Assembly (NCBI GenBank): GCA_905221605.1
Contig: CAJNDS010001469.1
Location: 415,501 to 479,500 of the forward strand
Source: Symbiodinium natans
Lineage: Eukaryota; Sar; Dinophyceae; Suessiales; Symbiodiniaceae
DNA: 64,000 nucleotides
Direction of reading: 5' to 3'
Positions 1 through 64,000 of the stretch are shown one piece after another (position 1 is the stretch's first letter; every line of letters starts with the position of its first letter). The notes beneath the pieces were generated by a model. That model was not told where the DNA came from. It saw nothing but the letters and a program-made list of their open reading frames with translations, and made no database searches. The translations under genes and the position numbers were made by a program.

Positions 1-30
1 TGGGTTGGCCTTTGACACAGTTTTTGACTT

Positions 31-129
31 AACTTAGTAGCTGAGTTTACACTTCTCGGGATACCATATCCCCCTACAGAACTGAAAGTGTACACTTTTT
101 GGGGGGCTTATGAACTCAGCAGCTAAGTT
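31..129. mobile_element. Palindromic element, family D (copy D1)
   Basis: A 99-bp foldback. The left end AACTTAGTAGCTGAG is mirrored by CTCAGCAGCTAAGTT at the right, and an inner GTGTACACTTTTT is shared with the copy at 25037. Other copies lie near 28214, 36183, 45119, 55351, 55931 and 60486. No coding capacity; probably a non-autonomous DNA transposon, which is inference. Confidence 0.7.
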
Positions 130-287
130 GAAGACCCAATGAGAACCTCGACAAGCCCTGAAAGGCCAACCCGGGGAACGTGGCATGGACCGCCGTGCGT
201 TTACGAAGATTTCAATCCAGAGGAGAGTGGGGTTCGGCCTCATTTGACCGATACTCAACATGGGGATGGACGTAAAGAAATAACTCA

Positions 288-346
288 GGGTTTAGGGTTT
301 AGGGTTTAGGGTTTACGGTTTAGGGTTTAGGGTTTAGGGTTTAGGG
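288..346 (+). repeat. Interstitial telomere-like array TTTAGGG
   Basis: About eight TTTAGGG units with one TTTACGG variant. The G-rich strand is the plus strand. Confidence 0.95.
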
Positions 347-724
347 AAGTGGCCCCATCCCACAGTCTCCCAAACATCGTAGGAAGCCACACTTGTGAGT
401 CGAACAGCCGAGATCGGAGAGGCAAGGTGAACGGGCCGCAATCCGCTACCAACCCACATGGCAGCATTCGCCCTTGCCTTTGTCCGAGTTTCGGAAGGCT
501 CCGTGTTCCATGTGCCCGGAAGAAGGTGGCATGTGGCCGAAGTGACTGGCATCGAGAGCAGAAAGCATCTTTGGGCTATCGGGCTGGATGCCATGAGCAA
601 CGCAGAGTCGCGAGTGGAGGGCTGTGGGTCTGAGCGGGCACATTCAGGAAGGCCCCCTCACTTCCAGGCCCTCAAAACCCCGCCAATCAACCGAACCAAG
701 CCACCAGTTTCACCCGAACTTTTC

Positions 725-753
725 AGGGTTTAGGGTTTAGGGTTTAGGGTTTT
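725..753 (+). repeat. Short telomere-like block TTTAGGG
   Basis: Roughly four units, bordered on both sides by TTTTCAGG sequence. Confidence 0.85.
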
Positions 754-943
754 TCAGGCCATTTCGCCGTTGACGTCACAGGATCAATCCCAAAACCAAA
801 GTCACCAGGTTCACATTTGCAGGCTTGCTAGGTCTATAGGGAGGGTGCCTGAATCCTTGGCTATCGCAGCCCAGCGACAAAATCCTGTTGCCCGTATCAA
901 GAGGTTCTGGGTTTGTGCCTAAACCGTAAAACCTTAAATCCAA

Positions 944-1049
944 ACCTTGGGATGTTCCCCCTTATACTTACACTCCATAGTAGGTAATCTCACAGGGGGT
1001 ACTCTAATACCTATTAAGGACTGTTAGTATAAGGGGGAACATCCCAACC
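944..1049. mobile_element. Palindromic element, family I (copy I1)
   Basis: A 106-bp foldback. The left end reads CCTTGGGATGTTCCCCCTTA and the right end TAAGGGGGAACATCCCAACC. Related sequence is at 23392-23526, 38932-38992 and 62462-62517. The best preserved member of its family here; non-coding. Confidence 0.75.
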
Positions 1050-1210
1050 TAAACCCCTAGACCCTAAACCCCTAAACCCCTAAACCCCTAAACCCTTCAA
1101 CCCTGAACCCTGAACCCCTAAACCCCTAAGCCCTAAACCCTAAGCCCTAAACCTTAAGCCCTAAACCTTAAGCCCTAAACCCTAAACCCTAGACCCTAAA
1201 CCCTAAGCCC
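1050..1210 (-). repeat. Degenerate telomere-like array (CCCTAAA with CCCCTAAA, CCCTGAA, CCCTTAAG variants)
   Basis: About 160 bp of C-rich repeat directly abutting element I1. The mixture of 7-, 8- and variant units suggests an older, decayed array. Confidence 0.9.
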
Positions 1211-1319
1211 TTACCTTGTCAAGAGCCTCCGCCAGTTGGCTCCTGCCTGGAAATGGGCCCCTGCTCAAAGCAGTGGAGGCAGGCTCCTTTGCTCGGCCCT
1301 TCTACGCGTGGTGGCAGGG

Positions 1320-1392
1320 CTCAGGGTTTCGGGTTTAGGGTTTAGGGATGTTAGGGCTTTAGGGTTTCGGGTTTAGGGTTACGGTTTAGGGA
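1320..1392 (+). repeat. Degenerate telomere-like array TTTAGGG
   Basis: TTTAGGG units mixed with TTTCGGG and TTACGG variants. Opposite orientation to the array ending at 1210. Confidence 0.85.
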
Positions 1393-1433
1393 AGGTTTCA
1401 ACAAAGGCGGAATGAACCCAAAGTTGTAAGACT

Positions 1434-1545
1434 GTAACCTTGTGGTACTTTACCGTAACTTTAGATCCTTACCCTTTTTGGGTTCATTGGGTTTCTTAAT
1501 AAGGCAGCTAAAAGTGTAATTTATAGCTACCGTCCTGAGTGCAGC
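1434..1545. repeat. Dispersed repeat, family K (copy K1)
   Basis: About 110 bp sharing long near-identical stretches with 62625-62735, including GTAACTTTAGAT, TTTCTTAATAAGGCAGCTAA and TTTAATTTATAGC-like parts. Ends not defined; may be a fragment of a larger mobile element. Confidence 0.7.
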
Positions 1546-1738
1546 CAAGGTAAATGCAGTTTAATTAAGACCGTACTCTCCATGTGTGTTCTGTTGGTTG
1601 CAGTTCCTATATACAGATCAACCACCAAGACTGCATTTTTGTGCATATGTGCTTGTGACTCTTTATCTCCACCCACCGTAGGCATAGGGGTCCAACACGT
1701 GACGCACACGCATTGCAAACAGACATGCTTACATACAA

Positions 1739-1859
1739 GACACATACATACGTTTTTGCACATGCACATATATATATATATGTATATGTACATGTTCACG
1801 TGTACGTGTACGTGTGGGCATATGTATATGCATCCATGCATGCAGGCTGTGAGTATGCA

Positions 1860-1890
<31 letters not shown>

Positions 1891-2013
1891 CATACATACA
1901 TGCAAACACACACACACATATATATATATATACACATTTGTGCACTCATCTACGGGTATATGCATACATATGGGTATATATATATACACATACATATATA
2001 GATGAACATATGC
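1739..2013. repeat. Microsatellite region (CATA, CA, TA)
   Basis: Contains a (CATA)n tract near 1863-1902 followed by (CA)n and (TA)n. Open frames across it encode Tyr/Ile/His-rich low-complexity peptides and are not genes. Confidence 0.95.
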
Positions 2014-2184
2014 AGATACATTTACGACATATATGTGACACGTGTGTGTGTGGTGAAGTATACATGATGTTTCATTTAGCAGGTATGACTAAGCTCGCAT
2101 CCAACGATTTGATTCCAGAGGCCCAGCAGGCACGCCTAAGGTGGAGTCGAAGCCCTCCACACGTGAACCCCAAGTGTTGGGGTT

Positions 2185-2189
2185 TAGGG
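2185..2189. repeat. Target-site duplication TAGGG (left)
   Basis: TAGGG directly precedes the left LTR and recurs directly after the right LTR at 12117. Five base pairs is the usual copia integrase stagger. The sequence is part of a telomere-like unit, so the target was itself a telomere repeat. Confidence 0.85.
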
Positions 2190-2418
2190 TGCGGAGCTGC
2201 AATTGGTATTGTAGAAAGGAGTTGGTATTGGAAGTTGAAGGGTCAATGAACCCGGTAATCTTTGGCTCAAGCCATGACCAAAGCGGTCGAAGGTTTCGAA
2301 AAAAGTGTACCCTTGGTTTGGGGTCTTGCTGTTCGGTTGTTGGTTGTTCCAGGGGTAATAAGGGCTTCTGTTGGGGTTGACTGTCTTGTTCCCTGTCCTC
2401 CTTCGGTTGCCCCCCGTA
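2190..2418 (+). repeat. 5' long terminal repeat
   Basis: 229 bp, starting TGCGGAGCTGCAATTGG and ending GGTTGCCCCCCGTA. It begins with canonical TG but ends TA rather than CA. Promoter and polyadenylation signals should lie here, but I cannot place them. Positions 2261-2271 read TTTGGCTCAAG, matching the 3' end of the dinoflagellate spliced leader. Confidence 0.95.
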
Positions 2419-2430
2419 GGTTATGAGCCC
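2419..2430 (+). promoter_or_regulatory. Primer-binding site, initiator tRNA-Met anticodon arm
   Basis: GGTTATGAGCCC directly follows the 5' LTR. Its reverse complement GGGCTCATAACC is the anticodon stem-loop of initiator tRNA-Met (CAT anticodon). Drosophila copia is likewise primed from an internal part of this tRNA rather than from its 3' CCA end. A half-tRNA primer is therefore likely. Confidence 0.8.
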
Positions 2431-2480
2431 AAATTAGGCTTCCTGCGGAGTTGGTAAAGATTTTTCGTTTGTTTAACGCC

Positions 2481-5400
2481 ATGGACATGATGCGGCGTCG
2501 CTCTGAGCCTGGACTGTCGCCAACGGCCAATGAAGCCGAAGGAAATCGTGGTGATGGGGGTGAAGATCGACAACAAATGGTACAAGCACTGACAGATGGT
2601 AGGGAGGTTGCAATGATACAACCAACGCCTCAGGTGGAAAACGAAGTGGTTCCGGTTCAAGCAGCAAATCCTTTCTGGAGCGAGCGGGCTCAAGAAGAAA
2701 TGAGACTTAGGCAATCAAGGCCGGCAAGTCTTCCCGCGAGCGGAGGGGATAGGAGTGGTGAAGGTACGAGGAGACCGCCTTCGCTGCAAGACCTTTTGGG
2801 TCAGGAACCTGCACCTGTTGAGAGACCATCGTCAGGCTTAATGGGACAAATGGAACGAGGTACTATTGGTGGAGTGCAAGCCGACGAAGAACTCATTCCT
2901 GATGTTAGTGGTGAAGAGCAAACTGAAGATATGGCGGTGGTGAAGCGTGCGCTGAAAGAGTTGCTTGTGCAAACAAAGGAGCTGGGGAACAGGTTGCATC
3001 GGGTGGAGGAGAAAAGCTATACCTCTGCTGCATCTGGGTCAGCTTCAAGGGCACGGAGCTCTGGAGTGGTGGACGCAAACACGGCATATCCTCTAGGAAT
3101 GACTCCAGAGAAGCAGTACCTGCCAGGACAAGTTTTCTACACGGATGGTATGGGTGGTTTTTGGACTGTGTTGCCTGATGGGACATGGCTGCCTATTGAG
3201 GGCTACGACCTGCCAAAGGGTTGTGATCTTCAATCCTTGCCTGGGTCCAGGAAGGGGGATGTTCAAGTGGAGGATGAAAAAGAAGTGCCAATGATGCATG
3301 TAGCTGAAGGGAAGAAACCCTCCAGATTGCCTCCATTGAATTACCCCACGGGAGGTCCTGCAAGTGGTGGATATGCAAGTGGACCACCTGGTTTAACACA
3401 TGTTCCGATTATTTCCGTGCCATCAGGTGTTGATGGTTCTGTCGCACCTGCGGGGAACCAGCCCGGTTTTGTTTCAGCTCGGGAAACTGCGACGCAAGAG
3501 AACTCAGCAGGATCGGGTGGATATACAATGGTGGATGATGTTCCGTATCGGTGGAAAATGGTCGCTGGGAAGTTGGAATTAGAAAAGGTTCCGCTCACAG
3601 CTGTTACGCCCGGTATAGGACATGGACTACCTCAAGGGCCTGGTGGAAGGGTCAGTTTACCTCCTGGAGCAGTGGTGCCACGCGGTATGCCAATCACTGG
3701 TGATAGTTCTGGAACCGAACGTCCGGAGGCTCTCGGGAAGCATGTGATGAGCCTTCCAACTTTGGCAGACTACACACCAAGCAATCCGACGGCACTGGGT
3801 GATTGGATCGCAATGATCGAACCAATGTTGTCTTCGCTGACAGATACAGGAAGAGTGTGGTGGCAATGCGTCTACTCAAAGGCATATCAAGCGTATGCCA
3901 AATGGTTGAGTGTTTCTCCACTGGAAAGGTTGGGCATCAAGGCTGAGCTGGAAGGGCTCAAAGTGGTTCAAACTGTGCATGTTTTGTTGGAGCAGAGAGC
4001 GGTGTCTTTGCTGCTACAGGCGATTCCGGAGAGATTGAAGACCGAGATCGTTTCCACTCGAATGTTGGGGTCAGTGATGATATTTTACAAATTGCTGACG
4101 GTTTACCAACCAGGTGGAGCAAATGAGCGCAGCACAATGTTGAACTTCTTGGTGCAACCATCTTCAGCAACCTCGATCTCAGAGGCTATTAAGGGAGTGC
4201 GACAATGGGCGCAATGGCGTTCCCGATTAAGGGAGCTGCGAGCATCCGAGCCGGACGCTACCTTGCTTATCAAGGGATTGGATGCTTTATCATCCGCGTT
4301 GCTGGCAAAACACCCTACGGTGCATTTCAGAGTGGCATCCTTTCGGGAGAAATTGGGGGTGGACTACTCGCCGACCTCTGAAACTGCGACACAACTAGCT
4401 GAAATGTTACAGGCAGAGTTTGAACTGCTATTGCATAGTGCTGGTGAACAGGAGGTGAAGCAGGACTCGGACGCCAAGAAAAGGGCCAGGTTAAACAAGG
4501 CCCAAAAGGGAACTGGTGACGAGACAGAGGAGGGTGACAAAGGCAAAGGGAAAGGAAAAAGGTACAGCGGAGATGGTGAACGTCCTTTCTGTTGGATATA
4601 TGGGAAGACCGATGCAGGTTGCAAGTTCGGATCCCGCTGCAAATTTCGCCATGACAAAGACTCCCTTGAGCGAGGAAGATGTTTTGAGTGTGGGGCCGTT
4701 GGCCATCTGCAGCCGCAATGTCCATATAAGGATGGTGCAAGTTCCAATGTGGACTCAAACCCTGAGAGAAGCAGATCTAAAGGGAATTCTCCCAAAGGGG
4801 GAAAGGGCGGCAAAGGTGCGAAATGGGGAAATGCCAAAAAAGCAGAGGTAGCTGAAGGGGGAGATGAGACGGCTAATGCGGGATTGGATAAAGGTTCTGC
4901 AAGTCCCCCATCACCATCAACACCCAATCAAGTCCTTGCTGAAGCGTTGGAAGTGCTGAAATCTATGAAGCTGTCATCAGCGCAGTCAGCATCGAGCGGG
5001 GATCCCAGTGTTCGAATGTTATGTGGATCTGGATTGTTTCAGCAGGAAGGGAGAGTGGCGTTGGTGGATACAGCTGCTACGCATCTTGTGCGGACGCTTT
5101 TTCCATGGGAATGTTTACCCGACACTACTGTTATGGTGCAAAGCGCGCTTGGTGGTGTGACAATGAGGATTACAGAGAAAGGGACGTTGATTAGGGAAGA
5201 CAATGGGCCCCTGATTATCCCTCTCTGGTTGATTTTGGAGTTTGGGGCGAACCTCACTGTGATCAATGGGATGTGTCACGTGGGTGCAAAATCTTCGCTG
5301 GACCAGCTCTTGTGGTTTGAACATGGCTGTTTGGTTATGGATTACAAAACAGCTGAAAAAATGGTTTTGCATGCTGAAAGGCAGCGTGCGTCTTGGTCCC

Positions 5401-8400
5401 ATTCTCAATGGAGGAATGGAAGGGCGGACTGTGGAGTCGGTTCGTCGGATGCCACGTTGTTGCCGAAGCAGGGAGAAGGCCGAGGAGTATGCGTTCTACA
5501 TGTGGCCAGGGTTTCTGACACCAATGAGTGTTCGGGAATGGGCATGTTGGACTCGGGAGCATCACATCCTCTCAGATCACTTCGTCCTGGAGAACAGCTT
5601 CCGCAGCAAAAGGTGTTGGTGTCTTTAGCTGTTGGATCTCGGGAGATGTGTATAACCCCAGGTGGGACCCTGGTAACTCCTGAAATGGTAGATCCACTAG
5701 TGCCAATTGGCAAAGCGAGCGCCTTGGTTGGTCTCAGAGTTCAGTGGCGTGGTGGCAAGTGCACAGCCTCACATCCTGTTCTGGGGGAACTTCGCGTTCG
5801 TGATCTGAATGGGTGCCCTTGTTTGGAAAAGGAGGTGGCGCTTCAGATCATTGATGAAATGGATTGGTGCTCACCAAAGCAAGCTTTGAAGGTGGCACGT
5901 ATGGTTCAAGGGTGTCCGAATACGGACAACGAGGTGGCTGTAAAAACGTCGTTGCAAAGCGCAGCGCGGACAGCGTCAGCGAATGAGGAGGAGTTCGTCC
6001 AGGCATGCTGGAGATTTCTTCGGTGGTATTATGGGGATATACCAGAAAATATGCTGATGGAGCTGTTGCCACGTGGAGATATTGCGGCGTTGCCTTTCAA
6101 CCGTCATAAAAGGAGACGGCTGGCACGAGCAAAAAGGGTGGTGGTACACCTATTTTCAGGAAAACAAAAATGGCATTTTCCCAGTCGGGATGTGGAGGTA
6201 CTGGAGCTGGATTTGACAAAAGGCGGTGACCTACATAATTCGAGCGTCTGGAAGTATCTTCTGCATCTGGCGGCTGAAGGAAAGGTGGTTGCTGTGGTGG
6301 GAGGACCTCCATGCAGGACAGTGTCAAGGTTGAGAGGTGAAGACGGTGGTCCACCTGTATTACGCCGGCGCTGTGGGCCTGAACGGTTGGGAGTAAAAAG
6401 TCTTCCTTGGCCACATCAAGAATTAGCTCAAAAGGATGGTGTTTTACTTCTGAAGATGCTTTTCCTATATGACGTGGCGGTGCATTCAAGGTGTGGAACT
6501 GCTGAAGTCATCAATGGAAGTTCTGTCTTCTTTGGCATGGAAAGCCCTGGGGACCCTGAACTCATAGGGAAAGATTTCTCTCAGAACGGCAAAACGGTCT
6601 TGAGTGCTGAGGATCTGGTGGATGGTTCTCAGGAAGGGCTCTCAAGTCCTACCTTCTGGAGTTGGCCAGAGGTGAAAAGCTTTTGTGAGCGTTATGGAAT
6701 GTACGCTGCACACTTTGATCAAGGAGCATTGGGACATGCTCTGGTGAAACCTACGACTTTCCTGGTGTCTGATATGGAACTATGGGAATCGTTGGAACAG
6801 GTTCGCGTGGTTGTTCCGTGGTCAGCAACATTCGCTTCTACCCTGGAAGAGCGTATTGGACAATCCTCTATATGGGCGCGATGGGCGTTTGGATTGGTTA
6901 AAAGAATACGTCACAGGTTGGCACAATGGTTGCATGAGAGCGATGCTGAACGGGAAGCTACGGTGTTAAAAAAAGAAGAACGAGAAGGAACATTGCGGAG
7001 GTTAACAGCTGAAGAGCGAGCTTTCCGTGACCATTGCCTAAGGGGGCATATTCCCTTCAGACGTGATTGTCAAATCTGTGTGTCTGCTGCTGGAAAAGAG
7101 CGTCGCCATTTGAGGCGAAAGCATGGGGATGCTTACACTTTATCATTGGACTTAGCGGGTCCATACAAGTTTTCAAAGGATGCTCACCAGCAGAAGCCAC
7201 GACACGCTGTTATTGGTGTGTATCAATTTCCAATGTTGGATCCCAATGTGGGTCGCCCTCCAGAAAAGGAGGAAGATGCGGATGAGGTGGAAGATCAGGT
7301 GGTAGATGATGGTGCTGGTGTTGGAGAATGGTTAGGCGATGCAGTCGCTAACTTCGAGGAGGAAGACTCTGCACCGGTGGAACCTGCGCCAGTTCTGGAG
7401 GCAGAGGTGTTGAAAATTCAAGCTTCTGAAAAATCCTGGAAGGAACTGAAGGACCACTTGACCCAACCGGTTCGTATGATCAACTTCGTTATGGTGGAGC
7501 CGATTGTGGACAAACAGCAAACAACTGTTTTATCGGCAGTTCAAAGAATGATGGTGCGCTTGCAGAGACATGGGTATCCGGTGTTGAGAATCCACTCAGA
7601 TCGAGCGGGGGAGTTTGTCAATGCACGCTTCCGGTCCTTTTGCGAAACTCGTCTGATATATAGGACCACTGGTGATCCTGGAGTCCCGCAAACAAATGGG
7701 CGCGCTGAAGCATGTGTGGGTTTATTCAAACGTGGTGTCAGGTCGCTCTTAAAGGAGGCGCGACTCGGACCGGCGTACTGGGCACTGGCTGCTCGCCATT
7801 GGTCAATGTTACGGTGGCAGAAAGCTGAAAGGGAGTTGGGGTTAAATCCTAAGGCATTGCTTCCCTTTGGTGCTCAGATTCAAGTTAAACGTCGTCCGTG
7901 GGAGTTGCTGGGTCCGGATGGAACAAAGAAAGGTCGGCAATGGGTCGATCGTACGCAGCCTGCACTTCTTTTGGGTCCATGCGATGACCTACCTGGTGGT
8001 TATTGGGTGGAAGCTCAAGGGACTGCAAAAGATCCGGATGAACTGGTGTTATTTCCCTGCACTACGATTTTTTCCAATATAAAGGAACCGCCTGACTTGG
8101 AGCTGGAAGGGGTGGTAGAAGAACAGGAGCCTTCTCCTCCAGAGCATCGTCTCAAGGGGAAAAAACCGGCGCTTCGGTTCGCTGATGAGGAAGGTCCTCC
8201 TTTACCTCCGCCTCGCGATCCTCCAGTTCGTCATCGGTTAAATGAAAAAAGCCCGGCCTCTTCACTGCGTGGTCATGTGGGCTCCTTGCGCTTGCTTCGC
8301 AAGCGGGGGGAGAGTCCGCCCTTAGAAATTTTCGAGGATGACATGCAGGGTCTGGGGGAGCTGGAAGAAAATGCAGATGTCGAGGACAATGTTCCTGGTG

Positions 8401-11400
8401 ATGAGTATTGGCCGACTTGCTGTTCTCCTCATGAAAATGCTTATTTGGTCTGCAAAAGTGAGACTGCTGAGGATGGAACACAGTTGGAAAAAGAAGAGCA
8501 AAAAGCCAAGTCAATGTATGAAAGGTCTATGTATGATTACGTGGACTGTGAGGAGCTTTTGGAAGGGATTGTATACCCAAAGAGGGTGAATCGAAGAGGT
8601 GGTATCAACAATTGGTGTACAAGTACGCGAGCTCTGGTGTTGGGCCACTATACTCATGGCGGAGTGTGTGGTATCACAAAAGAGACTCATCGAAGACCAT
8701 GGCTATGTCGTTATTTGGCATCATTCGTGAGGCACCACAATCCTGAAGCCAAATTTTCTGCTCTTCAGATCTCGTGCAATGCTCCGGTGTCATTGCATAG
8801 GGATAGTCACAATGAAAAACATTGCTGCAATTATGTGTGTGGCTTTGGTGACTATAAAGATGGTCAGCTGTGGGTTGAGGACGAAAAGGTTTTAGAGGAA
8901 GGAGCTGAAGTGGTGGAGCAATCTTATGGGAAGAAAGTCCTACCTGGAAAATTGGTCGATATCCACTGGAACTTCATGTCGTTCTTTCCGAGAAAACTGC
9001 ATGGTCCTATGCCTTGGAAAGGGAACAGGGTATCCTTGACAGGGTACACACCTGTTTTTATGGAGCGTTTGAGCTACAAGGATAGGTGCTATCTTCTCCA
9101 ATGCAAGTTTCCTCTTCCGGAACCACAAGCTGAAGAAGGTGAAAAAAGGAAATGGTTAAAAATGACGTTGAAAGAGACCTCGCTGGACGACCTTGCAGAG
9201 GAAGTCGACTACGCTGTGTTCGAAGCGCATCAATGGGCTCTAGAGGAGCATTTGAGTATTCGACGCCTAATTGCTGAACAGGAATGTTGCATTTTGGACG
9301 AGTTCCATGGATCGGCCAATGAGTCGAATGGAGAAAAAGGATCAGAGACTAGAGAATGGCTGGTTAAAGCAAAAAGGGCTGAGGAACAGCTCTCGAAGTT
9401 TTTGGTCAAAGCAGCTCAAGTTCAGCAAATGGTACAAGAAAATACCGCGCTTGAGGCAGCAGAGGAGGTTGAGTTCCTGCAAACAAAAACAATCCCTACA
9501 CAAGAAGCCATGCAAGAGCTGGAAAAGTGGAGGGAATCATTGTCGGACGAGGTGACGTCTTTGGTGAAAGAGTTGGAGGTGGTGGAACCAACAACTCAAG
9601 AAAAGCTGGACAAATTGGCGGAAGAGCCTAATGCACCGGTGATTGAGTACGTTCCCAGTCTGGTGGTGTTTACCCGGAAGCAAGGGACAGGGAGGCGACG
9701 TGCCCGTATCTGTGCATGTGGAAACTTCATTTCGTCAACGGCAGCTACAGAATATGAAGGGCCGAGGTCACTCAGTCGTCACTCGCTGTACGCTCCAGGT
9801 TTAGATTCAACTACATTCAGGTGTCAAGTGAGGCACGCAGCATATATGGTGTGGATCATCGCTGGCTTAGACATTTCCAAAGCTTTTCTGACGGCGCCGA
9901 TGAATAGGGCGCGAAGAGAAGGGCGTTTGGTGGTGGTGCAGCCCCCAAGGGCGGCGGTGAAATTGGGTCTTTGCACAAAAGAGGAGCGGTGGATTGTGAG
10001 GAAGGCCTTGTACGGTTTGGCCGAAAGTCCTGCAGCATGGGTGGAGTGGCGAGACCAACGTCTTCAAGGGATGTCTTGGGTGTCAAAGGATGGACAAGCA
10101 ATGAGCTTTCAGAGGTCCAATGCAGACCCAAGTCTGTTCCTTATTATGGCGCAAGAGAAGCTGGAAGGTACAAGCAAGTTGGTAGGGACAATGGGTCTTT
10201 ACGTGGATGATTTTTTGATGGCTGGGACTATGACAGTGCTCCGGGAGGCCTTGGAACAGATTAGGAAGGAGTGGAAAACTTCTGAACCCGAGTTCTGTGG
10301 TCCAGGCTGCGGTGATGGATTCCTGAAGTTTTTGGGTGTCCAAATCTGGTATCGAAATGGCAGCTTCTTTCTCAACCAGGAGGACTTTGTGAGAGATTTG
10401 CTGAACCGACGAGGGTATCAGATCGATGAAACTGGAAAAGGGAGTAACCTGCCAATGGTGAAAGAAACTCCAGGTGAAGAAGAGGAGGTGGATATTCCTT
10501 CCTTGCGAGCGGCTCAAGGTGCCGTAGGGGAGTTCCTCTGGGTGGCAATCAAAACTCGACCTGATTTGGCGTTCTGCACGAGCCAGTTGTCTTTGTGGAC
10601 ATCCCGAAGGCCGCGATTTGTGGTTAAAAAGGCTGAGGAGGTTTTCCGATACCTTGCTGCAACTCCAACGTTAGGCTTGACGTTCGGAGCAATCGCAACA
10701 TGCGAAAAAGAAAGAAATGAGGTGTTGCGTTATGGACGAGGCGTTAAGGTGGTGGAGTCCTACGCGGATGCCAGCTTTGCAGCAGGTGAAAACGAAAAGA
10801 GCCACTCAGGAGCGGTGGTGGTGTGGGGTGACTGTCCAGTGATGTGGGCAACACAAAGACAATCAACGGTGGCTTTAAGTACAGCTGAAGCTGAATTACA
10901 TGCGTCCATAGAGGGAGCAACGATGATTCAGTCGTGCACCCCTATAATTGCCGCTTTGGTTGGAACAGGTGAAGAATCGCTGCAAAAAGTGCTGTATACA
11001 GATTCGGTCTCAACGTGCTCGATCATTCAATATCCTGCTGGAAGCTGGAGGACAAGACACCTGAGAATTCGAGCAGCCGGTGTCAGGTCTCTGGTGGACC
11101 GTGGTTATATGGTGATAGCGCATCTTCGCGGTGAGTATATGATCGCTGACCTGTTGACCAAATTGATGAGTGGACAGGTGTATGCAAAGCAAAAGGCACT
11201 TTGGGGTCTCCGACTGTTGGTACAAGGGACTGACTTGAAAAAAGCCTCGCTTGCAATGGCGGTCATGATGGTGGCTGCATCTCTGCAAGGGATGGCAATT
11301 GGTGGCGAAGAAGTGTCCACGGCTGGATTCTTTTGCTCAGAAGAAGGGGTGTGCAAGGTCGCCAACACGTCTACGGTGATGGTTCTGGCTCAAGGTATTG

Positions 11401-11702
11401 AAATGGTTGTCAACAATTCAGACCTTGTTGCATATTTGGTGGCAGCAATTATACTCTGGGAACTGGCATGGTGCCTCTTTCGACGGCTGTATAAATGGCT
11501 GTGGATAAAGAAAGCGGTGGTTATTCCTGCGAGTGCCACTTTGTATACAACAGTGGGTGGGAACTGTATGCACGCAAGCAGTGACTGTGATGTTCTGCGA
11601 TATTCACAACTCAGGGCTAAAACGCTTTGTAAGCATTGCCTCAAGGATGGCTGGGTGGTGAATGCTGAGTTCCTTGGTGAGGAACGGGCCGCTGGAACGT
11701 GA
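2481..11702 (+). CDS. Copia-type Gag-Pol polyprotein with methyltransferase-like and 2OG-oxygenase-like domains
   Basis: A 3,073-aa polyprotein in one frame. The ATG at 2481 is chosen because it is the first in-frame ATG and sits in GCCATGG context; the frame is open upstream to a TTG at 2451. Visible modules (residues from this Met): Gag-like 423-655; CCCH finger 704-724; CCHC knuckle 734-747; protease-like repeats around Asp863 and Asp1024; C5-methyltransferase-like module about 1220-1460 with PPC Cys1278; integrase with HHCC 1518-1533 and D1557, D1707, E1743; oxygenase-like module with H2106, D2108, H2174, R2183; helical charged linker about 2290-2375; reverse transcriptase with D2464 and YVDD 2574-2577; RNase H from D2763; membrane segment about 2983-3001; Cys/His tail 3029-3053. 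No Gag-Pol frameshift or stop is visible, so Gag excess, if any, must come from processing or another mechanism. Processing sites cannot be placed. Confidence 0.97.
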   Translation: MDMMRRRSEPGLSPTANEAEGNRGDGGEDRQQMVQALTDGREVAMIQPTPQVENEVVPVQAANPFWSERAQEEMRLRQSRPASLPASGGDRSGEGTRRPPSLQDLLGQEPAPVERPSSGLMGQMERGTIGGVQADEELIPDVSGEEQTEDMAVVKRALKELLVQTKELGNRLHRVEEKSYTSAASGSASRARSSGVVDANTAYPLGMTPEKQYLPGQVFYTDGMGGFWTVLPDGTWLPIEGYDLPKGCDLQSLPGSRKGDVQVEDEKEVPMMHVAEGKKPSRLPPLNYPTGGPASGGYASGPPGLTHVPIISVPSGVDGSVAPAGNQPGFVSARETATQENSAGSGGYTMVDDVPYRWKMVAGKLELEKVPLTAVTPGIGHGLPQGPGGRVSLPPGAVVPRGMPITGDSSGTERPEALGKHVMSLPTLADYTPSNPTALGDWIAMIEPMLSSLTDTGRVWWQCVYSKAYQAYAKWLSVSPLERLGIKAELEGLKVVQTVHVLLEQRAVSLLLQAIPERLKTEIVSTRMLGSVMIFYKLLTVYQPGGANERSTMLNFLVQPSSATSISEAIKGVRQWAQWRSRLRELRASEPDATLLIKGLDALSSALLAKHPTVHFRVASFREKLGVDYSPTSETATQLAEMLQAEFELLLHSAGEQEVKQDSDAKKRARLNKAQKGTGDETEEGDKGKGKGKRYSGDGERPFCWIYGKTDAGCKFGSRCKFRHDKDSLERGRCFECGAVGHLQPQCPYKDGASSNVDSNPERSRSKGNSPKGGKGGKGAKWGNAKKAEVAEGGDETANAGLDKGSASPPSPSTPNQVLAEALEVLKSMKLSSAQSASSGDPSVRMLCGSGLFQQEGRVALVDTAATHLVRTLFPWECLPDTTVMVQSALGGVTMRITEKGTLIREDNGPLIIPLWLILEFGANLTVINGMCHVGAKSSLDQLLWFEHGCLVMDYKTAEKMVLHAERQRASWSHSQWRNGRADCGVGSSDATLLPKQGEGRGVCVLHVARVSDTNECSGMGMLDSGASHPLRSLRPGEQLPQQKVLVSLAVGSREMCITPGGTLVTPEMVDPLVPIGKASALVGLRVQWRGGKCTASHPVLGELRVRDLNGCPCLEKEVALQIIDEMDWCSPKQALKVARMVQGCPNTDNEVAVKTSLQSAARTASANEEEFVQACWRFLRWYYGDIPENMLMELLPRGDIAALPFNRHKRRRLARAKRVVVHLFSGKQKWHFPSRDVEVLELDLTKGGDLHNSSVWKYLLHLAAEGKVVAVVGGPPCRTVSRLRGEDGGPPVLRRRCGPERLGVKSLPWPHQELAQKDGVLLLKMLFLYDVAVHSRCGTAEVINGSSVFFGMESPGDPELIGKDFSQNGKTVLSAEDLVDGSQEGLSSPTFWSWPEVKSFCERYGMYAAHFDQGALGHALVKPTTFLVSDMELWESLEQVRVVVPWSATFASTLEERIGQSSIWARWAFGLVKRIRHRLAQWLHESDAEREATVLKKEEREGTLRRLTAEERAFRDHCLRGHIPFRRDCQICVSAAGKERRHLRRKHGDAYTLSLDLAGPYKFSKDAHQQKPRHAVIGVYQFPMLDPNVGRPPEKEEDADEVEDQVVDDGAGVGEWLGDAVANFEEEDSAPVEPAPVLEAEVLKIQASEKSWKELKDHLTQPVRMINFVMVEPIVDKQQTTVLSAVQRMMVRLQRHGYPVLRIHSDRAGEFVNARFRSFCETRLIYRTTGDPGVPQTNGRAEACVGLFKRGVRSLLKEARLGPAYWALAARHWSMLRWQKAERELGLNPKALLPFGAQIQVKRRPWELLGPDGTKKGRQWVDRTQPALLLGPCDDLPGGYWVEAQGTAKDPDELVLFPCTTIFSNIKEPPDLELEGVVEEQEPSPPEHRLKGKKPALRFADEEGPPLPPPRDPPVRHRLNEKSPASSLRGHVGSLRLLRKRGESPPLEIFEDDMQGLGELEENADVEDNVPGDEYWPTCCSPHENAYLVCKSETAEDGTQLEKEEQKAKSMYERSMYDYVDCEELLEGIVYPKRVNRRGGINNWCTSTRALVLGHYTHGGVCGITKETHRRPWLCRYLASFVRHHNPEAKFSALQISCNAPVSLHRDSHNEKHCCNYVCGFGDYKDGQLWVEDEKVLEEGAEVVEQSYGKKVLPGKLVDIHWNFMSFFPRKLHGPMPWKGNRVSLTGYTPVFMERLSYKDRCYLLQCKFPLPEPQAEEGEKRKWLKMTLKETSLDDLAEEVDYAVFEAHQWALEEHLSIRRLIAEQECCILDEFHGSANESNGEKGSETREWLVKAKRAEEQLSKFLVKAAQVQQMVQENTALEAAEEVEFLQTKTIPTQEAMQELEKWRESLSDEVTSLVKELEVVEPTTQEKLDKLAEEPNAPVIEYVPSLVVFTRKQGTGRRRARICACGNFISSTAATEYEGPRSLSRHSLYAPGLDSTTFRCQVRHAAYMVWIIAGLDISKAFLTAPMNRARREGRLVVVQPPRAAVKLGLCTKEERWIVRKALYGLAESPAAWVEWRDQRLQGMSWVSKDGQAMSFQRSNADPSLFLIMAQEKLEGTSKLVGTMGLYVDDFLMAGTMTVLREALEQIRKEWKTSEPEFCGPGCGDGFLKFLGVQIWYRNGSFFLNQEDFVRDLLNRRGYQIDETGKGSNLPMVKETPGEEEEVDIPSLRAAQGAVGEFLWVAIKTRPDLAFCTSQLSLWTSRRPRFVVKKAEEVFRYLAATPTLGLTFGAIATCEKERNEVLRYGRGVKVVESYADASFAAGENEKSHSGAVVVWGDCPVMWATQRQSTVALSTAEAELHASIEGATMIQSCTPIIAALVGTGEESLQKVLYTDSVSTCSIIQYPAGSWRTRHLRIRAAGVRSLVDRGYMVIAHLRGEYMIADLLTKLMSGQVYAKQKALWGLRLLVQGTDLKKASLAMAVMMVAASLQGMAIGGEEVSTAGFFCSEEGVCKVANTSTVMVLAQGIEMVVNNSDLVAYLVAAIILWELAWCLFRRLYKWLWIKKAVVIPASATLYTTVGGNCMHASSDCDVLRYSQLRAKTLCKHCLKDGWVVNAEFLGEERAAGT
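2936..3025 (+). other. N-terminal charged helix, possible coiled coil
   Basis: The segment around VKRALKELLVQTKELGNRL has heptad-like leucine spacing and could mediate Gag assembly. The surrounding N-terminal 420 residues are Pro/Gly/Ser-rich and I do not recognise them. Confidence 0.4.
3747..4445 (+). other. Gag-like capsid region of the polyprotein
   Basis: Residues about 423-655 are helix-rich, starting SLPTLADYTPSNPTALGDWI. They lie directly upstream of basic linkers and zinc fingers, where copia Gag/UBN2-type domains sit. Assigned mainly by position and general character; profile comparison was not possible. Confidence 0.65.
4590..4653 (+). other. CCCH-type zinc finger in Gag
   Basis: C704-X9-C714-X5-C720-X3-H724, with KFGSRCKFRH typical of CCCH RNA-binding fingers. 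Classic copia Gag has only a CCHC knuckle, so this is an added RNA-binding finger ten residues upstream of the knuckle. Confidence 0.8.
4680..4721 (+). other. CCHC zinc knuckle (nucleocapsid)
   Basis: C734-X2-C737-X4-H742-X4-C747 (CFECGAVGHLQPQC), the standard retroelement nucleocapsid motif for binding genomic RNA. A Lys/Gly-rich basic stretch follows. Confidence 0.93.
5043..5390 (+). other. Protease-like module 1, DTA variant
   Basis: LVDTAATHLVRTLFPWECLP places D863-T-A where active retropepsins have D-T/S-G. The following ~40 residues align with module 2 (ALGG.TMRIT..GTLI against AVGSREMCIT.GGTLV). Loss of the glycine suggests a weakened or structural subunit. Confidence 0.7.
5526..5870 (+). 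other. Protease module 2, DSGASH
   Basis: MLDSGASHPLR contains the canonical copia aspartic-protease motif at D1024-S-G-A-S-H. It starts 161 residues after module 1 and is clearly homologous to it. Expected to cleave the polyprotein as a dimer, or as a pseudo-dimer with module 1. Confidence 0.85.
6138..6870 (+). other. C5-cytosine-methyltransferase-like module
   Basis: VVVHLFSGKQ resembles motif I (D/H-L-F-x-G, AdoMet binding). VVGGPPCRTVSRLR resembles motif IV with the catalytic PPC Cys at C1278. FGMESPGDPE sits where motif VI (ENV/ENP) is expected, with Glu retained. HFDQGALGHALVKPTTFLVSD resembles the conserved end of the catalytic core. C5 methyltransferases inside dinoflagellate retrotransposons are known from published work; whether this module is the same type and active is not proven. 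Target-recognition motifs cannot be placed. Confidence 0.6.
7020..8080 (+). other. Integrase (HHCC and DD35E core)
   Basis: Zinc-binding HHCC: H1518, H1523, C1530, C1533. Catalytic residues: D1557 (SLDLAGPY), D1707 (HSDRAGEF) and E1743 (NGRAEACVG), with exactly 35 residues between the second Asp and the Glu. The D-to-D interval is 150 residues, much longer than usual, because of a Glu/Asp-rich insertion (about 7260-7390). Directs insertion of the cDNA; the 5-bp TAGGG duplication fits its activity. Confidence 0.93.
8586..9065 (+). other. 2-oxoglutarate/Fe(II) dioxygenase-like module
   Basis: APVSLHRDSHNE supplies an H-x-D pair (H2106, D2108). Sixty-six residues on, RKLHGPMPW gives the distal His (H2174), and GNRVSLTGYTP gives Arg R2183 nine residues later. 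This H-x-D...H...R spacing is that of the double-stranded beta-helix oxygenases (AlkB, TET/JBP and prolyl-hydroxylase relatives), which bind Fe(II) and 2-oxoglutarate. Strand-like NYVCGFGDYKDGQLWVED lies between. The substrate cannot be told from sequence. Confidence 0.6.
9355..9600 (+). other. Charged helical linker before reverse transcriptase
   Basis: Residues about 2292-2373 are rich in Glu, Lys, Ala and Leu without prolines except near PTQEAM, suggesting a coiled coil between the oxygenase-like module and reverse transcriptase. Confidence 0.5.
9640..10470 (+). other. Reverse transcriptase (RVT_2, copia type)
   Basis: Motif A is GLDISKAFLTAPM with D2464; motif C is GLYVDDFLMAG with the YVDD box at 2574-2577. 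RKALYGLAESPAAW matches the copia LYGLKQSPRAW signature. All three catalytic aspartates are present, so the enzyme looks intact. Copies element RNA to cDNA. Confidence 0.95.
10500..11180 (+). other. Connection and RNase H domain
   Basis: Starts with the copia signature RPDLAFCTSQLSLW. RNase H acidic residues are visible in ESYADASFA (D2763), STAEAELHA and LYTDSVSTCS, followed by TRHLRIRAAGVRSLV and the typical LRGEYMIADLLTK end. Removes RNA from the RNA-DNA hybrid. Confidence 0.92.
11250..11702 (+). other. C-terminal extension: membrane segment and Cys/His tail
   Basis: After RNase H there are about 150 extra residues that classic copia lacks. They hold a hydrophobic stretch at ASLAMAVMMVAASLQGMAIG, a stronger transmembrane-like segment LVAYLVAAIILWELAWCLF (about 2983-3001) followed by basic KWLWIKK, and a tail with C3029, H3031, C3036, C3050 and C3053. 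I do not recognise the family. Position alone might suggest an envelope-like role, but nothing in the sequence demonstrates this. Confidence 0.55.
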
Positions 11703-11858
11703 ATTTTCCAAGTGCGAGGTGAAGAAATCCTCAATGGTAAAGGATTCAGCCAATGAGCTGAAGGTTCGTCCTGGAAGACGTTAAACCACAATGTGCATTT
11801 CAAGCAGCTGGCTGCTGCCTAAATGGCGGTTTTTGGCCAAAGATCTGCACCTCCAATG
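11703..11858 (+). other. Untranslated region between polyprotein and 3' LTR
   Basis: About 155 bp without a continuation of the frame; it leads into the hairpin and primer tract. Confidence 0.7.
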
Positions 11859-11880
11859 TGTCCTAGGAAATCCTAGGACA
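11859..11880. promoter_or_regulatory. Perfect hairpin next to the polypurine tract
   Basis: TGTCCTAGGA, then AA, then TCCTAGGACA: a 10-bp perfect stem with a 2-base loop ending at the first base of the G-rich tract. Position suggests a role in plus-strand priming, packaging or RNA 3'-end structure; this is inference. Confidence 0.7.
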
Positions 11881-11887
11881 GGGGGAG
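11881..11887 (+). promoter_or_regulatory. Polypurine tract
   Basis: GGGGGAG immediately precedes the TG of the 3' LTR, the expected place for plus-strand DNA priming. Confidence 0.85.
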
Positions 11888-12116
11888 TGCGGAGCTGCAA
11901 TTGGTATTGTAGAAAGGAGTTGGTATTGGAAGTTGAAGGGTCAATGAACCCGGTAATCTTTGGCTCAAGCCATGACCAAAGCGGTCGAAGGTTTCGAAAA
12001 AAGTGTACCCTTGGTTTGGGGTCTTGCTGTTCGGTTGTTGGTTGTTCCAGGGGTAATAAGGGCTTCTGTTGGGGTTGACTGTCTTGTTCCCTGTCCTCCT
12101 TCGGTTGCCCCCCGTA
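11888..12116 (+). repeat. 3' long terminal repeat
   Basis: 229 bp matching the 5' LTR along its whole length by eye, including the SL-like TTTGGCTCAAG at 11959-11969. Confidence 0.95.
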
Positions 12117-12121
12117 TAGGG
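12117..12121. repeat. Target-site duplication TAGGG (right)
   Basis: Matches the TAGGG before the 5' LTR; GTTAGGGTTTAGG follows, confirming a telomere-repeat target. Confidence 0.85.
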
Positions 12122-12386
12122 GTTAGGGTTTAGGATTGTCCCAGTTGCAAAAAGGGTGCAATCCTTGCATATGCCACATATTTCAGATCAGGCACATCTC
12201 CTTCTCTAAAGGGTGCAATAAGTAAAGCTCTGAACCCGAAGAAACCCCTCTCAAGCCGGTGAACGTGAGGTACATAATGGTACAGGGCAACCCCCACAAG
12301 GCCCAATACTAATCTATAGAATCGACTTGGGTTGCATGGGCCCTGAGGGCAAGTTTCAGCCGGGTTTGAATTCCGACTGCCGGGCC
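12122..12386. other. Unassigned flank of the retrotransposon
   Basis: Apart from a remnant telomere-like unit at its start I see no gene or repeat. Confidence 0.5.
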
Positions 12387-12434
12387 AACCCTAGAACCTA
12401 AACCCTAAACCCTAAACCCTAAACCCTAAACCCC
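12387..12434 (-). repeat. Interstitial telomere-like array CCCTAAA
   Basis: About six C-strand units. Confidence 0.93.
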
Positions 12435-12740
12435 GGTTGATGGCTGGGATGCCGAACCCTGTGAGGACCATCTGGTCCCGTGGCTGTCACACCCCGGAAG
12501 CCATATCCAACCCACTCCCAAGAAAACGGCGTAGCCTTCTTATGCTTCTGAAAATCCGAACCCTGAAGACTTGCGTCAAAGAAACTCGCGACCCCAAAGC
12601 CCAAACCCCTCAACCCTAAGCCCCCAACCCTGGAACAAACAGAAACTTTTTCATGGCCAGGCCTCCTGCAGTGCTTGCGCCGCGTCACGCCGCGGCCGCG
12701 AACAGCCCTGGGGAGACCAGGCAGAGGCCGCCGGAGATTG
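12435..12740. other. No gene recognised
   Basis: GC-rich 300 bp between a C-strand and a G-strand telomere-like array. Several short overlapping open frames, none recognisable. Confidence 0.5.
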
Positions 12741-12839
12741 GGGTTTAGGGTTTAGGGTTTAGGGTTTAGGGTTTAGGGTTTAGGGTTTAGGGTTTAGGGT
12801 TTAGGGTTTAGGGTTTAGGGTTTAGGGTTTAGGGTTTAG
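12741..12839 (+). repeat. Perfect telomere-like array (TTTAGGG)14
   Basis: Fourteen exact TTTAGGG units without variants, one of the most homogeneous arrays in the window, suggesting recent origin or active homogenisation. Confidence 0.97.
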
Positions 12840-12903
12840 AGCCCCACTTTCAGCCTACACGGCTCTCTGATGGCTTCAATACATGGACAGGAAGTAGCTG
12901 TGT

Positions 12904-13316
<413 letters not shown>

Positions 13317-13356
13317 TCTTGGTGTGTTACGTTCACGCTTATATTAATTTCTTGCG

Positions 13357-13545
13357 GTCATTCACTCTGTTCATTCGCTTATAAATTAATAGAATGCTCT
13401 CTCTTCACAGTATTAATATTATTAATTGTGTGTGAAGAGAGCGGAGTGAGTGAATAAGCGAATGAATAAAGTACGAAGAGAATATTTTAATGGCGTTTTG
13501 TAATGAATGAAAAGGAAGCACGAAAGCGCCCATTAAAATATGAAC
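13357..13545. repeat. Nested inverted repeats, AT-rich
   Basis: GCTCTCTCTTCACA (from 13396) pairs with TGTGAAGAGAGC (to 13442), and ATTCGCTTAT (from 13373) pairs with ATAAGCGAAT (to 13462). TTTTAATGGCG pairs with CGCCCATTAAAA (around 13483 and 13527). Motifs recur near 46700. Nature unknown; possibly a foldback element. Confidence 0.55.
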
Positions 13546-14292
13546 GCAGTGAGACAGGATTTTGGAAGAGAAATATTTGTAACCGCTAGAAAGAACTGGG
13601 TGATGTACATATGTATATATATATATATATATCCACACGAATGAGCACGCGCCATTGGCATCGTCTTGTTCGCATGTTTCAAACACGCACTGCAGGTACA
13701 AGTAATGCCTCAAAGGTACTTTGAGAAGTTTGCGCACCCCGGGAGGTGCTTGGCAAGCCCAACCCGGCTTATGCTCGACTCATTGCGGAGTGGCACGGCC
13801 TGGACCTACAAAGGGCCGTCATGGCGATTTGCCAGCAAAAGGCTAAGGCGAGAAACCTTGAAGCTTGAAGCATATAGTCTGAACTAAGACCTGGCGTAGG
13901 CCCTTGCTCTTTTTTTTTTTTTTTTAATTTCGGGGCCCTTTAGAGCAAAACGGGTACCCTTTTATTCCCAGGTTAGTCTTTTGTCCAGTTACCTAGACCC
14001 CGGATTTCGGTTTGCCACATCTTCTCCGATAGCCATAGAGAGAAGAAGTGCAACTAGCAGTCCAGTCAAAGCTTATAAGCTCAAAAGACTCCTATTAAAG
14101 ACGCCTGGTAGGGGGTTGGGCACCAGGGCGCCTTTGCCAACGTTGTAGGGTCTGTGATCCCAGCCACAGGACGAATTTTCCGAACTCCTAGCTGGGCTTA
14201 GGGCCAACGTCGTGTATGCCGGGTTCGCCAGTCTCCAGGCTGGCTCGTTACAGGTTTAGGGTTCCGGGTATGAGGGGCGGGCGCTCTGAGTC
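13546..14292. other. No gene recognised
   Basis: Contains a TA tract (13611-13632) and a T15 run near 13911. A short frame at 13666-13887 (73 aa) has no recognisable similarity. Confidence 0.5.
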
Positions 14293-14365
14293 TTTAGGGT
14301 TGAGGTTTGAGGGTTTAGGGTTGCGGGTTTAGGGTTTAGGGTTTAGGGTTTAGGGTTTAGGGTTT
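14293..14365 (+). repeat. Telomere-like array TTTAGGG with variants
   Basis: Starts degenerate (TTGAGG, TTGCGGG) and becomes regular at its 3' end. Confidence 0.9.
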
Positions 14366-14470
14366 GATGTCAAGCCAAGGTGGGCGATCGCCTTGACACA
14401 GACATTGAGATGGGAAGGTGGCTTCCGCAAGCGTTGTGGACTTCAGTCACGCTGGCCGAGTGCTACTTGG

Positions 14471-14572
14471 GGTTACCGAAAATAGGGGTACCCTTTTTGG
14501 GGGGTCCCTTTATCAGGGAGTTCTATCCTATTTGTGGTAAAACGGCGTACCCCTATTTTGGGAAATGCCCAT
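14471..14572. mobile_element. Palindromic element, family G (copy G1)
   Basis: Left ACCGAAAATAGGGGTACCC and right GTACCCCTATTTTGGGAAAT mirror each other. Further copies at 32029, 46922 and 54601. Confidence 0.7.
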
Positions 14573-15001
14573 TTGAGGTAGTTTGTTTGTTTGTTTGTTT
14601 GTTTATTTGGGTGAGTGAATCAAGGGTTCTTTATGTGTTTTGGTTCCTGCCATGCGTGTTTGTGTGAGTTGTCTTTTTGGACATGCTAGCAAACAACAAC
14701 TGTACTACAGTTACATGCGCCGGGTCCTCGATATGTAACATAGCACACGGGCTTTGGTACATCTTCATCACAAGAAAGGATGGGCACATGAAGCACGACA
14801 AATAGGATGTTCTGCGCAAGTTGTCGTAACTGGTAACCTTAACATCGATGTCTCTTAGACCGCAAACGGCGTCCGAGACCTTGAGCCCTCGCGCATCTGC
14901 AGGCAGGCTGGGATGCGCTCACTACACGTGCTGACAGGCCGCTTGATGAGCACAAGTTTTCCCACAGGGTCCATGTAACTATATAGAAAATGCCTGGGTC
15001 T
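14573..15001. other. No gene recognised
   Basis: Holds a (TTTG)n tract at about 14582-14606 and otherwise unassigned sequence. Confidence 0.5.
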
Positions 15002-15034
15002 TAAACCCTAAAACCCTAAACCCTAAACCCTAAA
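15002..15034 (-). repeat. Short telomere-like block CCCTAAA
   Basis: About four C-strand units. Confidence 0.85.
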
Positions 15035-15095
15035 GCCTTGGGGTTCGACTGGGTGCTTGTTCCTTGTCACACGGAACCCTACACCCAGCTCACTG

Positions 15096-15217
15096 GGATC
15101 GGGGGGAATTCGAAGGTAGGTAACAAAGGTAGAGCTAGTTACCCGAAAAGGGACCGTAGTGGGGTTATCCTACTTGAGAGCCCTATCTAGAAGCTACTGA
15201 CTATTTCCCCCGATCCT
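15096..15217. mobile_element. Palindromic element, provisional family J
   Basis: GGGATCGGGGGGAATTC at the left faces TATTTCCCCCGATCC at the right. Similar GTACTGATTCCCCCCGATCC occurs at 57968-57988. Boundaries uncertain. Confidence 0.45.
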
Positions 15218-15330
15218 CCATGCATTCAAACATTGCTGGTTCGGGTCCCCACGTCGGAGCGCCGGGGCTTCGCAGTATTTTAAGCCGTCGAGCTTAACCG
15301 TCTCGTCCATGAGAGTCAGCAGGCTATTCT

Positions 15331-15376
15331 GGGTTTAGGGTTTAGGGTTGAGGGTTTAGGGTTTAGGGTTTAGGGT
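15331..15376 (+). repeat. Telomere-like array TTTAGGG (convergent pair, left)
   Basis: About six units. Faces a C-strand array 65 bp downstream. Confidence 0.93.
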
Positions 15377-15441
15377 GACATGTTCCCTGACACAAGGGCA
15401 CATCACAAGTCTCTATTGTGCAAGCCAGATTGGTTGAATTG

Positions 15442-15522
15442 CCCTAAACCCTCAACCCTCAACCCTAAACCCTAAACCCTCAACCCTAAACCCTAAACCC
15501 TCAACCCTAAACCCTAAACCCT
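15442..15522 (-). repeat. Telomere-like array CCCTAAA (convergent pair, right)
   Basis: About eleven units with CCCTCAA variants; inverted relative to 15331-15376, so the two can pair as a large stem. Confidence 0.93.
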
Positions 15523-15782
15523 GGGCTCCTCAATTAACATTATCCAGTATTTAACGCGTTCTCGAGTCCCCTACCTAAAGGCTCTTTTGTAGTACCTTTT
15601 TTCGGGTTGTGTACAAAAGACGAACTACATTAGAGCCTTCAGGCAGTTTGGAACGGTCCGCAAAAAAAAAGCGGTTCTTGAGAATGTTTCCCATCCCCAC
15701 TGCTAGGGGCCTTCAAAAACGTTGCATCATGTACGTCTAGACATGGATGTATTATACTTATTCACTACATAGGTAATTATCT
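15523..15782. other. No gene recognised
   Basis: Holds an imperfect inverted repeat around 15578-15640 (ACCTAAAGGCTCTTTTGTAG facing CTACATTAGAGCCTTCAGG), possibly another foldback element. Confidence 0.4.
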
Positions 15783-15827
15783 CTAAACCCTAAACCCTAA
15801 ACCCTGAACCCTGAACCCTAAACCCCC
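15783..15827 (-). repeat. Telomere-like array CCCTAAA
   Basis: Six units, two with CCCTGAA. Confidence 0.9.
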
Positions 15828-15955
15828 GTTTTGTGCATGTCTACTTACATTCTTAATTCGTGTTGCTTGCGGTGGCCAAGGGGTCGATGACCTGTCGCAG
15901 ATTGAAGCGAAGGCGCAGCGGGCGATCTGCTTTTGAGAAGTTCGACGTCCTACAT

Positions 15956-15999
15956 TAGGGTTTAGGGTTTTGGGTTTAGGGTTTAGGGTTTAGGGTTTT
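15956..15999 (+). repeat. Telomere-like array TTTAGGG
   Basis: Six units; one TTTTGGG variant. Confidence 0.9.
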
Positions 16000-16159
16000 A
16001 GCAGATTTTCAGCGCCCAAACCATGCACCCCTAAACCCTAAGCCCGAAAAACCTCCCCCGGTGCCATTACATCAATCGTCTGAAAGCCTTGGCAGCCAGC
16101 AGGCAAGCAACCCACACTGAATTTCAACCCTCTACCTCCGAAGCCTTAGCCACCAGTAG

Positions 16160-16269
16160 CCCTAAACCCTAAACCCTAATCCCTGAACCCTAACCCTAAA
16201 CCCTAAACCCTAAACCCTAAACCCTAAACCCTAAACCCTAAACCCTAAGCGTTAGCCCGAAACCCTAAA
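16160..16269 (-). repeat. Telomere-like array CCCTAAA
   Basis: About fifteen units, including a 6-bp CCCTAA variant in the left part. Confidence 0.95.
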
Positions 16270-16460
16270 AGGAGAAAAGTTGGGTGGATGCCTGCGTAAG
16301 CAGGGGGTGGGAAAAATAAAACAACCCAACCTTTCTGGTTGTGGTGGCTCCAACTTCAATACACGCCGCCGCGACATATGCCGCCCCCTCACACCCCCTG
16401 GGTGTGTTGGGGCGCCATCTCCGCATGAAATCTACTCCCGCGGCGCGGCGAGAAACGAGA
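16270..16460. other. GC-rich spacer between two C-strand arrays
   Basis: An open frame of 62 codons (16280-16468) fills most of it, with no recognisable similarity; not called as a gene. Confidence 0.4.
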
Positions 16461-16591
16461 AACCCTAAACCCTAAACCCTAAACCCTAAACCCTAAACCC
16501 TAAACCCTAAACCCTAAACCCTAAACCCTAAACCCTAAACCCTAAACCCTAAACCCTAAACCCTAAACCCTAAACCCTAAACCCTAAACCC
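16461..16591 (-). repeat. Perfect telomere-like array (CCCTAAA)18-19
   Basis: 131 bp of essentially exact CCCTAAA; the longest perfect block in the window. Confidence 0.97.
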
Positions 16592-16740
16592 GAACCATTC
16601 GTAGCGTTGCGAAAAGGGCATCGTCCCCGACTTTGTGCTGCCCGGCGTGGGCTGCCTTTGGACCAAGCGATCGCAGAGCAGCCTGTGAGAGAGGAGGAGG
16701 CGGAGTTCAGGGTTTTTGGTTTAGGGATTTGGGCCCCCCT

Positions 16741-16874
16741 GCATGGAGGTTCATGGTACTTGCTAACCCAGTTACAACAGTACATAGAACCCAATTATAG
16801 CCATGTTAGGGCACTTAAGGGGCTTAGAAGTGGGGTATTATAGCTGGTTTAGAAGTACCATGACCCTCCAAGTA
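16741..16874. mobile_element. Palindromic MITE-like element, family A (copy A1)
   Basis: GCATGGAGGTTCATGGTACT at the left is mirrored by AGTACCATGACCCTCCAAGTA at the right. Family A consensus ends are TACTTGGAGGTTCATGGTAC and its complement. The inner part carries TTAGGGCACTTAAGGGGCTT, shared with other copies. Confidence 0.8.
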
Positions 16875-16954
16875 CCCCCAAATATCATTTCCTCCCCGTA
16901 TGCTATAAGATACCGAGTATGTACTGTCAGGGAGTAGGGGGGGAATATTCGGGC

Positions 16955-17038
16955 GCCTTTAACCGTTTGGGGTATATACAATCCTACCATATTTGAAAGG
17001 TTAACCTTTTTGGGCCAGGGTGCTCGGCAGCACCTGGG
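16955..17038. mobile_element. Family D element (copy D3), partial
   Basis: Core GGGGTATATACAATCCTACC, then TTTGAAAGGTTAACCTTTTT and GGGCCAGGGTGCTCGGCA. The site CAATCC|TACC is uninterrupted here, which makes it the reference for copies where telomere repeat is inserted. Confidence 0.7.
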
Positions 17039-17181
17039 TCTTCCTACGCCTTCGTAAGACAGATGTTGCTGCGAGCAGAAACACCTTACGCGTATTACGC
17101 GTATGGCAAGGCCTTCTGAGCGGTCAATCAGCATCTAGCAGCTAGCAAGCTGCTTCAACAGAGTCGATAATTCAAACTCAT

Positions 17182-17274
17182 TACCCCAAGAGCCCAATGC
17201 CACTACCCTTAATTAAGGAGTAGGACTCGTAGGACCCCTTAAGGTCTATTCTTTAATGAAGGGACAGGCCTATT
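17182..17274. mobile_element. Family B element (copy B1), degenerate
   Basis: CCCCAAGAGCCCAATGCC, CCCTTAATTAAGGAGTA and a distal CTTTAATGAAGGGACAGG half match family B (ends CCCAAAGAGCCCAATACC). Confidence 0.55.
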
Positions 17275-17362
17275 CTATATATAAATATGAATACTAATAT
17301 CCATATAAATATAAAAATACATATAAATATAAATCAATAAACAAATATATATATATATATGC
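17275..17362. repeat. AT-rich tract ending in (TA)n
   Basis: ATAAATAT-type repeats followed by (TA)n and a C run. Confidence 0.85.
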
Positions 17363-17400
17363 TACCCCCCCCCCATGGACCTACCAATTTCCTTTGTTAT

Positions 17401-17640
17401 TATCCATGAATTTCGCGGTCTAAGCCACATGGTTTGAAAACCATGGGTTTTATGGATAACATTTGTTTTGCCGATGTTTTCGGGCTCCATCCTTCAAAAA
17501 CATTGGTAAAACCAATTATCCGTGAATTGGGTGCTCCCAGCCACATGGTTTGAAAACCATGGATTTTATGGATAACATTGGTTTTGCCGATGTTTTCGGG
17601 CTCCATCCTTCAAAAACATGGGTAAAACCAATGTTTTCCA
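17401..17640. repeat. Tandem repeat, 116-bp unit, two copies
   Basis: CCACATGGTTTGAAAACCATG occurs at 17425 and again at 17541, and the inner GCCGATGTTTTCGGGCTCC also recurs 116 bp apart. Shares GATGTTT and AAAACCAATG motifs with the 263-bp satellite downstream, so the two are probably related. Confidence 0.85.
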
Positions 17641-17712
17641 TGATTTTCGTGATCTGAGGCTCTCTCCCAGCCACCGTAGTACCAAGCAACAAACTCGAAT
17701 CCTGCAAAATCT

Positions 17713-18019
17713 CGAGGGAGTACCAAAACCTCCTTATAATCAATCACGCCCCAATACGCAAGACATGACATCTGTCCTAAAAACACTACCTTAGCTACGA
17801 TATGTCAAACAGTCATCCCCCGATAAGCAAGACCTAATATACTAAACCTGTACCTTAGCAACATATCTTAAGACATCACGCCCTAAGGCTCCTACCAATT
17901 TAATAAGGTTCCTATCAATTTCAACAGGATTCTTATGCATGTTACTGGGATTCGCATAGGATTCTCATTAATTTTAAAGGATTCCTATTGGATTAGGCTC
18001 ATACTAGTTTAGTAGGATT
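17713..18019 (+). repeat. Dispersed duplication, copy 1
   Basis: About 300 bp starting GAGTACCAAAACCTCCTTA, nearly identical to 18528-18823. It includes AATCAATCACGCCCCAATACG and CATACTAGTTTAGTAGGAT. The second copy lacks about 15 bp near the CAATTTAATAAGGT motif. Confidence 0.88.
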
Positions 18020-18527
18020 CCTATCAGTTCTTGTGAAAGGATTCTATTGTTTTTAAGGCCTATTGGTTCCTATTGATTTAGAAAGATTCCTTCTCGTTTT
18101 AATAGGATTCCTGTGACTTGTAACCCGGGTTGTTTCCAACTTGTTAAGGTTCCTATTCATTTTAATAGGCTTCCTATTAACTGTTGTCCGGTCCCGATAA
18201 TTCAATAGAGGATTCCTATTTACTTTCATAGGATCCCAATAAAGTTTCATAGGGTTCCTAATTATTAATAAGGCCCCTATTTTCTGTAATGAGAGTCCTA
18301 TCAATTTTAATCAGACTCTTATGTTAATGGGGTTCGTGTTAATATTAAAGGGATCTCATTCACTTTCAAGGGATTCCTGTTGGTCTAGGCTCATGTTCAT
18401 TTTAATCGGTTTGTCTAAAGGTTCACGTTATTTCTTATAGGAGTCCGATTGGTTCCTATTAATTTGAGTAGGGTTCCTCTTCAGTTTAATAGGATTCCTA
18501 CTAATCCTATTAATTCTACGAAAATGT
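18020..18527. repeat. Degenerate short-period repeat (GGATTCCTATT type)
   Basis: Many imperfect copies of GGATTCCTATTGGTTTTAAT-like units about 35-45 bp apart. No coding signal. Confidence 0.7.
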
Positions 18528-18823
18528 TGGGAGAGTACCAAAACCTCCTTACAATCAATCACGCCCCAATACGCCAAGACATGACATCTGTCCTAAAAAC
18601 ACTACCTTAGCTACGATATCTCAAACAGTCATCCCCCGATAAGCAAGTCCTAACATCTATACTAACACTGTACCTTAGCAACATATCTTAAGACATCACG
18701 CCCTAAGGCTCCTACCAATTTAATAAGGTAGGATTCTTATGCATGTTACTGGGATTCGCGTAGGATTCTCATTGATTTGAAGGGATTCCTATTGGATTAG
18801 GCTCATACTAGTTTAGTAGGATG
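18528..18823 (+). repeat. Dispersed duplication, copy 2
   Basis: Second copy of 17713-18019, ending at TTTAGTAGGAT directly before the 263-bp satellite. Confidence 0.88.
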
Positions 18824-18834
18824 TTAGAGGATAA

Positions 18835-20078
18835 AAACCATGATTTTTCAAACTACTCGGAGACCCAAGCCCATAGTTTGGAAAATCATGGTTTTTATGG
18901 TTTTTATTGGTTTTTGCGATGTTTCGTGAGCATGGGCTCAAAAAACATCGGTAAAACCAATGTTTTTTTGAAGGTAGGGGTTCAAAAACATCGGTAACAC
19001 CAATGTTTTGGAGAGGCCACCTTCAAAAAACATCGGTAAAACCAATGTTTTTGGAGCCCCTGCTCAGGAAACATCGCAAAAACCAATAAAAACCATAAAA
19101 ACCATGATTTTTCAAACTACTCGGAGACCCAAGCCCATAGTTTGGAAAATCATGGTTTTTATGGTTTTTATTGGTTTTTGCGATGTTTCGTGAGCATGGG
19201 CTCAAAAAACATCGGTAAAACCAATGTTTTTTGAAGGTAGGGGTTCAAAAACATTGGTAAAACCAATGTTTTGGAGAGGCCACCTTCAAAAAACATCGGT
19301 AAAACCAATGTTTTTGGAGCCCCTGCTCAGGAAACATCGCAAAAACCAATAAAAACCATAAAAACCATGATTTTTCAAACTACTCGGAGACCCAAGCCCA
19401 TAGTTTGGAAAATCATGGTTTTTATGGTTTTTATTGGTTTTTGCGATGTTTCGTGAGCATGGGCTCAAAAAACATCGGTAAAACCAATGTTTTTTGAAGG
19501 TAGGGGTTCAAAAACATTGGTAAAACCAATGTTTTGGAGAGGCCACCTTCAAAAAACATCGGTAAAACCAATGTTTTTGGAGCCCCTGCTCAGGAAACAT
19601 CGCAAAAACCAATAAAAACCATAAAAACCATGATTTTTCAAACTACTCGGAGACCCAAGCCCATAGTTTGGAAAATCATGGTTTTTATGGTTTTTATTGG
19701 TTTTTGCGATGTTTCGTGAGCATGGGCTCAAAAAACATCGGTAAAACCAATGTTTTTTGAAGGTAGGGGTTCAAAAACATCGGTAAAACCAATGTTTTGG
19801 AGAGGCCACCTTCAAAAAACATCGGTAAAACCAATGTTTTTGGAGCCCCTGCTCAGGAAACATCGCAAAAACCAATAAAAACCATAAAAACCATGATTTT
19901 TCAAACTACTCGGAGACCCAAGCCCATAGTTTGGAAAATCATGGTTTTTATGGTTTTTATTGGTTTTTGCGATGTTTCGTGAGCATGGGCTCAAAAAACA
20001 TCGGTAAAACCAATGTTTTTTGAAGGTAGGGGTTCAAAAACATTGGTAAAACCAATGTTTTGGAGAAGCCACCCTTTT
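18835..20078. repeat. 263-bp satellite, about 4.7 tandem units
   Basis: Units start near 18841, 19104, 19367, 19630 and 19893, exactly 263 bp apart and almost identical. Each unit is itself foldback: AAAACCATGATTTTTCAAAC faces GTTTGGAAAATCATGGTTTT, and GAAACATCGCAAAAACCAAT faces ATTGGTTTTTGCGATGTTTC. Short frames of 60-61 codons on both strands repeat with the unit and are not convincing genes. Confidence 0.95.
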
Positions 20079-20254
20079 TTGAAACATCGGTCAAGCCGAG
20101 GTTTCAAAAAAAAGGTAGGTCCATGGGGGGGGGGGTACCATATATATATATATACATATACACATGTAAATATATGTATGCATATACATGGCGTGGGAGG
20201 GTTGGGGGCATCGGGCTTCACATGCACGGTAGGCTGAGAATCGCTCGTGTCTTA
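20079..20254. other. Satellite edge and spacer
   Basis: G10 run near 20127 and a (TA)n/CATA tract about 20140-20190; otherwise unassigned. Confidence 0.5.
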
Positions 20255-20326
20255 CCACTATTTGCTTAAGAACTCTCCCCCAAAAAAACACCAGAGAGTA
20301 ATCCCGGTTCTTAAGGAATTAGTATG
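20255..20326. mobile_element. Palindromic element, family E (copy E1), shortened
   Basis: CACTATTTGCTTAAGAACTC at the left faces GGTTCTTAAGGAATTAGTAT at the right. Full copy at 54441-54555. Confidence 0.6.
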
Positions 20327-20338
20327 GTCTAGGGTATA

Positions 20339-20396
20339 GGTTTAGGGTTTAGGGTTTAGGGTTTAGGGTTTAGGGTTTAGGGTTTAGGGTTTAGGG
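20339..20396 (+). repeat. Telomere-like array TTTAGGG
   Basis: Eight regular units, directly after element E1. Confidence 0.95.
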
Positions 20397-21089
20397 CCAA
20401 AGAACTCTGAACCCAAGCGCCCTAAATACAACTACGCCCTAGTTTTCCCCTAAACCCTCGTCAACCCTAAGCACCCTAAACCCTATTTGGAAGGCAGATG
20501 CGTCTGCGAGTTCCTCCTCGCCCCCAGATGAGGAGTTGTGAACCTGCGGCGGCGTGTTGAGCAGAAAACAGCTGTCGTGCACGGTTGAGGGTTTAGGGTT
20601 TTTGGGGTTGTGGGTTTGGCAAAAAATCTTGAGATTCAGGTTAGGTGGGGGGGGGTCTGATGAGGACTGACAAGAGTCCGGGCTTAAAGGAGTTCAGGGT
20701 GCGGTTCACCTAGAGAAGCCTTCAAGCCCTGAAGAAACCTTAATTAAGCTGCATAATTAGCCCTGAGTAGCCTTAATTAGGGGAGGGGGACCTAGGGGGG
20801 TTGCCCATGAACAGGGGCTTTTGGGGTTTTGGGGTTTTGGGCTTACTGTTCAGGATTCGCAGGCTTCGTTGGGAAGGATCCCACGGACTCATCAAACCCC
20901 CCAACCTCAGATACCGTTCCAGACGCCCTAAACCCGAATAGCCCCAAACCCCAAACCGTAAACCCTAAACCCTCAACCCTAAACCCTAAACCCCCAAAGA
21001 AGCCCACATCCGATGGTGCTCCCAGGTATGCGTGTGCGAGGAGGCCTTGACCTGATGGCCCCGTGCTCAGTGACACCCACAGAGCCCAG
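20397..21089. other. No gene recognised
   Basis: Includes short telomere-like blocks at 20584-20600 and 20955-20992 (C strand) and family-B-like TTAATTAAGCTGCATAATTAG at about 20741. The frames at 20829-21076 run through telomere repeat. Confidence 0.5.
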
Positions 21090-21238
21090 TAGGGTTTAGG
21101 GTTCAGGGTTCAGGGTTTAGGGTTCAGGATTCAGGATTCAGGGTTTAGGGTTTAGGGTTTAGGGTGGGTTTAGGGTTGAGGGTTGAGGGTTTAGGTTTTA
21201 GGGTTTAGGGTTTAGGGTTTAGGGTTTAGGGTTTAGGG
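21090..21238 (+). repeat. Telomere-like array with TTCAGGG and TTGAGGG variants
   Basis: About 149 bp; variant units on the left, regular TTTAGGG at the right end. Confidence 0.93.
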
Positions 21239-21351
21239 GCCCAATACCCCTGAATTCAGGAGTATGCCTTAAATCCCGATAAGGATCCGTATATCATTTG
21301 AGTTCTTCAATTAGGGACCAAGTCTACCTTAAAACCATGTCAAGGACCCTA

Positions 21352-21399
21352 CCCCTAAACCCTAAACCCTAAACCCTAAACCCTAAACCCTCAACCCTC
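21352..21399 (-). repeat. Telomere-like array CCCTAAA
   Basis: About six units. Confidence 0.93.
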
Positions 21400-21510
21400 C
21401 TACCTCATTTGACAAGGTCCATTCCTTGAGCGAGGGGCTCTTTGGGCACTTGGGCCATCTGTCGTGAGTGTAGGATTGCCGGTATTCAGGCAGAAGCCCA
21501 GGGCCCGAAG

Positions 21511-21574
21511 GTTTTAGGGTTTTAGGGTTTAGGGTTTAGGGTTTAGGGTTTAGGGTTTAGGGTTTAGGGTTTAG
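21511..21574 (+). repeat. Telomere-like array TTTAGGG
   Basis: Eight to nine units; first of three large arrays of alternating orientation within 520 bp. Confidence 0.95.
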
Positions 21575-21700
21575 AAAGGAAAGCTTGAGTGCCTGGACCC
21601 CCCCAGTTCACTTGTTCGTTGGCTTGGTCTAGGTGACGTAGTATTGTACATATATGTTTAACAATGGAAGCTGCCGTAGATATTACGGGGCCAAGGTCTG

Positions 21701-21802
21701 CCCTAAACCCCAAACCCTAAACCCCTAAACCCTAAACCCTAAACCCTAAACCCTAAACCCTAAACCCTAAACCCTAAACCCTAAACCCTAAACCCTAAAC
21801 CC
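21701..21802 (-). repeat. Telomere-like array CCCTAAA
   Basis: About fourteen units; inverted relative to its neighbours on both sides. Confidence 0.95.
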
Positions 21803-21927
21803 ACCCCAAGAATCTAACCTTCCGGGGTAAAGCCTCGTGGAGGATCCACTGGACCAAGCCTTGGCAAGCGCTTTGCACCGGCTGGACACGCTGACTTCCG
21901 CGAGGCTCGTACTGGCATGGCTTGCTC

Positions 21928-22030
21928 AGGGTTTAGGGTTTAGGGTTTAGGGTTTAGGGTTTAAGGTTTCGGGTTTAGGGTTTAGGGTTTAGGGTTTAGG
22001 GTTCAGGGTTTAGGGTTTAGGGTTTAGGGA
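21928..22030 (+). repeat. Telomere-like array TTTAGGG
   Basis: About fourteen units with TTTAAGG, TTTCGGG and TTCAGGG variants in the middle. Confidence 0.95.
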
Positions 22031-22367
22031 TTATGGTTAGGGAAGCCGGGCGGGAACACGCAAGCTCGTTGCACAAAGGGCCTAGGGCAGCACGAAGAAC
22101 GTATCCTAAGTGATACTCGCTCGCGCGCTCGCGCGCGCTCGTTCCCCAGACACTTCGTCATGCTTCTTCTCTTGAAGAGAGGGAGCATGTATTCGTGCAC
22201 GAGCCTAACATGACTTTGGTTCGGCATAAGCATGCTTGCATCGTAGTGCGTAGGGTTCACATTGTTGTTTCTGAGACTTCAGGGCTGGGATGCCTGCGCC
22301 AAGAAGGGCGTGACATGGCGTGACCTGCCTGAGCGAGGTCAAGAGCACGGCCAGTTCAACATGGCTC
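22031..22367. other. No gene recognised
   Basis: Unassigned sequence with a CGCTCGCGCGCTCGCGCGCG stretch near 22117. No recognisable frame. Confidence 0.5.
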
Positions 22368-22506
22368 TACTTGGAGGTTCATGGTACTTATTAACCACTT
22401 GTAACTGTACTGAAAACCCACTTGTAAGCCCCTTCAGTGCCCTAATTTTAAGTACAGAGATAAGTACAGCTATAACTGGTTAACAAGTACCATGAACCTC
22501 CAAGTA
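22368..22506. mobile_element. Family A element (copy A2), intact
   Basis: 139 bp from TACTTGGAGGTTCATGGTAC to GTACCATGAACCTCCAAGTA, a perfect 20-bp terminal inverted repeat. TA occurs at each end, fitting a TA target duplication. Non-coding. Confidence 0.9.
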
Positions 22507-22785
22507 CACGCCCAAGATGCGTCAGATGGCTCATTGCATCAACCCATCCTACCCTAAACCCTATACCCTATTCTAAATACTCTGAAGCCTAAACCCTAAA
22601 CCATTGTTAAGGCCCCCTAGAGTCTTACTCGTAGGCTGGACGTGGAGAAGCTGGGGCCTGGACGATACAAGCTTGCCGGGGGCCTTGGGTTTCGGGGGTT
22701 CATTCATGAGATTTCATGAGTATTATTTTTAATTTCAGGTGGGTATTTACATCTACATATATTTCTATACATATGTATATATAAG
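22507..22785. other. No gene recognised
   Basis: Only scattered CCCTAAACC units around 22550-22605 and a short TA tract. Confidence 0.5.
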
Positions 22786-22939
22786 CGTGTGTGTGTGTGT
22801 GTGTCTGTGTGTGTGTGTGTATGTCTGTGTGTGTGTCTCTGTGTGTGTGTCTGTGTGTGTGTCTGTGTGTGTGTCTGTGTGTGTGTCTGTGTGTCTGTGT
22901 GTCTGTGTGTCTGTGTGTCTGTGTGTCTGTGTGTCTGTG

Positions 22940-22975
<36 letters not shown>
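22786..22975. repeat. Microsatellite (GT)n, (GTGTGTCT)n, (GTCT)n
   Basis: Ordered expansion from GT dinucleotides through GTGTGTCT to GTCT. A similar tract is at 62881-63008. Cys/Val or Thr/His-rich frames over it are artefacts. Confidence 0.97.
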
Positions 22976-22978
<3 letters not shown>

Positions 22979-23391
22979 GTTTTTCTTCTTCTAAGAATAT
23001 GTGTATACACACATGTTATCTTTGTTGTACTTTGTTGGGGTTCAGTTCCGTTGGGATTTTGGGGGTGTTTTCTCGGCCGTAGAGGGTTTAGGGTCTTGGG
23101 CTGCTGGGGTGCAGAAGTTGGAGGGACGGTTCCCGAATTGAGGGGAGCTGCACAGGCCGGAAAGAAGTCCGAGCATTTTGGGTTTAGCAGCAGTAGCACG
23201 CCTGTGACAATATTCCTGACATGCGTCGGGCTCAGGATTCAAGATCTAGATGCTTCCTGACTGCTTAGGGGCGTAGAGTTTGTCCCTGAACCTCTGTAGC
23301 CATCAGCGGAGTGGCGTTTTTGCTGTCCCGTCATCGCACAGCAAACCATAGAGCAGAAGCCAGAAATCTCACGTCATCCCTTGAAATCCTT
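22976..23391. other. No gene recognised
   Basis: Unassigned sequence; overlapping short frames, no recognisable domain. Confidence 0.5.
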
Positions 23392-23526
23392 AACCTTGGG
23401 ATGGTCCCCCTTTTCCTAAGAGTCTAGGGTTTTGGGTTTAGGGTTTAGTCAAAAAGGGATTATCGTACCCCCCCACATTATAATCCTTATTCAGGACTGT
23501 TAGTATAAGGGCGAACATCCCAATCT
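23392..23526. mobile_element. Family I element (copy I2) with internal telomere-like block
   Basis: Left AACCTTGGGATGGTCCCCCT and right GGGCGAACATCCCAATCTT are the family ends. AGGACTGTTAGTATAAGGG is shared with copy I1. A TTTTGGGTTTAGGGTTTAG block sits inside at about 23428-23448, absent from I1. Confidence 0.7.
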
Positions 23527-24040
23527 TAAACCCTGGAATGCTCAACTCAAAGTCCCAAAACACATTCGCAGGAGGGCCGCGCCGTGCTTTTGCGAAAACC
23601 GTCAGGTCCGAGCGATGCCCGGGAGTTTTTTTTTTTTTTTTTTGTTTAGGCGTCTTTGGTTGCAGGGTTTTGGGACAACTATTTTCAGGCTTGGCCGGCG
23701 ACACCCGAGCCTGAGCGTCTTCTCGCGTGCTTCGGACATGCGTTCGCGAGTGACACGTCGACCCTAGGCGGACCCTTGTTAATGTACTGCTGGGGGTGGG
23801 AGACAGCACCTTTGCATGCCCATTATCTACTACTCTCCTTTCAACACCACCAAGACTTAACCCTGCCATCTATACTCTTACAACAACGCATTGCTCCGGT
23901 AAGCCCTATGCCTATGCACCATACACCGTACGCCCGAGCAACCCTAAATCAACACTAGACCTCGAAACCCTCAACCCACGAGGCCGATAAGGTTACTCTA
24001 GTCTAGAGAAAAAGGTACTGGTAACCCTTCGAAAACCAAC
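23527..24040. other. No gene recognised
   Basis: T17 run at about 23627-23643. Frames at 23438-23869 (minus) and 23656-23958 (plus) overlap and match nothing I know. Confidence 0.45.
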
Positions 24041-24074
24041 CCCAAACCCTAAACCCTAAACCCTAAACCCTAAC
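24041..24074 (-). repeat. Short telomere-like block CCCTAAA
   Basis: Four to five units. Confidence 0.88.
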
Positions 24075-24181
24075 CTCCAGAAACCGCTCAGAAACCCCAG
24101 GAGGAGCATCGCCACGAAAGCCGAAGAGCAACCTGATGATCTTCGAAGAGCAGGAGAGGTTCTGGGCATGACCTTCGGGAT

Positions 24182-24310
24182 TACTTGAAAGTTCATGGGT
24201 ACTTCTAACCCCAATTATAACCCTAAACCCTAAACCCTAAAAGGACTTGGGGGGGGGGACTTCTGAGTCCTGTGATAACTTTCATGATAAGCACCCTGAA
24301 ACTCCAAGCA
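24182..24310. mobile_element. Family A element (copy A3), degenerate, with internal telomere-like block
   Basis: TACTTGAAAGTTCATGGGTA at the left and CCCTGAAACTCCAAGCA at the right are decayed family A ends. A CCCTAAA block occupies about 24221-24242, after CCAATTATAA, at the middle of the element. Confidence 0.55.
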
Positions 24311-24479
24311 GGGTTGAGTTGTTTTAAATCTTTATATGCATGTTCATACATATGTCTGTTTATATATTTTCAGAGTTGTAGGCTTTAGGGTTTCAACGCG
24401 AAGCATGGCCCGGAGCCGGATGTGTTTTTTTTCTGTTGTCAGATTACGGCATGAAAGGCTCCCCTGCCTTGCCGAAGGG

Positions 24480-24523
24480 TGTAGGGTCTAGGGTTTAGGG
24501 TCTAGGGTTTAGGGTTTAGGGTC
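24480..24523 (+). repeat. Telomere-like block with TCTAGGG variants
   Basis: Six units alternating TCTAGGG and TTTAGGG. Confidence 0.88.
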
Positions 24524-24716
24524 CAAAAGCTTCCTGTCAGCACAACACAGCCACCCTTAGCTGCAACATACCAGTTAGATTCTTTGCCGGACACTCTTTT
24601 TTGTGAAGTGTGCTGCTATTTGAGAACTCGGTCAAGGTGCCTGCAGGAGGAAATACCCTCCCCCTGATACTTAATCCCCCCTAAATCTGAAATTCGCCTA
24701 GGCCTGAAAAATATAG

Positions 24717-24749
<33 letters not shown>

Positions 24750-25036
24750 ACATCAGGGGGGGGGGGGGGGGGCCTAAACCCTAAACCTGAATTCCGAAGC
24801 CAACTCAAGGGCGAAGGCCCTGAACCCCTCCCCCCCCCCCGCCCCCCCTAATTCTCAAACAGGTTTAGTATTGGGCTGGGTGCCGGCAGGGTCCCGGAAA
24901 AATATTATTTAAAATTAGGGGGGTTTTAGTATGAGGAGGAAGGGACTCATAGCGTTCAGGGTTTAGGGTTGACGATCGGCTTGCCATTTGCCTTGCCTGT
25001 CTTCTGTGAGTGTGAGCGACTCAGCCCGCCCTTAAC
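24524..25036. other. No gene; AT tract and homopolymers
   Basis: (TA)n at about 24713-24749, a G17 run at about 24756-24772 and C runs near 24829-24848; a single telomere-like unit at 24957-24970. Confidence 0.6.
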
Positions 25037-25139
25037 CTTAGTAGCTGAGTGTGTACACTTTACATTTTTTAGGATACTATAACCCGGTATAGAACTGAAA
25101 GTGTACACTTTTTAAGGCGTATGAGCTCAGCAACTAAGT
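25037..25139. mobile_element. Family D element (copy D2)
   Basis: CTTAGTAGCTGAGTGTGTAC at the left faces GAGCTCAGCAACTAAG at the right; shares GAACTGAAAGTGTACACTTT with copy D1. Confidence 0.7.
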
Positions 25140-25510
25140 AACCGGGATCGCAGTGGACGGTTTTGCATTTAGGTTGGCTATGCCAGATGGCATCTCCTAC
25201 CGCAGGATAGCAGTGTCGCCACATGACACAGGGTTTATATTTCTGTTATTGGTGAGTGTATTTAAGGTTCCTTTTCAATATTGGTGAGTGTATGTACCTG
25301 GTGTCCTTTTGGGGGTACAAGAAATATATACCCTACTTCACATAGAGTTCATGAAGTGTTCTGTTTGAGCTAGTAGGCTGTCAAGCCTTAGCCCAAATCA
25401 AGCCCTGCACCCGATTTAGACTTTCACCAACATAGTGGTGCCTGGTTATGAGAACTTTGGTGGTAGAGGGTACCCTGTCTTAGGAACCCTCTCCCCTCGC
25501 CCTGCCCCCC
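25140..25510. other. No gene recognised
   Basis: Contains ATTGGTGAGTGTAT twice (about 25248 and 25280), a short tandem duplication. No coding signal. Confidence 0.5.
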
Positions 25511-25669
25511 TACTTGGAGGTTCATGGTACTTACTAACCCAATTGTAACCACGTTAGGGCACTTAAGGGGCTTATAAGTGGGTTATAAGTGCAGTTATAA
25601 CTGGGTTATATCCTCAAACCCTAAACCCTAAACCGGAAACAGGTTAGAAGTACCATGAACCTCCAAGTA
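25511..25669. mobile_element. Family A element (copy A4) with internal telomere-like block
   Basis: Perfect ends TACTTGGAGGTTCATGGTAC and GTACCATGAACCTCCAAGTA. Between ATAACTGGGTTATA and GGTTAGAAGTACC an extra TCCTCAAACCCTAAACCCTA block (about 25611-25640) interrupts what is continuous in copy A2. Confidence 0.88.
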
Positions 25670-25780
25670 TTGAACTGGCGCAGGAGGATGGCACCCTGCG
25701 TGAGGGAGTGGACCTCTCCTTCTACCTTTCACAGGCGCGAACCACGAACTTAGGGTTTTGGGCTCCCCACAAAGGCGTGC

Positions 25781-25851
25781 CTAGGGTTTAGGGTTTAGGG
25801 TTTTAAGGGTTGAGGGTTTTAGGGTTTAGGGTTTTAGGGTTGAGGGTTAGG
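25781..25851 (+). repeat. Telomere-like array with TTTTAGGG and TTGAGGG variants
   Basis: About nine units. TTTTGAGCTG follows twice in tandem. Confidence 0.9.
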
Positions 25852-26049
25852 TTTTTGAGCTGTTTTGAGCTGTTTTGAGCGTAAGGGTAAGCTAAACACG
25901 CTAACTGATGCACCCAGTCGTTAAAGTACGCTGCCCTGTTGTTAGGCTGTACAGGCTACTTGAGTACTTCAGGTATGCCCCGAGACCCCCAACCCTAGAC
26001 CTGCTAAAGCCCAAAAACTGGAACCCCAAGTCCCCAAAGCTAGGGCAGC

Positions 26050-26130
26050 TAGGGTTCAGGGTTTAGGGTTTAGGGTTTAGGGTTTAGGGTTTAGGGTTTA
26101 GGGTTTAGGGTTTAGGGTTTAGGGTTTAGG
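26050..26130 (+). repeat. Telomere-like array TTTAGGG
   Basis: About eleven regular units. Confidence 0.95.
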
Positions 26131-26618
26131 TGAGGGTTCTAGAGCGCGCGTCTACAACCATGGCGCGGAGGCTGCCAACGTTGCGGCCTCCCTCTCCGGC
26201 GCCTCTCCGGGACTGCTGGGGACCTACCGTCCTAGGGCGTTTTTGGGTTTAGGGTTTAGGGTTCTCTGGGCTTCAGGGCATTAGAGTTTAAGGCTCAAAA
26301 GGGTCCAGGGTTTAGGGGTCTGTGGAGTAGGAGGCCCATTGTTGGGGAGATCAATGTTGCCAAGCTAAGGATGTCTAGGAGGGAGGGCTAAAGGGTTTAG
26401 GGTTAGGGGTTAGGGCTAAGATCAACTCTGAGACCGAAAGCTCCCACGCCAAGGTCTTATTGTGGACCAAGTTTCAATGTTAGTACTCTTAGGATCGTTA
26501 GAGGTTCTTCTGGTGTGTACAGATACGCTGAAAGAAAGAGCTTGTTAACATTACTCAAAAGTAGATATCCCTCAGAAGGTTTGTGGTAAGCCCTCTTCAT
26601 TTTCTGCTCTGCAACCTG
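26131..26618. other. No gene recognised
   Basis: Short telomere-like pieces at about 26244-26263 and 26393-26408; the rest is unassigned. Confidence 0.5.
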
Positions 26619-26735
26619 TAACCAGAGAGCCCAGTACACCTTAATAAAGGAATATACCTTACTTAAATCGTAACGGGAACCTTATTATGATTTAAGGAAT
26701 ATTCCTTAATTAAGGGGTCTTGGGCTCTTTGGGTA
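26619..26735. mobile_element. Palindromic MITE-like element, family B (copy B2)
   Basis: TA-ACCAGAGAGCCCAGTACACC at the left, TTAAGGGGTCTTGGGCTCTT-TGGG-TA at the right, with inner AAGGAATAT and ATATTCCTTAATTAAGG palindromes. TA at both ends fits a TA target duplication. Confidence 0.8.
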
Positions 26736-26781
26736 ACCCTTAGCTGGTCTTGCGGAGAATGTCCTGGTTTGCATGGATGTC

Positions 26782-26834
26782 GGGTTTAGGGTTTAGGGTT
26801 TAGGGTTTAGGGTTTAGGGTTTAGGGTTTAGGGG
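26782..26834 (+). repeat. Telomere-like array TTTAGGG
   Basis: Seven regular units. Confidence 0.95.
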
Positions 26835-26934
26835 CATGAGCAACAACGACTTGCAATCGCTCCGGTGATCGGGTTTCATGAGGTGCTCAAGGGCTCGGGT
26901 TCGGAAACTCTACAGAGTTGAAAGGAATGTCAGA

Positions 26935-26972
26935 GGGTTTGGGGTTTAGGGTTTAGGGTTTAGGGGTTTAGG
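26935..26972 (+). repeat. Telomere-like block TTTAGGG
   Basis: Five units, first TTTGGGG and last TTTAGGGG. Confidence 0.88.
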
Positions 26973-27101
26973 TCCCATTTCAATTTCGAGACTTCAAAAG
27001 CTGACCGGCCCCCCCTTAGCGACTTTTCTGTGACAGGTCAGCCATCGGCCGGATACCTCAGGACCTCGGAGCCGATGTAAGCTTTAAGTTTTTCGGGTTT
27101 T

Positions 27102-27147
27102 ACCCTTAAACCCTTAACCCTAAACCCTAAACCCCTATACCCTAAAC
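27102..27147 (-). repeat. Telomere-like block CCCTAAA, degenerate
   Basis: Six units with CCCTTAAA and CCCTATA variants; another short block lies at 27219-27241. Confidence 0.85.
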
Positions 27148-27360
27148 TAGGGGTGTGGGTTTAGGTGCAAGTGTCGAGTTGGTCGAGAGCTATATTCTCG
27201 GATGTTAGGCTCATAGACACCCTAAACCCTAAACCCTAAACTCTCATTCTCCCTAAATTTTAGAGGCGCATCCAGCGTGGCGCAGATCCGCATGTCGCCC
27301 TAGATTCAAGGCTTCTCGTCACAGCTTTCAACTTACCCTTTCTTCGCCACGGCTCGGAAA

Positions 27361-27469
27361 CCCGATTATAACCATGTACTGTAAGGGCACTTAAGGGGCC
27401 TTAAGGGGCTTTTAGGTGGGTTACAAGTGCAGCTCTAACTGGGATATAAGTACTCTGAACCTCCAAGTA
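27361..27469. mobile_element. Family A element (copy A5), 5' end missing
   Basis: Inner TAAGGGCACTTAAGGGGC and right end CTCTGAACCTCCAAGTA belong to family A; the left terminal repeat is absent. Confidence 0.65.
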
Positions 27470-28213
27470 AACCTTGGGTGGGGACAAGCCATGGCGTCCG
27501 CAAGGCCTAAGTACAATCATCCAAGGACGCTGAAACCTTTGTGGACCCTCCTGTACCAAGCCCCACGAAGTGCTTGAGCGAGCAACCTGAACCCACTCCT
27601 TCCTTCGCCAGCAAAAAAAGAGCCTCACTACAGGGCCTCAATATCTAGAACAGGGCTTTTTGGGGGTGATTATAGTAGACTTACATCGGGACCGTAAGGC
27701 AATACTATTAGTACTTTTTCTGACCCCTGTATATTCCCCAACCCTAAACCCTAAACCCTGTTTGGACTTGCTGGCTCCAGGAGAGTGGGAGTTAGGAAGA
27801 AGCTTTTGGGGGTTCCCTTTCAGGATCAAGGGGTCCTTCCCTCCGGGTCATCCCACACAGCTTGCACAGAAGCAGGAGTTGCGGCTGACCTTCCGGACCG
27901 AAGGGAACGAAAATGAGCAAGGCGCGGGTTCAGGGATTGGTGTTTAGGGGCTGAGCCCCTGAAGCCCCTAAACGCGTAAGTCGAAGGCCTGGAGCCCTAG
28001 ATAGGATACCCCTTGTACCTTACAAAAGGGCCAAAGTAGCCAAGTTTTTTTGTCGGCGAAGAAGGAAAGATTAATCTTCAGTCGATAAGCCGCGATCTTG
28101 GGCTGTACGGGTGGGAGTTGCGCTACGTCTTATACACCACGCCTTGGGGACCTTGAAAATGGGTTAGGTTGCCGCCGGGTTCTCTGCCGGCCAGGGCGAG
28201 GTCTCAGGGTTGT
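27470..28213. other. No gene recognised
   Basis: Unassigned GC-moderate sequence. The 95-codon frame at 27660-27947 crosses a telomere-like piece (27743-27759) and is not convincing. Confidence 0.5.
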
Positions 28214-28317
28214 AGCTTAGTAGCTGAGTAGATAAGCTTGAACCTTTCGGGGTATTTACAATCCCAGCATCATTGAAAGGGGGACCTGTTTTTGGGCCAG
28301 GGTACTCGGCATCTAGG
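28214..28317. mobile_element. Family D element (copy D4)
   Basis: AGCTTAGTAGCTGAGTAGAT at the left, GGGTATTTACAATCCCAGCA in the core and GGGTACTCGGCATCTAGGG at the right; the core site is uninterrupted. Confidence 0.75.
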
Positions 28318-28334
28318 GTAGAGGCCATCGTGTC

Positions 28335-28362
28335 TTAAACCCTAAACCCTAAACCCTAAACC
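28335..28362 (-). repeat. Short telomere-like block CCCTAAA
   Basis: Four units. Confidence 0.88.
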
Positions 28363-28585
28363 GTTTTGGGTTTAGAGGCGCAGGGGATTCATGGGCACTT
28401 CAGCCCTGTGGCTTTGCAGCTCGGTCTCTTCGAATGGCACGAGGGCCCTTGTACCCCTAAACCCTAAGCCGACGGCTCCAAGGACTCTTATCCAAGGGTT
28501 TTTGAGCCCAAAGGCCTTCTTGCAGAAGGTTTTTGGGCTATCTTGAGCCTTAGGGTTTAGGTGCAGTAAGCTAGACCCTATGGGC

Positions 28586-28664
28586 ACCCTAACCCTAAAC
28601 CCTAAACCCTAAAACCCTAAAACCCTAAAACCCCTAAACCCCCTAAACCCCCTAAACCCTAAAC
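28586..28664 (-). repeat. Telomere-like array CCCTAAA to CCCCCTAAA
   Basis: Unit length drifts from 7 to 10 bp (CCCTAAAA, CCCCTAAA, CCCCCTAAA) along the array, suggesting slippage. Confidence 0.92.
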
Positions 28665-28875
28665 CGAACCCATCCGAACCCTAAACCTGAGCCAGATGAG
28701 ATGTGCCCCTGCGGGGTGGTAGCAAGCTATGCGGCGAAAGACCTGAAACGTACACCTTCATACCTCGGCTTTCTTCTGGCTGGCTCTTCGGACTTTAACT
28801 TTTTGGTTTTTGTAGAAACTACAATAAGGAGCCTAAAAGTTGAACTTTTAGGAAGGGTTCAGAAGTCAGCCAAGA
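28665..28875. other. No gene recognised
   Basis: A 66-codon frame (28701-28901) extends into element B3 and has no recognisable similarity. Confidence 0.4.
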
Positions 28876-28973
28876 TACCCAAAAAGCCCAATACCCCTTG
28901 ATTAAGGAATGTTCTTTAAATCATATTAAGGATCCCTTTTGGAATTTAAGGTATGTATCGGGCTCTCTGGATA
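28876..28973. mobile_element. Family B element (copy B3)
   Basis: TA-CCCAAAAAGCCCAATACCCC at the left and ATCGGGCTCTCTGGA-TA at the right; shared core AAATCATATTAAGGATCCC. Confidence 0.85.
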
Positions 28974-29094
28974 CTGCAAGAGAGCTCGCTGGTGAGGGGG
29001 TCACGCGGTCCAGGTGGCTTGTAGATTGAAGCAGGCTAAAGAAACCCAAGAATTGAGGCACGCCCTTCTACTCCTAAGTAGGGCGTTTCATTAG

Positions 29095-29145
29095 GTTTTA
29101 GGGTTTGGGGTTTAGGGTTTAGGGTTTAAAGTTCAGGGTTTAGGT
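29095..29145 (+). repeat. Telomere-like block, degenerate
   Basis: Six to seven units including TTTGGGG and TTTAAAG. Confidence 0.85.
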
Positions 29146-29249
29146 TTGTGCTTTTTTAATGTATTGTCTGCCCGAGAGCCTGCAGCATCACTTCTCGAAG
29201 CAGCGTGCGTGCCAGGCTATGAGAACGTCAGCTCGCGCATGGCTTAGAG

Positions 29250-29289
29250 TTTAGGGTTTAGGGTTTAGGGTTTAGGGTTTAGGGTTTAG
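29250..29289 (+). repeat. Telomere-like block TTTAGGG
   Basis: Five to six units. Confidence 0.92.
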
Positions 29290-29331
29290 ATGCTTTGGGT
29301 GCTTCGTTGCAGCTCTGAGACTCTGAGTTGG

Positions 29332-29451
29332 AACCCTAAGGATCCATGTATCTTTAGAGTATGTACTTGGCTGGGCCCGAAATGCTACTATACAGGAACC
29401 CCTTTAAGGCCCAAGTATATGCTCTGTAGAGGTACATGGATCCTTAGGGTT
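29332..29451. mobile_element. Palindromic element, family C (copy C1)
   Basis: AACCCTAAGGATCCATGTA is perfectly mirrored by TACATGGATCCTTAGGGTT. The inner CTACTATACAGGAACCCCTT is shared with copies at 35499, 49625 and 56668. Its outermost bases form a telomere-like unit on each side. Confidence 0.85.
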
Positions 29452-30263
29452 AGGGAACCCAGACTCCTAAATGCCCTGAACCCCTAAAGACCCCGAATTT
29501 CGTCTACGGGCCCGCTTGGGAGGTTGTTCTACATAAGCATCCCCTGCTTTTGTGATGGGGTTCTGGGTCTAGATTTTAGGTGGGGGGCGAAGGACTTGGT
29601 AGACCAAACCCCTAAAAGACACCCTTTAGGGACATCTAAAGCCGCAACGGCATTCGAACTGCTTGCGAAGTACTTGCTTATGTGGCCGTGAGTTGCGCAC
29701 CTGGAGGCCCAACAAGAGTCCTCTCGGCTTGCACACTCCTAGCTGGCAGATCCGTTTCAGAAACCCCTCGCTCCCCTGCCCCCGCATCCCCGAAAGCCTT
29801 GCTGAGGGCCCATCGGCAGAACTCCATGCGCAAGGCACCGCCTTCGGTGAATGCATGTTCGAAGGTAGCTTTGGGGGATTTTCGTTTGAGTGTCCAATGG
29901 TGTGACCTTTTCCCCGAGGGTGTATGTATCTGAACAGACACCTTTCTACATGCATATATGATATGTATATATATATATGCAAATATACATGTTGCTATAT
30001 AGGGCAGGGGTGCTTCGCGTTGCTGTAGGCAGCTTGTTGGTACCATCACTGCGCTTGACGAAGGCACCAGTAAGACACCGGTACCCAAAAGCAGTTCATC
30101 GACACAAGCTGTAATTCTCTATTGACACACACTCTATACCCCAAAGCTGCTTGGCGCAGCCTTACCGCTGAGCTCCACAAGCAGAAGAAAGCCCAGACAC
30201 GTTACTCCGAAGCAGGTGCCTCAATTTCTCCTAGAGTAACTTGCCTGCACAAGAAAGGGTAAA
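29452..30263. other. No gene recognised
   Basis: Overlapping frames on both strands around 29663-29982 look non-coding. A short TA tract lies at about 29955-29980. Confidence 0.45.
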
Positions 30264-30421
30264 CATGTACCAGATCTTTCGGGTCTGCTTCTCAATTTTC
30301 CATGGGTATATACAATCCCGAAACCCTAAACCCTAAACTCTAAACCCTAAACCCTAAACCTTAAACCCTAAACCCTAAACCCTAAACCCTAAACCCTAAA
30401 CCCAAATCGAGAAGTGTACCA
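30264..30421. mobile_element. Family D-like element split by a telomere-like array
   Basis: TTCTCAATTTTCCATGGGTA and TATATACAATCCC (the family D core) are followed at once by CCCTAAA repeat (30320-30403). After the array AAATCGAGAAG mirrors CTTCTCAATTT. The break falls at the same core position as in D7 and D9. Confidence 0.55.
30320..30403 (-). repeat. Telomere-like array CCCTAAA
   Basis: Twelve units, with single CTCTAAA and CCTTAAA variants. Confidence 0.95.
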
Positions 30422-30525
30422 AAAAACCCTAAACCCTCGCGCAGGCTGTGGAAGAAGCGGGCCTTCGCCACCAAGCTGCCCAGGCGCGCCATTACATCCC
30501 CAAGGGTTCAGGTGCCTAAATGGCC

Positions 30526-30558
30526 TTAGGGTTTAGGGTTTAGGGTTTAGGGTTGAGG
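30526..30558 (+). repeat. Short telomere-like block TTTAGGG
   Basis: Four units, abutting the D5 fragment. Confidence 0.88.
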
Positions 30559-30560
30559 AA

Positions 30561-30607
30561 TATCTCAGTGGCTGAGTAGATAACCTTAACCTTTCCAGCA
30601 ACTAGGT
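30561..30607. mobile_element. Family D deletion derivative (copy D5)
   Basis: TCAGTGGCTGAGTAGATAAC then CCTTTCCAGCAACTAGG: both ends are present and the middle is lost. Confidence 0.5.
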
Positions 30608-30659
30608 GGTATGTACTTGCATCTTTAAACGGGGTTCCTGTTTCTCATGTATTTGCTTT

Positions 30660-30797
30660 GTTGTGGCTTGGTAAGTCTCAGCTTTCTCAGTTGGTTGTGG
30701 CTTTATAGATCTCAGCTTACTCAGCTTGTTGTGGCTTAGTACATCTCAGCTTACTCAGCTTGTGGTGGCTTTGTAAATCTCAGGTCACTCAGTTTGT
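30660..30797. repeat. Tandem repeat, 33-35-bp unit, four copies
   Basis: TTGTGGCTT followed by TCTCAGCTTACTCAGC recurs at 30661, 30694, 30729 and about 30761. Confidence 0.9.
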
Positions 30798-31576
30798 ACC
30801 AAAGCCCCCATGCCCTCAAACCCCTAAACCCCTTAATTAACCCCTAAGCCCCTAAGCCCTTAATTAATCCCCAAGCCCGAAACCCTAAACCCCGAAACGC
30901 TAAACCCTAAACCCCAACTGACAATCCAACCTCGGAGCCTTCGACCCTAGACGTTCCAAAAGCCAAACGCACTGGCAACTCTGCCTTGACTCGACCTAGT
31001 CAGTGGTTTCCTGAGGTTTGGTTTAAGGGATTAGGGCGTAGGTTTAGGGTTTACGATTTAGGGTTTAGGGTTTAGCCTAAACAACCAAAACAATAGCCGC
31101 CTCCTCCTTAAGAATTACGTGTGTTATTGCGTTGTAAACTTTCAGGATTTTGATTTATGGTTCGAAGGGGGGGGCGCATAGTATACTCCAAGTTGTTCAA
31201 GCGGGGCGAGGGGGGGATGAGGGGGGCGACGGGTTCCCGGGTGCAAGTAGAGTAATAAGGGCAAAGCCCATACCCTTTTACTACGTTTCGCGTGGCAAGA
31301 GGGTCCTCCGTCTTGTAGGCTACCCAGACACCCCTCACGCAGGTGGTCGAGAAGCAACTTTCTGGGGCGCCGCACCCGGCCCGTGAAGCATTGGAGGTCG
31401 TAGGGTTCAGGATTTAGGGTAGGGTTTAGGGTTGAGGACGGTTTAGGGCTCAGGGTTGCGCCCAACCAGCCTGATGGGTTTACCAAGTAGATACAGAACA
31501 TTTGGTGGACCCTTGAGATTGGGGTTTAGGCGGCTTTTTGGTTTTTCAGGTGGCTTCGTGTTACTGGGCTTCATTA
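30798..31576. other. No gene recognised
   Basis: Scattered CCCTAAA pieces (30820-30912) and TTTAGGG pieces (31038-31076, 31398-31450). Frames on both strands at 31142-31501 overlap and are unassigned. Confidence 0.5.
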
Positions 31577-31641
31577 GGGGGGGGGGGGGGGGGGGGGTCA
31601 TGATACAACAACCCGCTTCCCCCGCCCCCCCCCCCCCCCCC
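31577..31641. repeat. G21 and C17 homopolymers, opposed
   Basis: A 21-base G run at 31577-31597 is followed 27 bp later by a 17-base C run (31625-31641). Could fold as a GC hairpin or quadruplex. Confidence 0.9.
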
Positions 31642-32028
31642 TCCCAAAACCTCAAACAATCCCCCAGCCTCGCATCATGGCCCATTCACCAGCGCGGCTT
31701 GGCGTGGCCAACCCTCAACTCTACGGGCAGTTCCATGGTCCCTTAATGTGTTCCCGAAAGGCTTCCGAAGTATGGGTCCTTGCATTGTACACAGGGTGTA
31801 TAAGGGGTATATAAGGCTCCCCAGTTAAGGGACGATGTATCTACCCTTAGATTCGCCTTAGATAGACCCCCGCCGGGTCCGGCAAACTTCCGTAGAACTC
31901 GCCTTGATTCGTCTTCAGGCCCTCGGCGCGTCTCGTAGCCCCGACGAGCGCAGCTTCACAAAGGTCAAGGTCGAGACCCGTGAGTTTTCAGTAGTTTTCT
32001 TGCTATTCATGGTGTTCAAGTTCTATGT
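31642..32028. other. No gene recognised
   Basis: Unassigned; notable only for being free of telomere-like units. Confidence 0.5.
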
Positions 32029-32125
32029 GGGGTTTCCGAAATTAGGGGCACCTTATTAGGGTCCTTCTTATAAGGGAATCCTACTACTTGGGGTCTATGT
32101 TAGGGGCTTTCTTTTCGGAAACCCC
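32029..32125. mobile_element. Family G element (copy G3)
   Basis: GGGGTTTCCGAAATTAGGGG at the left faces TTTCTTTTCGGAAACCCC at the right; shares CCTTATTAGGGTCCTTCTTA with copy G4. Confidence 0.75.
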
Positions 32126-32189
32126 GTGGCCCCCTTGGCTTGAAGCCGTATGCTGCAACCATGGGAGCAAGTACGCGAAAAGCTATAGC

Positions 32190-32312
32190 TGCTTGGAGGT
32201 TCATGGTACTTATAACCCTAACTAGAACTCTACTTATAAGCCCCTTAAGCCCCCTAAGCAGCTTATAAGTAGACGTATAACTGTGGATATAAGTACCATG
32301 AACCTCCAAGTA
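32190..32312. mobile_element. Family A element (copy A6)
   Basis: TGCTTGGAGGTTCATGGTAC at the left and GTACCATGAACCTCCAAGTA at the right, 123 bp. The centre is an extra palindrome around CTTATAAGCCCCTTAAG. Confidence 0.88.
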
Positions 32313-33220
32313 TGTGCGCATGTGTTTCAACTTGTGTACTGCTGTAGGCAGGGCAGGTTCGCACGAGGCTGTGCGGTATTGTCATGTTCTGTGCTTGTGC
32401 GTCTGCTTGCTGGATGTAGCCACGATCAGACACGGTCATTTGTGGGAGGCAACCATGCTTTCGCTCTGAGTCCGCCCCTCGGAACTACAGTCAAATCACT
32501 TTGTGTCTTGCTGCAGCCTAAAAACCCAAGGCTGCAGCCCATCTTTGATTTGCCCTCTCCCTCTCTCAAATTCTTGCTTGCTGTTGCGGGTTTTGGTTCA
32601 ATGGCTCGATCGCACATGCTTTTGTGTGCCCGGAATATCCTTGCACGAATGGTATGCTAGGGCCACATACGTTATAGACAACTGCCTACGCGCATTCCAG
32701 GATGTTTCTTGCTTGCATGTATCTGTCCCGGAGCCGGCAAGCCGTTAAATTGCAGGGCACACCGAAAGCTGGCGAGAATCCTTTCTATGATCACTTCTTC
32801 AGTCAGAAAGAATAGCTGGCGAAATTCCTGTCTATCACTTCTTCAGTCCGAAAGAAGCTTTGGGTTTTGGAACGCGCATGCTTTGTGATGCGAGGCCTGT
32901 GTCTGAGTTGCGTGAATTCAATATTGCACGCGTTTCTCTCAGCGTGATGACGTGGCCGGTCATGCTTGAACCGAGGTTGCACGTGGTTGGCCTGCATTTG
33001 TTGGATGCTCTGCGTTTTTAGGCCTAAACTGCAGGGGTTGAGAAGCTTTCAACCAGGTTAGGGCCATTCCGGCCGTCATTATCATCACGTGCACGCTCTG
33101 CAGCTGTACATGAGCTTTGCCAGTGCACCCGGTGCCTGGCAGGATTTCCCGCATTTCTGCATGTAGGGTTCAGGAACCTTGGGGCGAAACATAGGCATTG
33201 CAAGCTCAATTACTGGGGGT
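32313..33220. other. Telomere-repeat-free 0.9 kb, possible gene remnant
   Basis: One of the longest stretches outside the retrotransposon and the 17.4-20.1 kb satellite island without a telomere-like unit. The frame at 32283-32660 (125 aa) begins inside element A6 and matches nothing I know. Could hold exons of a host gene, but no domain, splice pattern or continuous frame proves it. Confidence 0.35.
32767..32857. repeat. Tandem duplication, 47-bp unit
   Basis: AGCTGGCGAGAATCCT at 32767 recurs as AGCTGGCGAAATTCCT at 32814; both continue to CACTTCTTCAGTC.GAAAGAA. Confidence 0.88.
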
Positions 33221-33747
33221 GTGAGGTTTAGGGTTTAGGGGTGTGGTGGACTTGCTGAAGTGTCGTTGGATGCACGACTTGTGGCATCTACTATAGGGGT
33301 CGCAATAGTTAAAACTTACCAATACTCCCTTATGGTCCCTTTGTAATTATACTATAATAACCCCCCAAAACCTTTTCTAAGATTTAAGGCCCCGGTATTC
33401 CTATCCGCGAGGTGCGTAAGCTTGGATCCCGAACCCTACTGGCATCAGCGCCAGGGATTAATTCTTTATAGCTGGGAGCAAGGTCTCGAACAGCCAAGCT
33501 GCAGCGGGAAACAGTCGCAAAGTTCCTTTGCCCTGGAACCCCCAAAGCCCTAGGTAAACCCAAACCATAAACGGCAAATGGATGGCAAAATTGCAGACAC
33601 TGCGCCCCCCTGAGCCCTTTGCCGTTTGCGCATAGAGCTTACATTTCAGGGTCTCAGCGCACTTTGAACTGTTTTTAGTGGTTCAAGAACTCGAAATCAG
33701 AACCCTCGTGGCTTTAGCCCAAGAAACGGAGGATGCAAGACTGGCTG
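33221..33747. other. No gene recognised
   Basis: One telomere-like doublet at 33222-33240, otherwise unassigned. Confidence 0.5.
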
Positions 33748-33876
33748 AATGTAGGCCTTTCAAGGGGTGGGGGCTCTTACGGGGCTTCAGCGCTGAAACC
33801 CTGAAAGGGCCCATTGCTTAATGTAGGCCCTTCAAGGGCTGAGGAAGCTTCTGGGGTTTCAGCGCTGAAACCCTTA
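33748..33876. repeat. Tandem duplication, 72-bp unit, with palindrome
   Basis: AATGTAGGCC at 33748 and 33820 starts each unit. Both contain TTCAGCGCTGAA, a perfect palindrome, before CCCT. Confidence 0.85.
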
Positions 33877-33958
33877 CCCTAATGCTGTAAGGACTTTTTT
33901 TCAGGGATATTGGGCTCTTCTGTAAGGCTTCTGGGCTATTTGGAGCCTTAAGGGTCCA

Positions 33959-34056
33959 AACCCCAAACCCCTAAACCCTAAACCCTAAACCCTAAACCCT
34001 AAACCCTAAACCCTAAACCCTAAACCCCAAACCCCAAACCCCAAACCCCAAACCCC
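33959..34056 (-). repeat. Telomere-like array CCCTAAA grading into CCCCAAA
   Basis: Eight regular units followed by five CCCCAAA units; the variant has spread only at one end. Confidence 0.95.
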
Positions 34057-34542
34057 AGCCTGGGCTCCGTCCGCCCCTCCACACCCAGTGCCAGCAGCTA
34101 TCCTGAACTCAAAAGCCAGGGCCCAGCTTCCAAAACCCAGTTCTCAAAATGATGGTCCCTTTATGGGTACGTACCCTCAAAATACTAGGGTTTAGTGCTG
34201 AGTGTTTAAGGCTACATATTAGGGGCCGCCTTATAGTAGAAATCCCAAAAGGGACCCCATAAATTTTCGAGAATCCCTCAAACATTACGTCCGTTGCGCT
34301 AAATGATGCAAAGGCAGAGCACTGCAAAATCTTGAGGCCCTCCCCCTGAAAGAAACCACTCTAGCAGCCTACGAGCCCTAAACCCTAAACCATAAACCCA
34401 GTTGCTAACCCTAAACCCCCAAGAATTCCTGAGCCCCTTCAGCCCCTCCGAAAACTTGAGAGACCTCAACTGTTCCAGAGACCCTTACAAAGCCACGAAC
34501 CTCCGAGAGCCTGGCCATGGAACTTCGCGAAGGACTCGACGC
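34057..34542. other. No gene recognised
   Basis: Unassigned sequence with isolated telomere-like units near 34377-34415. Confidence 0.5.
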
Positions 34543-34658
34543 GGGTTTAGGGTTTAGGGGTTTAGGGGTTTAGGGGTTTAGGGGTTTAGGGGTTTAGGGG
34601 TTTAGGGGTTTAGGGGTTTAGGGGTTTAGGGGTTTAGGGGTTTAGGGTTTAGGGTTGA
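34543..34658 (+). repeat. Octamer telomere-like array (TTTAGGGG)n
   Basis: Two TTTAGGG units at each end enclose about eleven TTTAGGGG octamers. A (GT)n tract follows to 34683. Confidence 0.96.
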
Positions 34659-34683
34659 GGGGTGTGTGTGTGTGTGTGTGTGT

Positions 34684-35099
34684 CAACAGCTGACCTAATC
34701 CTTCCAGCACCGACCCAACAGGATCCGTGCTTTGGCTAAAAAGGGCGCTTTTTGGTTCAAGAAAGGGGTACCATTCACCCAACAGCTCGAAGGGGTTTTG
34801 GTTGTACAAAGTTGAGACCTTTTCCGGTCAAGTTGTCCTCTCTTCGGCACATGATTCCCAGCAGTTCGTGTCAGAGCCTCTAGGGTTTAGAGGTTGGGGT
34901 TCAGGGTTCAGGGTTGAGGGGGTTAGGGTCGCACTAAGAGAAGGCTATGCCCAGAGCATGTGCGTAAGCACCGGTTCGCTGCGTTATGCATCCTGTGAAC
35001 CCTCATTCAGCTGCGAGAAAAATCCCTGAAGCAAGGTTTTCCTCAATCTTCACAAGCGCTATTATTTTCCCTTGAGCACTTGTTTGTGTGGGCCCTTGT
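34684..35099. other. No gene recognised
   Basis: The frame at 34727-35029 (100 codons) crosses degenerate telomere repeat (34879-34925) and is not convincing. Confidence 0.45.
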
Positions 35100-35205
35100 C
35101 CCAAAGAGCCCAAGACCCCTTATTCAAGGAATATGCCTGACGTCATTTTGAGGATCCCTATATGGATCACGGTATATTCCTTAATCTACGAAGACTTAAG
35201 AAACC
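35100..35205. mobile_element. Family B element (copy B4), 3' end lost
   Basis: CCCAAAGAGCCCAAGACCCC at the left, then TTTTGAGGATCCCTATATGG and GGTATATTCCTTAAT; the right GGGCTC end is missing. Confidence 0.7.
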
Positions 35206-35214
35206 CCCCGATAT

Positions 35215-35430
35215 CAATTATATATATATATATGTGTATATGTATGTGTATATTCTTCCTTCCAAGGGCAATCTATGGTACATACATATATATATACACA
35301 CATATACATATATATATATATATATATATACATATTCTTAGCATATACATACACACACGCACATATATATATATATACACAGACTTTTATCTATTTATAT
35401 TCATATATGTGTTTTATTTCAACATATATC
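35215..35430. repeat. AT/CA microsatellite region
   Basis: (TA)n, (CATA)n and (CA)n mixtures; Tyr/Ile/His-rich frames here are artefacts. Confidence 0.93.
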
Positions 35431-35498
35431 ATATGTTTCTGTTTTTGTTTTTTGGGGGATAGCAAATGGTAGTATAGTAGTAATTTCAGGTGTATTCC

Positions 35499-35580
35499 TG
35501 AAGGATCCATGTACCTGTATAGTAGAAACTTGGGCCCTATAAAGCTACTATATAGGAATCCTTTTAAGGCCAAGTATCTA
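35499..35580. mobile_element. Family C element (copy C2), truncated
   Basis: TGAAGGATCCATGTACCTGT at the left and AGCTACTATATAGGAATCC inside; ends at CCAAGTATCT without the right terminal repeat. Confidence 0.7.
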
Positions 35581-35584
35581 TTCT

Positions 35585-35679
35585 CCTAAACCCTAAACCC
35601 TACACCCTAAATTCTAAACCCTAAACCGTAGCTCTAGCTACATGATCCCTAAACCCTAAACCCTAAACCCTAAACCTAG
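35585..35679 (-). repeat. Two telomere-like blocks CCCTAAA
   Basis: Blocks at 35585-35628 and 35647-35679, about five units each, split by unrelated sequence. Confidence 0.9.
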
Positions 35680-35788
35680 GGCTCTTTGGGGTCAAGCTTT
35701 TCCCTCCAGGAGCTGCAAGCCGCGCGAGCGACGCGCGGCTCTCAAAGATACGCCGGCAGCTGGAGTCCGATACCCGGTTTCCTCATCC

Positions 35789-35923
35789 CTACTTTTTGCT
35801 TAGGAACCCCCCCCCCCAAAAAAAAAAAAAAAAAACATAATAATAAAAGAATATTCCCTTTTTAACCCTTGTAAGGAATATTTGTTGTTTTTTTTTGGCG
35901 GGGTTCTCCAGCAATTCGTGGTC
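35789..35923. mobile_element. Family E element (copy E2)
   Basis: CTACTTTTTGCTTAGGAACC, C and A homopolymers, AGAATATTCCCTTTTTAACC, then T/G homopolymers and a decayed GGGGTTCTCCAGCAATT end. Confidence 0.6.
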
Positions 35924-36182
35924 TGCCTAGAGTCTACCCGAGTTCGTCCCGTGCCTTCAAAACAAGTGTATCATTAAGAACCCCCCCCCCCCCCCCCCCC
36001 GAATAAGTGGGACGTTTCCCCTTCCGTTCAGGATGATGTATGTTTCATGTGGATTCAGCGTTGAGGGTGCGGGGTAGGTTTAACGGGCTAGGTTTGGTTT
36101 AACAGGCTGCTACAGCTTTAGCTTTGTCCTGCTGCTTGAAAGTTGAAGTGTTGCCGCAGCCTCAGCTCAACTTGCCCCCTTT
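35924..36182. other. Unassigned, with C20 run
   Basis: C homopolymer at about 35982-36000; no gene. Confidence 0.6.
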
Positions 36183-36262
36183 CTAACCTTTTGGGGTATA
36201 TAAAATCCTACCAGAATTGAAAGGCTAACCTTGTTGGGGCCAGGGTACTCAGCATCCAGGTT
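36183..36262. mobile_element. Family D element (copy D6), partial
   Basis: AACCTTTTGGGGTATATAAA, ATCCTACCAGAATTGAAAGG and CCAGGGTACTCAGCATCC; uninterrupted core. Confidence 0.7.
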
Positions 36263-36527
36263 ACATACCCGGACTTCGGATGCTCTATGCGTTCACAGGT
36301 GTCTCCTGAAGCTGTTCCAGACAGCGGTTTGTGTTGGCAGTAGTTAGTCAGAGCCATGGTTTGGGCTTAAGGGTTTAGGGCTCCTTGATACTTCTACCTG
36401 CCATGTAGAATTGTCTTTTCTTTCCGGTCGCGGTTTCCTGCCAACCTTTCTCTCAAGCGTGTGGTTGCGGCGTTTCAGAGCAACCTTGCCAGTTGCAGCC
36501 ACCCGTCAGTCGTTGATTTTGCTTGAA
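36263..36527. other. No gene recognised
   Basis: Unassigned sequence between two palindromic elements. Confidence 0.5.
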
Positions 36528-36643
36528 TACTTGGAGGTTCAGGTACTTATAACCAAATTACAACTGTACTTATAACCCACTTATAAGCCCCTTAAATGCC
36601 CTAACATGGTTACAATCGGGTTACAAGCAGAGTTATCATTGGT
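36528..36643. mobile_element. Family A element (copy A7), 3' end lost
   Basis: TACTTGGAGGTTCAGGTACT at the left and the family inner motif CTTATAAGCCCCTTAAATGC; the right inverted repeat is absent. Confidence 0.7.
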
Positions 36644-36768
36644 GAGTAGCGTGACAGTTCAATTCAGGTATTACTTCTCGGACTCGAACTTGTCCCGCGA
36701 TTCCGTCATGCGCGAGGCCCGACAAGATCAATCAGAAGCAAAGTCTGTGCAGTGCTGAACCACAGAAG

Positions 36769-37110
36769 CCCTTGATTTGAGAGAGGAATTCTTCCTGGGC
36801 CGTGACGACGACAACATCGCCCGCAACAGCAACAGCAGAAACGACAACAGCATCGACTGCAGCATCGACGCAGCAGCAGCAGCAGCAGCATCAGCAGAGC
36901 AGCAGCAGCAGCAGCACCACCACCACCACCGCCACCAGAAGAAGAAGAATAAGAAGAAGAAGAACAAATAAGAAGAACAATAAGAACAATAATAAGAATA
37001 ACACACACACACACGCACACTAGCAAGAGCAAGAGCAAAACCAATACCAACAGCAACAGCAACATCACCAGGAGCAGGAGCAGGCACGGGAATAGCCAAC
37101 AACAGCGACC
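36769..37110. repeat. Trinucleotide-rich region (CAG, AAG, AAC)
   Basis: (CAGCAG)n, (CAC)n, (AAGAAG)n and (AC)n runs. The 203-codon minus-strand frame (36706-37317) is Val/Leu/Cys low complexity and not a convincing gene. Confidence 0.85.
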
Positions 37111-37514
37111 AGTAGCAACAACAACGAGGATGACAACGATTACAACGGTTTCGACCACGACCACCACAAGGACAAAGGAACAAATAGTACGCATATACTG
37201 AATCGTCATAACAACACGAAGAAGAGCATCAGCTCTATGAGAAACAGACCCAGGAGAGCCGAGAAATATAGGAATGACACTTAGAAGAACAGTAGCAGCG
37301 ACATAAGGGAACGACATAGGGTTGTCTAGGGGCTAGGCTGGGGGTTTTAGGCTTCGCCTCGCAGTACTAACATGTGCCACCCTCCTCCACGCCAAACATC
37401 ATTTTTGTCCCACCTAAGCCCTTTTCTAAGTCTTTAACGCAGGCGTGCAAGCGCCAACATGGGATGCCTAGCCTCAGACATGGACGCCATGCATGGAATG
37501 CGCAAGCCTGCACA
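37111..37514. other. No gene recognised
   Basis: Continuation of A-rich sequence, then unassigned DNA. Confidence 0.5.
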
Positions 37515-37624
37515 TGCTTACTAGCAGGGCATGAGGGAATGAGGTACGCTATATCCCCCCATCTATCCTTAAAGGGATTATGTAGGGTACCTCATTCCCT
37601 CATTCCCTGCTAAGCAACAGTAAG
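37515..37624. mobile_element. Palindromic element, family H (copy H1)
   Basis: GAGGGAATGAGGTAC at the left faces GTACCTCATTCCCTCATTCC at the right, with ATATCCCCCC inside. Further copies at 37764, 57522 and 59195. Confidence 0.8.
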
Positions 37625-37763
37625 CGTGTGAAATCTTTGGTGAAGGTGATCGCAGTCGGCCATGGTGACGTTCAGTGCGGCTGGCTACTGGAGAGCCCCA
37701 AGCTTCGTGACTGGGGCCACTTGCCGATCAAGATCCATATCTTCCGCGCTTTTTTGGGAATGG

Positions 37764-37891
37764 CTTGCTGTTGGTTAGCAGGGAATGCGGGAATGAGAGT
37801 ACCCGATATAATCCCTTGAAGGGTATATGTAGGGGGATGTAGGGGGTACCTCATTCCCTCATTCCCTCATTCCCTATCAACCAACAGTAAG
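37764..37891. mobile_element. Family H element (copy H2)
   Basis: CTTGCTGTTGGTTAGCAGGG at the left mirrors CCCTATCAACCAACAGTAAG at the right. Only 140 bp from copy H1. Confidence 0.82.
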
Positions 37892-38161
37892 ATGAACTCA
37901 GGCTGGTGCACAGCTGAGTATGAGGTTCAGTTGTTGTTTTTTTTTTTTTTTTTTCCGTGGGCAAGGCACTTGGGGTGACTCTGCAATATCTATGATCACT
38001 GTTGGCTGGGAGTTCAGAGAGCGGCTGTCCGGCTGTCCTTTGATAAAGCAACCAGGCACAGCTCAGCAAGTTCAAGTTTATGGGGCCCTCAGCCTCGCCC
38101 AAAAAGCCTAAAGCTCTTCATCTCTCAAACTTGCGGACTTCAAGTTCAGCACAACTGTTAG
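37892..38161. other. No gene recognised
   Basis: T18 run at about 37936-37954; otherwise unassigned. Confidence 0.5.
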
Positions 38162-38470
38162 AGTCACAGAACACTTCTTTTTTATTTGGGTTAAGAACCC
38201 CCCTCCCCCCCCCCATTAAAAAAAACAAATATATATATATATATATACATAACATGAAACAGAATTATATATATATATATATACATACACAAATATTCTT
38301 CATTCTGAGGGTAGTATAATGATTACTGTCTTTCAATTCTAATGATTACTGTCTTTCAATTCTGGGACCCACCCCCCCCCCCCCCCCCCCCAAAGAATAA
38401 TACTCTTCCTCAGAAGGGTAATCTAGGGATGTTTATGTTCTTTTTTTTAGGGGGTTCGCAAAAAGATAGC
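38162..38470. mobile_element. Family E element (copy E3), expanded
   Basis: GGGTTAAGAACCCCCC at the left, two (TA)n tracts, a direct duplication of AATGATTACTGTCTTTCAAT (about 38318 and 38340), a long C run, then CTTCCTCAGAAGGGTAATCT and AGGGGGTTCGCAAAAAG. Confidence 0.5.
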
Positions 38471-38616
38471 AGACTCCGGAAGGCAGAACCCTAAACCCTA
38501 AACCCTTTAAAGCACTTTTTTCTCCGAGGTGTGACGCTTGCGGAGCTCAAAGAGGCTTTGCAGACGTCGGCGATGTTAGAAGTCCTGGAGGCCCAGGAGG
38601 CCCCCCGAAGGGTTCT

Positions 38617-38741
38617 CTACTATTTGCGTAAGAAGTTCCCCCCCCAAAAAAAAAACAATAAATAAATATGTTCTTCCTTATAAGGGCAATATTAGGGATT
38701 TTTGTTGTCAAGTTGTTTTCGCGTTCTGGAGCAAATAGTAG
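38617..38741. mobile_element. Family E element (copy E4)
   Basis: CTACTATTTGCGTAAGAAGT at the left mirrors GGAGCAAATAGTAG at the right; core TTCTTCCTTATAAGGGCAAT. Confidence 0.78.
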
Positions 38742-38902
38742 TTCTGGGGCTGCATTTTGCCTGAGAGCCCTCCCCAAAAAGAGACAAGATAGCAATCCCT
38801 ATGTTGCCCTTGGTGGGAAGAATATATTTCTTGGCCTTATTGAGAAGTGTTTTTTATTTGGGGGGGGTGGTGGGGGTGGCGGGTTCTTACTGTAGTCGGT
38901 TG
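38742..38902. other. Unassigned spacer
   Basis: G-rich tract near 38860-38885; no gene. Confidence 0.5.
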
Positions 38903-38992
38903 TCCTAAACCCTAAACCCTAAACCGCGGGCTCGTACTCCCTATGCTAATCCCTATTCAGGACTGTTAGTATAAGTTGGAACATCCCAACCT
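38903..38992. mobile_element. Family I fragment (copy I3) behind a telomere-like block
   Basis: TTCAGGACTGTTAGTATAAG and GGAACATCCCAACC are the family I right half. Upstream, where the left half should be, there is CCCTAAA repeat (38903-38925). Confidence 0.6.
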
Positions 38993-38993
38993 T

Positions 38994-39078
38994 CCCTAAA
39001 CCCTAAACCCTAAACCCTAAACCCTAAACCCTAAACCCTAAACCCTAAACCCTAAACCCTAAACCCTAAACCCTAAGC
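38994..39078 (-). repeat. Telomere-like array CCCTAAA
   Basis: Twelve units, directly after the family I right end. Confidence 0.96.
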
Positions 39079-39154
39079 CGGCAAGAGCCTACGCTCTTGG
39101 AGACATGCCGAGGAGCCATCTGAAGTGCCCTAGTGTTTCGGGTTTGGGGCCTTC

Positions 39155-39195
39155 AGGGTTTAGGGTTTAGGGTTTAGGTTTTGGGGTTTAGGGGC
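39155..39195 (+). repeat. Short telomere-like block TTTAGGG
   Basis: Five units with one TTTTGGGG. Confidence 0.85.
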
Positions 39196-39304
39196 TCCAG
39201 CAGGAAAAACTCATGGGGCTCTCGCCCAAAGAGAGTTCTTCGGGAGTGCCCGGATGATTTGGCAGCTCGTTCTGCTTGGAAGCTGCGTCTTCGATTCAGG
39301 GCCA

Positions 39305-39381
39305 CGGTTTAGGGTTTGGGATTAGGGGTTTAGGGTTCAGGGTTTCGGGGTTTAGGGTTTAGGGGTTTAGGGGTTTAGGGT
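39305..39381 (+). repeat. Telomere-like array, TTTAGGG and TTTAGGGG
   Basis: About ten units of mixed length with TTCAGGG and TTTCGGGG variants. Confidence 0.9.
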
Positions 39382-39484
39382 GCATTTCGGACTATGCTTT
39401 TGCCAGGCTGCGGGTGTGGTCCGCTGAGGGATTCAAGAGCATTGGGCCTGTTAAGTTTGCAGAACTCTGAGGGAGAATCTAGTA

Positions 39485-39595
39485 GTAAGGGTCCACGGGC
39501 CTAGGTTTATCGTACATGCCTGGCCCCATAAACCTACCATATAGCAAAGCCCTTTAATGGCCCAAGCATGTACTATGCAGGTGCATGGGGTTCAG
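39485..39595. mobile_element. Family C element (copy C3), degenerate
   Basis: GGGTCCACGGGCCTAGG at the left, AACCTACCATATAGCAAAGC inside and AGGTGCATGGGGTTC at the right. Confidence 0.55.
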
Positions 39596-40599
39596 GGTTG
39601 TAAAAGCTGTTCAGGCCCTGAAAAAATCAACAACACAGAGCCCCCCCCCCCTGGTTAAAGTCCTCAGCCCTCAAAGCTACAACCCCTCAACCCTATATCC
39701 TAAACCCTAAGCCCACGAAATCCTCGAAGCCACATCTCCTTAACCCTAAACCCTTCAACCCCTAGACCCTAAACCCTGCAAATCCGACTCGGAGGCTTCC
39801 GATGCCGAGAAGCGCCCCTGGGTGCGACGTAAGGCCAGGTCGGCTCCCTCTGAATTTGTTTTTGGTGTCAAACCCTTAGAGGGTTTAGAGAGGCTAGACC
39901 CGCCAAGTACCCTTTAAGATGCCCTAAAGGCCCTATAATACCGCTATGAAAGGTGCGCGTCGGCCCTTCTTCAGTAGCATCGGGGGGGGGGGGGGGGGGG
40001 GGGGGGGGATGCAGAAAGTCTCTTGAGGGTGTGAGGAGGTTTGAGAGGGAAGTCCAGAGTTCGCGGCCTTTGCAACTACGGCATTCGGGAGGGCGTTGAG
40101 GGGCTTCGGGTTTCAGGTTTGGGAGCTGTGCTGTCTGGCTTTTGCCAGCGTTGGAGGGAGCAAGTGCGTGGAAGGAGATAAATCTAAACCCTAAACCCTA
40201 CACCCTCAGGTCTTCGATAGGCCGGTTGGGCTGCGTGCGGTTTGTTCCGCAGCCAGAAACGTCACCCTCAGAACGACTCTTGAGAATCCATGCCCGGTTT
40301 AGGGTGTATGTCGGCTAAACGGGGTTCAGATGACAGGCATAAGGGTCCGAACATGTGGCTTTGCTGGATCTCCTGCAGAACTCGTGGTCTGAACACCTGT
40401 GCCCTACACCCCCAAAACCCTCTCATGCCTGCGTTAGGCCCCCAAAATCCTGAACCCGACACCCTACAAGTTCTGCACCACGTGTCTAAGTACCCAATAA
40501 GTGGCCCCCTTTCAGGGACCTGGGGTTTAGGGTTCAGTTTCAGGGTTTGAGTAAGCTTGATACACTTTAAGGGAAGTGCTCCCTAATTCTCGGGTAGGT
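39596..40599. other. No gene; G27 run and scattered telomere-like units
   Basis: A 27-base G homopolymer at 39982-40008. Single CCCTAAA-like units at 39694-39778 and 40184-40204. The 86-codon frame at 40290-40550 is unassigned. Confidence 0.55.
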
Positions 40600-40660
40600 G
40601 TGCCCTTTTTTCCAAGAAGCTTGGGCTCCCTTATTATCATATGGCTACTGGGCTACGAAG
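40600..40660. mobile_element. Family F fragment (copy F4)
   Basis: TGCCCTTTTTTCC, then TTATCATATGGCTACTGGGC and TACGAAGC, a decayed right half of family F. Confidence 0.45.
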
Positions 40661-40740
40661 CCCCTATGACAAAACCCGAAACCCTAGGCCCTGACCCTAA
40701 AAGAACTCCTAGCAAGGACTAAGCCCTAGACAAAAAACAA

Positions 40741-40827
40741 TAACCCCGGAGAGCCCTCTATCCCCTTAACTAAGGAACATTCCCCAGACTATAAAGGGAT
40801 CCTTGAGAGTATTTTCCTTTTTGGATA
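40741..40827. mobile_element. Family B element (copy B5), degenerate
   Basis: CGGAGAGCCCTCTATCCCCT, TTAACTAAGGAACATTCC and AAAGGGATCC match family B's left half and centre. Confidence 0.5.
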
Positions 40828-41048
40828 CTGTACTTCCTAAGATTCGGGTACGTACCTTAAGCCTAAACCCGGAACTCTAAACCCTAAAACCCTAAACCCC
40901 GGAGGGTGCTACTACAGGAAGCTCCAGAAAGTTGGAACATGGTTTAAGGATGATTCCAGCTGGGAGTCCCTTTAGTATGCCTTTTGGGGTATGGGGACAA
41001 GGATGTTCCGACTTTTTGGAGTGGACTGTAGGGTTTAGGGCGGGCTCT
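40828..41048. other. Unassigned spacer
   Basis: A loose telomere-like block lies at 40863-40900; the rest is unassigned. Confidence 0.5.
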
Positions 41049-41118
41049 TAACCCTAACCCAAACCCCGAACCCTAAACCCTAAAACCCGAAACCCTAAGC
41101 CCAAAACCCTAAACCCTA
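41049..41118 (-). repeat. Degenerate telomere-like block CCCTAAA
   Basis: About ten variant units (CCCAAAC, CCCGAAA, CCCTAAGC). Confidence 0.85.
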
Positions 41119-41247
41119 GTACTTCTCAGGGATTCGGGTTTAGGGCTTCTGTTTTTTCCAATCACTGCTGGGAAGCTGGAGGTCGCAGAGCCGGCGGCGC
41201 TGCCCGAAGAGGCATCCCTTCCCGGACGCCCAGGCGGGAATTCCGCG

Positions 41248-41320
41248 GTTTCAGGGGTTTCAGGGGTTACAGGGGTTTCAGGGGTTTTAGGGGTTTAGGG
41301 TTTAGGGTTTAGGGTTTAGG
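41248..41320 (+). repeat. Variant array (TTTCAGGGG)n passing into TTTAGGG
   Basis: Four TTTCAGGGG-type nonamers precede TTTTAGGGG and then regular TTTAGGG, a visible gradient of unit change. Confidence 0.92.
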
Positions 41321-41359
41321 ATTTAGAGACAGAGAGGGTTTCGTGTTTAGGGTTTAGGG

Positions 41360-41477
41360 CCCAGAGGGCCCTCTATATGCTTGAGGTTAAGGAAGATACC
41401 TAACACATATATATATATATGTATACATATACATATAGATATTTATATCGGGATCCTGATACCTGAATCTCAAGGGG
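41360..41477. mobile_element. Family B-like element (copy B6) with TA tract
   Basis: CCCAGAGGGCCCTCTATATG at the left and GGGATCCTGATACCTGAATC at the right around a (TA)n tract. Low similarity. Confidence 0.35.
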
Positions 41478-41828
41478 TGTCTTGCTTTTTGGGTTCAGGG
41501 CTTTGGTGCTTTGGGGTTTCACAGTTGTTTCGGTTTTTTTTGGGGGGGGTTTAGGATGTAGGGATTTAGGGTTTGGGGATGAGTTTGTTTTGTTGTATTG
41601 TTTTTTTTTGGTGGGGGGGGGGGGTTTAGGGCTTAGGGGCTTCCAGGGTTTATCATGTTCATTGATTTTTTTTTGGGGGGGACAGTGAAGTCATCTGGGT
41701 TTAGCAGGGTTTTGGGGGGTTTTGAAGAGGGAAGAAGGGTTGTGAGAGGCAGCGGAAGGGGCCCCAGACGCTTGGCACGTCTCAGCCAAAAGTTATCGGT
41801 CCATGTGGAAGCGGTTCCTATGCTTATA
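41478..41828. other. No gene recognised
   Basis: G-runs at about 41538, 41613 and 41673, and G-rich unassigned sequence. The frames are Gly/Phe-rich artefacts. Confidence 0.5.
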
Positions 41829-41895
41829 GGGTTCTTAAAGAGGGGGCGTATGTAACCCAGGGGTCCCCAATACTCCCTAAGGCTCCCTGAGCTCG
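41829..41895. mobile_element. Repeat family L (copy L1)
   Basis: GGGTTCTTAAAGAGGGGGCG, then TATGTAACCCAGGGGTCCCC and AATACTCCCTAAGGCTCCC; shared with 42130, 51146 and 57145. Confidence 0.6.
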
Positions 41896-42129
41896 CCTAA
41901 GGTTCCCGCGATACCTACCCCCCCCATAACCCCCCCCTGGCTCAAAGATGTCACATCTACTGGGACTCAGAGAAGACTTTTTGGGGGGTTTACGTTCACT
42001 TGTAAACCCCTTTGTCTCCAAAAGGGCACCCTCCGTTTAATTCCTAGGTTCACTCCTGGGTCTAGGAGTCTAGGGTAAGGCTTCCCGAAAGTTTTGCTTC
42101 CTTGAAGCTGCCAAGATTATTGGGTTTGT
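41896..42129. other. Unassigned spacer
   Basis: TTCACTTGTAAACCCCTTTG and AAAAGGGCACCCT resemble sequence at about 47509-47550, so another repeat family may be present. Confidence 0.4.
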
Positions 42130-42235
42130 TAAGGGAGGGGGGTTCAAGGGGGGGGTATGTAACCCAAGGTCCCCTAATACTCCCCAAGGCTCCCAACCCT
42201 ATACCCTAAACCCCTCCCCTTAAGAACCCTATCTA
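42130..42235. mobile_element. Repeat family L (copy L2), foldback with telomere-like piece
   Basis: GTTAAGGGAGGGGGGTTC at the left faces CCCCTCCCCTTAAGAACCC at the right. Just before the right end lies AACCCTATACCCTAAACCCC. Confidence 0.65.
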
Positions 42236-42352
42236 ACAACAGGTGGCACCGTACTCATCGTCACCTGTGGCATCCGGAGGCCAAGCAGCAAAGGTCCGAG
42301 CGCAGGAGAGGGTACTTACAGGGTTGAATCCGGGCTTGGAGACTCTGCATGA
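42236..42352. other. Unassigned spacer
   Basis: No gene or repeat recognised. Confidence 0.4.
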
Positions 42353-42442
42353 AGCCTCAAGGCATATACCTTAAGTCATTTTAAGGATCCCTGTATGGTT
42401 TAAGGCATACTCCTTAATGAAGGGGCATGGGTCTCTCTGGGT
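42353..42442. mobile_element. Family B element (copy B7)
   Basis: ATATACCTTAAGTCATTTTA, AGGATCCCTGTATGG and CATACTCCTTAATGAAGGGG, ending GGGTCTCTCTGGGTG; the left end is lost. Confidence 0.7.
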
Positions 42443-42597
42443 GATAGTAGTCTAGGGTAAAATGATCCCAACTCGAGTGCTCAAGTGGTCGCGAAAGGGA
42501 GAGGATGTTTGGGTGCAAGCTCTTGGATCTGAAATAATACCCGACGAGTCGAAGAACGTGCTTTTTCAGCTTTGAGTTTGGGGGGCCGGGGTCGATG

Positions 42598-42686
42598 TAC
42601 CCAAAGAGCCCAATACCCGTTAATTAAGCAATACACCTGTAACTGAGGTATATTCCTTGTTTAAGAAGTATTGAGCTCTCTGGGTA
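42598..42686. mobile_element. Family B element (copy B8), intact ends
   Basis: TA-CCCAAAGAGCCCAATACC at the left and AGTATTGAGCTCTCTGGG-TA at the right; 89 bp including TA duplications. Confidence 0.85.
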
Positions 42687-42826
42687 TGTCGATGTCCTGA
42701 TGCATCTGATGCAGTTCGACAGGCTTGCGCTATTGAGATAAGACGCTGCATGAGGCCGTCGTGTCGTTTTCTTCCTCCGCTAACGGCTACGCGCATGTGC
42801 TGTCGCATCGCCTGGGTGAGCCTCTT

Positions 42827-42930
42827 CCCAAAGAGCCCAATACCCCTTCATTTAGGAAGAGACTTTAATTCATATTCTTCATGCCTGCAAATGGTATACT
42901 CCTTAATTAAGCGGCATTGGGCTCTTTGGG
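42827..42930. mobile_element. Family B element (copy B9), intact ends
   Basis: CCCAAAGAGCCCAATACCCC at the left and TTGGGCTCTTTGGG at the right; flanked by TT on both sides rather than TA. B7, B8 and B9 lie within 600 bp. Confidence 0.85.
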
Positions 42931-43379
42931 TTCCTGAGTTCTGCGAGGAGTTCGCCTGGACAGCGACTCGGAGAAGTCCGACGGCACAGCGTGTGCCTCT
43001 GACAGCGAGGATGGCTGCTGACGTATGACTTACTTTCGGGATACTTGGGTTGTTTTTGGATTTTTTGGGCACTGGAATTCCTAAGAAGCGGCTAAAAATA
43101 CAAGTGTTGCTTGGGTTCCAAGTTCAATGTTACAGGGCATGAGATCTTCGATCGTCGGTTGTTTTGGGCCATGGGCTCTAGAGAACATACTTCCTTAGCC
43201 AATAGTTGAACTTCAAAATTCGTTGGGTTTCCTGACTTCAGTAGGAAAAAACAAAGTTTTTTGCCTTTGTTATTCCTTGGCTATAGGAGAGATAAGCCAC
43301 CTTGAACCACATCTTGCCTACACAGCTGAAGGGCTGTCCCTGAATTAAGGGGTGTTGGTCTCGCTGGGCCAAATGAATT
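42931..43379. other. No gene recognised
   Basis: Unassigned, free of telomere repeat. GGAATTCCTAAGAAGCGGCT (43073) resembles GTAATTCCTAAGAAAAGGCT at about 53764, so a further dispersed repeat is likely. Confidence 0.45.
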
Positions 43380-43426
43380 CCTAAACCGTAAGCCCTAAAC
43401 CCTAAACCCTAAACCCTAAACCCTAG
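43380..43426 (-). repeat. Telomere-like array CCCTAAA (divergent pair, left)
   Basis: Six units. Confidence 0.92.
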
Positions 43427-43491
43427 TCGAAGGATGATGCGGCTTCTGGCACCGGTGGAGGCGAAGGCTGGCAGAGGAGCTTGTGCCCTAC

Positions 43492-43539
43492 AGGGTTTAG
43501 GGTTTAGGGTTTAGGGTTTAGGGTTTAGGGTTTAGGGTA
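43492..43539 (+). repeat. Telomere-like array TTTAGGG (divergent pair, right)
   Basis: Six to seven units; inverted relative to the block 65 bp upstream. Confidence 0.93.
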
Positions 43540-43586
43540 GGCCCTTGGGATGTTTCATGTATTCTCTTATTGGCTTTAGGAGAGGC

Positions 43587-43670
43587 TCAAAAGAACCCCC
43601 ACAAAACATACCCTCTTTGTAAGGGCAATCTAGGGATTGTTCTTTGTGTTTTTTTGGTGTTCTTAAGCAC
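43587..43670. mobile_element. Family E element (copy E5), shortened
   Basis: AAAAGAACCCCC, CTTTGTAAGGGCAATCTAGG and TTTTTTTGGTGTTCTTAAG; outermost bases missing. Confidence 0.65.
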
Positions 43671-43895
43671 ACAGAAGTGTTTGAAGTGTGCTTCTACAAA
43701 GAACACAAGAAATCCTACGTAATCTGGGGGGCTTGAAGTTTTGCAGCAAAGGGTCCGGGTGTAATTAGCCAGGCGGGTTTCAACCCAAAACCCTATATAC
43801 CTGCAGCCTGGCCTACCACAGACCTCGTTCGCTTGATCTTCGCTGATGTTCCGGCGAGTATACACAAGGATGGCAATAGGGCTTAGGGTGGGAGC
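43671..43895. other. No gene recognised
   Basis: Unassigned; the 112-codon minus frame (43587-43925) spans two mobile elements and is spurious. Confidence 0.5.
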
Positions 43896-43996
43896 TACTT
43901 GGAGGTTCATGGTACTTAGTAACAAATTGTAACTGTACTTATAACCATATTAGGGCGGGTTATGATTGGTTAATAAGTACCATGAACCTCCAAGTA
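43896..43996. mobile_element. Family A element (copy A8), short
   Basis: Perfect 20-bp ends TACTTGGAGGTTCATGGTAC and GTACCATGAACCTCCAAGTA in only 101 bp. Confidence 0.9.
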
Positions 43997-44076
43997 CAGC
44001 AGCTGCTCACCTGGCCAGTGCGGCCATGTAGAACCGCAGAAAGCTCGGTATCACGAGATCCCAACCATGTCCCGAC

Positions 44077-44151
44077 ACCCTAAACCCTAAGCCCTAAGCC
44101 CTAAGCCCTAAACCCTAAACCCTAAACCCTAAACCCTAAACCCTAAACCCC
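44077..44151 (-). repeat. Telomere-like array CCCTAAA
   Basis: Ten to eleven units, three of them CCCTAAG. Confidence 0.94.
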
Positions 44152-44621
44152 AGCCCACCCCCCTGCCTCCAGGCCACCGGTCTTCCGCTCGCCGCGCCGT
44201 GCGTGGCCTCGGAGCCCCGAAGGGAGCCGTGCTTGGAGCCTCGGAGCCCAACAGCTTCGGGGAGGTGGTGGCAGGGGCCCCTGGAAGCTCTTTGGGGTTG
44301 TGGGTTTAGGGTTTAGGGTTTAGGGTTTAGGGACACCCGCCAGGCTCATAACCCAGAACCCCTGGGAGGATCCAAGGAGTAGATCCTTCTAAGGGTTCCG
44401 AGGAATGGCCCAACAGTAGTCTGTTGCACTTTTTGGGGGTTTTACTTTTGGGATCCTCCCAGAAGTCTGGGATCTCATATGCCCTCAAGCCCCACGGACC
44501 TTTCAGACACTGCCTAGAGTACGTATAAAGCCTTGTACCTTTACCATGAGGGGTAACAATAATTAAGCTACAGATCCCTTGTTATCAGCGGGTCAACTTG
44601 AACTACTGTAAGTAACCACTC
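44152..44621. other. No gene; one short telomere-like block
   Basis: TTTAGGG block at 44302-44332. A foldback of GGGAGGATCC-type sequence lies around 44369 and 44451. Unassigned otherwise. Confidence 0.5.
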
Positions 44622-44733
44622 CAAACCCTAAACCCCAAACCCCAAACCCTAAACCCTAAACCCTAAACCCTAAACCCTAAACCCTAAACCCTAAACCCTA
44701 AACCCTAAACCCTAAACCCTAAACCCTAAACCC
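44622..44733 (-). repeat. Telomere-like array CCCTAAA
   Basis: About sixteen units; the first three include CCCCAAA. Confidence 0.96.
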
Positions 44734-44864
44734 GAGCTGTGCAACATCCAGGTTGCTGTGGCACCCTTCAGTGGCGATTCAGTGAGGGCCTCAGCATCGA
44801 CATGTGATGGACTCAGATCCCCAGGTCTGACATCTACCTAGAGCAACCTGATGGTTTAAGTTAA

Positions 44865-44914
44865 GGTTTAGGGTTTAGGGTTTAGGGTTTACGTAGTTGT
44901 TTAGGGTTTAGGGT
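44865..44914 (+). repeat. Telomere-like block TTTAGGG, interrupted
   Basis: Three units, ACGTAGTTG, then two more units. Confidence 0.88.
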
Positions 44915-45118
44915 TCCTCATCAACAAGAATATATTTGTCGTGGCGTACCGCTGCACCGGTACACATCCTGGCTATGGGTGGTCGTGGAATCAGAATCAC
45001 TTCGCCAGTTATGTTTTTGCCAGGTGGGTCTTCGGGAAGCATTTTCTGGCGCGGTCATTCCGTGACATTGGCAGCCGGCTTTGCTGGTTTGAAGATTTCA
45101 CGCCAACTGCACCAATAT
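44915..45118. other. Unassigned spacer
   Basis: A 66-codon frame (44936-45136) is unassigned. Confidence 0.4.
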
Positions 45119-45228
45119 AGCTTGGTAGCTGAGTAGACAGCCTTTCAGGGTATATACAATCCTAACCCTAAACCCTACACCCATAATTGAAAGGTGAACT
45201 TTGTTTTGGTCAGGTACTCAGACACTAG
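45119..45228. mobile_element. Family D element (copy D7) with internal telomere-like insertion
   Basis: AGCTTGGTAGCTGAGTAGAC at the left, GGTATATACAATCCTA in the core, then ACCCTAAACCCTACAC, then CCATAATTGAAAGG and GGTACTCAGACACTAGG. Compared with copy D3 the telomere-like bases are a clean insertion. Confidence 0.85.
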
Positions 45229-45400
45229 GCTTGCAACAGTGTCCAATGCTTGAATTGCCGGTCCAAAGCTTCATCTCCCCTGACAGCCCTAAGCCTCCAA
45301 CTTTCAGAGCATTCCCCAAAAGAGCCCAAAAAGACCCCCCCCCCCCCCTTGGTGAAGGAAGAGGCTTGAATGACATGTCTATGGATCCTGAATATGAGGG
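45229..45400. other. Unassigned spacer
   Basis: C13 run at about 45337; no gene. Confidence 0.4.
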
Positions 45401-45514
45401 TACCCAAAGGGCCCAATACCCCTTAATTAAGGAACATTCCTTAAATCATATTAAGGATCCCTTTATGATTTAAGGGTATATTCCTGAATTAAGGAGTTTT
45501 GGGCTCTCTGGGTA
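45401..45514. mobile_element. Family B element (copy B10), best preserved
   Basis: TA-CCCAAAGGGCCCAATACC at the left and TTTTGGGCTCTCTGGG-TA at the right; inner CCTTAATTAAGGAACATTCC and TATTCCTGAATTAAGG mirror each other around AAATCATATTAAGGATCCC. Confidence 0.92.
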
Positions 45515-45609
45515 CACTCCTGAATCCAGGGATGTTGAGGGGACTATTGGGCTCTATGGGTCTAGAGGACTTGTAATCAACAAGCAGCACCTGCAGGTGT
45601 GTTTGCTCG

Positions 45610-45691
45610 CCCTAAACCCTAAACCCTAAACCCCAAACCCTAAACCCTAAGCCCTAAATCCTAAACCCCAAACCCTAAACCCTAAACCCTC
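45610..45691 (-). repeat. Telomere-like array CCCTAAA with CCCCAAA
   Basis: Eleven to twelve units. Confidence 0.94.
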
Positions 45692-45820
45692 AGGTCTTGC
45701 AGTTGCCACAAGAGCTCGCGAAAGGTCGGGCTCGGCCCGTGTATGGTGCGCAGCGCGCCAAGGCCCTGGTTGGGAGTGAGACTAAACTGAAATTTGCAGG
45801 GCCCTGAACTCTAGTTATTG

Positions 45821-45885
45821 ATTTAGGGTTCAGGGTTCAGGGTTTAGGGTTTAGGGTTCAGGGTTTAGGGTTTAGGGTTTAGGGC
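45821..45885 (+). repeat. Telomere-like array TTTAGGG with TTCAGGG
   Basis: Nine units. Confidence 0.94.
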
Positions 45886-46049
45886 CCTCAACGTCTGCGC
45901 ATTCATTCAGGAGGTTGAGGACGTCTAGATTTTGACTCGAAAATTTAAATACAGTTCGGAAAACTTTTATATATAGTTCAAGAAATATTAGATATAGTTC
46001 CTGGACCATGTGGGTGGCCCAACTCTTAAAGAGACCTATGCACCTACCA

Positions 46050-46211
46050 ACCTAAACCCTTGACCCTAGACCCTAAACCCCAGACCCTAAACCCTTCACC
46101 CTTCAGCCCGTAAGCCCTAAACCCTAAACCCTTAAGCCCTTAACCCCTTAAGCCCTTAACCCTAAACCCTAAACCCTAAACCCTTAATCCCTTCAACCCT
46201 TAAACCCTAAG
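46050..46211 (-). repeat. Degenerate telomere-like array
   Basis: About twenty variant units (CCCTAGA, CCCTTAAG, CCCTTCAA). The 8-mer CCCTTAAG is itself palindromic in its last six bases. Confidence 0.85.
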
Positions 46212-46324
46212 CTGGGCCAGGCCCTTCAGTTGCTGCCGAGCCGCGTGCGAAGGGATCTGGGCAGCGCCCAGCCCACAAAGCGCCGGCGGTAAAGAAAGGT
46301 CAAGGCTCCGGGTGGCCCCTGTAG

Positions 46325-46335
46325 TGTATACACAT

Positions 46336-46375
<40 letters not shown>

Positions 46376-46515
46376 GAATATGTGTGTATATATAATATAA
46401 TATAATATAATATAATATAATATAATATAAACAGGATATACAGATAATATCAACAAATATGTATATATATATATGTATTAATATAATGCATATATATATA
46501 TATTTATATGTGTGT
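46325..46515. repeat. AT/CA/TATAA microsatellite region
   Basis: (CA)n, (TA)n, a (TATAA)n tract at 46393-46428, then (TA)n and (GT)n. Confidence 0.95.
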
Positions 46516-46539
46516 GTGTAATTCTTCATAGTATTATAT

Positions 46540-46830
46540 GAATTACCGGGCAAATACGATTAATGAAACCGCCCGGGAATGAACTTATTATATTGGAAAA
46601 CCAATAATAGTAATAATATCGCCAGTGAATACAATGAACTGGCCCGTATCTCGCACTAAAAGAGAACACGTTTCGTTCAGTCGCTTACTAATTTCGTGCT
46701 TACATTACAAATTAGATCGCTCTTTCTCTTCACACACAATATTTATTCCATCTTCAGTTCGCTTTAGAAGTATTACGCGGGCTTATTTTGTATTTATTCT
46801 GTGCCCGCGATAAGAGAATGGCATGAGGCA
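46540..46830. other. AT-rich unassigned segment
   Basis: Composition unlike its surroundings; shares CTCTTCACACACAATA-type sequence with the foldback at 13357-13545. No gene recognised. Confidence 0.45.
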
Positions 46831-46921
46831 GACCCGTATCGATGCTTGGCGGTAAGATGTCCCACGCACATAGACAACGCTTGTGCTGGAGGGCTGTGCA
46901 GGTGTGCAGCGAGTCAGATGC

Positions 46922-46999
46922 GGGTTTCCCAAATTAGGGGTACCTTATTAGGGTCCTTCTTATAAGGGGGTCCTACTATTTGGGGCCTATATTAGGAGT
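46922..46999. mobile_element. Family G element (copy G4), 3' end replaced by telomere repeat
   Basis: GGGTTTCCCAAATTAGGGGT at the left, CCTTATTAGGGTCCTTCTTA inside. After TATATTAGGAGTT the sequence runs into TTTAGGG repeat instead of the family's right end. Confidence 0.7.
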
Positions 47000-47066
47000 T
47001 TAGGTTTAGGGTTGGGTTTAGGGCTGAGGGCTGAGGGCTTAGGGTTTAGGGTTTAGGGTTTAGGGT
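47000..47066 (+). repeat. Telomere-like array, degenerate start
   Basis: About nine units; GCTGAGG variants, then regular. Confidence 0.9.
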
Positions 47067-47172
47067 CTTGGATGTGAAACCGCGCAGCCACATCGGCCCC
47101 AAAGGGGAGCAGGGCTGGCACACGCTGGTAGAGTTCAAGTGAGTGGCCGCAAGTGCAGCTGCAAGGAGACGT

Positions 47173-47237
47173 GGGTTTAGGGTTTAGGGTTTAGGGTTTA
47201 GGGTTTAGGGTTTAGGGTTTAGGGTTTAGGGTTTAGG
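47173..47237 (+). repeat. Telomere-like array TTTAGGG
   Basis: Nine regular units. Confidence 0.96.
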
Positions 47238-47366
47238 CGGCACTTCGTCTTTCCTGATATGCTAGACACTGGGAAAGAAACGACGGAAGTTTGAAGCGAG
47301 CGGGCCATAGGGTTCAGCTGCAGAAAGACTAGGACCCGGAGTAGGCCCCTTATTTCATTTTTTGGA

Positions 47367-47439
47367 GGGTTAGGGTTTAGGGTTTAGGGTTTAGGGTTTA
47401 GGGTTTAGGGTTTAGGGTTTAGGGTTTAGGGTTTAGGGT
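47367..47439 (+). repeat. Telomere-like array TTTAGGG
   Basis: Ten regular units; third consecutive plus-oriented array within 450 bp. Confidence 0.96.
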
Positions 47440-47718
47440 AGGAAGGTTCTTTAAACACAAAAGGGCCACCCCAGTAGTGCCCTTGTGCCCTTTTGCGGGG
47501 TTTAGGTTCACTTACAAGCCCCTGTAAGCCAAACAGGGCACCCTTTTTTCAATCCCAGGTTACTGGGTAAGCTAGCTCGTACCCGCCTAATTCTTGGGTT
47601 CCTACCTGATAAGCTATATTATATTTGGCCCGTGGAGGTTCAGGGTACTGGCAGCAAGCGCCACGGCCCAAGAACTGTAAAAGGCACGTGCACCCCGAGG
47701 ATTCGTGAGAAGCGGGCA
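47440..47718. other. No gene recognised
   Basis: TTCACTTACAAGCCCCTGTA and AGGGCACCCTTTTTTC resemble sequence near 41993, pointing to another dispersed repeat. Confidence 0.45.
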
Positions 47719-47827
47719 CTCAGAGAGCCCCACACCCCTTAAGTTCAGGGATAGACCTTACATGAGGTATTCATGTTCCCTGCACAGTTTCAGACGTCTT
47801 CCTGAACGAGGTAGGCCCTTGGGATAT
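47719..47827. mobile_element. Family B element (copy B11), degenerate
   Basis: CTCAGAGAGCCCCACACCCC and TTAAGTTCAGGGATAGACC at the left; the right end is hard to place. Confidence 0.4.
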
Positions 47828-47967
47828 GTTGCGTTCTCCCTTATTGGATTCAAGAGGATCATACGTACGAACCTTTTCAGAGGCATTTGAGGGGCCATCC
47901 TGGCTTGAGGGGTTCAGGCTTGGCCCAGACCCTGCAAGTACCCTTGAACCTAAGGTAGACTTAGCCG

Positions 47968-48027
47968 TTTAGGGTTTAAGTTCAAGGTTTAGGGTTTAGG
48001 GTTTGGGGGGGGGGGGGGGGGGGGGGG
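47968..48027 (+). repeat. Telomere-like block leading into G23 run
   Basis: Four TTTAGGG-type units end in a 23-base G homopolymer (48005-48027). Confidence 0.9.
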
Positions 48028-48032
48028 CGGGT

Positions 48033-48227
48033 TACTTGCAGGTTCATGGTACTTCTAGCTCAGTTAGAACTGTACTTAAAACCCACTTGCAAGCGCTTTG
48101 AGTGCCCGAACATGGTTTTGATTGGGTTAAAGGTACAGTTTCAATTGGGTTCACAAGTACCATGAACCTCCAAGTTTAAAACCCTAAACCCTAAACCCTG
48201 AACCGAAGTACCATGAACCCCCAAGTA
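48033..48227. mobile_element. Family A element (copy A9) with duplicated 3' end around a telomere-like block
   Basis: Element 48033-48176 has ends TACTTGCAGGTTCATGGTAC and GTACCATGAACCTCCAAGTT. A CCCTAAA block (about 48178-48204) follows, and then the terminal repeat occurs again as AAGTACCATGAACCCCCAAG (48206 on). Confidence 0.85.
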
Positions 48228-48333
48228 CTTGCCATCCTAGTTAGTTAGCGAGCTCTCTGGGGAATCACCACCGATTCTGACAGGACATGCGGCTTCTTGT
48301 GGCGACCCTCGTCTTCCCAGCAAGCTTGCGTTC

Positions 48334-48437
48334 AGGTTTAGGGTTTAGGGTTTAGGGTTTAGGGTTTAGGGTTTAGGGTTTAGGGTTTAGGGTTTAGGGT
48401 TTAGGGTTTAGGGTTTAGGGTTTAGGGGTTTAGGGTT
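48334..48437 (+). repeat. Telomere-like array TTTAGGG
   Basis: Fourteen to fifteen units, mostly exact. Confidence 0.96.
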
Positions 48438-48781
48438 GGAACGCACCCAGGTGGATACGAAGAAGGGCTTAGGGTTTGGGGCTCAGAATTTTCAAGTTTG
48501 TGTTTGCCTTAAAAAGTATGCCCTTGAAAATGGAAAGTGCGAAACCCGGAGAGACAACAATGTCGTTTACTTAACACGGGAAAGGAACATGACTTAAAGG
48601 AATATTTCCAAACTCTAAACCCTAAACCCTGATCTTGGAGAGGCTCTCGGAAGGCTAAAATCCAAATCCGGCCCCGCCTGCCAGATGTACATGTCACTGC
48701 TGGGCTTTGTCACGGCAGCGCCCGGCGCAAGACGGGGGCCCAAAAGAGCGGGATGGCGCTTTTTTTTTCAGCATTCCCAAG
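48438..48781. other. No gene recognised
   Basis: Short CCCTAAA piece at 48613-48630; unassigned otherwise. Confidence 0.5.
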
Positions 48782-48905
48782 AAACCCTAAACCCCAAACC
48801 CTCAACCCCAAACTCTGAACCCTAAACCCTGAACCCTGAACCCTAAACCCCAAACCCTCAACCCTAAACCCTAAAACCCTAAACCCTAAACCCTAAACCC
48901 TAACT
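48782..48905 (-). repeat. Telomere-like array CCCTAAA with CCCTGAA, CCCTCAA and CCCCAAA
   Basis: Seventeen units; variants at the left, regular at the right. Confidence 0.94.
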
Positions 48906-49019
48906 AACCAAACCCTCATCAACCCATAACTTAGCCCCACTTCACTCAGCCCCTACTTAGAATTTAGACAGGGAGTCGGTGTCCCAGTCTTTCACACCAT
49001 GGGAGGATGCTAACATAGG

Positions 49020-49098
49020 CTTTAGGGTTTAGGGTTTAGGGTTTAAGGTTTAGGGTTTAGGGTTTAAGGTTTAGGGTTTAGGGTTTAGGGTTTAGGGT
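49020..49098 (+). repeat. Telomere-like array with higher-order TTTAAGG
   Basis: TTTAAGG appears every third or fourth unit at first, hinting at a higher-order period of 21-28 bp. Confidence 0.94.
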
Positions 49099-49343
49099 GT
49101 AAGGTCTTGGGTCGAAGCTGTTTGTCAAGGGCGTTTGGTCATTCGATGCCCCGCTCTGCAAGCTAAAGCCCTGAACGCATGCACCCGTTTGATAGCCTGG
49201 CGCGCTTAAGCCCCAACAGTGCCCAAACCCAAAACCCTAAACCCCAAACCCTATTATAAACCCTCAACCTCCATGTCACGAAGCCCTAGAAGCCCGAAAC
49301 GGAGTCGAAACCCTGTGAAAGTGATATGGGGGATTGCTTCTGT
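49099..49343. other. No gene recognised
   Basis: Unassigned with isolated CCCTAAA units near 49226-49268. Confidence 0.5.
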
Positions 49344-49376
49344 CCCTAAACCCTAAACCCTAAACCCTAAACCCTA
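49344..49376 (-). repeat. Short telomere-like block CCCTAAA
   Basis: Four to five units ending CCCTAGGG. Confidence 0.9.
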
Positions 49377-49477
49377 GGGTTGCTTCCAATCCTTTAAGAC
49401 CCCCACACGTTAGCGCCACAGGGTCCGCACGGCGCCTCCAGGGCGAGGATGAAGTTCTGTGGGCCGCTGGGCCAGAG

Positions 49478-49599
49478 GTTTAGGGTTTAGGGTTTAGGGT
49501 TTAGGGTTTAGGGTTTAGGGTTTAGGGTTTAGGGTTCAGGGTTCAGGGTTCAGGGTTTAGGGTTTAGGGTTTAGGGTTTATACAGGGTTTAGGGGTTGA
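49478..49599 (+). repeat. Telomere-like array TTTAGGG
   Basis: About sixteen units with three TTCAGGG in a row in the middle. Confidence 0.95.
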
Positions 49600-49624
49600 G
49601 GAAGGCGCTTCAGGGGCATATGCA

Positions 49625-49730
49625 CTGAGGATCCATGTACCTATATAGTGTATATTTGGGTTTTCAATGGGCTCGAACATAGCAGCTTAAGGGCCCAGTA
49701 TATACTATAGATTGGTACATGGATCCTCAG
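49625..49730. mobile_element. Family C element (copy C4)
   Basis: CTGAGGATCCATGTACC is perfectly mirrored by GGTACATGGATCCTCAG; 106 bp. Confidence 0.88.
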
Positions 49731-49764
49731 GGAAGGGGTAGGGTGGAGGGTTCAGGGTTCAGGG

Positions 49765-49860
49765 TACCCAAAGAGCCCAAAACCCTTCTGTACGTGCGTG
49801 GCAAAAAAAATCCACTTTAAAGAAGGAAAACGAGGTATATTTCTCAATTTTTGGTGGGTA
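49765..49860. mobile_element. Family B fragment (copy B12)
   Basis: TA-CCCAAAGAGCCCAAAACC at the left; the remainder is diverged and only GAGGTATATTTCTCAA resembles the family. Confidence 0.45.
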
Positions 49861-50330
49861 TTTGTGAATTCGCTTGTGAGGCCGGAATGGTCCTATTTTT
49901 CAATGTTTTTGCGGAAGCCGCAAGCCCTCCTCCGGCAGAGTGTCTCCAAGGCTTGTGGTGTGATTCTTGTGTGGGTGAACATTTCGAGAAGGCAAACACG
50001 TGTTGTGCACGGAGGGGAGCTGGTGTGCTGGTCTCTTTACGCCCAGCATTGTACGATGGTTTTGGAGTTGTCGAATCTGTTAGACTACAGTGAACATGTT
50101 CTACAAGAAAACTGTTTTTTCGGCAGCACTACCTTAGAGCTTCAGACATTTTGCCCTTGTTGACGCGATGTTTTGGTCTCCGCAATCGCTGTGAGCACAA
50201 ACCAAAAAACTCTGTCGGCCCGAAACCCTACAAACAACATAATCATCAGCCACCGCTGGCAAGGTTCCGCTGCAGCCCAAGAAAGAGCACCCCCTCGACG
50301 CCGGCATGATGATCCTAGGCCATAGGGCTT
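49861..50330. other. No gene recognised; one open frame of 121 codons
   Basis: The frame at 49798-50163 starts within fragment B12 and shows no recognisable motif. An exon is possible but unsupported. Confidence 0.35.
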
Positions 50331-50470
50331 CCCTAAACCCGAAACCCCAAACCCCAAACCTCAAGCCCCAAGCCCCAAACCCTAAACCCTAAACCCTAAA
50401 CCCTAAACCCTAAACCCTAAACCCTAAACCCTAAACCCTAAACCCTAAACCCTAAACCCTAAACCCTAAC
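50331..50470 (-). repeat. Telomere-like array CCCTAAA
   Basis: About twenty units; the first six are CCCCAAA or CCCCAAG, the rest regular. The longest C-strand array in the second half of the window. Confidence 0.97.
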
Positions 50471-50938
50471 CGGCATTTCATCTCACAGGGCCCCTGAACT
50501 CTACCCCTATGAGCTTTGGGCTGAGATGTTGGTGCTGGGTATAGGGTCTCAAGTCATTGCGGCAACCCCCCCCACCCCGCCCAAACCCTAAACCCTAAAC
50601 CCCAAACCCTAGACCGGGCAAAGCCCATGTATCCGGAGTCGGTTCTTCGGCATTGGCAAAGACTTTCGGGGTCCCTGCTCGTGCTTCAGGTTTAGGGCTT
50701 AGGGTTTAGGTTTAGCGAGGCACGCTGACAACATTTGGTTCAGAATGACAGTGCCATGAATAGAAACCATAAACCCTAAACCCTAAACCGGTTTTCTGCG
50801 TGGTGCCCGTCTGCATGCCATGCATGGGCTGAGCCCTGGTATGAAGCCTCTGCTGCAAGGGTGCTGAGTCCTGGCATGAAGCAGTTTCCAGGCTCAAAAG
50901 GGTTCAGGGTTTAGGGTAGGAAGGTCAGCCTGGCAAGC
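50471..50938. other. No gene recognised
   Basis: Short telomere-like blocks at 50583-50612, 50688-50715 and 50769-50789. GCCATGCATGGG near 50817 is a small palindrome. Confidence 0.5.
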
Positions 50939-51050
50939 CCTATTTGTTTAAGAACGCCCCCTTAAAAAATTTGAATGCCAAGGATACCCATATTGCCCTT
51001 GTAAGGAGGTACAGTTTAAACATTTTGGAGGTTCTTAAGCAACGCGTAGT
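50939..51050. mobile_element. Family E element (copy E6)
   Basis: CCTATTTGTTTAAGAACGCC at the left mirrors GGAGGTTCTTAAGCAACGCG at the right; core CATATTGCCCTTGTAAGGAG. Confidence 0.72.
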
Positions 51051-51145
51051 CAAGATGTCGCATGCGGCAGGAGCCTTCACCGGCGCATTGGGCGTTCCCT
51101 TGCTTTTCCTGCATGGATCTCGGGTGTGAAAAGGCGTCCTGTTGT

Positions 51146-51300
51146 TTTAGGGTTCTTAGGGAGGGGGGATCAAGGGGGGTAGGTACTTAGGGAGCCTTGG
51201 GGAGTAGTGGGGCCCTAAACCCTAAACCCTAAACCCTAAACCCTAAACCTTAAACCCTAAACCCTAAACCCTAAACCCTAAACCCTCCCTTAAGAACCCT
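51146..51300. mobile_element. Repeat family L (copy L3) containing a telomere-like array
   Basis: AGGGTTCTTAGGGAGGGGGG at the left faces CCTCCCTTAAGAACCCT at the right. CCCTAAA repeat at 51213-51287 fills the interior up to the right end. Confidence 0.75.
51213..51287 (-). repeat. Telomere-like array CCCTAAA inside L3
   Basis: Ten to eleven units with one CCTTAAA. Confidence 0.96.
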
Positions 51301-51362
51301 GTAAGGTTGGGGGCTTCAGAGTCATGCTTGGAAGGGCACTTTTTGACAACGTAAGTCTGCTT

Positions 51363-51472
51363 GCTTGGTAGCCCAGTGGTACCCTTGTTTCGGGTTGAGG
51401 CTTCCCTTATACCGTAACCCACACCCAAAAAAGGGTGCCTCATTATTGTATATGGTTGCTGGGCTACCAAGC
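51363..51472. mobile_element. Palindromic element, family F (copy F1)
   Basis: GCTTGGTAGCCCAGTGGTAC at the left faces GGTTGCTGGGCTACCAAGC at the right; the inner ends also pair as GTACCCTTGTTTCGGGTTGA and ACCCAAAAAAGGGTGC. Confidence 0.8.
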
Positions 51473-51710
51473 TTAGTCTCAGTATCCCCTAGAAACCCTC
51501 GTAATCCCCATGACCCACGTTAACGAACCCTACCTGAGAAGTCAAAAGCGCTTCTAAGCGCCACCTGCTTGCACAGTAGCCCTCCCTCCACCCCTAAACA
51601 GGTGATTCAACGGGTCGCAGGCGAGTTTGTCCCAGATTTCCTGCTTAAACCCTCAACCCTAGAGTTTTTCCGTTCTGGGATTGAGATTCCTGATTGAATA
51701 GGGACCATAA
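51473..51710. other. Unassigned spacer
   Basis: No gene recognised. Confidence 0.4.
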
Positions 51711-51782
51711 ACCCTAAACCCTAGACCCTAGACCCTAGACTCTAGACCCTAGACCCTAAACCTAAACCCTAAACCCTAAACC
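51711..51782 (-). repeat. Telomere-like array with CCCTAGA variant
   Basis: CCCTAGA occurs five times in a row between regular CCCTAAA units. Confidence 0.93.
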
Positions 51783-52328
51783 AAACTGGGCAAGCCAGCA
51801 GTATCGTCCACACCTTCGCCTTTATCTGCAGATCTTTGTCGGTTTTTGTGCGTCGTGTGGAGCTATGGCGACTCCCGCTGTGATGGCGCCAAACGACCTG
51901 GAGAACCCCGTGACAGCCCCACCGTAAACCTAAACTAAGCCCCAGACCCAAGCCCTAATTCCACCCAACAAATCTGCAGGACCTAGGGGCCCTAAACCTC
52001 TAAGCCCTAAACCCACTAGGAGAGGTTGAAGGGAGGGGGGGGGGGGGTAAACAGCGGCTAAACGCCTCAAACGCTGAAGCCCTCTCAAGCCTGCCAAGAT
52101 AGACTTGCCCACAAGACATCCCGAAACCCGAAACCCTATAAACCCTCAAACCCCATAAGCCCTGTAAACCCTAAAACCCTTCTAAACCCCATAAACCCTA
52201 AACGCTGAACAGAAATTTCGTTTCGGTTACGACAATAAGGAGCCTCTACACCCCCCCCCCCCCTATACCAAGGACCCCAAGAAGGTACTAAAACCCTAAA
52301 CCCTGAGCCTTTCAAACCTTTCGGAAAC
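51783..52328. other. No gene recognised
   Basis: Degenerate CCCTAAA pieces at 51917-52015 and 52125-52205, a G12 run at about 52037-52048 and a C15 run at about 52250-52263. Confidence 0.5.
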
Positions 52329-52374
52329 CGAAACCCTAAACCCTAAACCCTAAACCCTAAACCCTAAACCCTAT
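52329..52374 (-). repeat. Telomere-like array CCCTAAA
   Basis: Six units. Confidence 0.94.
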
Positions 52375-52497
52375 TTGGGGGGGGATTCGGAACGACCTTT
52401 GTCACGGAGTGCTCTCAGGATCTGGGCCATCCTGGAGAGACGGAAGCCGGAAGGCGCCTCTTCGCAACGGGCTTCTTTTTTGAGTTTGGGGTTTGGG

Positions 52498-52690
52498 GTT
52501 TAGAAGGTTTAGAAGGCTTAGAAGGCTTAGAAGGTTTAGAAGGTTTAGAAGGTTTAGAAGGCTTAGAAGGTTTAGAAGGTTTAGAAGGTTTAGAAGGTTT
52601 AGAAGGTTTAGAAGGTTTAGAAGGTTTAGAAGGCTTAGAAGGTTTAGAAGGTTTAGAAGGTTTAAAAGGCTTAGAAGGTTTAGAAGGTTT
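52498..52690 (+). repeat. Nonamer minisatellite (TTTAGAAGG)n
   Basis: About twenty-one copies of GGTTTAGAA, some with GGCTTAGAA, ending in regular TTTAGGG. The frame through it reads Arg-Arg-Phe repeats (52493-52699), which is a by-product of the 9-bp period. Confidence 0.97.
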
Positions 52691-52729
52691 AGGGTTTAGG
52701 GCTTGGGTTTTTTTGAGCCCTTGATCTGC

Positions 52730-52814
52730 CCCAAAAAATTAGCAACAATATTGATCCCTGTCTTGCCCTTATGATTATCAGGTAGCATTGCGTTTCTCAA
52801 GTAAATAGTAGTTG
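52730..52814. mobile_element. Family E fragment (copy E8)
   Basis: TATTGATCCCTGTCTTGCCC and TTTCTCAAGTAAATAGTAGT match the right part of family E. Confidence 0.5.
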
Positions 52815-53102
52815 GAGATTATGCGAGTTGAATCAGGTTCCCTCCTGGGGGGGGGGGTCCTTTATACAAGGTGCCTTCGTGTATAGGGACCTACAAAGGA
52901 AGGCGAACTTAGAGAACTACACACTTGGCTTACATGCCATAGGGAGCCTTTAACAGGATCGTACTCTCAACCCTAAGCCCTAAAGCCTAAACCCTAAACC
53001 CTGAACATGCAGAGGTATTGGGCTCTCTGGCACTCTCTGCGTTCTTGATATGTTTGGGTTTTAGGCATCAGGGCAGTTCCGGTCATGGTGTGAGTCTAGA
53101 TG
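52815..53102. other. Unassigned spacer
   Basis: Telomere-like pieces at about 52965-53003, then a family-B-like TATTGGGCTCTCTGG at 53013-53027. Confidence 0.45.
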
Positions 53103-53224
53103 AGCTTCATGGGTACTTCGAGAACGCCAAGTAGTAGTGTACTTATAGCCTGCCTCGAACACTTCGGGGGCTTGCACGCACAGCTATCGTCGGAGGTAGA
53201 ATACGTACCTTGAACCTGGAAGTA
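53103..53224. mobile_element. Family A element (copy A10), degenerate
   Basis: AGCTTCATGGGTACTTCGAG at the left and ACGTACCTTGAACCTGGAAG-TA at the right; inner CACTTCGGGGGCTTG matches the family centre. Confidence 0.5.
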
Positions 53225-53274
53225 CCCTAAGCCCTAAACCCTCAACCCTAAACCCTAAACCCCAGACCCTGAAC
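53225..53274 (-). repeat. Telomere-like block CCCTAAA
   Basis: Six variant units starting immediately after the end of A10. Confidence 0.87.
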
Positions 53275-53364
53275 CACAACCCCCCACACCTTGCAAAATA
53301 TGTAGGAATCCCTTAATCTGACATTAAGGAAAGCGGAGTTTAGCCCACTTTCACGTGAGCCCCA

Positions 53365-53441
53365 GTTAGGGTTCAGGGTTTACGGTTTAGGGTATAGGGT
53401 TTAGGGTTTAGGGTTTAGGTGTTAGGGTTTAGGGTTTAGGG
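53365..53441 (+). repeat. Telomere-like array TTTAGGG, degenerate
   Basis: Ten to eleven units with TTCAGGG, TTACGG and TATAGGG. Confidence 0.9.
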
Positions 53442-54440
53442 GACTCACGAACAACATGATGAACAAGCCGCTAAGCCGCAGCAAGTATGTCTTTTCACAG
53501 GGAGGAAAAAGAGCGAATACAAGGAACACCACTGTTCTCCAGTAAGTAGCAAGAAGAAAAGACAACAAAGATGGCCCTGGTAAGAGCAAGAAGAGAGAAC
53601 TGCAGATGTCGGTTGCCAATGCAAGTTTCACTGTGTGCACGGCTAGGTCTACGTGTTCCCTGACACTTGCCCAGGTGGTGGAAGGGCTATTAGAGCTGAG
53701 AATCCCCAGAAGTAACCCTCTACTTGACGGATACTCGGGAAGAATTGTTTTCTTTTTGGGTACTGTAATTCCTAAGAAAAAGGCTAGAATTGAATCTTTA
53801 GGGCACTGTAATTCCTAAGAAAACGCTAACAGTATCATTTTTGCTAGGGTTCCAAGTTCAAGATAGCTGCTGGGCCTCTGTAAACACGCTCCTGGGGAGT
53901 GATGGGCCACTCCAGGTGGTGCTTTTGGCAAGATGAGAGCCAGTGAGTGAGCAGCATTCCGAAACCCTAAGCCCTATACCCGAAATCTTGGGTTTTAAGG
54001 CAAGAGAGCGAACGACTCGCGGCTTATCATGCAAGTAAGGCGCTCTGATTCGACCCGTGGTAGAGGCGCCGAGCCGCTCAGCCATAAACCCCAGATCCGC
54101 TTTCGACAAGAGGACGCATGTTTGCAACCTGACGATGAACGTCAGGTTCCAGCCGACCTTAAGCATGGTAAATGCATTGCGCGCCCTCCTCCAAGAGGAA
54201 GGCTGGGCGGAGTCACTTGACCCAAACACTTTCCTTTAAGCTCAAAATATCCGAAAAAGCCATGTAGCATAAGGCCTTTGCATTTGAGCCCCCAAAAAAA
54301 GCCCTTAAGCAAGAGTCCTAGGAGCCTAAGGGGGGTTGTGAGACTTCAGCTGGAGCTTGAGATCTCGGGACTCTGCTGCTGCTGCCGCCAGCTTGGCCTG
54401 GTATGTACCTGGCTTGAGCTGCTCTGCAGAGCACCAGTTT
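53442..54440. other. No gene recognised
   Basis: About 1 kb almost free of telomere repeat. TGTAATTCCTAAGAAAA-like sequence occurs at 53764 and 53809, about 45 bp apart. Frames at 53858-54239 overlap on both strands. Minus-strand GGCTGAGCGGCTCGGCGCC (from 54081) faintly recalls a tRNA D arm but no cloverleaf forms. Confidence 0.4.
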
Positions 54441-54555
54441 TCTACTAATTGCTTAAGGAACCCCGAAAAAAATGGAAAATATTCTTCCTTATTAAGGGTA
54501 ATCTAGGGATTATTACTTTTTAAATTCTTTTGGGGTTCTTAAGCAAATAGTAGTT
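54441..54555. mobile_element. Palindromic element, family E (copy E7), best preserved
   Basis: CTACTAATTGCTTAAGGAAC at the left mirrors GGTTCTTAAGCAAATAGTAG at the right; core AATATTCTTCCTTATTAAGG and GTAATCTAGGGATTATT. Confidence 0.85.
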
Positions 54556-54600
54556 TTGGGTCGCCACCGCCCATTGAACGATTAGGCCCTCAATCTCCAT

Positions 54601-54725
54601 GTGGGGGTTTCCGAAAATCGGGGTACCGTTTTGGGGGGGCCCCTTGAAGAGGATTCTGTTCTATTTGGGGTATAAAAGGGGTAACCCTAAACCCTAAACT
54701 GCCCCGATTTTGGGAAATACCCATG
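54601..54725. mobile_element. Family G element (copy G2) with internal telomere-like insertion
   Basis: GGGTTTCCGAAAATCGGGGT at the left and GCCCCGATTTTGGGAAATAC at the right. Between GGGGTA and CCCCGATTTT lies ACCCTAAACCCTAAACTG, absent from copy G1. Confidence 0.8.
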
Positions 54726-55350
54726 TGGCCAGGCTGCTGGAGAAAAGCGCTGCCGATTTTGTTGCTCTTGTCATCGTCGTAATTTGAGGCCTTGTTTGGC
54801 TGCAGGGCGCCCTTCTTCGGTGAATGAAAGGTTCATGGCTGCCCGAAACCCTAAATCCTAAACCCTAAACTACAGGCTCGTAAGCCCTAAACATCCCTAA
54901 GCCCTTGGCACCAAGCCCTAAACCCTAAACCCTACACCCGAAGCACTTGGCCCATGAAGCGTAGGGAGCTCAGGGTTTTTAGGGCTTTACTTGCACTGGC
55001 GCCAGGGTGTCAGTTCAGCGGGTGGGTTCTACGAATCCTAAAACCAGGAACCCCGCGCGTCTGGAGGATCTAGGCAAGATGTTGGCTAGTTCCGAACCTC
55101 AAATACGAGATAAGGCAGGATGCTCCGTAGTACCCTATTCCCGAAACCCTAACCCCTAAACCGCAGGGTTTGGGGTTAGGATCCCGTGTAAACTTTAAGC
55201 CAGAACAAGAGTCACCCACTTCTACCTACAAAGGTTCGTGGGGGATGCGTGCAAGATTTTCGCCTTAAGGCCCCGTGCGAAACACACACAGATTGCGCAA
55301 ACCCTGAACCCTCCTGACTGCGCGAGAAGTTGAAGGCACTTAGATGCTTT
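54726..55350. other. No gene recognised
   Basis: Scattered CCCTAAA units at 54846-54938 and 55143-55162; the remaining sequence is unassigned. Confidence 0.5.
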
Positions 55351-55460
55351 CTTAGTAGCTCAGTAGAAAAACCCTTCAACCTTTCTTTCGAGGGGACATA
55401 CAATCCCACCCTAATTGCGAGGTTAACCTTTGTTGGGGCCAGGGTACTCAGCAACCAGGA
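55351..55460. mobile_element. Family D element (copy D8)
   Basis: CTTAGTAGCTCAGTAGAAAA at the left, GACATACAATCCCACCCTAA in the core and CCAGGGTACTCAGCAACCAG at the right. Confidence 0.78.
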
Positions 55461-55590
55461 ACCCAAAACCCTACACCCGAAACCCTAAATCCTAAATCTT
55501 AAACCCTAACCCTAAACCCCTAACCCTAAACCCTAAACCCTAAACCCTAAACCCTCTAAACCCTAAACCCTAAACCCTAAACCCTAAACC
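55461..55590 (-). repeat. Telomere-like array CCCTAAA
   Basis: About eighteen units, degenerate at the left and regular at the right; starts where element D8 ends. Confidence 0.94.
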
Positions 55591-55688
55591 GCGGCCGCTG
55601 GGCACTCAAGCTCGCTGGCTTTTGTGGGCTGGAGGGCGCTCCGTCCTCGCTGACTCGCCTGGCGCCAGGGGGGTGAGCAGGCCTGCCT
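55591..55688. other. Short GC-rich spacer
   Basis: Unassigned; lies between a C-strand and a G-strand array. Confidence 0.4.
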
Positions 55689-55728
55689 GGGTTTAGGGTT
55701 TAGGGTTTAGGGTTTGGGGTGTAGGGTT
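55689..55728 (+). repeat. Telomere-like array interrupted by element A11
   Basis: TTTAGGG units continue as TAGGGTTTAGGG after the element at 55899, so this array was the insertion target. Confidence 0.92.
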
Positions 55729-55898
55729 TACTTGGAGGTTCAAGGTACTTAGTAACCTATTGTAACTGTACTTATCGGGTTTAGGGTTTAGGGTGTTGGG
55801 ATACTTGTACTTGAAACCATATTAGTCATTTAAGGGGCTTTTAAGTGGGTCATAAGTATTGTTATGATTGGTTACTATGTACCATGAACCTTCAAGTA
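55729..55898. mobile_element. Family A element (copy A11), inserted in telomere repeat and carrying one inside
   Basis: Flanks read GGGTT-TA-CTTGGAGG ... CTTCAAG-TA-GGGTTTAGGG; removing the element and one TA restores the TTTAGGG register. Inside, TGTACTTAT and TGTACTTGA flank a CGGGTTTAGGGTTTAGGG block (about 55777-55800). Confidence 0.9.
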
Positions 55899-55930
55899 GG
55901 GTTTAGGGTCTAGGGTTGCTACGAAACTGA

Positions 55931-56057
55931 AACTTAGGAGCTGGGTAGTTCGCCTGTAACCTTTTTGGTAACATACAATCCTAACCCTAAACCCTAAACC
56001 CCAAACCCTAAACAAGGTTTACCTTGTTGGCGGCTAGGGTAATCAGCCCCAAACAGG
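55931..56057. mobile_element. Family D element (copy D9) with internal telomere-like insertion
   Basis: ACTTAGGAGCTGGGTAGTTC at the left, CATACAATCCTA in the core, then CCCTAAA repeat to about 56012, then AGGTTTACCTTGTTGGCGGC and GGTAATCAGCCCC. Same insertion point as in D7. Confidence 0.78.
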
Positions 56058-56259
56058 AAATCTTGGGAAATGCCTGGTGGTTCCCGGCTCCGTGGAAGCT
56101 GCCGGTGTCAATAGGGTTTAGGGTTTAGGGCTGTAGCTCTGTCCCGACAATCTCCCGTGTAGCACCTGACATCACCCACATGCTGTTCACAGGGGGTCAT
56201 GGTCGAGCTAGCGGCACATACCTCACATACGTTATGATCATCTAGATTGCCAAAGGGCG
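56058..56259. other. Unassigned spacer
   Basis: One short telomere-like piece at 56113-56129. Confidence 0.4.
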
Positions 56260-56373
56260 GTTTAGGGTTAGGGTTTAGGATTTAGGGTTTAGGGTTTAGG
56301 GTTTCGGGTTTAGGGTTTAGGGTTTAGGGTTTAGGGTTTAGGGTTTAGGGTTTAGGGTTAGGGTTAGGGTTCG
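56260..56373 (+). repeat. Telomere-like array TTTAGGG, ends with 6-bp units
   Basis: About fifteen units; the last are TTAGGG hexamers, the vertebrate-type unit. Confidence 0.95.
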
Positions 56374-56667
56374 GGTCTGGAGAAACCAGAGATGAAGGTC
56401 TTGGGCTCGGCAGCTCATAGCCATTGGATCCAAATCCCCCAAAGCCTGAACATGACGCTTGAGAAACAGGGTTTAGGGTTTTGGGTTCAGGGTTTAGGGG
56501 GGCTTTGATAAAGGTCTCCTTTTCTTCCGCCCTACCCAGAGACTGCTGAAGTGCGGCTACGGCAAAGCAGACTTGACACCACCGGCCGGTTGTGGGGCTT
56601 GCGCTGCTTGGTTTTTGGCGACCGCCCGAGGCTGAGAGCCGCTGTCGCCACCACCCACACCCCCTTA
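56374..56667. other. No gene recognised
   Basis: Short telomere-like piece at 56468-56500. Frames at 56532-56906 run through element C5 on both strands and are spurious. Confidence 0.45.
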
Positions 56668-56776
56668 CCCAAAGGATCCATGTACCTGTACAGTATATAC
56701 TTGAGCCCTAAAGCTACCATACAGGAACCCCGAAAAGGCCCAAGTATATACCATATAGGTACATGGATCCTTTGGG
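56668..56776. mobile_element. Family C element (copy C5)
   Basis: CCCAAAGGATCCATGTACCT is mirrored by AGGTACATGGATCCTTTGGG, a perfect 20-bp repeat; 109 bp. Confidence 0.9.
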
Positions 56777-57005
56777 TTTGGCCAACCTGCTTCGTGCTTG
56801 GCAGATGACGGTGAGGCGATGCGCTAGGGCGCTCACCGGGGGGGTTGCGGGGCAGCGTAAGGGGGGGTCCGATTCCAGCCGCTCTCGCGTTGCTGGACAC
56901 TCCCATGGGGAGGCCCCCTGTCTCACATGTGCATCCATGCCTTTAGCGAGTTTGTGGCGCACATGTTTTAGTGCACCACCCCGCCCTGTTTGAGAACTCG
57001 TGCTC
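56777..57005. other. Unassigned spacer
   Basis: GC-rich, no recognised gene. Confidence 0.4.
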
Positions 57006-57146
57006 TGCTTGGAGGTTCATGGTACGCATGAACCCAATTAGACCTGTACTTATCGCCCAATTAAAACCATGTTGGGGTACTTATAATATAAGCGGGTTAA
57101 AAGTGCCGTGTTAATGGGGTTAATAAGTACCGCGAACCTCCAAGTA
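57006..57146. mobile_element. Family A element (copy A12)
   Basis: TGCTTGGAGGTTCATGGTAC at the left and GTACCGCGAACCTCCAAG-TA at the right, 141 bp. Confidence 0.87.
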
Positions 57147-57262
57147 GGGCAGCTTAGGGAGCCTTCGGGGGGAACCTTGGGTTCCATACACCCCTTGAAC
57201 CCCCCTCCCTAACCCTAGACCCTAAACCCTAAACCCTAAACCCTAAACCCTAAACCCTAAAC
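57147..57262. mobile_element. Repeat family L (copy L4) running into a CCCTAAA array
   Basis: TTAGGGAGCCTTCGGGGGGA, CCTTGGGTTCCATACACCCC and TTGAACCCCCCTCCCT are family L. CCCTAAA repeat begins at 57208 and runs about eight units. Confidence 0.65.
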
Positions 57263-57521
57263 CGTCATGGTAGCTCTTCCGGGGCTTGAGCTCTGGCAGC
57301 TGGCACTCGGCGTGCCATCTCCCAACCGCGTTGCTGTGCAACCGGAGCGCGTGGTGCTCTGGTTTTAGTGGGTGCTTGGCATGAGAGAGGGTTTAGGGTT
57401 TGGGGTTTGGGGTTTAGAGTACTTGAGGCTGACTCGACTGCTTCTCGCGTTCTCTCTGGTTGCCGGTTTGCTGGTTGTTAGAAGTCCTCAGTGAGCCTCA
57501 GTACGATGAGCTGCTTCACCC
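57263..57521. other. Unassigned spacer
   Basis: Short telomere-like piece at 57389-57417. Confidence 0.4.
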
Positions 57522-57625
57522 CCCTGGTTCTTAGTAGGGAATGAGGGAGTTAGGGGCCCTATATATACCCTTTAAGGGATTCCATGGGGTACCTCATTCC
57601 CTCATTCCCTTCTAAGAAAGGTTGG
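57522..57625. mobile_element. Family H element (copy H3)
   Basis: CCTGGTTCTTAGTAGGGAAT at the left and TACCTCATTCCCTCATTCCC then TTCTAAGAAAGG at the right. Confidence 0.78.
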
Positions 57626-58318
57626 CGGAAATAACCTCGATTTTCGTGCATAATTGCTTGCTTCTTTGCATCTCAGGCAGGAGCCTCCGCAGTCCTTGGA
57701 GGAAAAAATGGCCCTAAACCCTAAAACCTCTGCAAAGGCCGACGTCCATCCCTCCGCCTCAAGAGCCTAAACCTCCCCCTCCCAGGGAGTCGGATTGCGA
57801 ATTTACCAAGTAGGGCTTATAAGAATAACCTCGAGCAGGATCCCTTTTTGGGTACTCTTACTAACTTCATGTTTCGTGCCTACTTACTGAGTCCCGGGGG
57901 GTTCTTTAGTAATTAGCAGCGCAGTGTCCCTTTGAGGCATTTTGTACCTTCATTTGTTGGTACCTACGTACTGATTCCCCCCGATCCCTAAACCCTAAAC
58001 CCTAAACCCTAGACAAGTACACCCTCTCCTGTATAGGATGGGTGCCAACCTTTGCTCGACGAGCCTTCAGCAAGGCGTGTCGGGCAGACTTCCTCGCGGA
58101 TTCCAAATCCTACTTTGTGTGTTTGGCATGAGAACAACCCCTTTGGACCCTAAACCCTAAACCCTAGAAACCCTAAACCCTAGTTAAAAGGATCCCCAGG
58201 TAACATGCAGAAATGCAGGCGTTGTTTTTGTTTTTGGGGGGTCTGGGTGCGCTGATCGTGCTGACCTTGGAAGGATCAGTTGGTGAGGATGGGTACCACG
58301 ATAAAAGCTGGAACATGA
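57626..58318. other. No gene; short telomere-like blocks and family J-like sequence
   Basis: CCCTAAA blocks at 57985-58013 and 58148-58183. CTACTTACTGAGTCCCGGGG (57880) and GTACTGATTCCCCCCGATCC (57968) resemble the family J ends at 15096-15217. Confidence 0.5.
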
Positions 58319-58437
58319 CCAAAGAGCCCAATACCGTGCCAATACCCCTTAATGAAGGAATATTCCTTAAATCATATCAGGGATCCCTTTCTGATTTAAG
58401 GTATATTCCTTAATTAAGGAGTGTTGGGCTCTTTGGG
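58319..58437. mobile_element. Family B element (copy B13)
   Basis: CCAAAGAGCCCAATACC at the left, with an internal repeat of CCAATACC, then AAATCATATCAGGGATCCC and TTGGGCTCTTTGGG at the right. TGA flanks both sides. Confidence 0.85.
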
Positions 58438-58800
58438 TGACCCTCCGTAAAAAGAGGCCCGCCGGGAAGAATAGTTTTGGGCTCGGGTTGGGGGCCTCTG
58501 CTGTAGCCTTAGGAGAAACCACCCCTCTTCCGCAAGCTTGTAACCTAGGTGGTGGGCGATAATATGTTAGTAAATGTTTAGTTTTTTTCTAGTATGTTTG
58601 TCTATTTTTATTGGTATTGTACTGCTATTTTTCGTAACATTTTGTTATGTTGCTGCCAGGTGCTTTTTCCAGCTGTACAGCATGCACGACCATCGACGCT
58701 GCAGATTGGATCTTCTGCCTGGATACACATGGGCAGGTCCGACTCGGTAGCAAGGATGAACTGTGAGCTGCAGTACCTAACTGGTGTTGTCCCAATAAGA
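58438..58800. other. No gene recognised
   Basis: An unassigned 71-codon frame at 58594-58809. AT-rich in the middle, followed by GC-richer DNA. Confidence 0.4.
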
Positions 58801-58913
58801 GAGAAATAATTGCCTTAGAACTAAGGAATAGGTCATAATTTCTATCATACCATTATGTTTATAGAGATCCTTAATGTGGTTTTAGGCAACTTCCTTCATG
58901 AAGGGGTACTGGG
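58801..58913. mobile_element. Family B-like element (copy B15), degenerate
   Basis: GAACTAAGGAATAGGTCATA, AGAGATCCTTAATGTGG and TTCATGAAGGGGTACTGGGC keep the family B order. Confidence 0.45.
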
Positions 58914-59194
58914 CTGCGCCTGCTGATGAACAACCGCTTGCAAGGCCATAGTCTCGCGCTCGCGCGGCATGTGATTTCTAGACTTCCAGGGACCTAATGG
59001 TTTGGTTACTAGATTTGGAACCCTTATGTAAGGACTTAAGGACACAATCAATGAGGCCCCAGGGAGTATAGGTTAACATCGTGCCTGTTTGCCCGTTGCC
59101 TTGAATGTCTAGGCCACTAAACCCTAAACCCTAAACCCTAAATCTGACTCGGTTCCGGTTTGAAACAAGTCCATGGCAAAGGGGGCCCGATGTC
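58914..59194. other. Unassigned spacer
   Basis: CCCTAAA block at 59116-59143. Confidence 0.45.
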
Positions 59195-59310
59195 CCCCTG
59201 GTTCTTTATGGGGAATGGAGGAATTAGGTACCCTACATCATCGTTTAAGGGGTGCATATAGGGGGATATAGGGTACCTCATTCCCTCATTCCCTACTGAG
59301 AACCAGCAAG
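59195..59310. mobile_element. Family H element (copy H4)
   Basis: CCTGGTTCTTTATGGGGAAT at the left and TACCTCATTCCCTCATTCCC then TACTGAGAACCAGCAAG at the right. Confidence 0.8.
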
Positions 59311-59530
59311 ATGTTACATCAAGCTCACAGCACAGTTTTCGATTAAGAAACCCTGCGGACAGAAAATCATGGGCTTAGGGCGTTTAGGGTGCGGGCACTT
59401 TTGACTGTTCCGCTGCAGAAATTACCGCAGTAGTTGATGAAGGCCAGTTGCGTGAGTTCATGCTATATTGAAAAAATGCAGAGAGCGAGACCTCTCAACT
59501 CAAGACGATATGCACCCGTTCCCACACGCT
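59311..59530. other. Unassigned spacer
   Basis: No gene recognised. Confidence 0.4.
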
Positions 59531-59633
59531 CCCCCCCCCCCCCCCCCCCCCCCCCCCCCACCCCCCCGCGCCCCCACGCACCCACACCGCACCCACACAG
59601 ACACACGGAGAGACAGAGACAGAGAGAGAGAGA

Positions 59634-59686
<53 letters not shown>
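59531..59686. repeat. C29 run, AG tract and (CA)n
   Basis: Homopolymer C at 59531-59559, AGACAG/AG repeats, then (CA)n about 59635-59686. Frames over it are artefacts. Confidence 0.96.
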
Positions 59687-59690
<4 letters not shown>

Positions 59691-59734
59691 TGTCTGAGAG
59701 TTTCAAGAGTGGAATTTGAAGCGACGATTCTTAC

Positions 59735-59888
59735 CTTGGTAGCCCAGTGGTGCCCTTTTCACTTTTGTTGGTTCAAGGTTCCCTCATCAAGCAACCCTAA
59801 GCAATCAACCCTAACCCCCAAGCAGGGGCGCCCCTAAACCCTAAACCCTAAACCCCTGATTATGACATATGGTTACTGGGCTACCAAG
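59735..59888. mobile_element. Family F element (copy F2) with internal telomere-like block
   Basis: CTTGGTAGCCCAGTGGTGCC at the left and GGTTACTGGGCTACCAAG at the right. CCCTAAA repeat sits at about 59831-59855, absent from copy F1. Confidence 0.82.
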
Positions 59889-60390
59889 TTACAAGCCTCT
59901 CTGGCAAGCCTGCCCCCCACATCCGTGAGGCCGATACCAAGCGGCTCAGAAAAGCTAAGGACTTGGTTTAGTTTTTTGGATTTGGGGTTTAGGGTTTAGG
60001 GTATAGGGTTTAATAGAGTTTTGGGTTTAGGCTCAAGCCTTTTTTTTGTTTGGGCTTTGAGGACAAGAGTCTGGGCTCAAAAGGGTGTTTAGGGTTTAGG
60101 GTTTAGGGTTTAGGCATTGTTATGGCAAGGGGCGATGGGCTTTGACAAGTGTTGGCTCCTCGGGGAGCATTTACCATGCGAGTGCGTTGCAGGGAACGCC
60201 CAGAAAGCATGTCTGAGGTGCGAATCCGAAGAACGGTTTAGGGTTCGAGTTTAGGGTTTAGGGTTTAAGGTTTGGGTTTAGGGTTTAGGGCAGAATCTGC
60301 GAATGTTGATGGTAGAGTGGCTGATCTGAGCTTTGCAGGACAAGTTCGCCAAAGAGACTCTGGAGCTGGACCCTACCAGGCCCCGGCAGT
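59889..60390. other. No gene; three short telomere-like blocks
   Basis: TTTAGGG blocks at 59982-60013, 60085-60114 and 60235-60290; remaining sequence unassigned. Confidence 0.6.
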
Positions 60391-60470
60391 CATGTATGTC
60401 TACACATACATACATATATACACACATATATATATATATGTACATACATAAATATTTGTTTGTCCATTTA
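60391..60470. repeat. AT/CATA microsatellite
   Basis: CATACATA and (TA)n tracts. Confidence 0.9.
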
Positions 60471-60485
60471 TGTTTGTTTTATTTA

Positions 60486-60620
60486 CCTAGGGGCTGGGTA
60501 CAGTAGTTAATTTGAAACCTTTTCGGATATATGTATATATGCATGTGTATATATATATAACCTTATTGCACAAACTGGTTACCTTTTTGGGGGTTAGGGT
60601 TTTCAGCCCTTAAGTCTAGG
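60486..60620. mobile_element. Family D element (copy D10), diverged
   Basis: CCTAGGGGCTGGGTACAGTA at the left, CCTTTTCGGATATATG, an inserted (TA)n tract, then GTTACCTTTTTGGGGGTTAG and TTTCAGCCCTTAAGTC. Confidence 0.5.
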
Positions 60621-60689
60621 TTTTGAAGGTGGTACTAGTATACTATAACAGAACTATGACAACAACTACAATTATAGCTATAAATTATG

Positions 60690-61075
60690 AATGCATATAT
60701 ATATATATACATATATCTTATATATACATACGTATGTATGTATGCATGCATGTATGGATGTATGTATGGATGTATGTATGTATGGATAACATATTACCCA
60801 CCACAGGGGCGGGGGTGGGGGGCAGGAATCTAACTGAAAACATGGAAGAGGGGGGAGGTGGGGGGGGAGGGGAAGGAGAGGGGGGGGGGGGGGGGAGTTC
60901 CCGCACCAAAAATGTATATGTAATATATCTACATATATATATATACATAAATATGGAGGGGCGGGTAGCATATATATATATATATAACTATATTTATTTA
61001 TTTATTATTTTATTTATTATTTTATTAATTATTTTAATTTATTTCTCTATTTATTTACTTATTTCTTGTATAGAC
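60690..61075. repeat. AT, TATG, G-run and TTTA microsatellite region
   Basis: (TATG)n at about 60728-60785, G runs to 60895 and TTTATTTA/TTATTTTA repeats at about 60990-61070. The 174-codon frame across it is low complexity. Confidence 0.93.
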
Positions 61076-61204
61076 ATAGATATGGGGTGGGGGGGTGGGG
61101 CGGGCGGGGCGGGGGGCGTGTTGAATCCAGATTCAACTGGGGGCTGATGGGGCGCAAGCCACCCCTCCCATCCCATGCCTGGGAACTTGTAACGAAACCC
61201 CTAC
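61076..61204. other. G-rich spacer
   Basis: No gene recognised. Confidence 0.4.
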
Positions 61205-61320
61205 CCCCCCCCCCCAAAAAAAAAAAAAAAAAAAAAAAACATACATATATATATATATATATGTAAATATATATATATGTATATATATACATATATTATA
61301 ATAATAAGAAGAAGAAAGAA
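61205..61320. repeat. C11, A24 and (TA)n tract
   Basis: C homopolymer to 61215, A homopolymer 61216-61239, then (TA)n and AAG repeats. The C-run/A-run order recalls family E left ends, but no right end was found. Confidence 0.93.
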
Positions 61321-62068
61321 AGAAAAGAGGGAACATCCCTTGAATAGGTTTAGGGCTCAGGGTTGCAAAAGGGTTTAGGCTTTAGGGCCTTAAAGGATCC
61401 CAATGAAAAGCTCAAGGCCTATTCCTTAATTAACAGCGGTTTCAGGGCTTAAGGATCCCTGTGTGGGTGGCTGTCAAAGGGTTTAGGGTTCAGGGATACC
61501 CTAAATATTAGGCACAGTATGATAATAGGGATCCAAAAAGGGACCATCGTCTTGACAACCGCTCATTGGCAGTTTCAAGGTCTTCTCCCGTCATGAAGAG
61601 CCACCAAAGGGCTGTTGCATGTTGACCCCCCCAAAAAATGCCCCGGGCCATGGATGGGTCCCCTGAACCCTGAACCCTAAACCCCTCAAGCAAGGGGTAG
61701 GGTTTAGGGTTGAGGGTTTAGGGTTTAGGCGTTATATGGTTTATAGGGCGTGAGCCCCAGGTTATTACTAGGGTTTCATTGGGGCTTATCAGGTTTAGGG
61801 TTTACGGTTCAGGGCCTGCCTAGACCTCTTTATGTTGCGTCATGCAGGACATGTTCCTTAAATTAAAGGATTTCGGTGCATATATGTAGGGTTTTGGGTT
61901 TAGGGTTTAGGGTTTAGGGTTTTGGGTTCATTCAAAGTTTGAGGTTGCTCTAGTGGCCCTGGACCCTCTTGCCAACACAGCTCTCCTGTGTCCTCTGCTC
62001 AGGTTAGAAACTTTGACCATGGACTTGTTCAAGGCGCGGGACCCAGCAAGGGTACAAGGGCGTGGTCG
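61321..62068. other. No gene; family B fragment and short telomere-like blocks
   Basis: GGCCTATTCCTTAATTAAC at about 61417 is a family B fragment. TTTAGGG blocks at 61696-61730 and 61886-61928. Confidence 0.5.
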
Positions 62069-62122
62069 TCCTAAACCCTAAACCCTAAACCCTAAACCCT
62101 AAACCCTAAACCCTAAACCCCC
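62069..62122 (-). repeat. Telomere-like array CCCTAAA
   Basis: Seven to eight regular units. Confidence 0.95.
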
Positions 62123-62213
62123 TTTGGGGGGAGAAGAAGCCCCGCCAAGCCTGGATTTCCACACGTGACTTCGAGTGGCAGGGATGAGGCTAGTCGGGTG
62201 GGCCCTCCAACTT

Positions 62214-62360
62214 GGTTTAGGGTTTAGGGTTTATAGGGTTTAGGGTTCAAGATTCAGGGTTTAGGGTGCTCCCTTTTGCCCTTTTTTGGGTTCCAGGTTT
62301 CCTTATGAAGTAGTCATGCCCTAAACTCTTATTGTGATGTTGTTACTGGGCTACCAAGCT
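62214..62360. mobile_element. Family F element (copy F3), left end replaced by telomere repeat
   Basis: A TTTAGGG block (62214-62267) runs directly into GCTCCCTTTTGCCCTTTTTT, and the right end TGTTACTGGGCTACCAAG is intact. The expected left GGTAGCCCAGT is missing. Confidence 0.72.
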
Positions 62361-62461
62361 GTACCCCTTCATACCCCGATGTTGATCGGACCCTTAAGAT
62401 GATGTAATGCATGTATTGAAACGCTCGCCCAAATACGAACAGTTCTTCAAAAAAGCTTTAC
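62361..62461. other. Unassigned spacer
   Basis: No gene recognised. Confidence 0.4.
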
Positions 62462-62560
62462 TACCCCCGATTGTAATCCCCATGATTAAGGACGGCGAAT
62501 ATAAGGGGGACCATCGATGTAATGTATATTCCTTGTTTAAGGAGTATTGGGCTTTTTGGC
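62462..62560. mobile_element. Fused fragments of families I and B
   Basis: TACCCCCGATTGTAATCCCC and AATATAAGGGGGACCATC are family I-like (to 62517). ATGTATATTCCTTGTTTAAG and GAGTATTGGGCTTTTTGGC are a family B right end. Confidence 0.5.
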
Positions 62561-62624
62561 TTTGGCAGGTGTGAGATGTGCAGCACCCTTACAACCTTGT
62601 TTTTGGAAAATAAAAACCCTTTCA

Positions 62625-62735
62625 AACCTTTGTGGTTCTTTACTGTAACTTTAGATGCTTAGCCTTTTTGGGTTTATTGGATTTCTTAATAAGGCAGCTA
62701 AAAATTTAATTTATAGCCACCCGCCTAAGTGCACC
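62625..62735. repeat. Dispersed repeat, family K (copy K2)
   Basis: Partner of 1434-1545: TGTAACTTTAGATGCTTAGC and TTTCTTAATAAGGCAGCTAA. A CCCTAAA block follows at 62738-62762. Confidence 0.72.
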
Positions 62736-62880
62736 AAGCCCTAAACCCTAAACCCTAAACCCTGTTTTTGCAGCGCCACCCTTTGCCAGGCACATGACTT
62801 GAATGGGGATGGATATCTCCAGGACAGCACGGGCTTTAGGGCTTTTGGGTTTTGGGTGCAGGCGTGCACAGGCGTGCACA

Positions 62881-63008
62881 TGTGTGTGTGTGTGTGTGTG
62901 TGTGTCTGTGTGTCTGTGTGTCTGTGTGTCTGTGTGTCTGTGTGTCTGTGTGTCTGTGTGTCTGTGTGTCTGTGTGTGTCTGTGTGTGTGTGTGTGTGCG
63001 TGTCTGTC
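62881..63008. repeat. Microsatellite (GT)n and (GTGTGTCT)n
   Basis: Same motif types as at 22786-22975. All frames over it are artefacts. Confidence 0.97.
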
Positions 63009-63090
63009 TCCGCGAGGGAGGCGGGCAGGGCAGTCGCAAGTTTCTCCCTGGCCGGTATGTGCAGAATGGGCCGGCAACCCACACATCTAA

Positions 63091-63209
63091 CCCCAAGAGC
63101 CCTCTATACCCCTTAATTCAGGAACATGCCTTAGTTTATACAGGGATCCCTAATATGGCTTAAGGTATGTTGCAAGGTATATTCCTGAAGCGGTCTTGGG
63201 CTCATCGGG
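63091..63209. mobile_element. Family B element (copy B14)
   Basis: CCCCAAGAGCCCTCTATACC at the left, ACAGGGATCCCTAATATGG at the centre and GGTCTTGGGCTCATCGGG at the right. Confidence 0.72.
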
Positions 63210-63283
63210 AACATTCTCAAGTTCTGTTGTTGCTGACCAGCAGTTCGAAAGCTGTTTTTGGGGGGACTCCGGCGAAACCTGAC

Positions 63284-63413
63284 GTAGGTTCATGGGTACT
63301 TATATAACCCCAATTAGAAGGTTAAGGGTTTCGGGTTTAGGGTTTAAACCCCAATGGAAAGTAGATACCTATGACCTACTTAGAGGGCAATAAGTACCCT
63401 TAACCTTCAAGTA
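63284..63413. mobile_element. Family A element (copy A13) with internal telomere-like block and flanking duplication
   Basis: GTAGGTTCATGGGTACTTAT at the left and AATAAGTACCCTTAACCTTC-AAGTA at the right. Inside, AACCCCAATTAG and AAACCCCAATGG flank AAGGTTAAGGGTTTCGGGTT and further TTTAGGG sequence. Confidence 0.75.
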
Positions 63414-63445
63414 GAGCCCTGCCGGATTGTTATCTTGTATCTTTG

Positions 63446-63534
63446 AGGGTTTAGGGTTTAGGGTTTAGGGTTTAGGGTTTAGGGTTTAGGGTTTAGGGTT
63501 TAGGGTTTAGGGTTTAGGGTTTAGGGTTTAGGGT
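63446..63534 (+). repeat. Telomere-like array (TTTAGGG)12 (convergent pair, left)
   Basis: About twelve regular units. Confidence 0.97.
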
Positions 63535-63626
63535 AGCCCTATGCAGCGAAAGCCTGGAGTTGCACTTCATTGGGAATCCCCAAGCATCAGTCACAGCCGG
63601 ACTTCATCCCAACTTGGTGTCTATAG

Positions 63627-63700
63627 ACCCTAAACCCTAAACCCTAAACCCTAAACCCTAAACCCTAAACCCTAAACCCTAAACCCTAAACCCTAAACCC
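63627..63700 (-). repeat. Telomere-like array (CCCTAAA)10 (convergent pair, right)
   Basis: About ten regular units, inverted relative to the array 92 bp upstream. Confidence 0.97.
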
Positions 63701-64000
63701 AGACCTCAATCATGGGGCTCTAAAACTTGGACTCTTAAGGTGGCATTCTACCTTGGACTCTTAAGGTGGTAGCCTTGGGTTTTGAGGACCCTGTTTGTAG
63801 ATTCCTAGGGGTTTAGGGTTTGGCCGTATTAGGAGTCTGTTGAGGGGCACCTTTCGGGATGCAGCCTGAGGGGTACGAGACTTATACTTTGAAAGCTGTA
63901 CTTGCCTGTTTTTTATGGTTACTAGAAATTCAGTATGAACATTACCCGAAGAGAAGGAGCTAGAACCCCTTGAGGCGGCCCAGAAGCATGAAGTAGCTAC
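63701..64000. other. No gene recognised
   Basis: ACTTGGACTCTTAAGGTGG-type sequence occurs twice (about 63724 and 63752). Otherwise unassigned up to the window end. Confidence 0.5.

Follow-up and report, generated by a model that had tools for sequence, protein, structure and literature searches.

A single polyprotein of a very abundant Ty1/copia LTR retrotransposon in Symbiodinium natans carries two predicted nucleic acid-modifying modules, a C5-methyltransferase-fold domain and a 2OG oxygenase of TET/AlkB fold. We judge it about an even chance (roughly 50%) that the element represents a copia lineage of Symbiodiniaceae-type dinoflagellates whose polyprotein methylase and TET/AlkB-fold oxygenase, as we infer, act in series. 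Prediction and comparison show that the catalytic residues and predicted folds are present, that the pair recurs and that both modules evolve under purifying selection.

The element lies in a window of 64,000 nucleotides (contig CAJNDS010001469.1), which is the whole stretch of DNA analysed. It is bounded by a 230-bp repeat (2189-2418 and 11887-12116) with 100% identity between copies, the first base of the left copy being part of the target-site duplication and not of the LTR. The single gag-pol frame spans 2451-11702 (+) and 3083 aa when counted from a TTG, the ATG being residue 11. Polyprotein residues are numbered from this TTG at position 2451. The features are as follows.

2185..2189 (left) and 12117-12121 (right), no strand: 5-bp target-site duplication TAGGG, from flanking sequence
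2190..2418, +: 5' LTR, TGCGG...CGTA, 229 bp, from repeat identity
2481..11702, +: single gag-pol frame, 3073 aa from ATG, with an RVT_2 match above cut-off
4608..4724, +: gag CCCH finger and CCHC knuckle, residues 720-758, from sub-threshold Pfam matches
5055..5225, +: protease-like segment 1 (VDTAATH), residues 869-925, from likeness to segment 2
5538..5708, +: protease-like segment 2 (LDSGASH), residues 1030-1086, from likeness to segment 1
5988..6950, +: predicted C5-methyltransferase-fold module, residues 1180-1500 (321 residues)
6138..6161, +: AdoMet motif I-like VVVHLFSG
6300-6320, +: GGPPCRT motif
6312..6314, +: putative catalytic Cys1288 of GGPPCRT, from alignment conservation
6540..6542, +: motif VI-type Glu1364 (E-x-P-x-D), from alignment conservation
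7020..8009, +: integrase region with H2C2-type start, residues 1524-1853, from rve and iterated profile
8448..9113, +: predicted 2OG/Fe(II) oxygenase module, TET/AlkB fold, residues 2000-2221 (222 residues)
8796..8804, +: H2116-x-D2118, putative Fe(II) ligands
9000..9029, +: H2184 (putative Fe ligand) to R2193 (putative 2OG contact)
9471..10412, +: reverse transcriptase region, residues 2341-2654, from RVT_2 and iterated profile
11888..12116, +: 3' LTR, same sequence as the 5' LTR, from repeat identity

The integrase (1524-1853) lies upstream of the reverse transcriptase (2341-2654), which is the copia order; both were delimited with an iterated profile of 71 proteins plus the window. In Pfam, RVT_2 scored 39.5 bits (cut-off 31.6, E 6.4e-10), rve fell under its cut-off on the integrase region (E 0.0026) and the gag fingers gave sub-threshold matches to zf-CCCH_4 (E 0.0046) and zf-CCHC (E 0.03). 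The VDTAATH and LDSGASH segments, which we take by motif to be protease-like, share 35% identity over 57 residues (E 3e-9). The methylase module sits between protease and integrase, the oxygenase module between integrase and reverse transcriptase. The original prediction of one frame with both modules was confirmed, but its end at 9065 slightly clips the oxygenase module, which reaches approximately 9113. In the element's own genome the methylase and oxygenase modules were present at at least 112 and at least 124 places, respectively, in copies 98-100% identical.

Neither module in the window matched a Pfam model above cut-off, and neither, as a single sequence, gave a credible match to Pfam or PDB sequences. 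Alignments and predicted structures show that chance alone does not explain VVVHLFSG, GGPPCRT, H-x-D and the distal His-Arg pair. Structure prediction gave the first module a confident fold of the AdoMet-methyltransferase type specific to the C5 class. The catalytic-type Cys is kept in 56/57 aligned sequences (window included; P0056 has PPG where others have PPC), and the motif-VI-type Glu in 56/56 of those with a residue at that position. PPC and E-x-P rank among the best-conserved positions of the methylase alignment. These results support a predicted C5-methyltransferase-fold domain, as first proposed. PF00145 found no match in the window or in 17 members of set A1 at E 10; of its 117 matches in the own genome, none of those listed fell at the window's module. 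Against the PDB, the methylase profile returned eight matches below significance, six to DNMT1 chains (E 0.81-1.9, covering the motif IV surroundings only) and two unrelated. Against a profile of four own-genome DNMTs it reached a probability of 60.5 (E 8.4e-5) with motif IV in register, whereas the same four as single sequences reached only 0.09-8.9.

C5-cytosine methyltransferases carry an R-x-R at motif VIII as well as a target-recognition domain. The module lacks a canonical motif VIII, with DQG...GH...KPT at the expected site, and the approximately 65 residues that follow within it contain no visible target-recognition domain. The methylase may therefore be inactive or use a substrate other than duplex CpG DNA. 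Both modules could be dead folds, retained for a structural or nucleic-acid-binding role within the polyprotein, a reading favoured by the degenerate motif VIII, the missing target-recognition domain and single members without the catalytic Cys or His. We consider it quite unlikely, as few alignment positions are better conserved than PPC, E-x-P and H-x-D.

The second module was predicted with confidence as a double-stranded beta helix bearing H-x-D...H and the 2OG Arg. The distal His (9000-9002) and Arg (9027-9029) are nine residues apart by position. H-x-D, the distal His and the distal Arg are retained in most relatives, whose identity is 21-30%, and H-x-D is among the top conserved positions of the oxygenase alignment. 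Exceptions are P0050, in which Q-x-D replaces H-x-D, P0005 and P0007, whose module is missing its second half, and P0065, in which the distal His and Arg are absent. The 2OG-oxygenase assignment of the original prediction is thereby upheld, and a predicted 2OG oxygenase of TET/AlkB fold is supported. Neither of the outcomes named beforehand as refuting the original prediction appeared, since the models have the expected folds and the key residues persist in most related copies. Detection of the oxygenase by chance was rejected, with iterated-profile scores of at least 22.9 for every bearer, short fragments included, and -0.1 for the best non-bearer. The oxygenase profile gave four matches in the PDB, all unrelated and below significance. 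When viral contigs were scanned for the oxygenase alignment, there were 68 pattern matches and 0 relatives.

TET structures came first among the fold matches, with a small lead over AlkB of about 1 Z unit; no JBP structure was among the matches listed, which carries no weight against the JBP family. The sole sequence-level hint of TET was PF12851 Tet_JBP (E 0.038, under cut-off), which touched 2/14 members, its best score of 13.7 bits against a cut-off of 34.9 coming from P0003 and not the window. PF12851 found no match in the own genome; it likewise detected 0/14 controls and is uninformative there. Both modules might instead be directed at RNA, an AlkB-type RNA demethylase and an RNA m5C enzyme protecting or licensing element RNA. 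The lead of TET structures and the Tet_JBP hint argue against this, and we regard it as doubtful.

Selection was assessed by pN/pS, which was 0.114 (0.068-0.177) for the methylase and 0.086 (0.047-0.147) for the oxygenase in copies picked by methylase, with the integrase at 0.059 (0.038-0.088) for comparison. An earlier oxygenase value of 0.046 was replaced, being biased because copies had been picked by oxygenase similarity. As read from these ratios, purifying selection was shown on both modules.

Both modules recur in related copies, with catalytic residues mostly kept. The oxygenase was found in 12/57 methylase-bearing polyproteins, and all 11 pair-bearing polyproteins placed on the backbone tree (IQ-TREE, started from a FastTree tree) fell within one 14-tip clade (SH 0.968, UFBoot 99). 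The complete Fe/2OG set occurs in six distinct methylase-bearing lineages (the window, P0003/P0004, P0014, P0052, P0054/P0055 and P0056) and in other contexts, namely P0058/P0062 (copia) and P0070/P0071 (zinc-finger proteins). In 40/57 methylase-bearing polyproteins the integrase-reverse transcriptase interval is present without an oxygenase, P0006 inside the bearer clade being one of these 40, and P0058 has an oxygenase with no methylase detected. The pair is therefore not essential to the copia life cycle. The oxygenase tree does not recover the backbone tree and nests the P0058 type weakly among bearers (supports 0.2-0.86), and its resolution is too weak to judge co-inheritance.

We favour a methylate-then-oxidise series on the element's own cDNA or RNA. 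Inside the virus-like particle both modules, excised from the polyprotein or still part of it, would work as enzymes. The methylase would methylate pyrimidine C5 in the element's RNA, RNA-DNA hybrid or cDNA; the oxygenase would then oxidise that methyl group, or that of thymine. The cDNA, synthesised from unmodified nucleotides, would in this way carry marks by the time it enters a host genome in which, as reported for relatives, 5mC and 5-hydroxymethyluracil are plentiful. Alternatively, as the original prediction suggested, the two could oppose each other as writer and eraser: the methylase would silence or mark, and the oxygenase would evade silencing by stripping 5mC from the host or from the element itself. 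The TET enzymes heading the fold list fit this, as do the anti-silencing roles proposed for TET/JBP on fungal DNA transposons (in the available text of PMC12730594) and CG methylation over most of the Symbiodinium genome (likewise PMC5890265). Two opposed enzymes in one protein would, however, cancel unless time or substrate differ, and we think opposition improbable. A bolder reading, to which we give little credence, is a self-contained base-hypermodification cassette that would methylate pyrimidines of the element's cDNA, or oxidise them directly, and so make the copy resemble dinoflagellate chromatin DNA. Such elements, with 124 or more sites in this one genome, would then be one source of nuclear oxidised pyrimidines such as 5-hydroxymethyluracil, which in Breviolum minutum is reported to be enriched in multimapping (repeat-type) reads (PMC11071213, available text).

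The element may chemically dress its own copies ahead of genome entry, and the pair is a concrete candidate origin for oxidised pyrimidines in dinoflagellate DNA. Among the open-licence PMC papers searched, in the text they made available, no retrotransposon with a methylase and a TET-like oxygenase was found.

Among the retrotransposons of Symbiodinium genomes, copia elements are the most abundant, and they were stated in 2018 to be without any DNMT (available text of PMC5890265), a picture that a cryptic C5-methylase fold in many copia elements would alter. That methyltransferases are reported in dinoflagellate retrotransposons, as the original prediction held, is true in that text for LINE and DIRS but not for copia. 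SymbioLINE-Dnmt and SymbioDIRS-Dnmt3 (de Mendoza 2018, PMC5890265) likewise carry a C5-methyltransferase domain, on LINE and DIRS backbones found via PF00145, whereas ours is a copia element with LTRs; the terms TET, oxygenase and hydroxymethyl, when searched for in that paper, were all absent. Fungal mobile elements share a TET/JBP-type oxygenase but are DNA transposons and Helitrons, and the 2025 study, in its available text, found no TET/JBP-bearing retrotransposon (PMC12730594). The AlkB-bearing Phalaenopsis element is also an LTR retrotransposon with a 2OG oxygenase, but is Ty3/gypsy, with AlkB in an additional frame and kin to plant RNA demethylases; its abstract names no methylase (PMC9289625). 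Phage hypermodification cassettes (PMC12730594, available text) co-encode the same two classes, C5-methylase and TET, in cooperation with glycosyltransferases, whereas here the two share one retrotransposon polyprotein in which Pfam reported no glycosyltransferase. Because the methylase and TET pair makes hypermodified bases in series in phages, according to the same text, writer and eraser is not the sole reading of the pair in Symbiodinium.

The window holds one long frame enclosed by a pair of long terminal repeats (LTRs):

2451-11702, + strand: long single frame of 3083 aa with a TTG start and 3073 aa with an ATG start (residues are numbered from the TTG at position 2451)
repeat 2189-2418 / 11887-12116: 229-bp LTRs, 100% identical, enclosing the frame
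2185-2189 and 12117-12121: 5-bp target-site duplication TAGGG, on both flanks of the element

The frame matched a copia-type reverse transcriptase (RT) above the Pfam cut-off. Sub-threshold matches pointed to an integrase core and to zinc fingers of gag type. The identical LTRs, 5-bp duplication and copia-type RT thus identify the element as a recent Ty1/copia insertion. The named relatives of its proteins are from Symbiodinium sp. CCMP2592, S. microadriaticum and Cladocopium goreaui, which points to a Symbiodiniaceae-type dinoflagellate as the host. Two tandem retropepsin-like segments, at 5055-5225 (VDTAATH) and 5538-5708 (LDSGASH), share 35% identity across 57 residues (E 3e-9), and the protease region appears to be duplicated. 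The post-polymerase tail (11226-11699) contains two hydrophobic stretches, the strongest signal lying near residue 2992, and ends in a Cys/His-rich part; it is perhaps an envelope-like or membrane-anchoring extension.

Telomere-like TTTAGGG sequence surrounds the element and is matched by the duplication. Within a 20-kb scan, such arrays, at 284-356, 12738-12839 and elsewhere on either strand, recur as far as 16.6 kb, and a preference for insertion into them is possible. A 263-bp tandem array occupies 18964-20000, running to the end of the scan; its unit is an imperfect inverted repeat with 121-nt arms that are 87-88% complementary.

The polyprotein also carries a C5-methyltransferase-fold module between protease and integrase (methylase) and a 2OG/Fe(II) module of TET/AlkB fold between integrase and RT (oxygenase). 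The recurrence of this pairing in related copies was confirmed with iterated profiles on 71 fetched proteins and the window itself, which placed the oxygenase in 12 of 57 methylase-bearing polyproteins:

Bearers of the oxygenase: P0001, P0003, P0004, P0014, P0050, P0052, P0054, P0055, P0056
Further bearers, with a partial oxygenase: P0005, P0007, P0057

Among the other 45, four scored -0.1 or below and the rest were unreported at E 10; in five of the 45 (P0002, P0008, P0025, P0031, P0039) no RT was detected, so the oxygenase slot cannot be judged. The integrase-to-RT gap was 130-393 aa in the 40 non-bearers with an RT versus 353-606 aa in eight measurable bearers, the ranges overlapping solely via P0030 and the partial P0057.

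We also checked the putative Fe(II)/2OG residues. Of 11 methylase-bearing cases that could be read, with the window taken in place of P0001, 9 keep H-x-D, the exceptions being P0050 (Q-x-D) and P0005 (H-x-E at a broken end). The ten cases having the module's second half, among them P0057 as judged by eye, all keep the distal H...R; P0005 and P0007 are without this half. Outside the methylase-bearing set, the distal His and Arg are missing from P0065, and the module of P0067 is broken. Most related copies keep these residues.

A backbone tree with 56 tips, excluding P0001 and P0007, was built on the methylase, integrase and RT columns; in it all 11 bearer tips fell inside one 14-tip group (SH 0.968 in FastTree; ultrafast bootstrap 99 in IQ-TREE). 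Its three non-bearers are P0002 and P0008, without detected RT, and P0006, whose short gap likely reflects oxygenase loss. In the simplest history, a methylase-bearing copia lineage gained the oxygenase once, retained it for long and lost it occasionally. The oxygenase tree grouped the window with P0061 and P0003 (0.994) and P0052 with P0056 (0.948), and is neutral on this history, neither supporting it nor ruling it out. Because it sets P0050 apart and nests P0058/P0062 among bearers with weak support, transfer between elements is possible.

Other domains accompany these modules. P0058 (residues 1391-1597 and 2216-2411) is a different copia polyprotein with the oxygenase after the RT and a Tpt1/KptA RNA 2'-phosphotransferase domain (PF01885, E 7.5e-21), a retrotransposon whose extra domain may repair RNA ends. 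The methylase-bearing copia polyproteins P0012, P0027 and P0053 have precomputed dUTPase domains (PF00692), apparently a further nucleotide enzyme that this lineage has captured. In P0070 (379 aa) and P0071 (359 aa), on very short contigs, the oxygenase is joined to three C2H2 zinc fingers; these may be sequence-directed base oxidases and are candidates for the oxygenase's cellular donor.

In the source genome (759 Mb, 2543 contigs) the oxygenase was found in at least 112 places and the methylase in at least 124, at 98-100% identity, lower bounds given 1636 and 834 candidates, respectively. pN/pS was 0.114 (0.068-0.177) in the methylase, as against 0.059 in the integrase and 0.184 in the spacer (31-32 sequences, 11 loci covering the methylase partly), at loci all picked via the oxygenase, which favours well-kept copies. 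An oxygenase value of 0.046 from oxygenase-picked copies was set aside as biased by that selection. In stretches picked via the methylase, the oxygenase lay at the expected distance in 15 of 16, and these 15 plus the window gave it a pN/pS of 0.086 (0.047-0.147). H-x-D and Arg were unchanged in all 16, and the distal His was altered in one. Four of the 15 had a single-base gap within the oxygenase, so decayed copies exist. Against the divergent locus L021, a relic in which the integrase found no match, methylase dN/dS was 0.139 and oxygenase synonymous change was saturated. Both modules are under purifying selection and have been useful to the element.

That gag-pol contains two enzyme folds under purifying selection suggests that both act on nucleic acid of the element itself as it replicates. 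Its cDNA is synthesised from ordinary nucleotides, while CG methylation covers most of the Symbiodinium genome (PMC5890265) and 5-hydroxymethyluracil is abundant in dinoflagellates, with a reported enrichment in multimapping reads (PMC11071213). The methylase, then the TET-like oxidase, could give the cDNA 5mC or 5-hydroxymethyluracil-type marks in series, by analogy with phages, which use these enzyme classes serially (PMC12730594, in part). A writer and an eraser in opposition, RNA-directed modules and catalytically dead folds are possible alternatives to such serial marking.

Our search of open-licence PMC papers, at the level of listings, abstracts and selected passages, found no retrotransposon with both a methylase and a TET-like oxygenase. 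In fungi, TET/JBP oxygenases are carried by DNA transposons and Helitrons, and the authors of that work found none in a retrotransposon (PMC12730594). An AlkB domain is described in an orchid gypsy element (available text of PMC9289625). Methyltransferases in dinoflagellate retrotransposons had indeed been reported, as DNMTs in Symbiodinium LINE and DIRS elements searched by PF00145, with copia said to lack any DNMT domain (PMC5890265). PF00145 matched 117 places in the source genome, none among the matches listed being at the window methylase module, which would explain why the copia methylase was missed.
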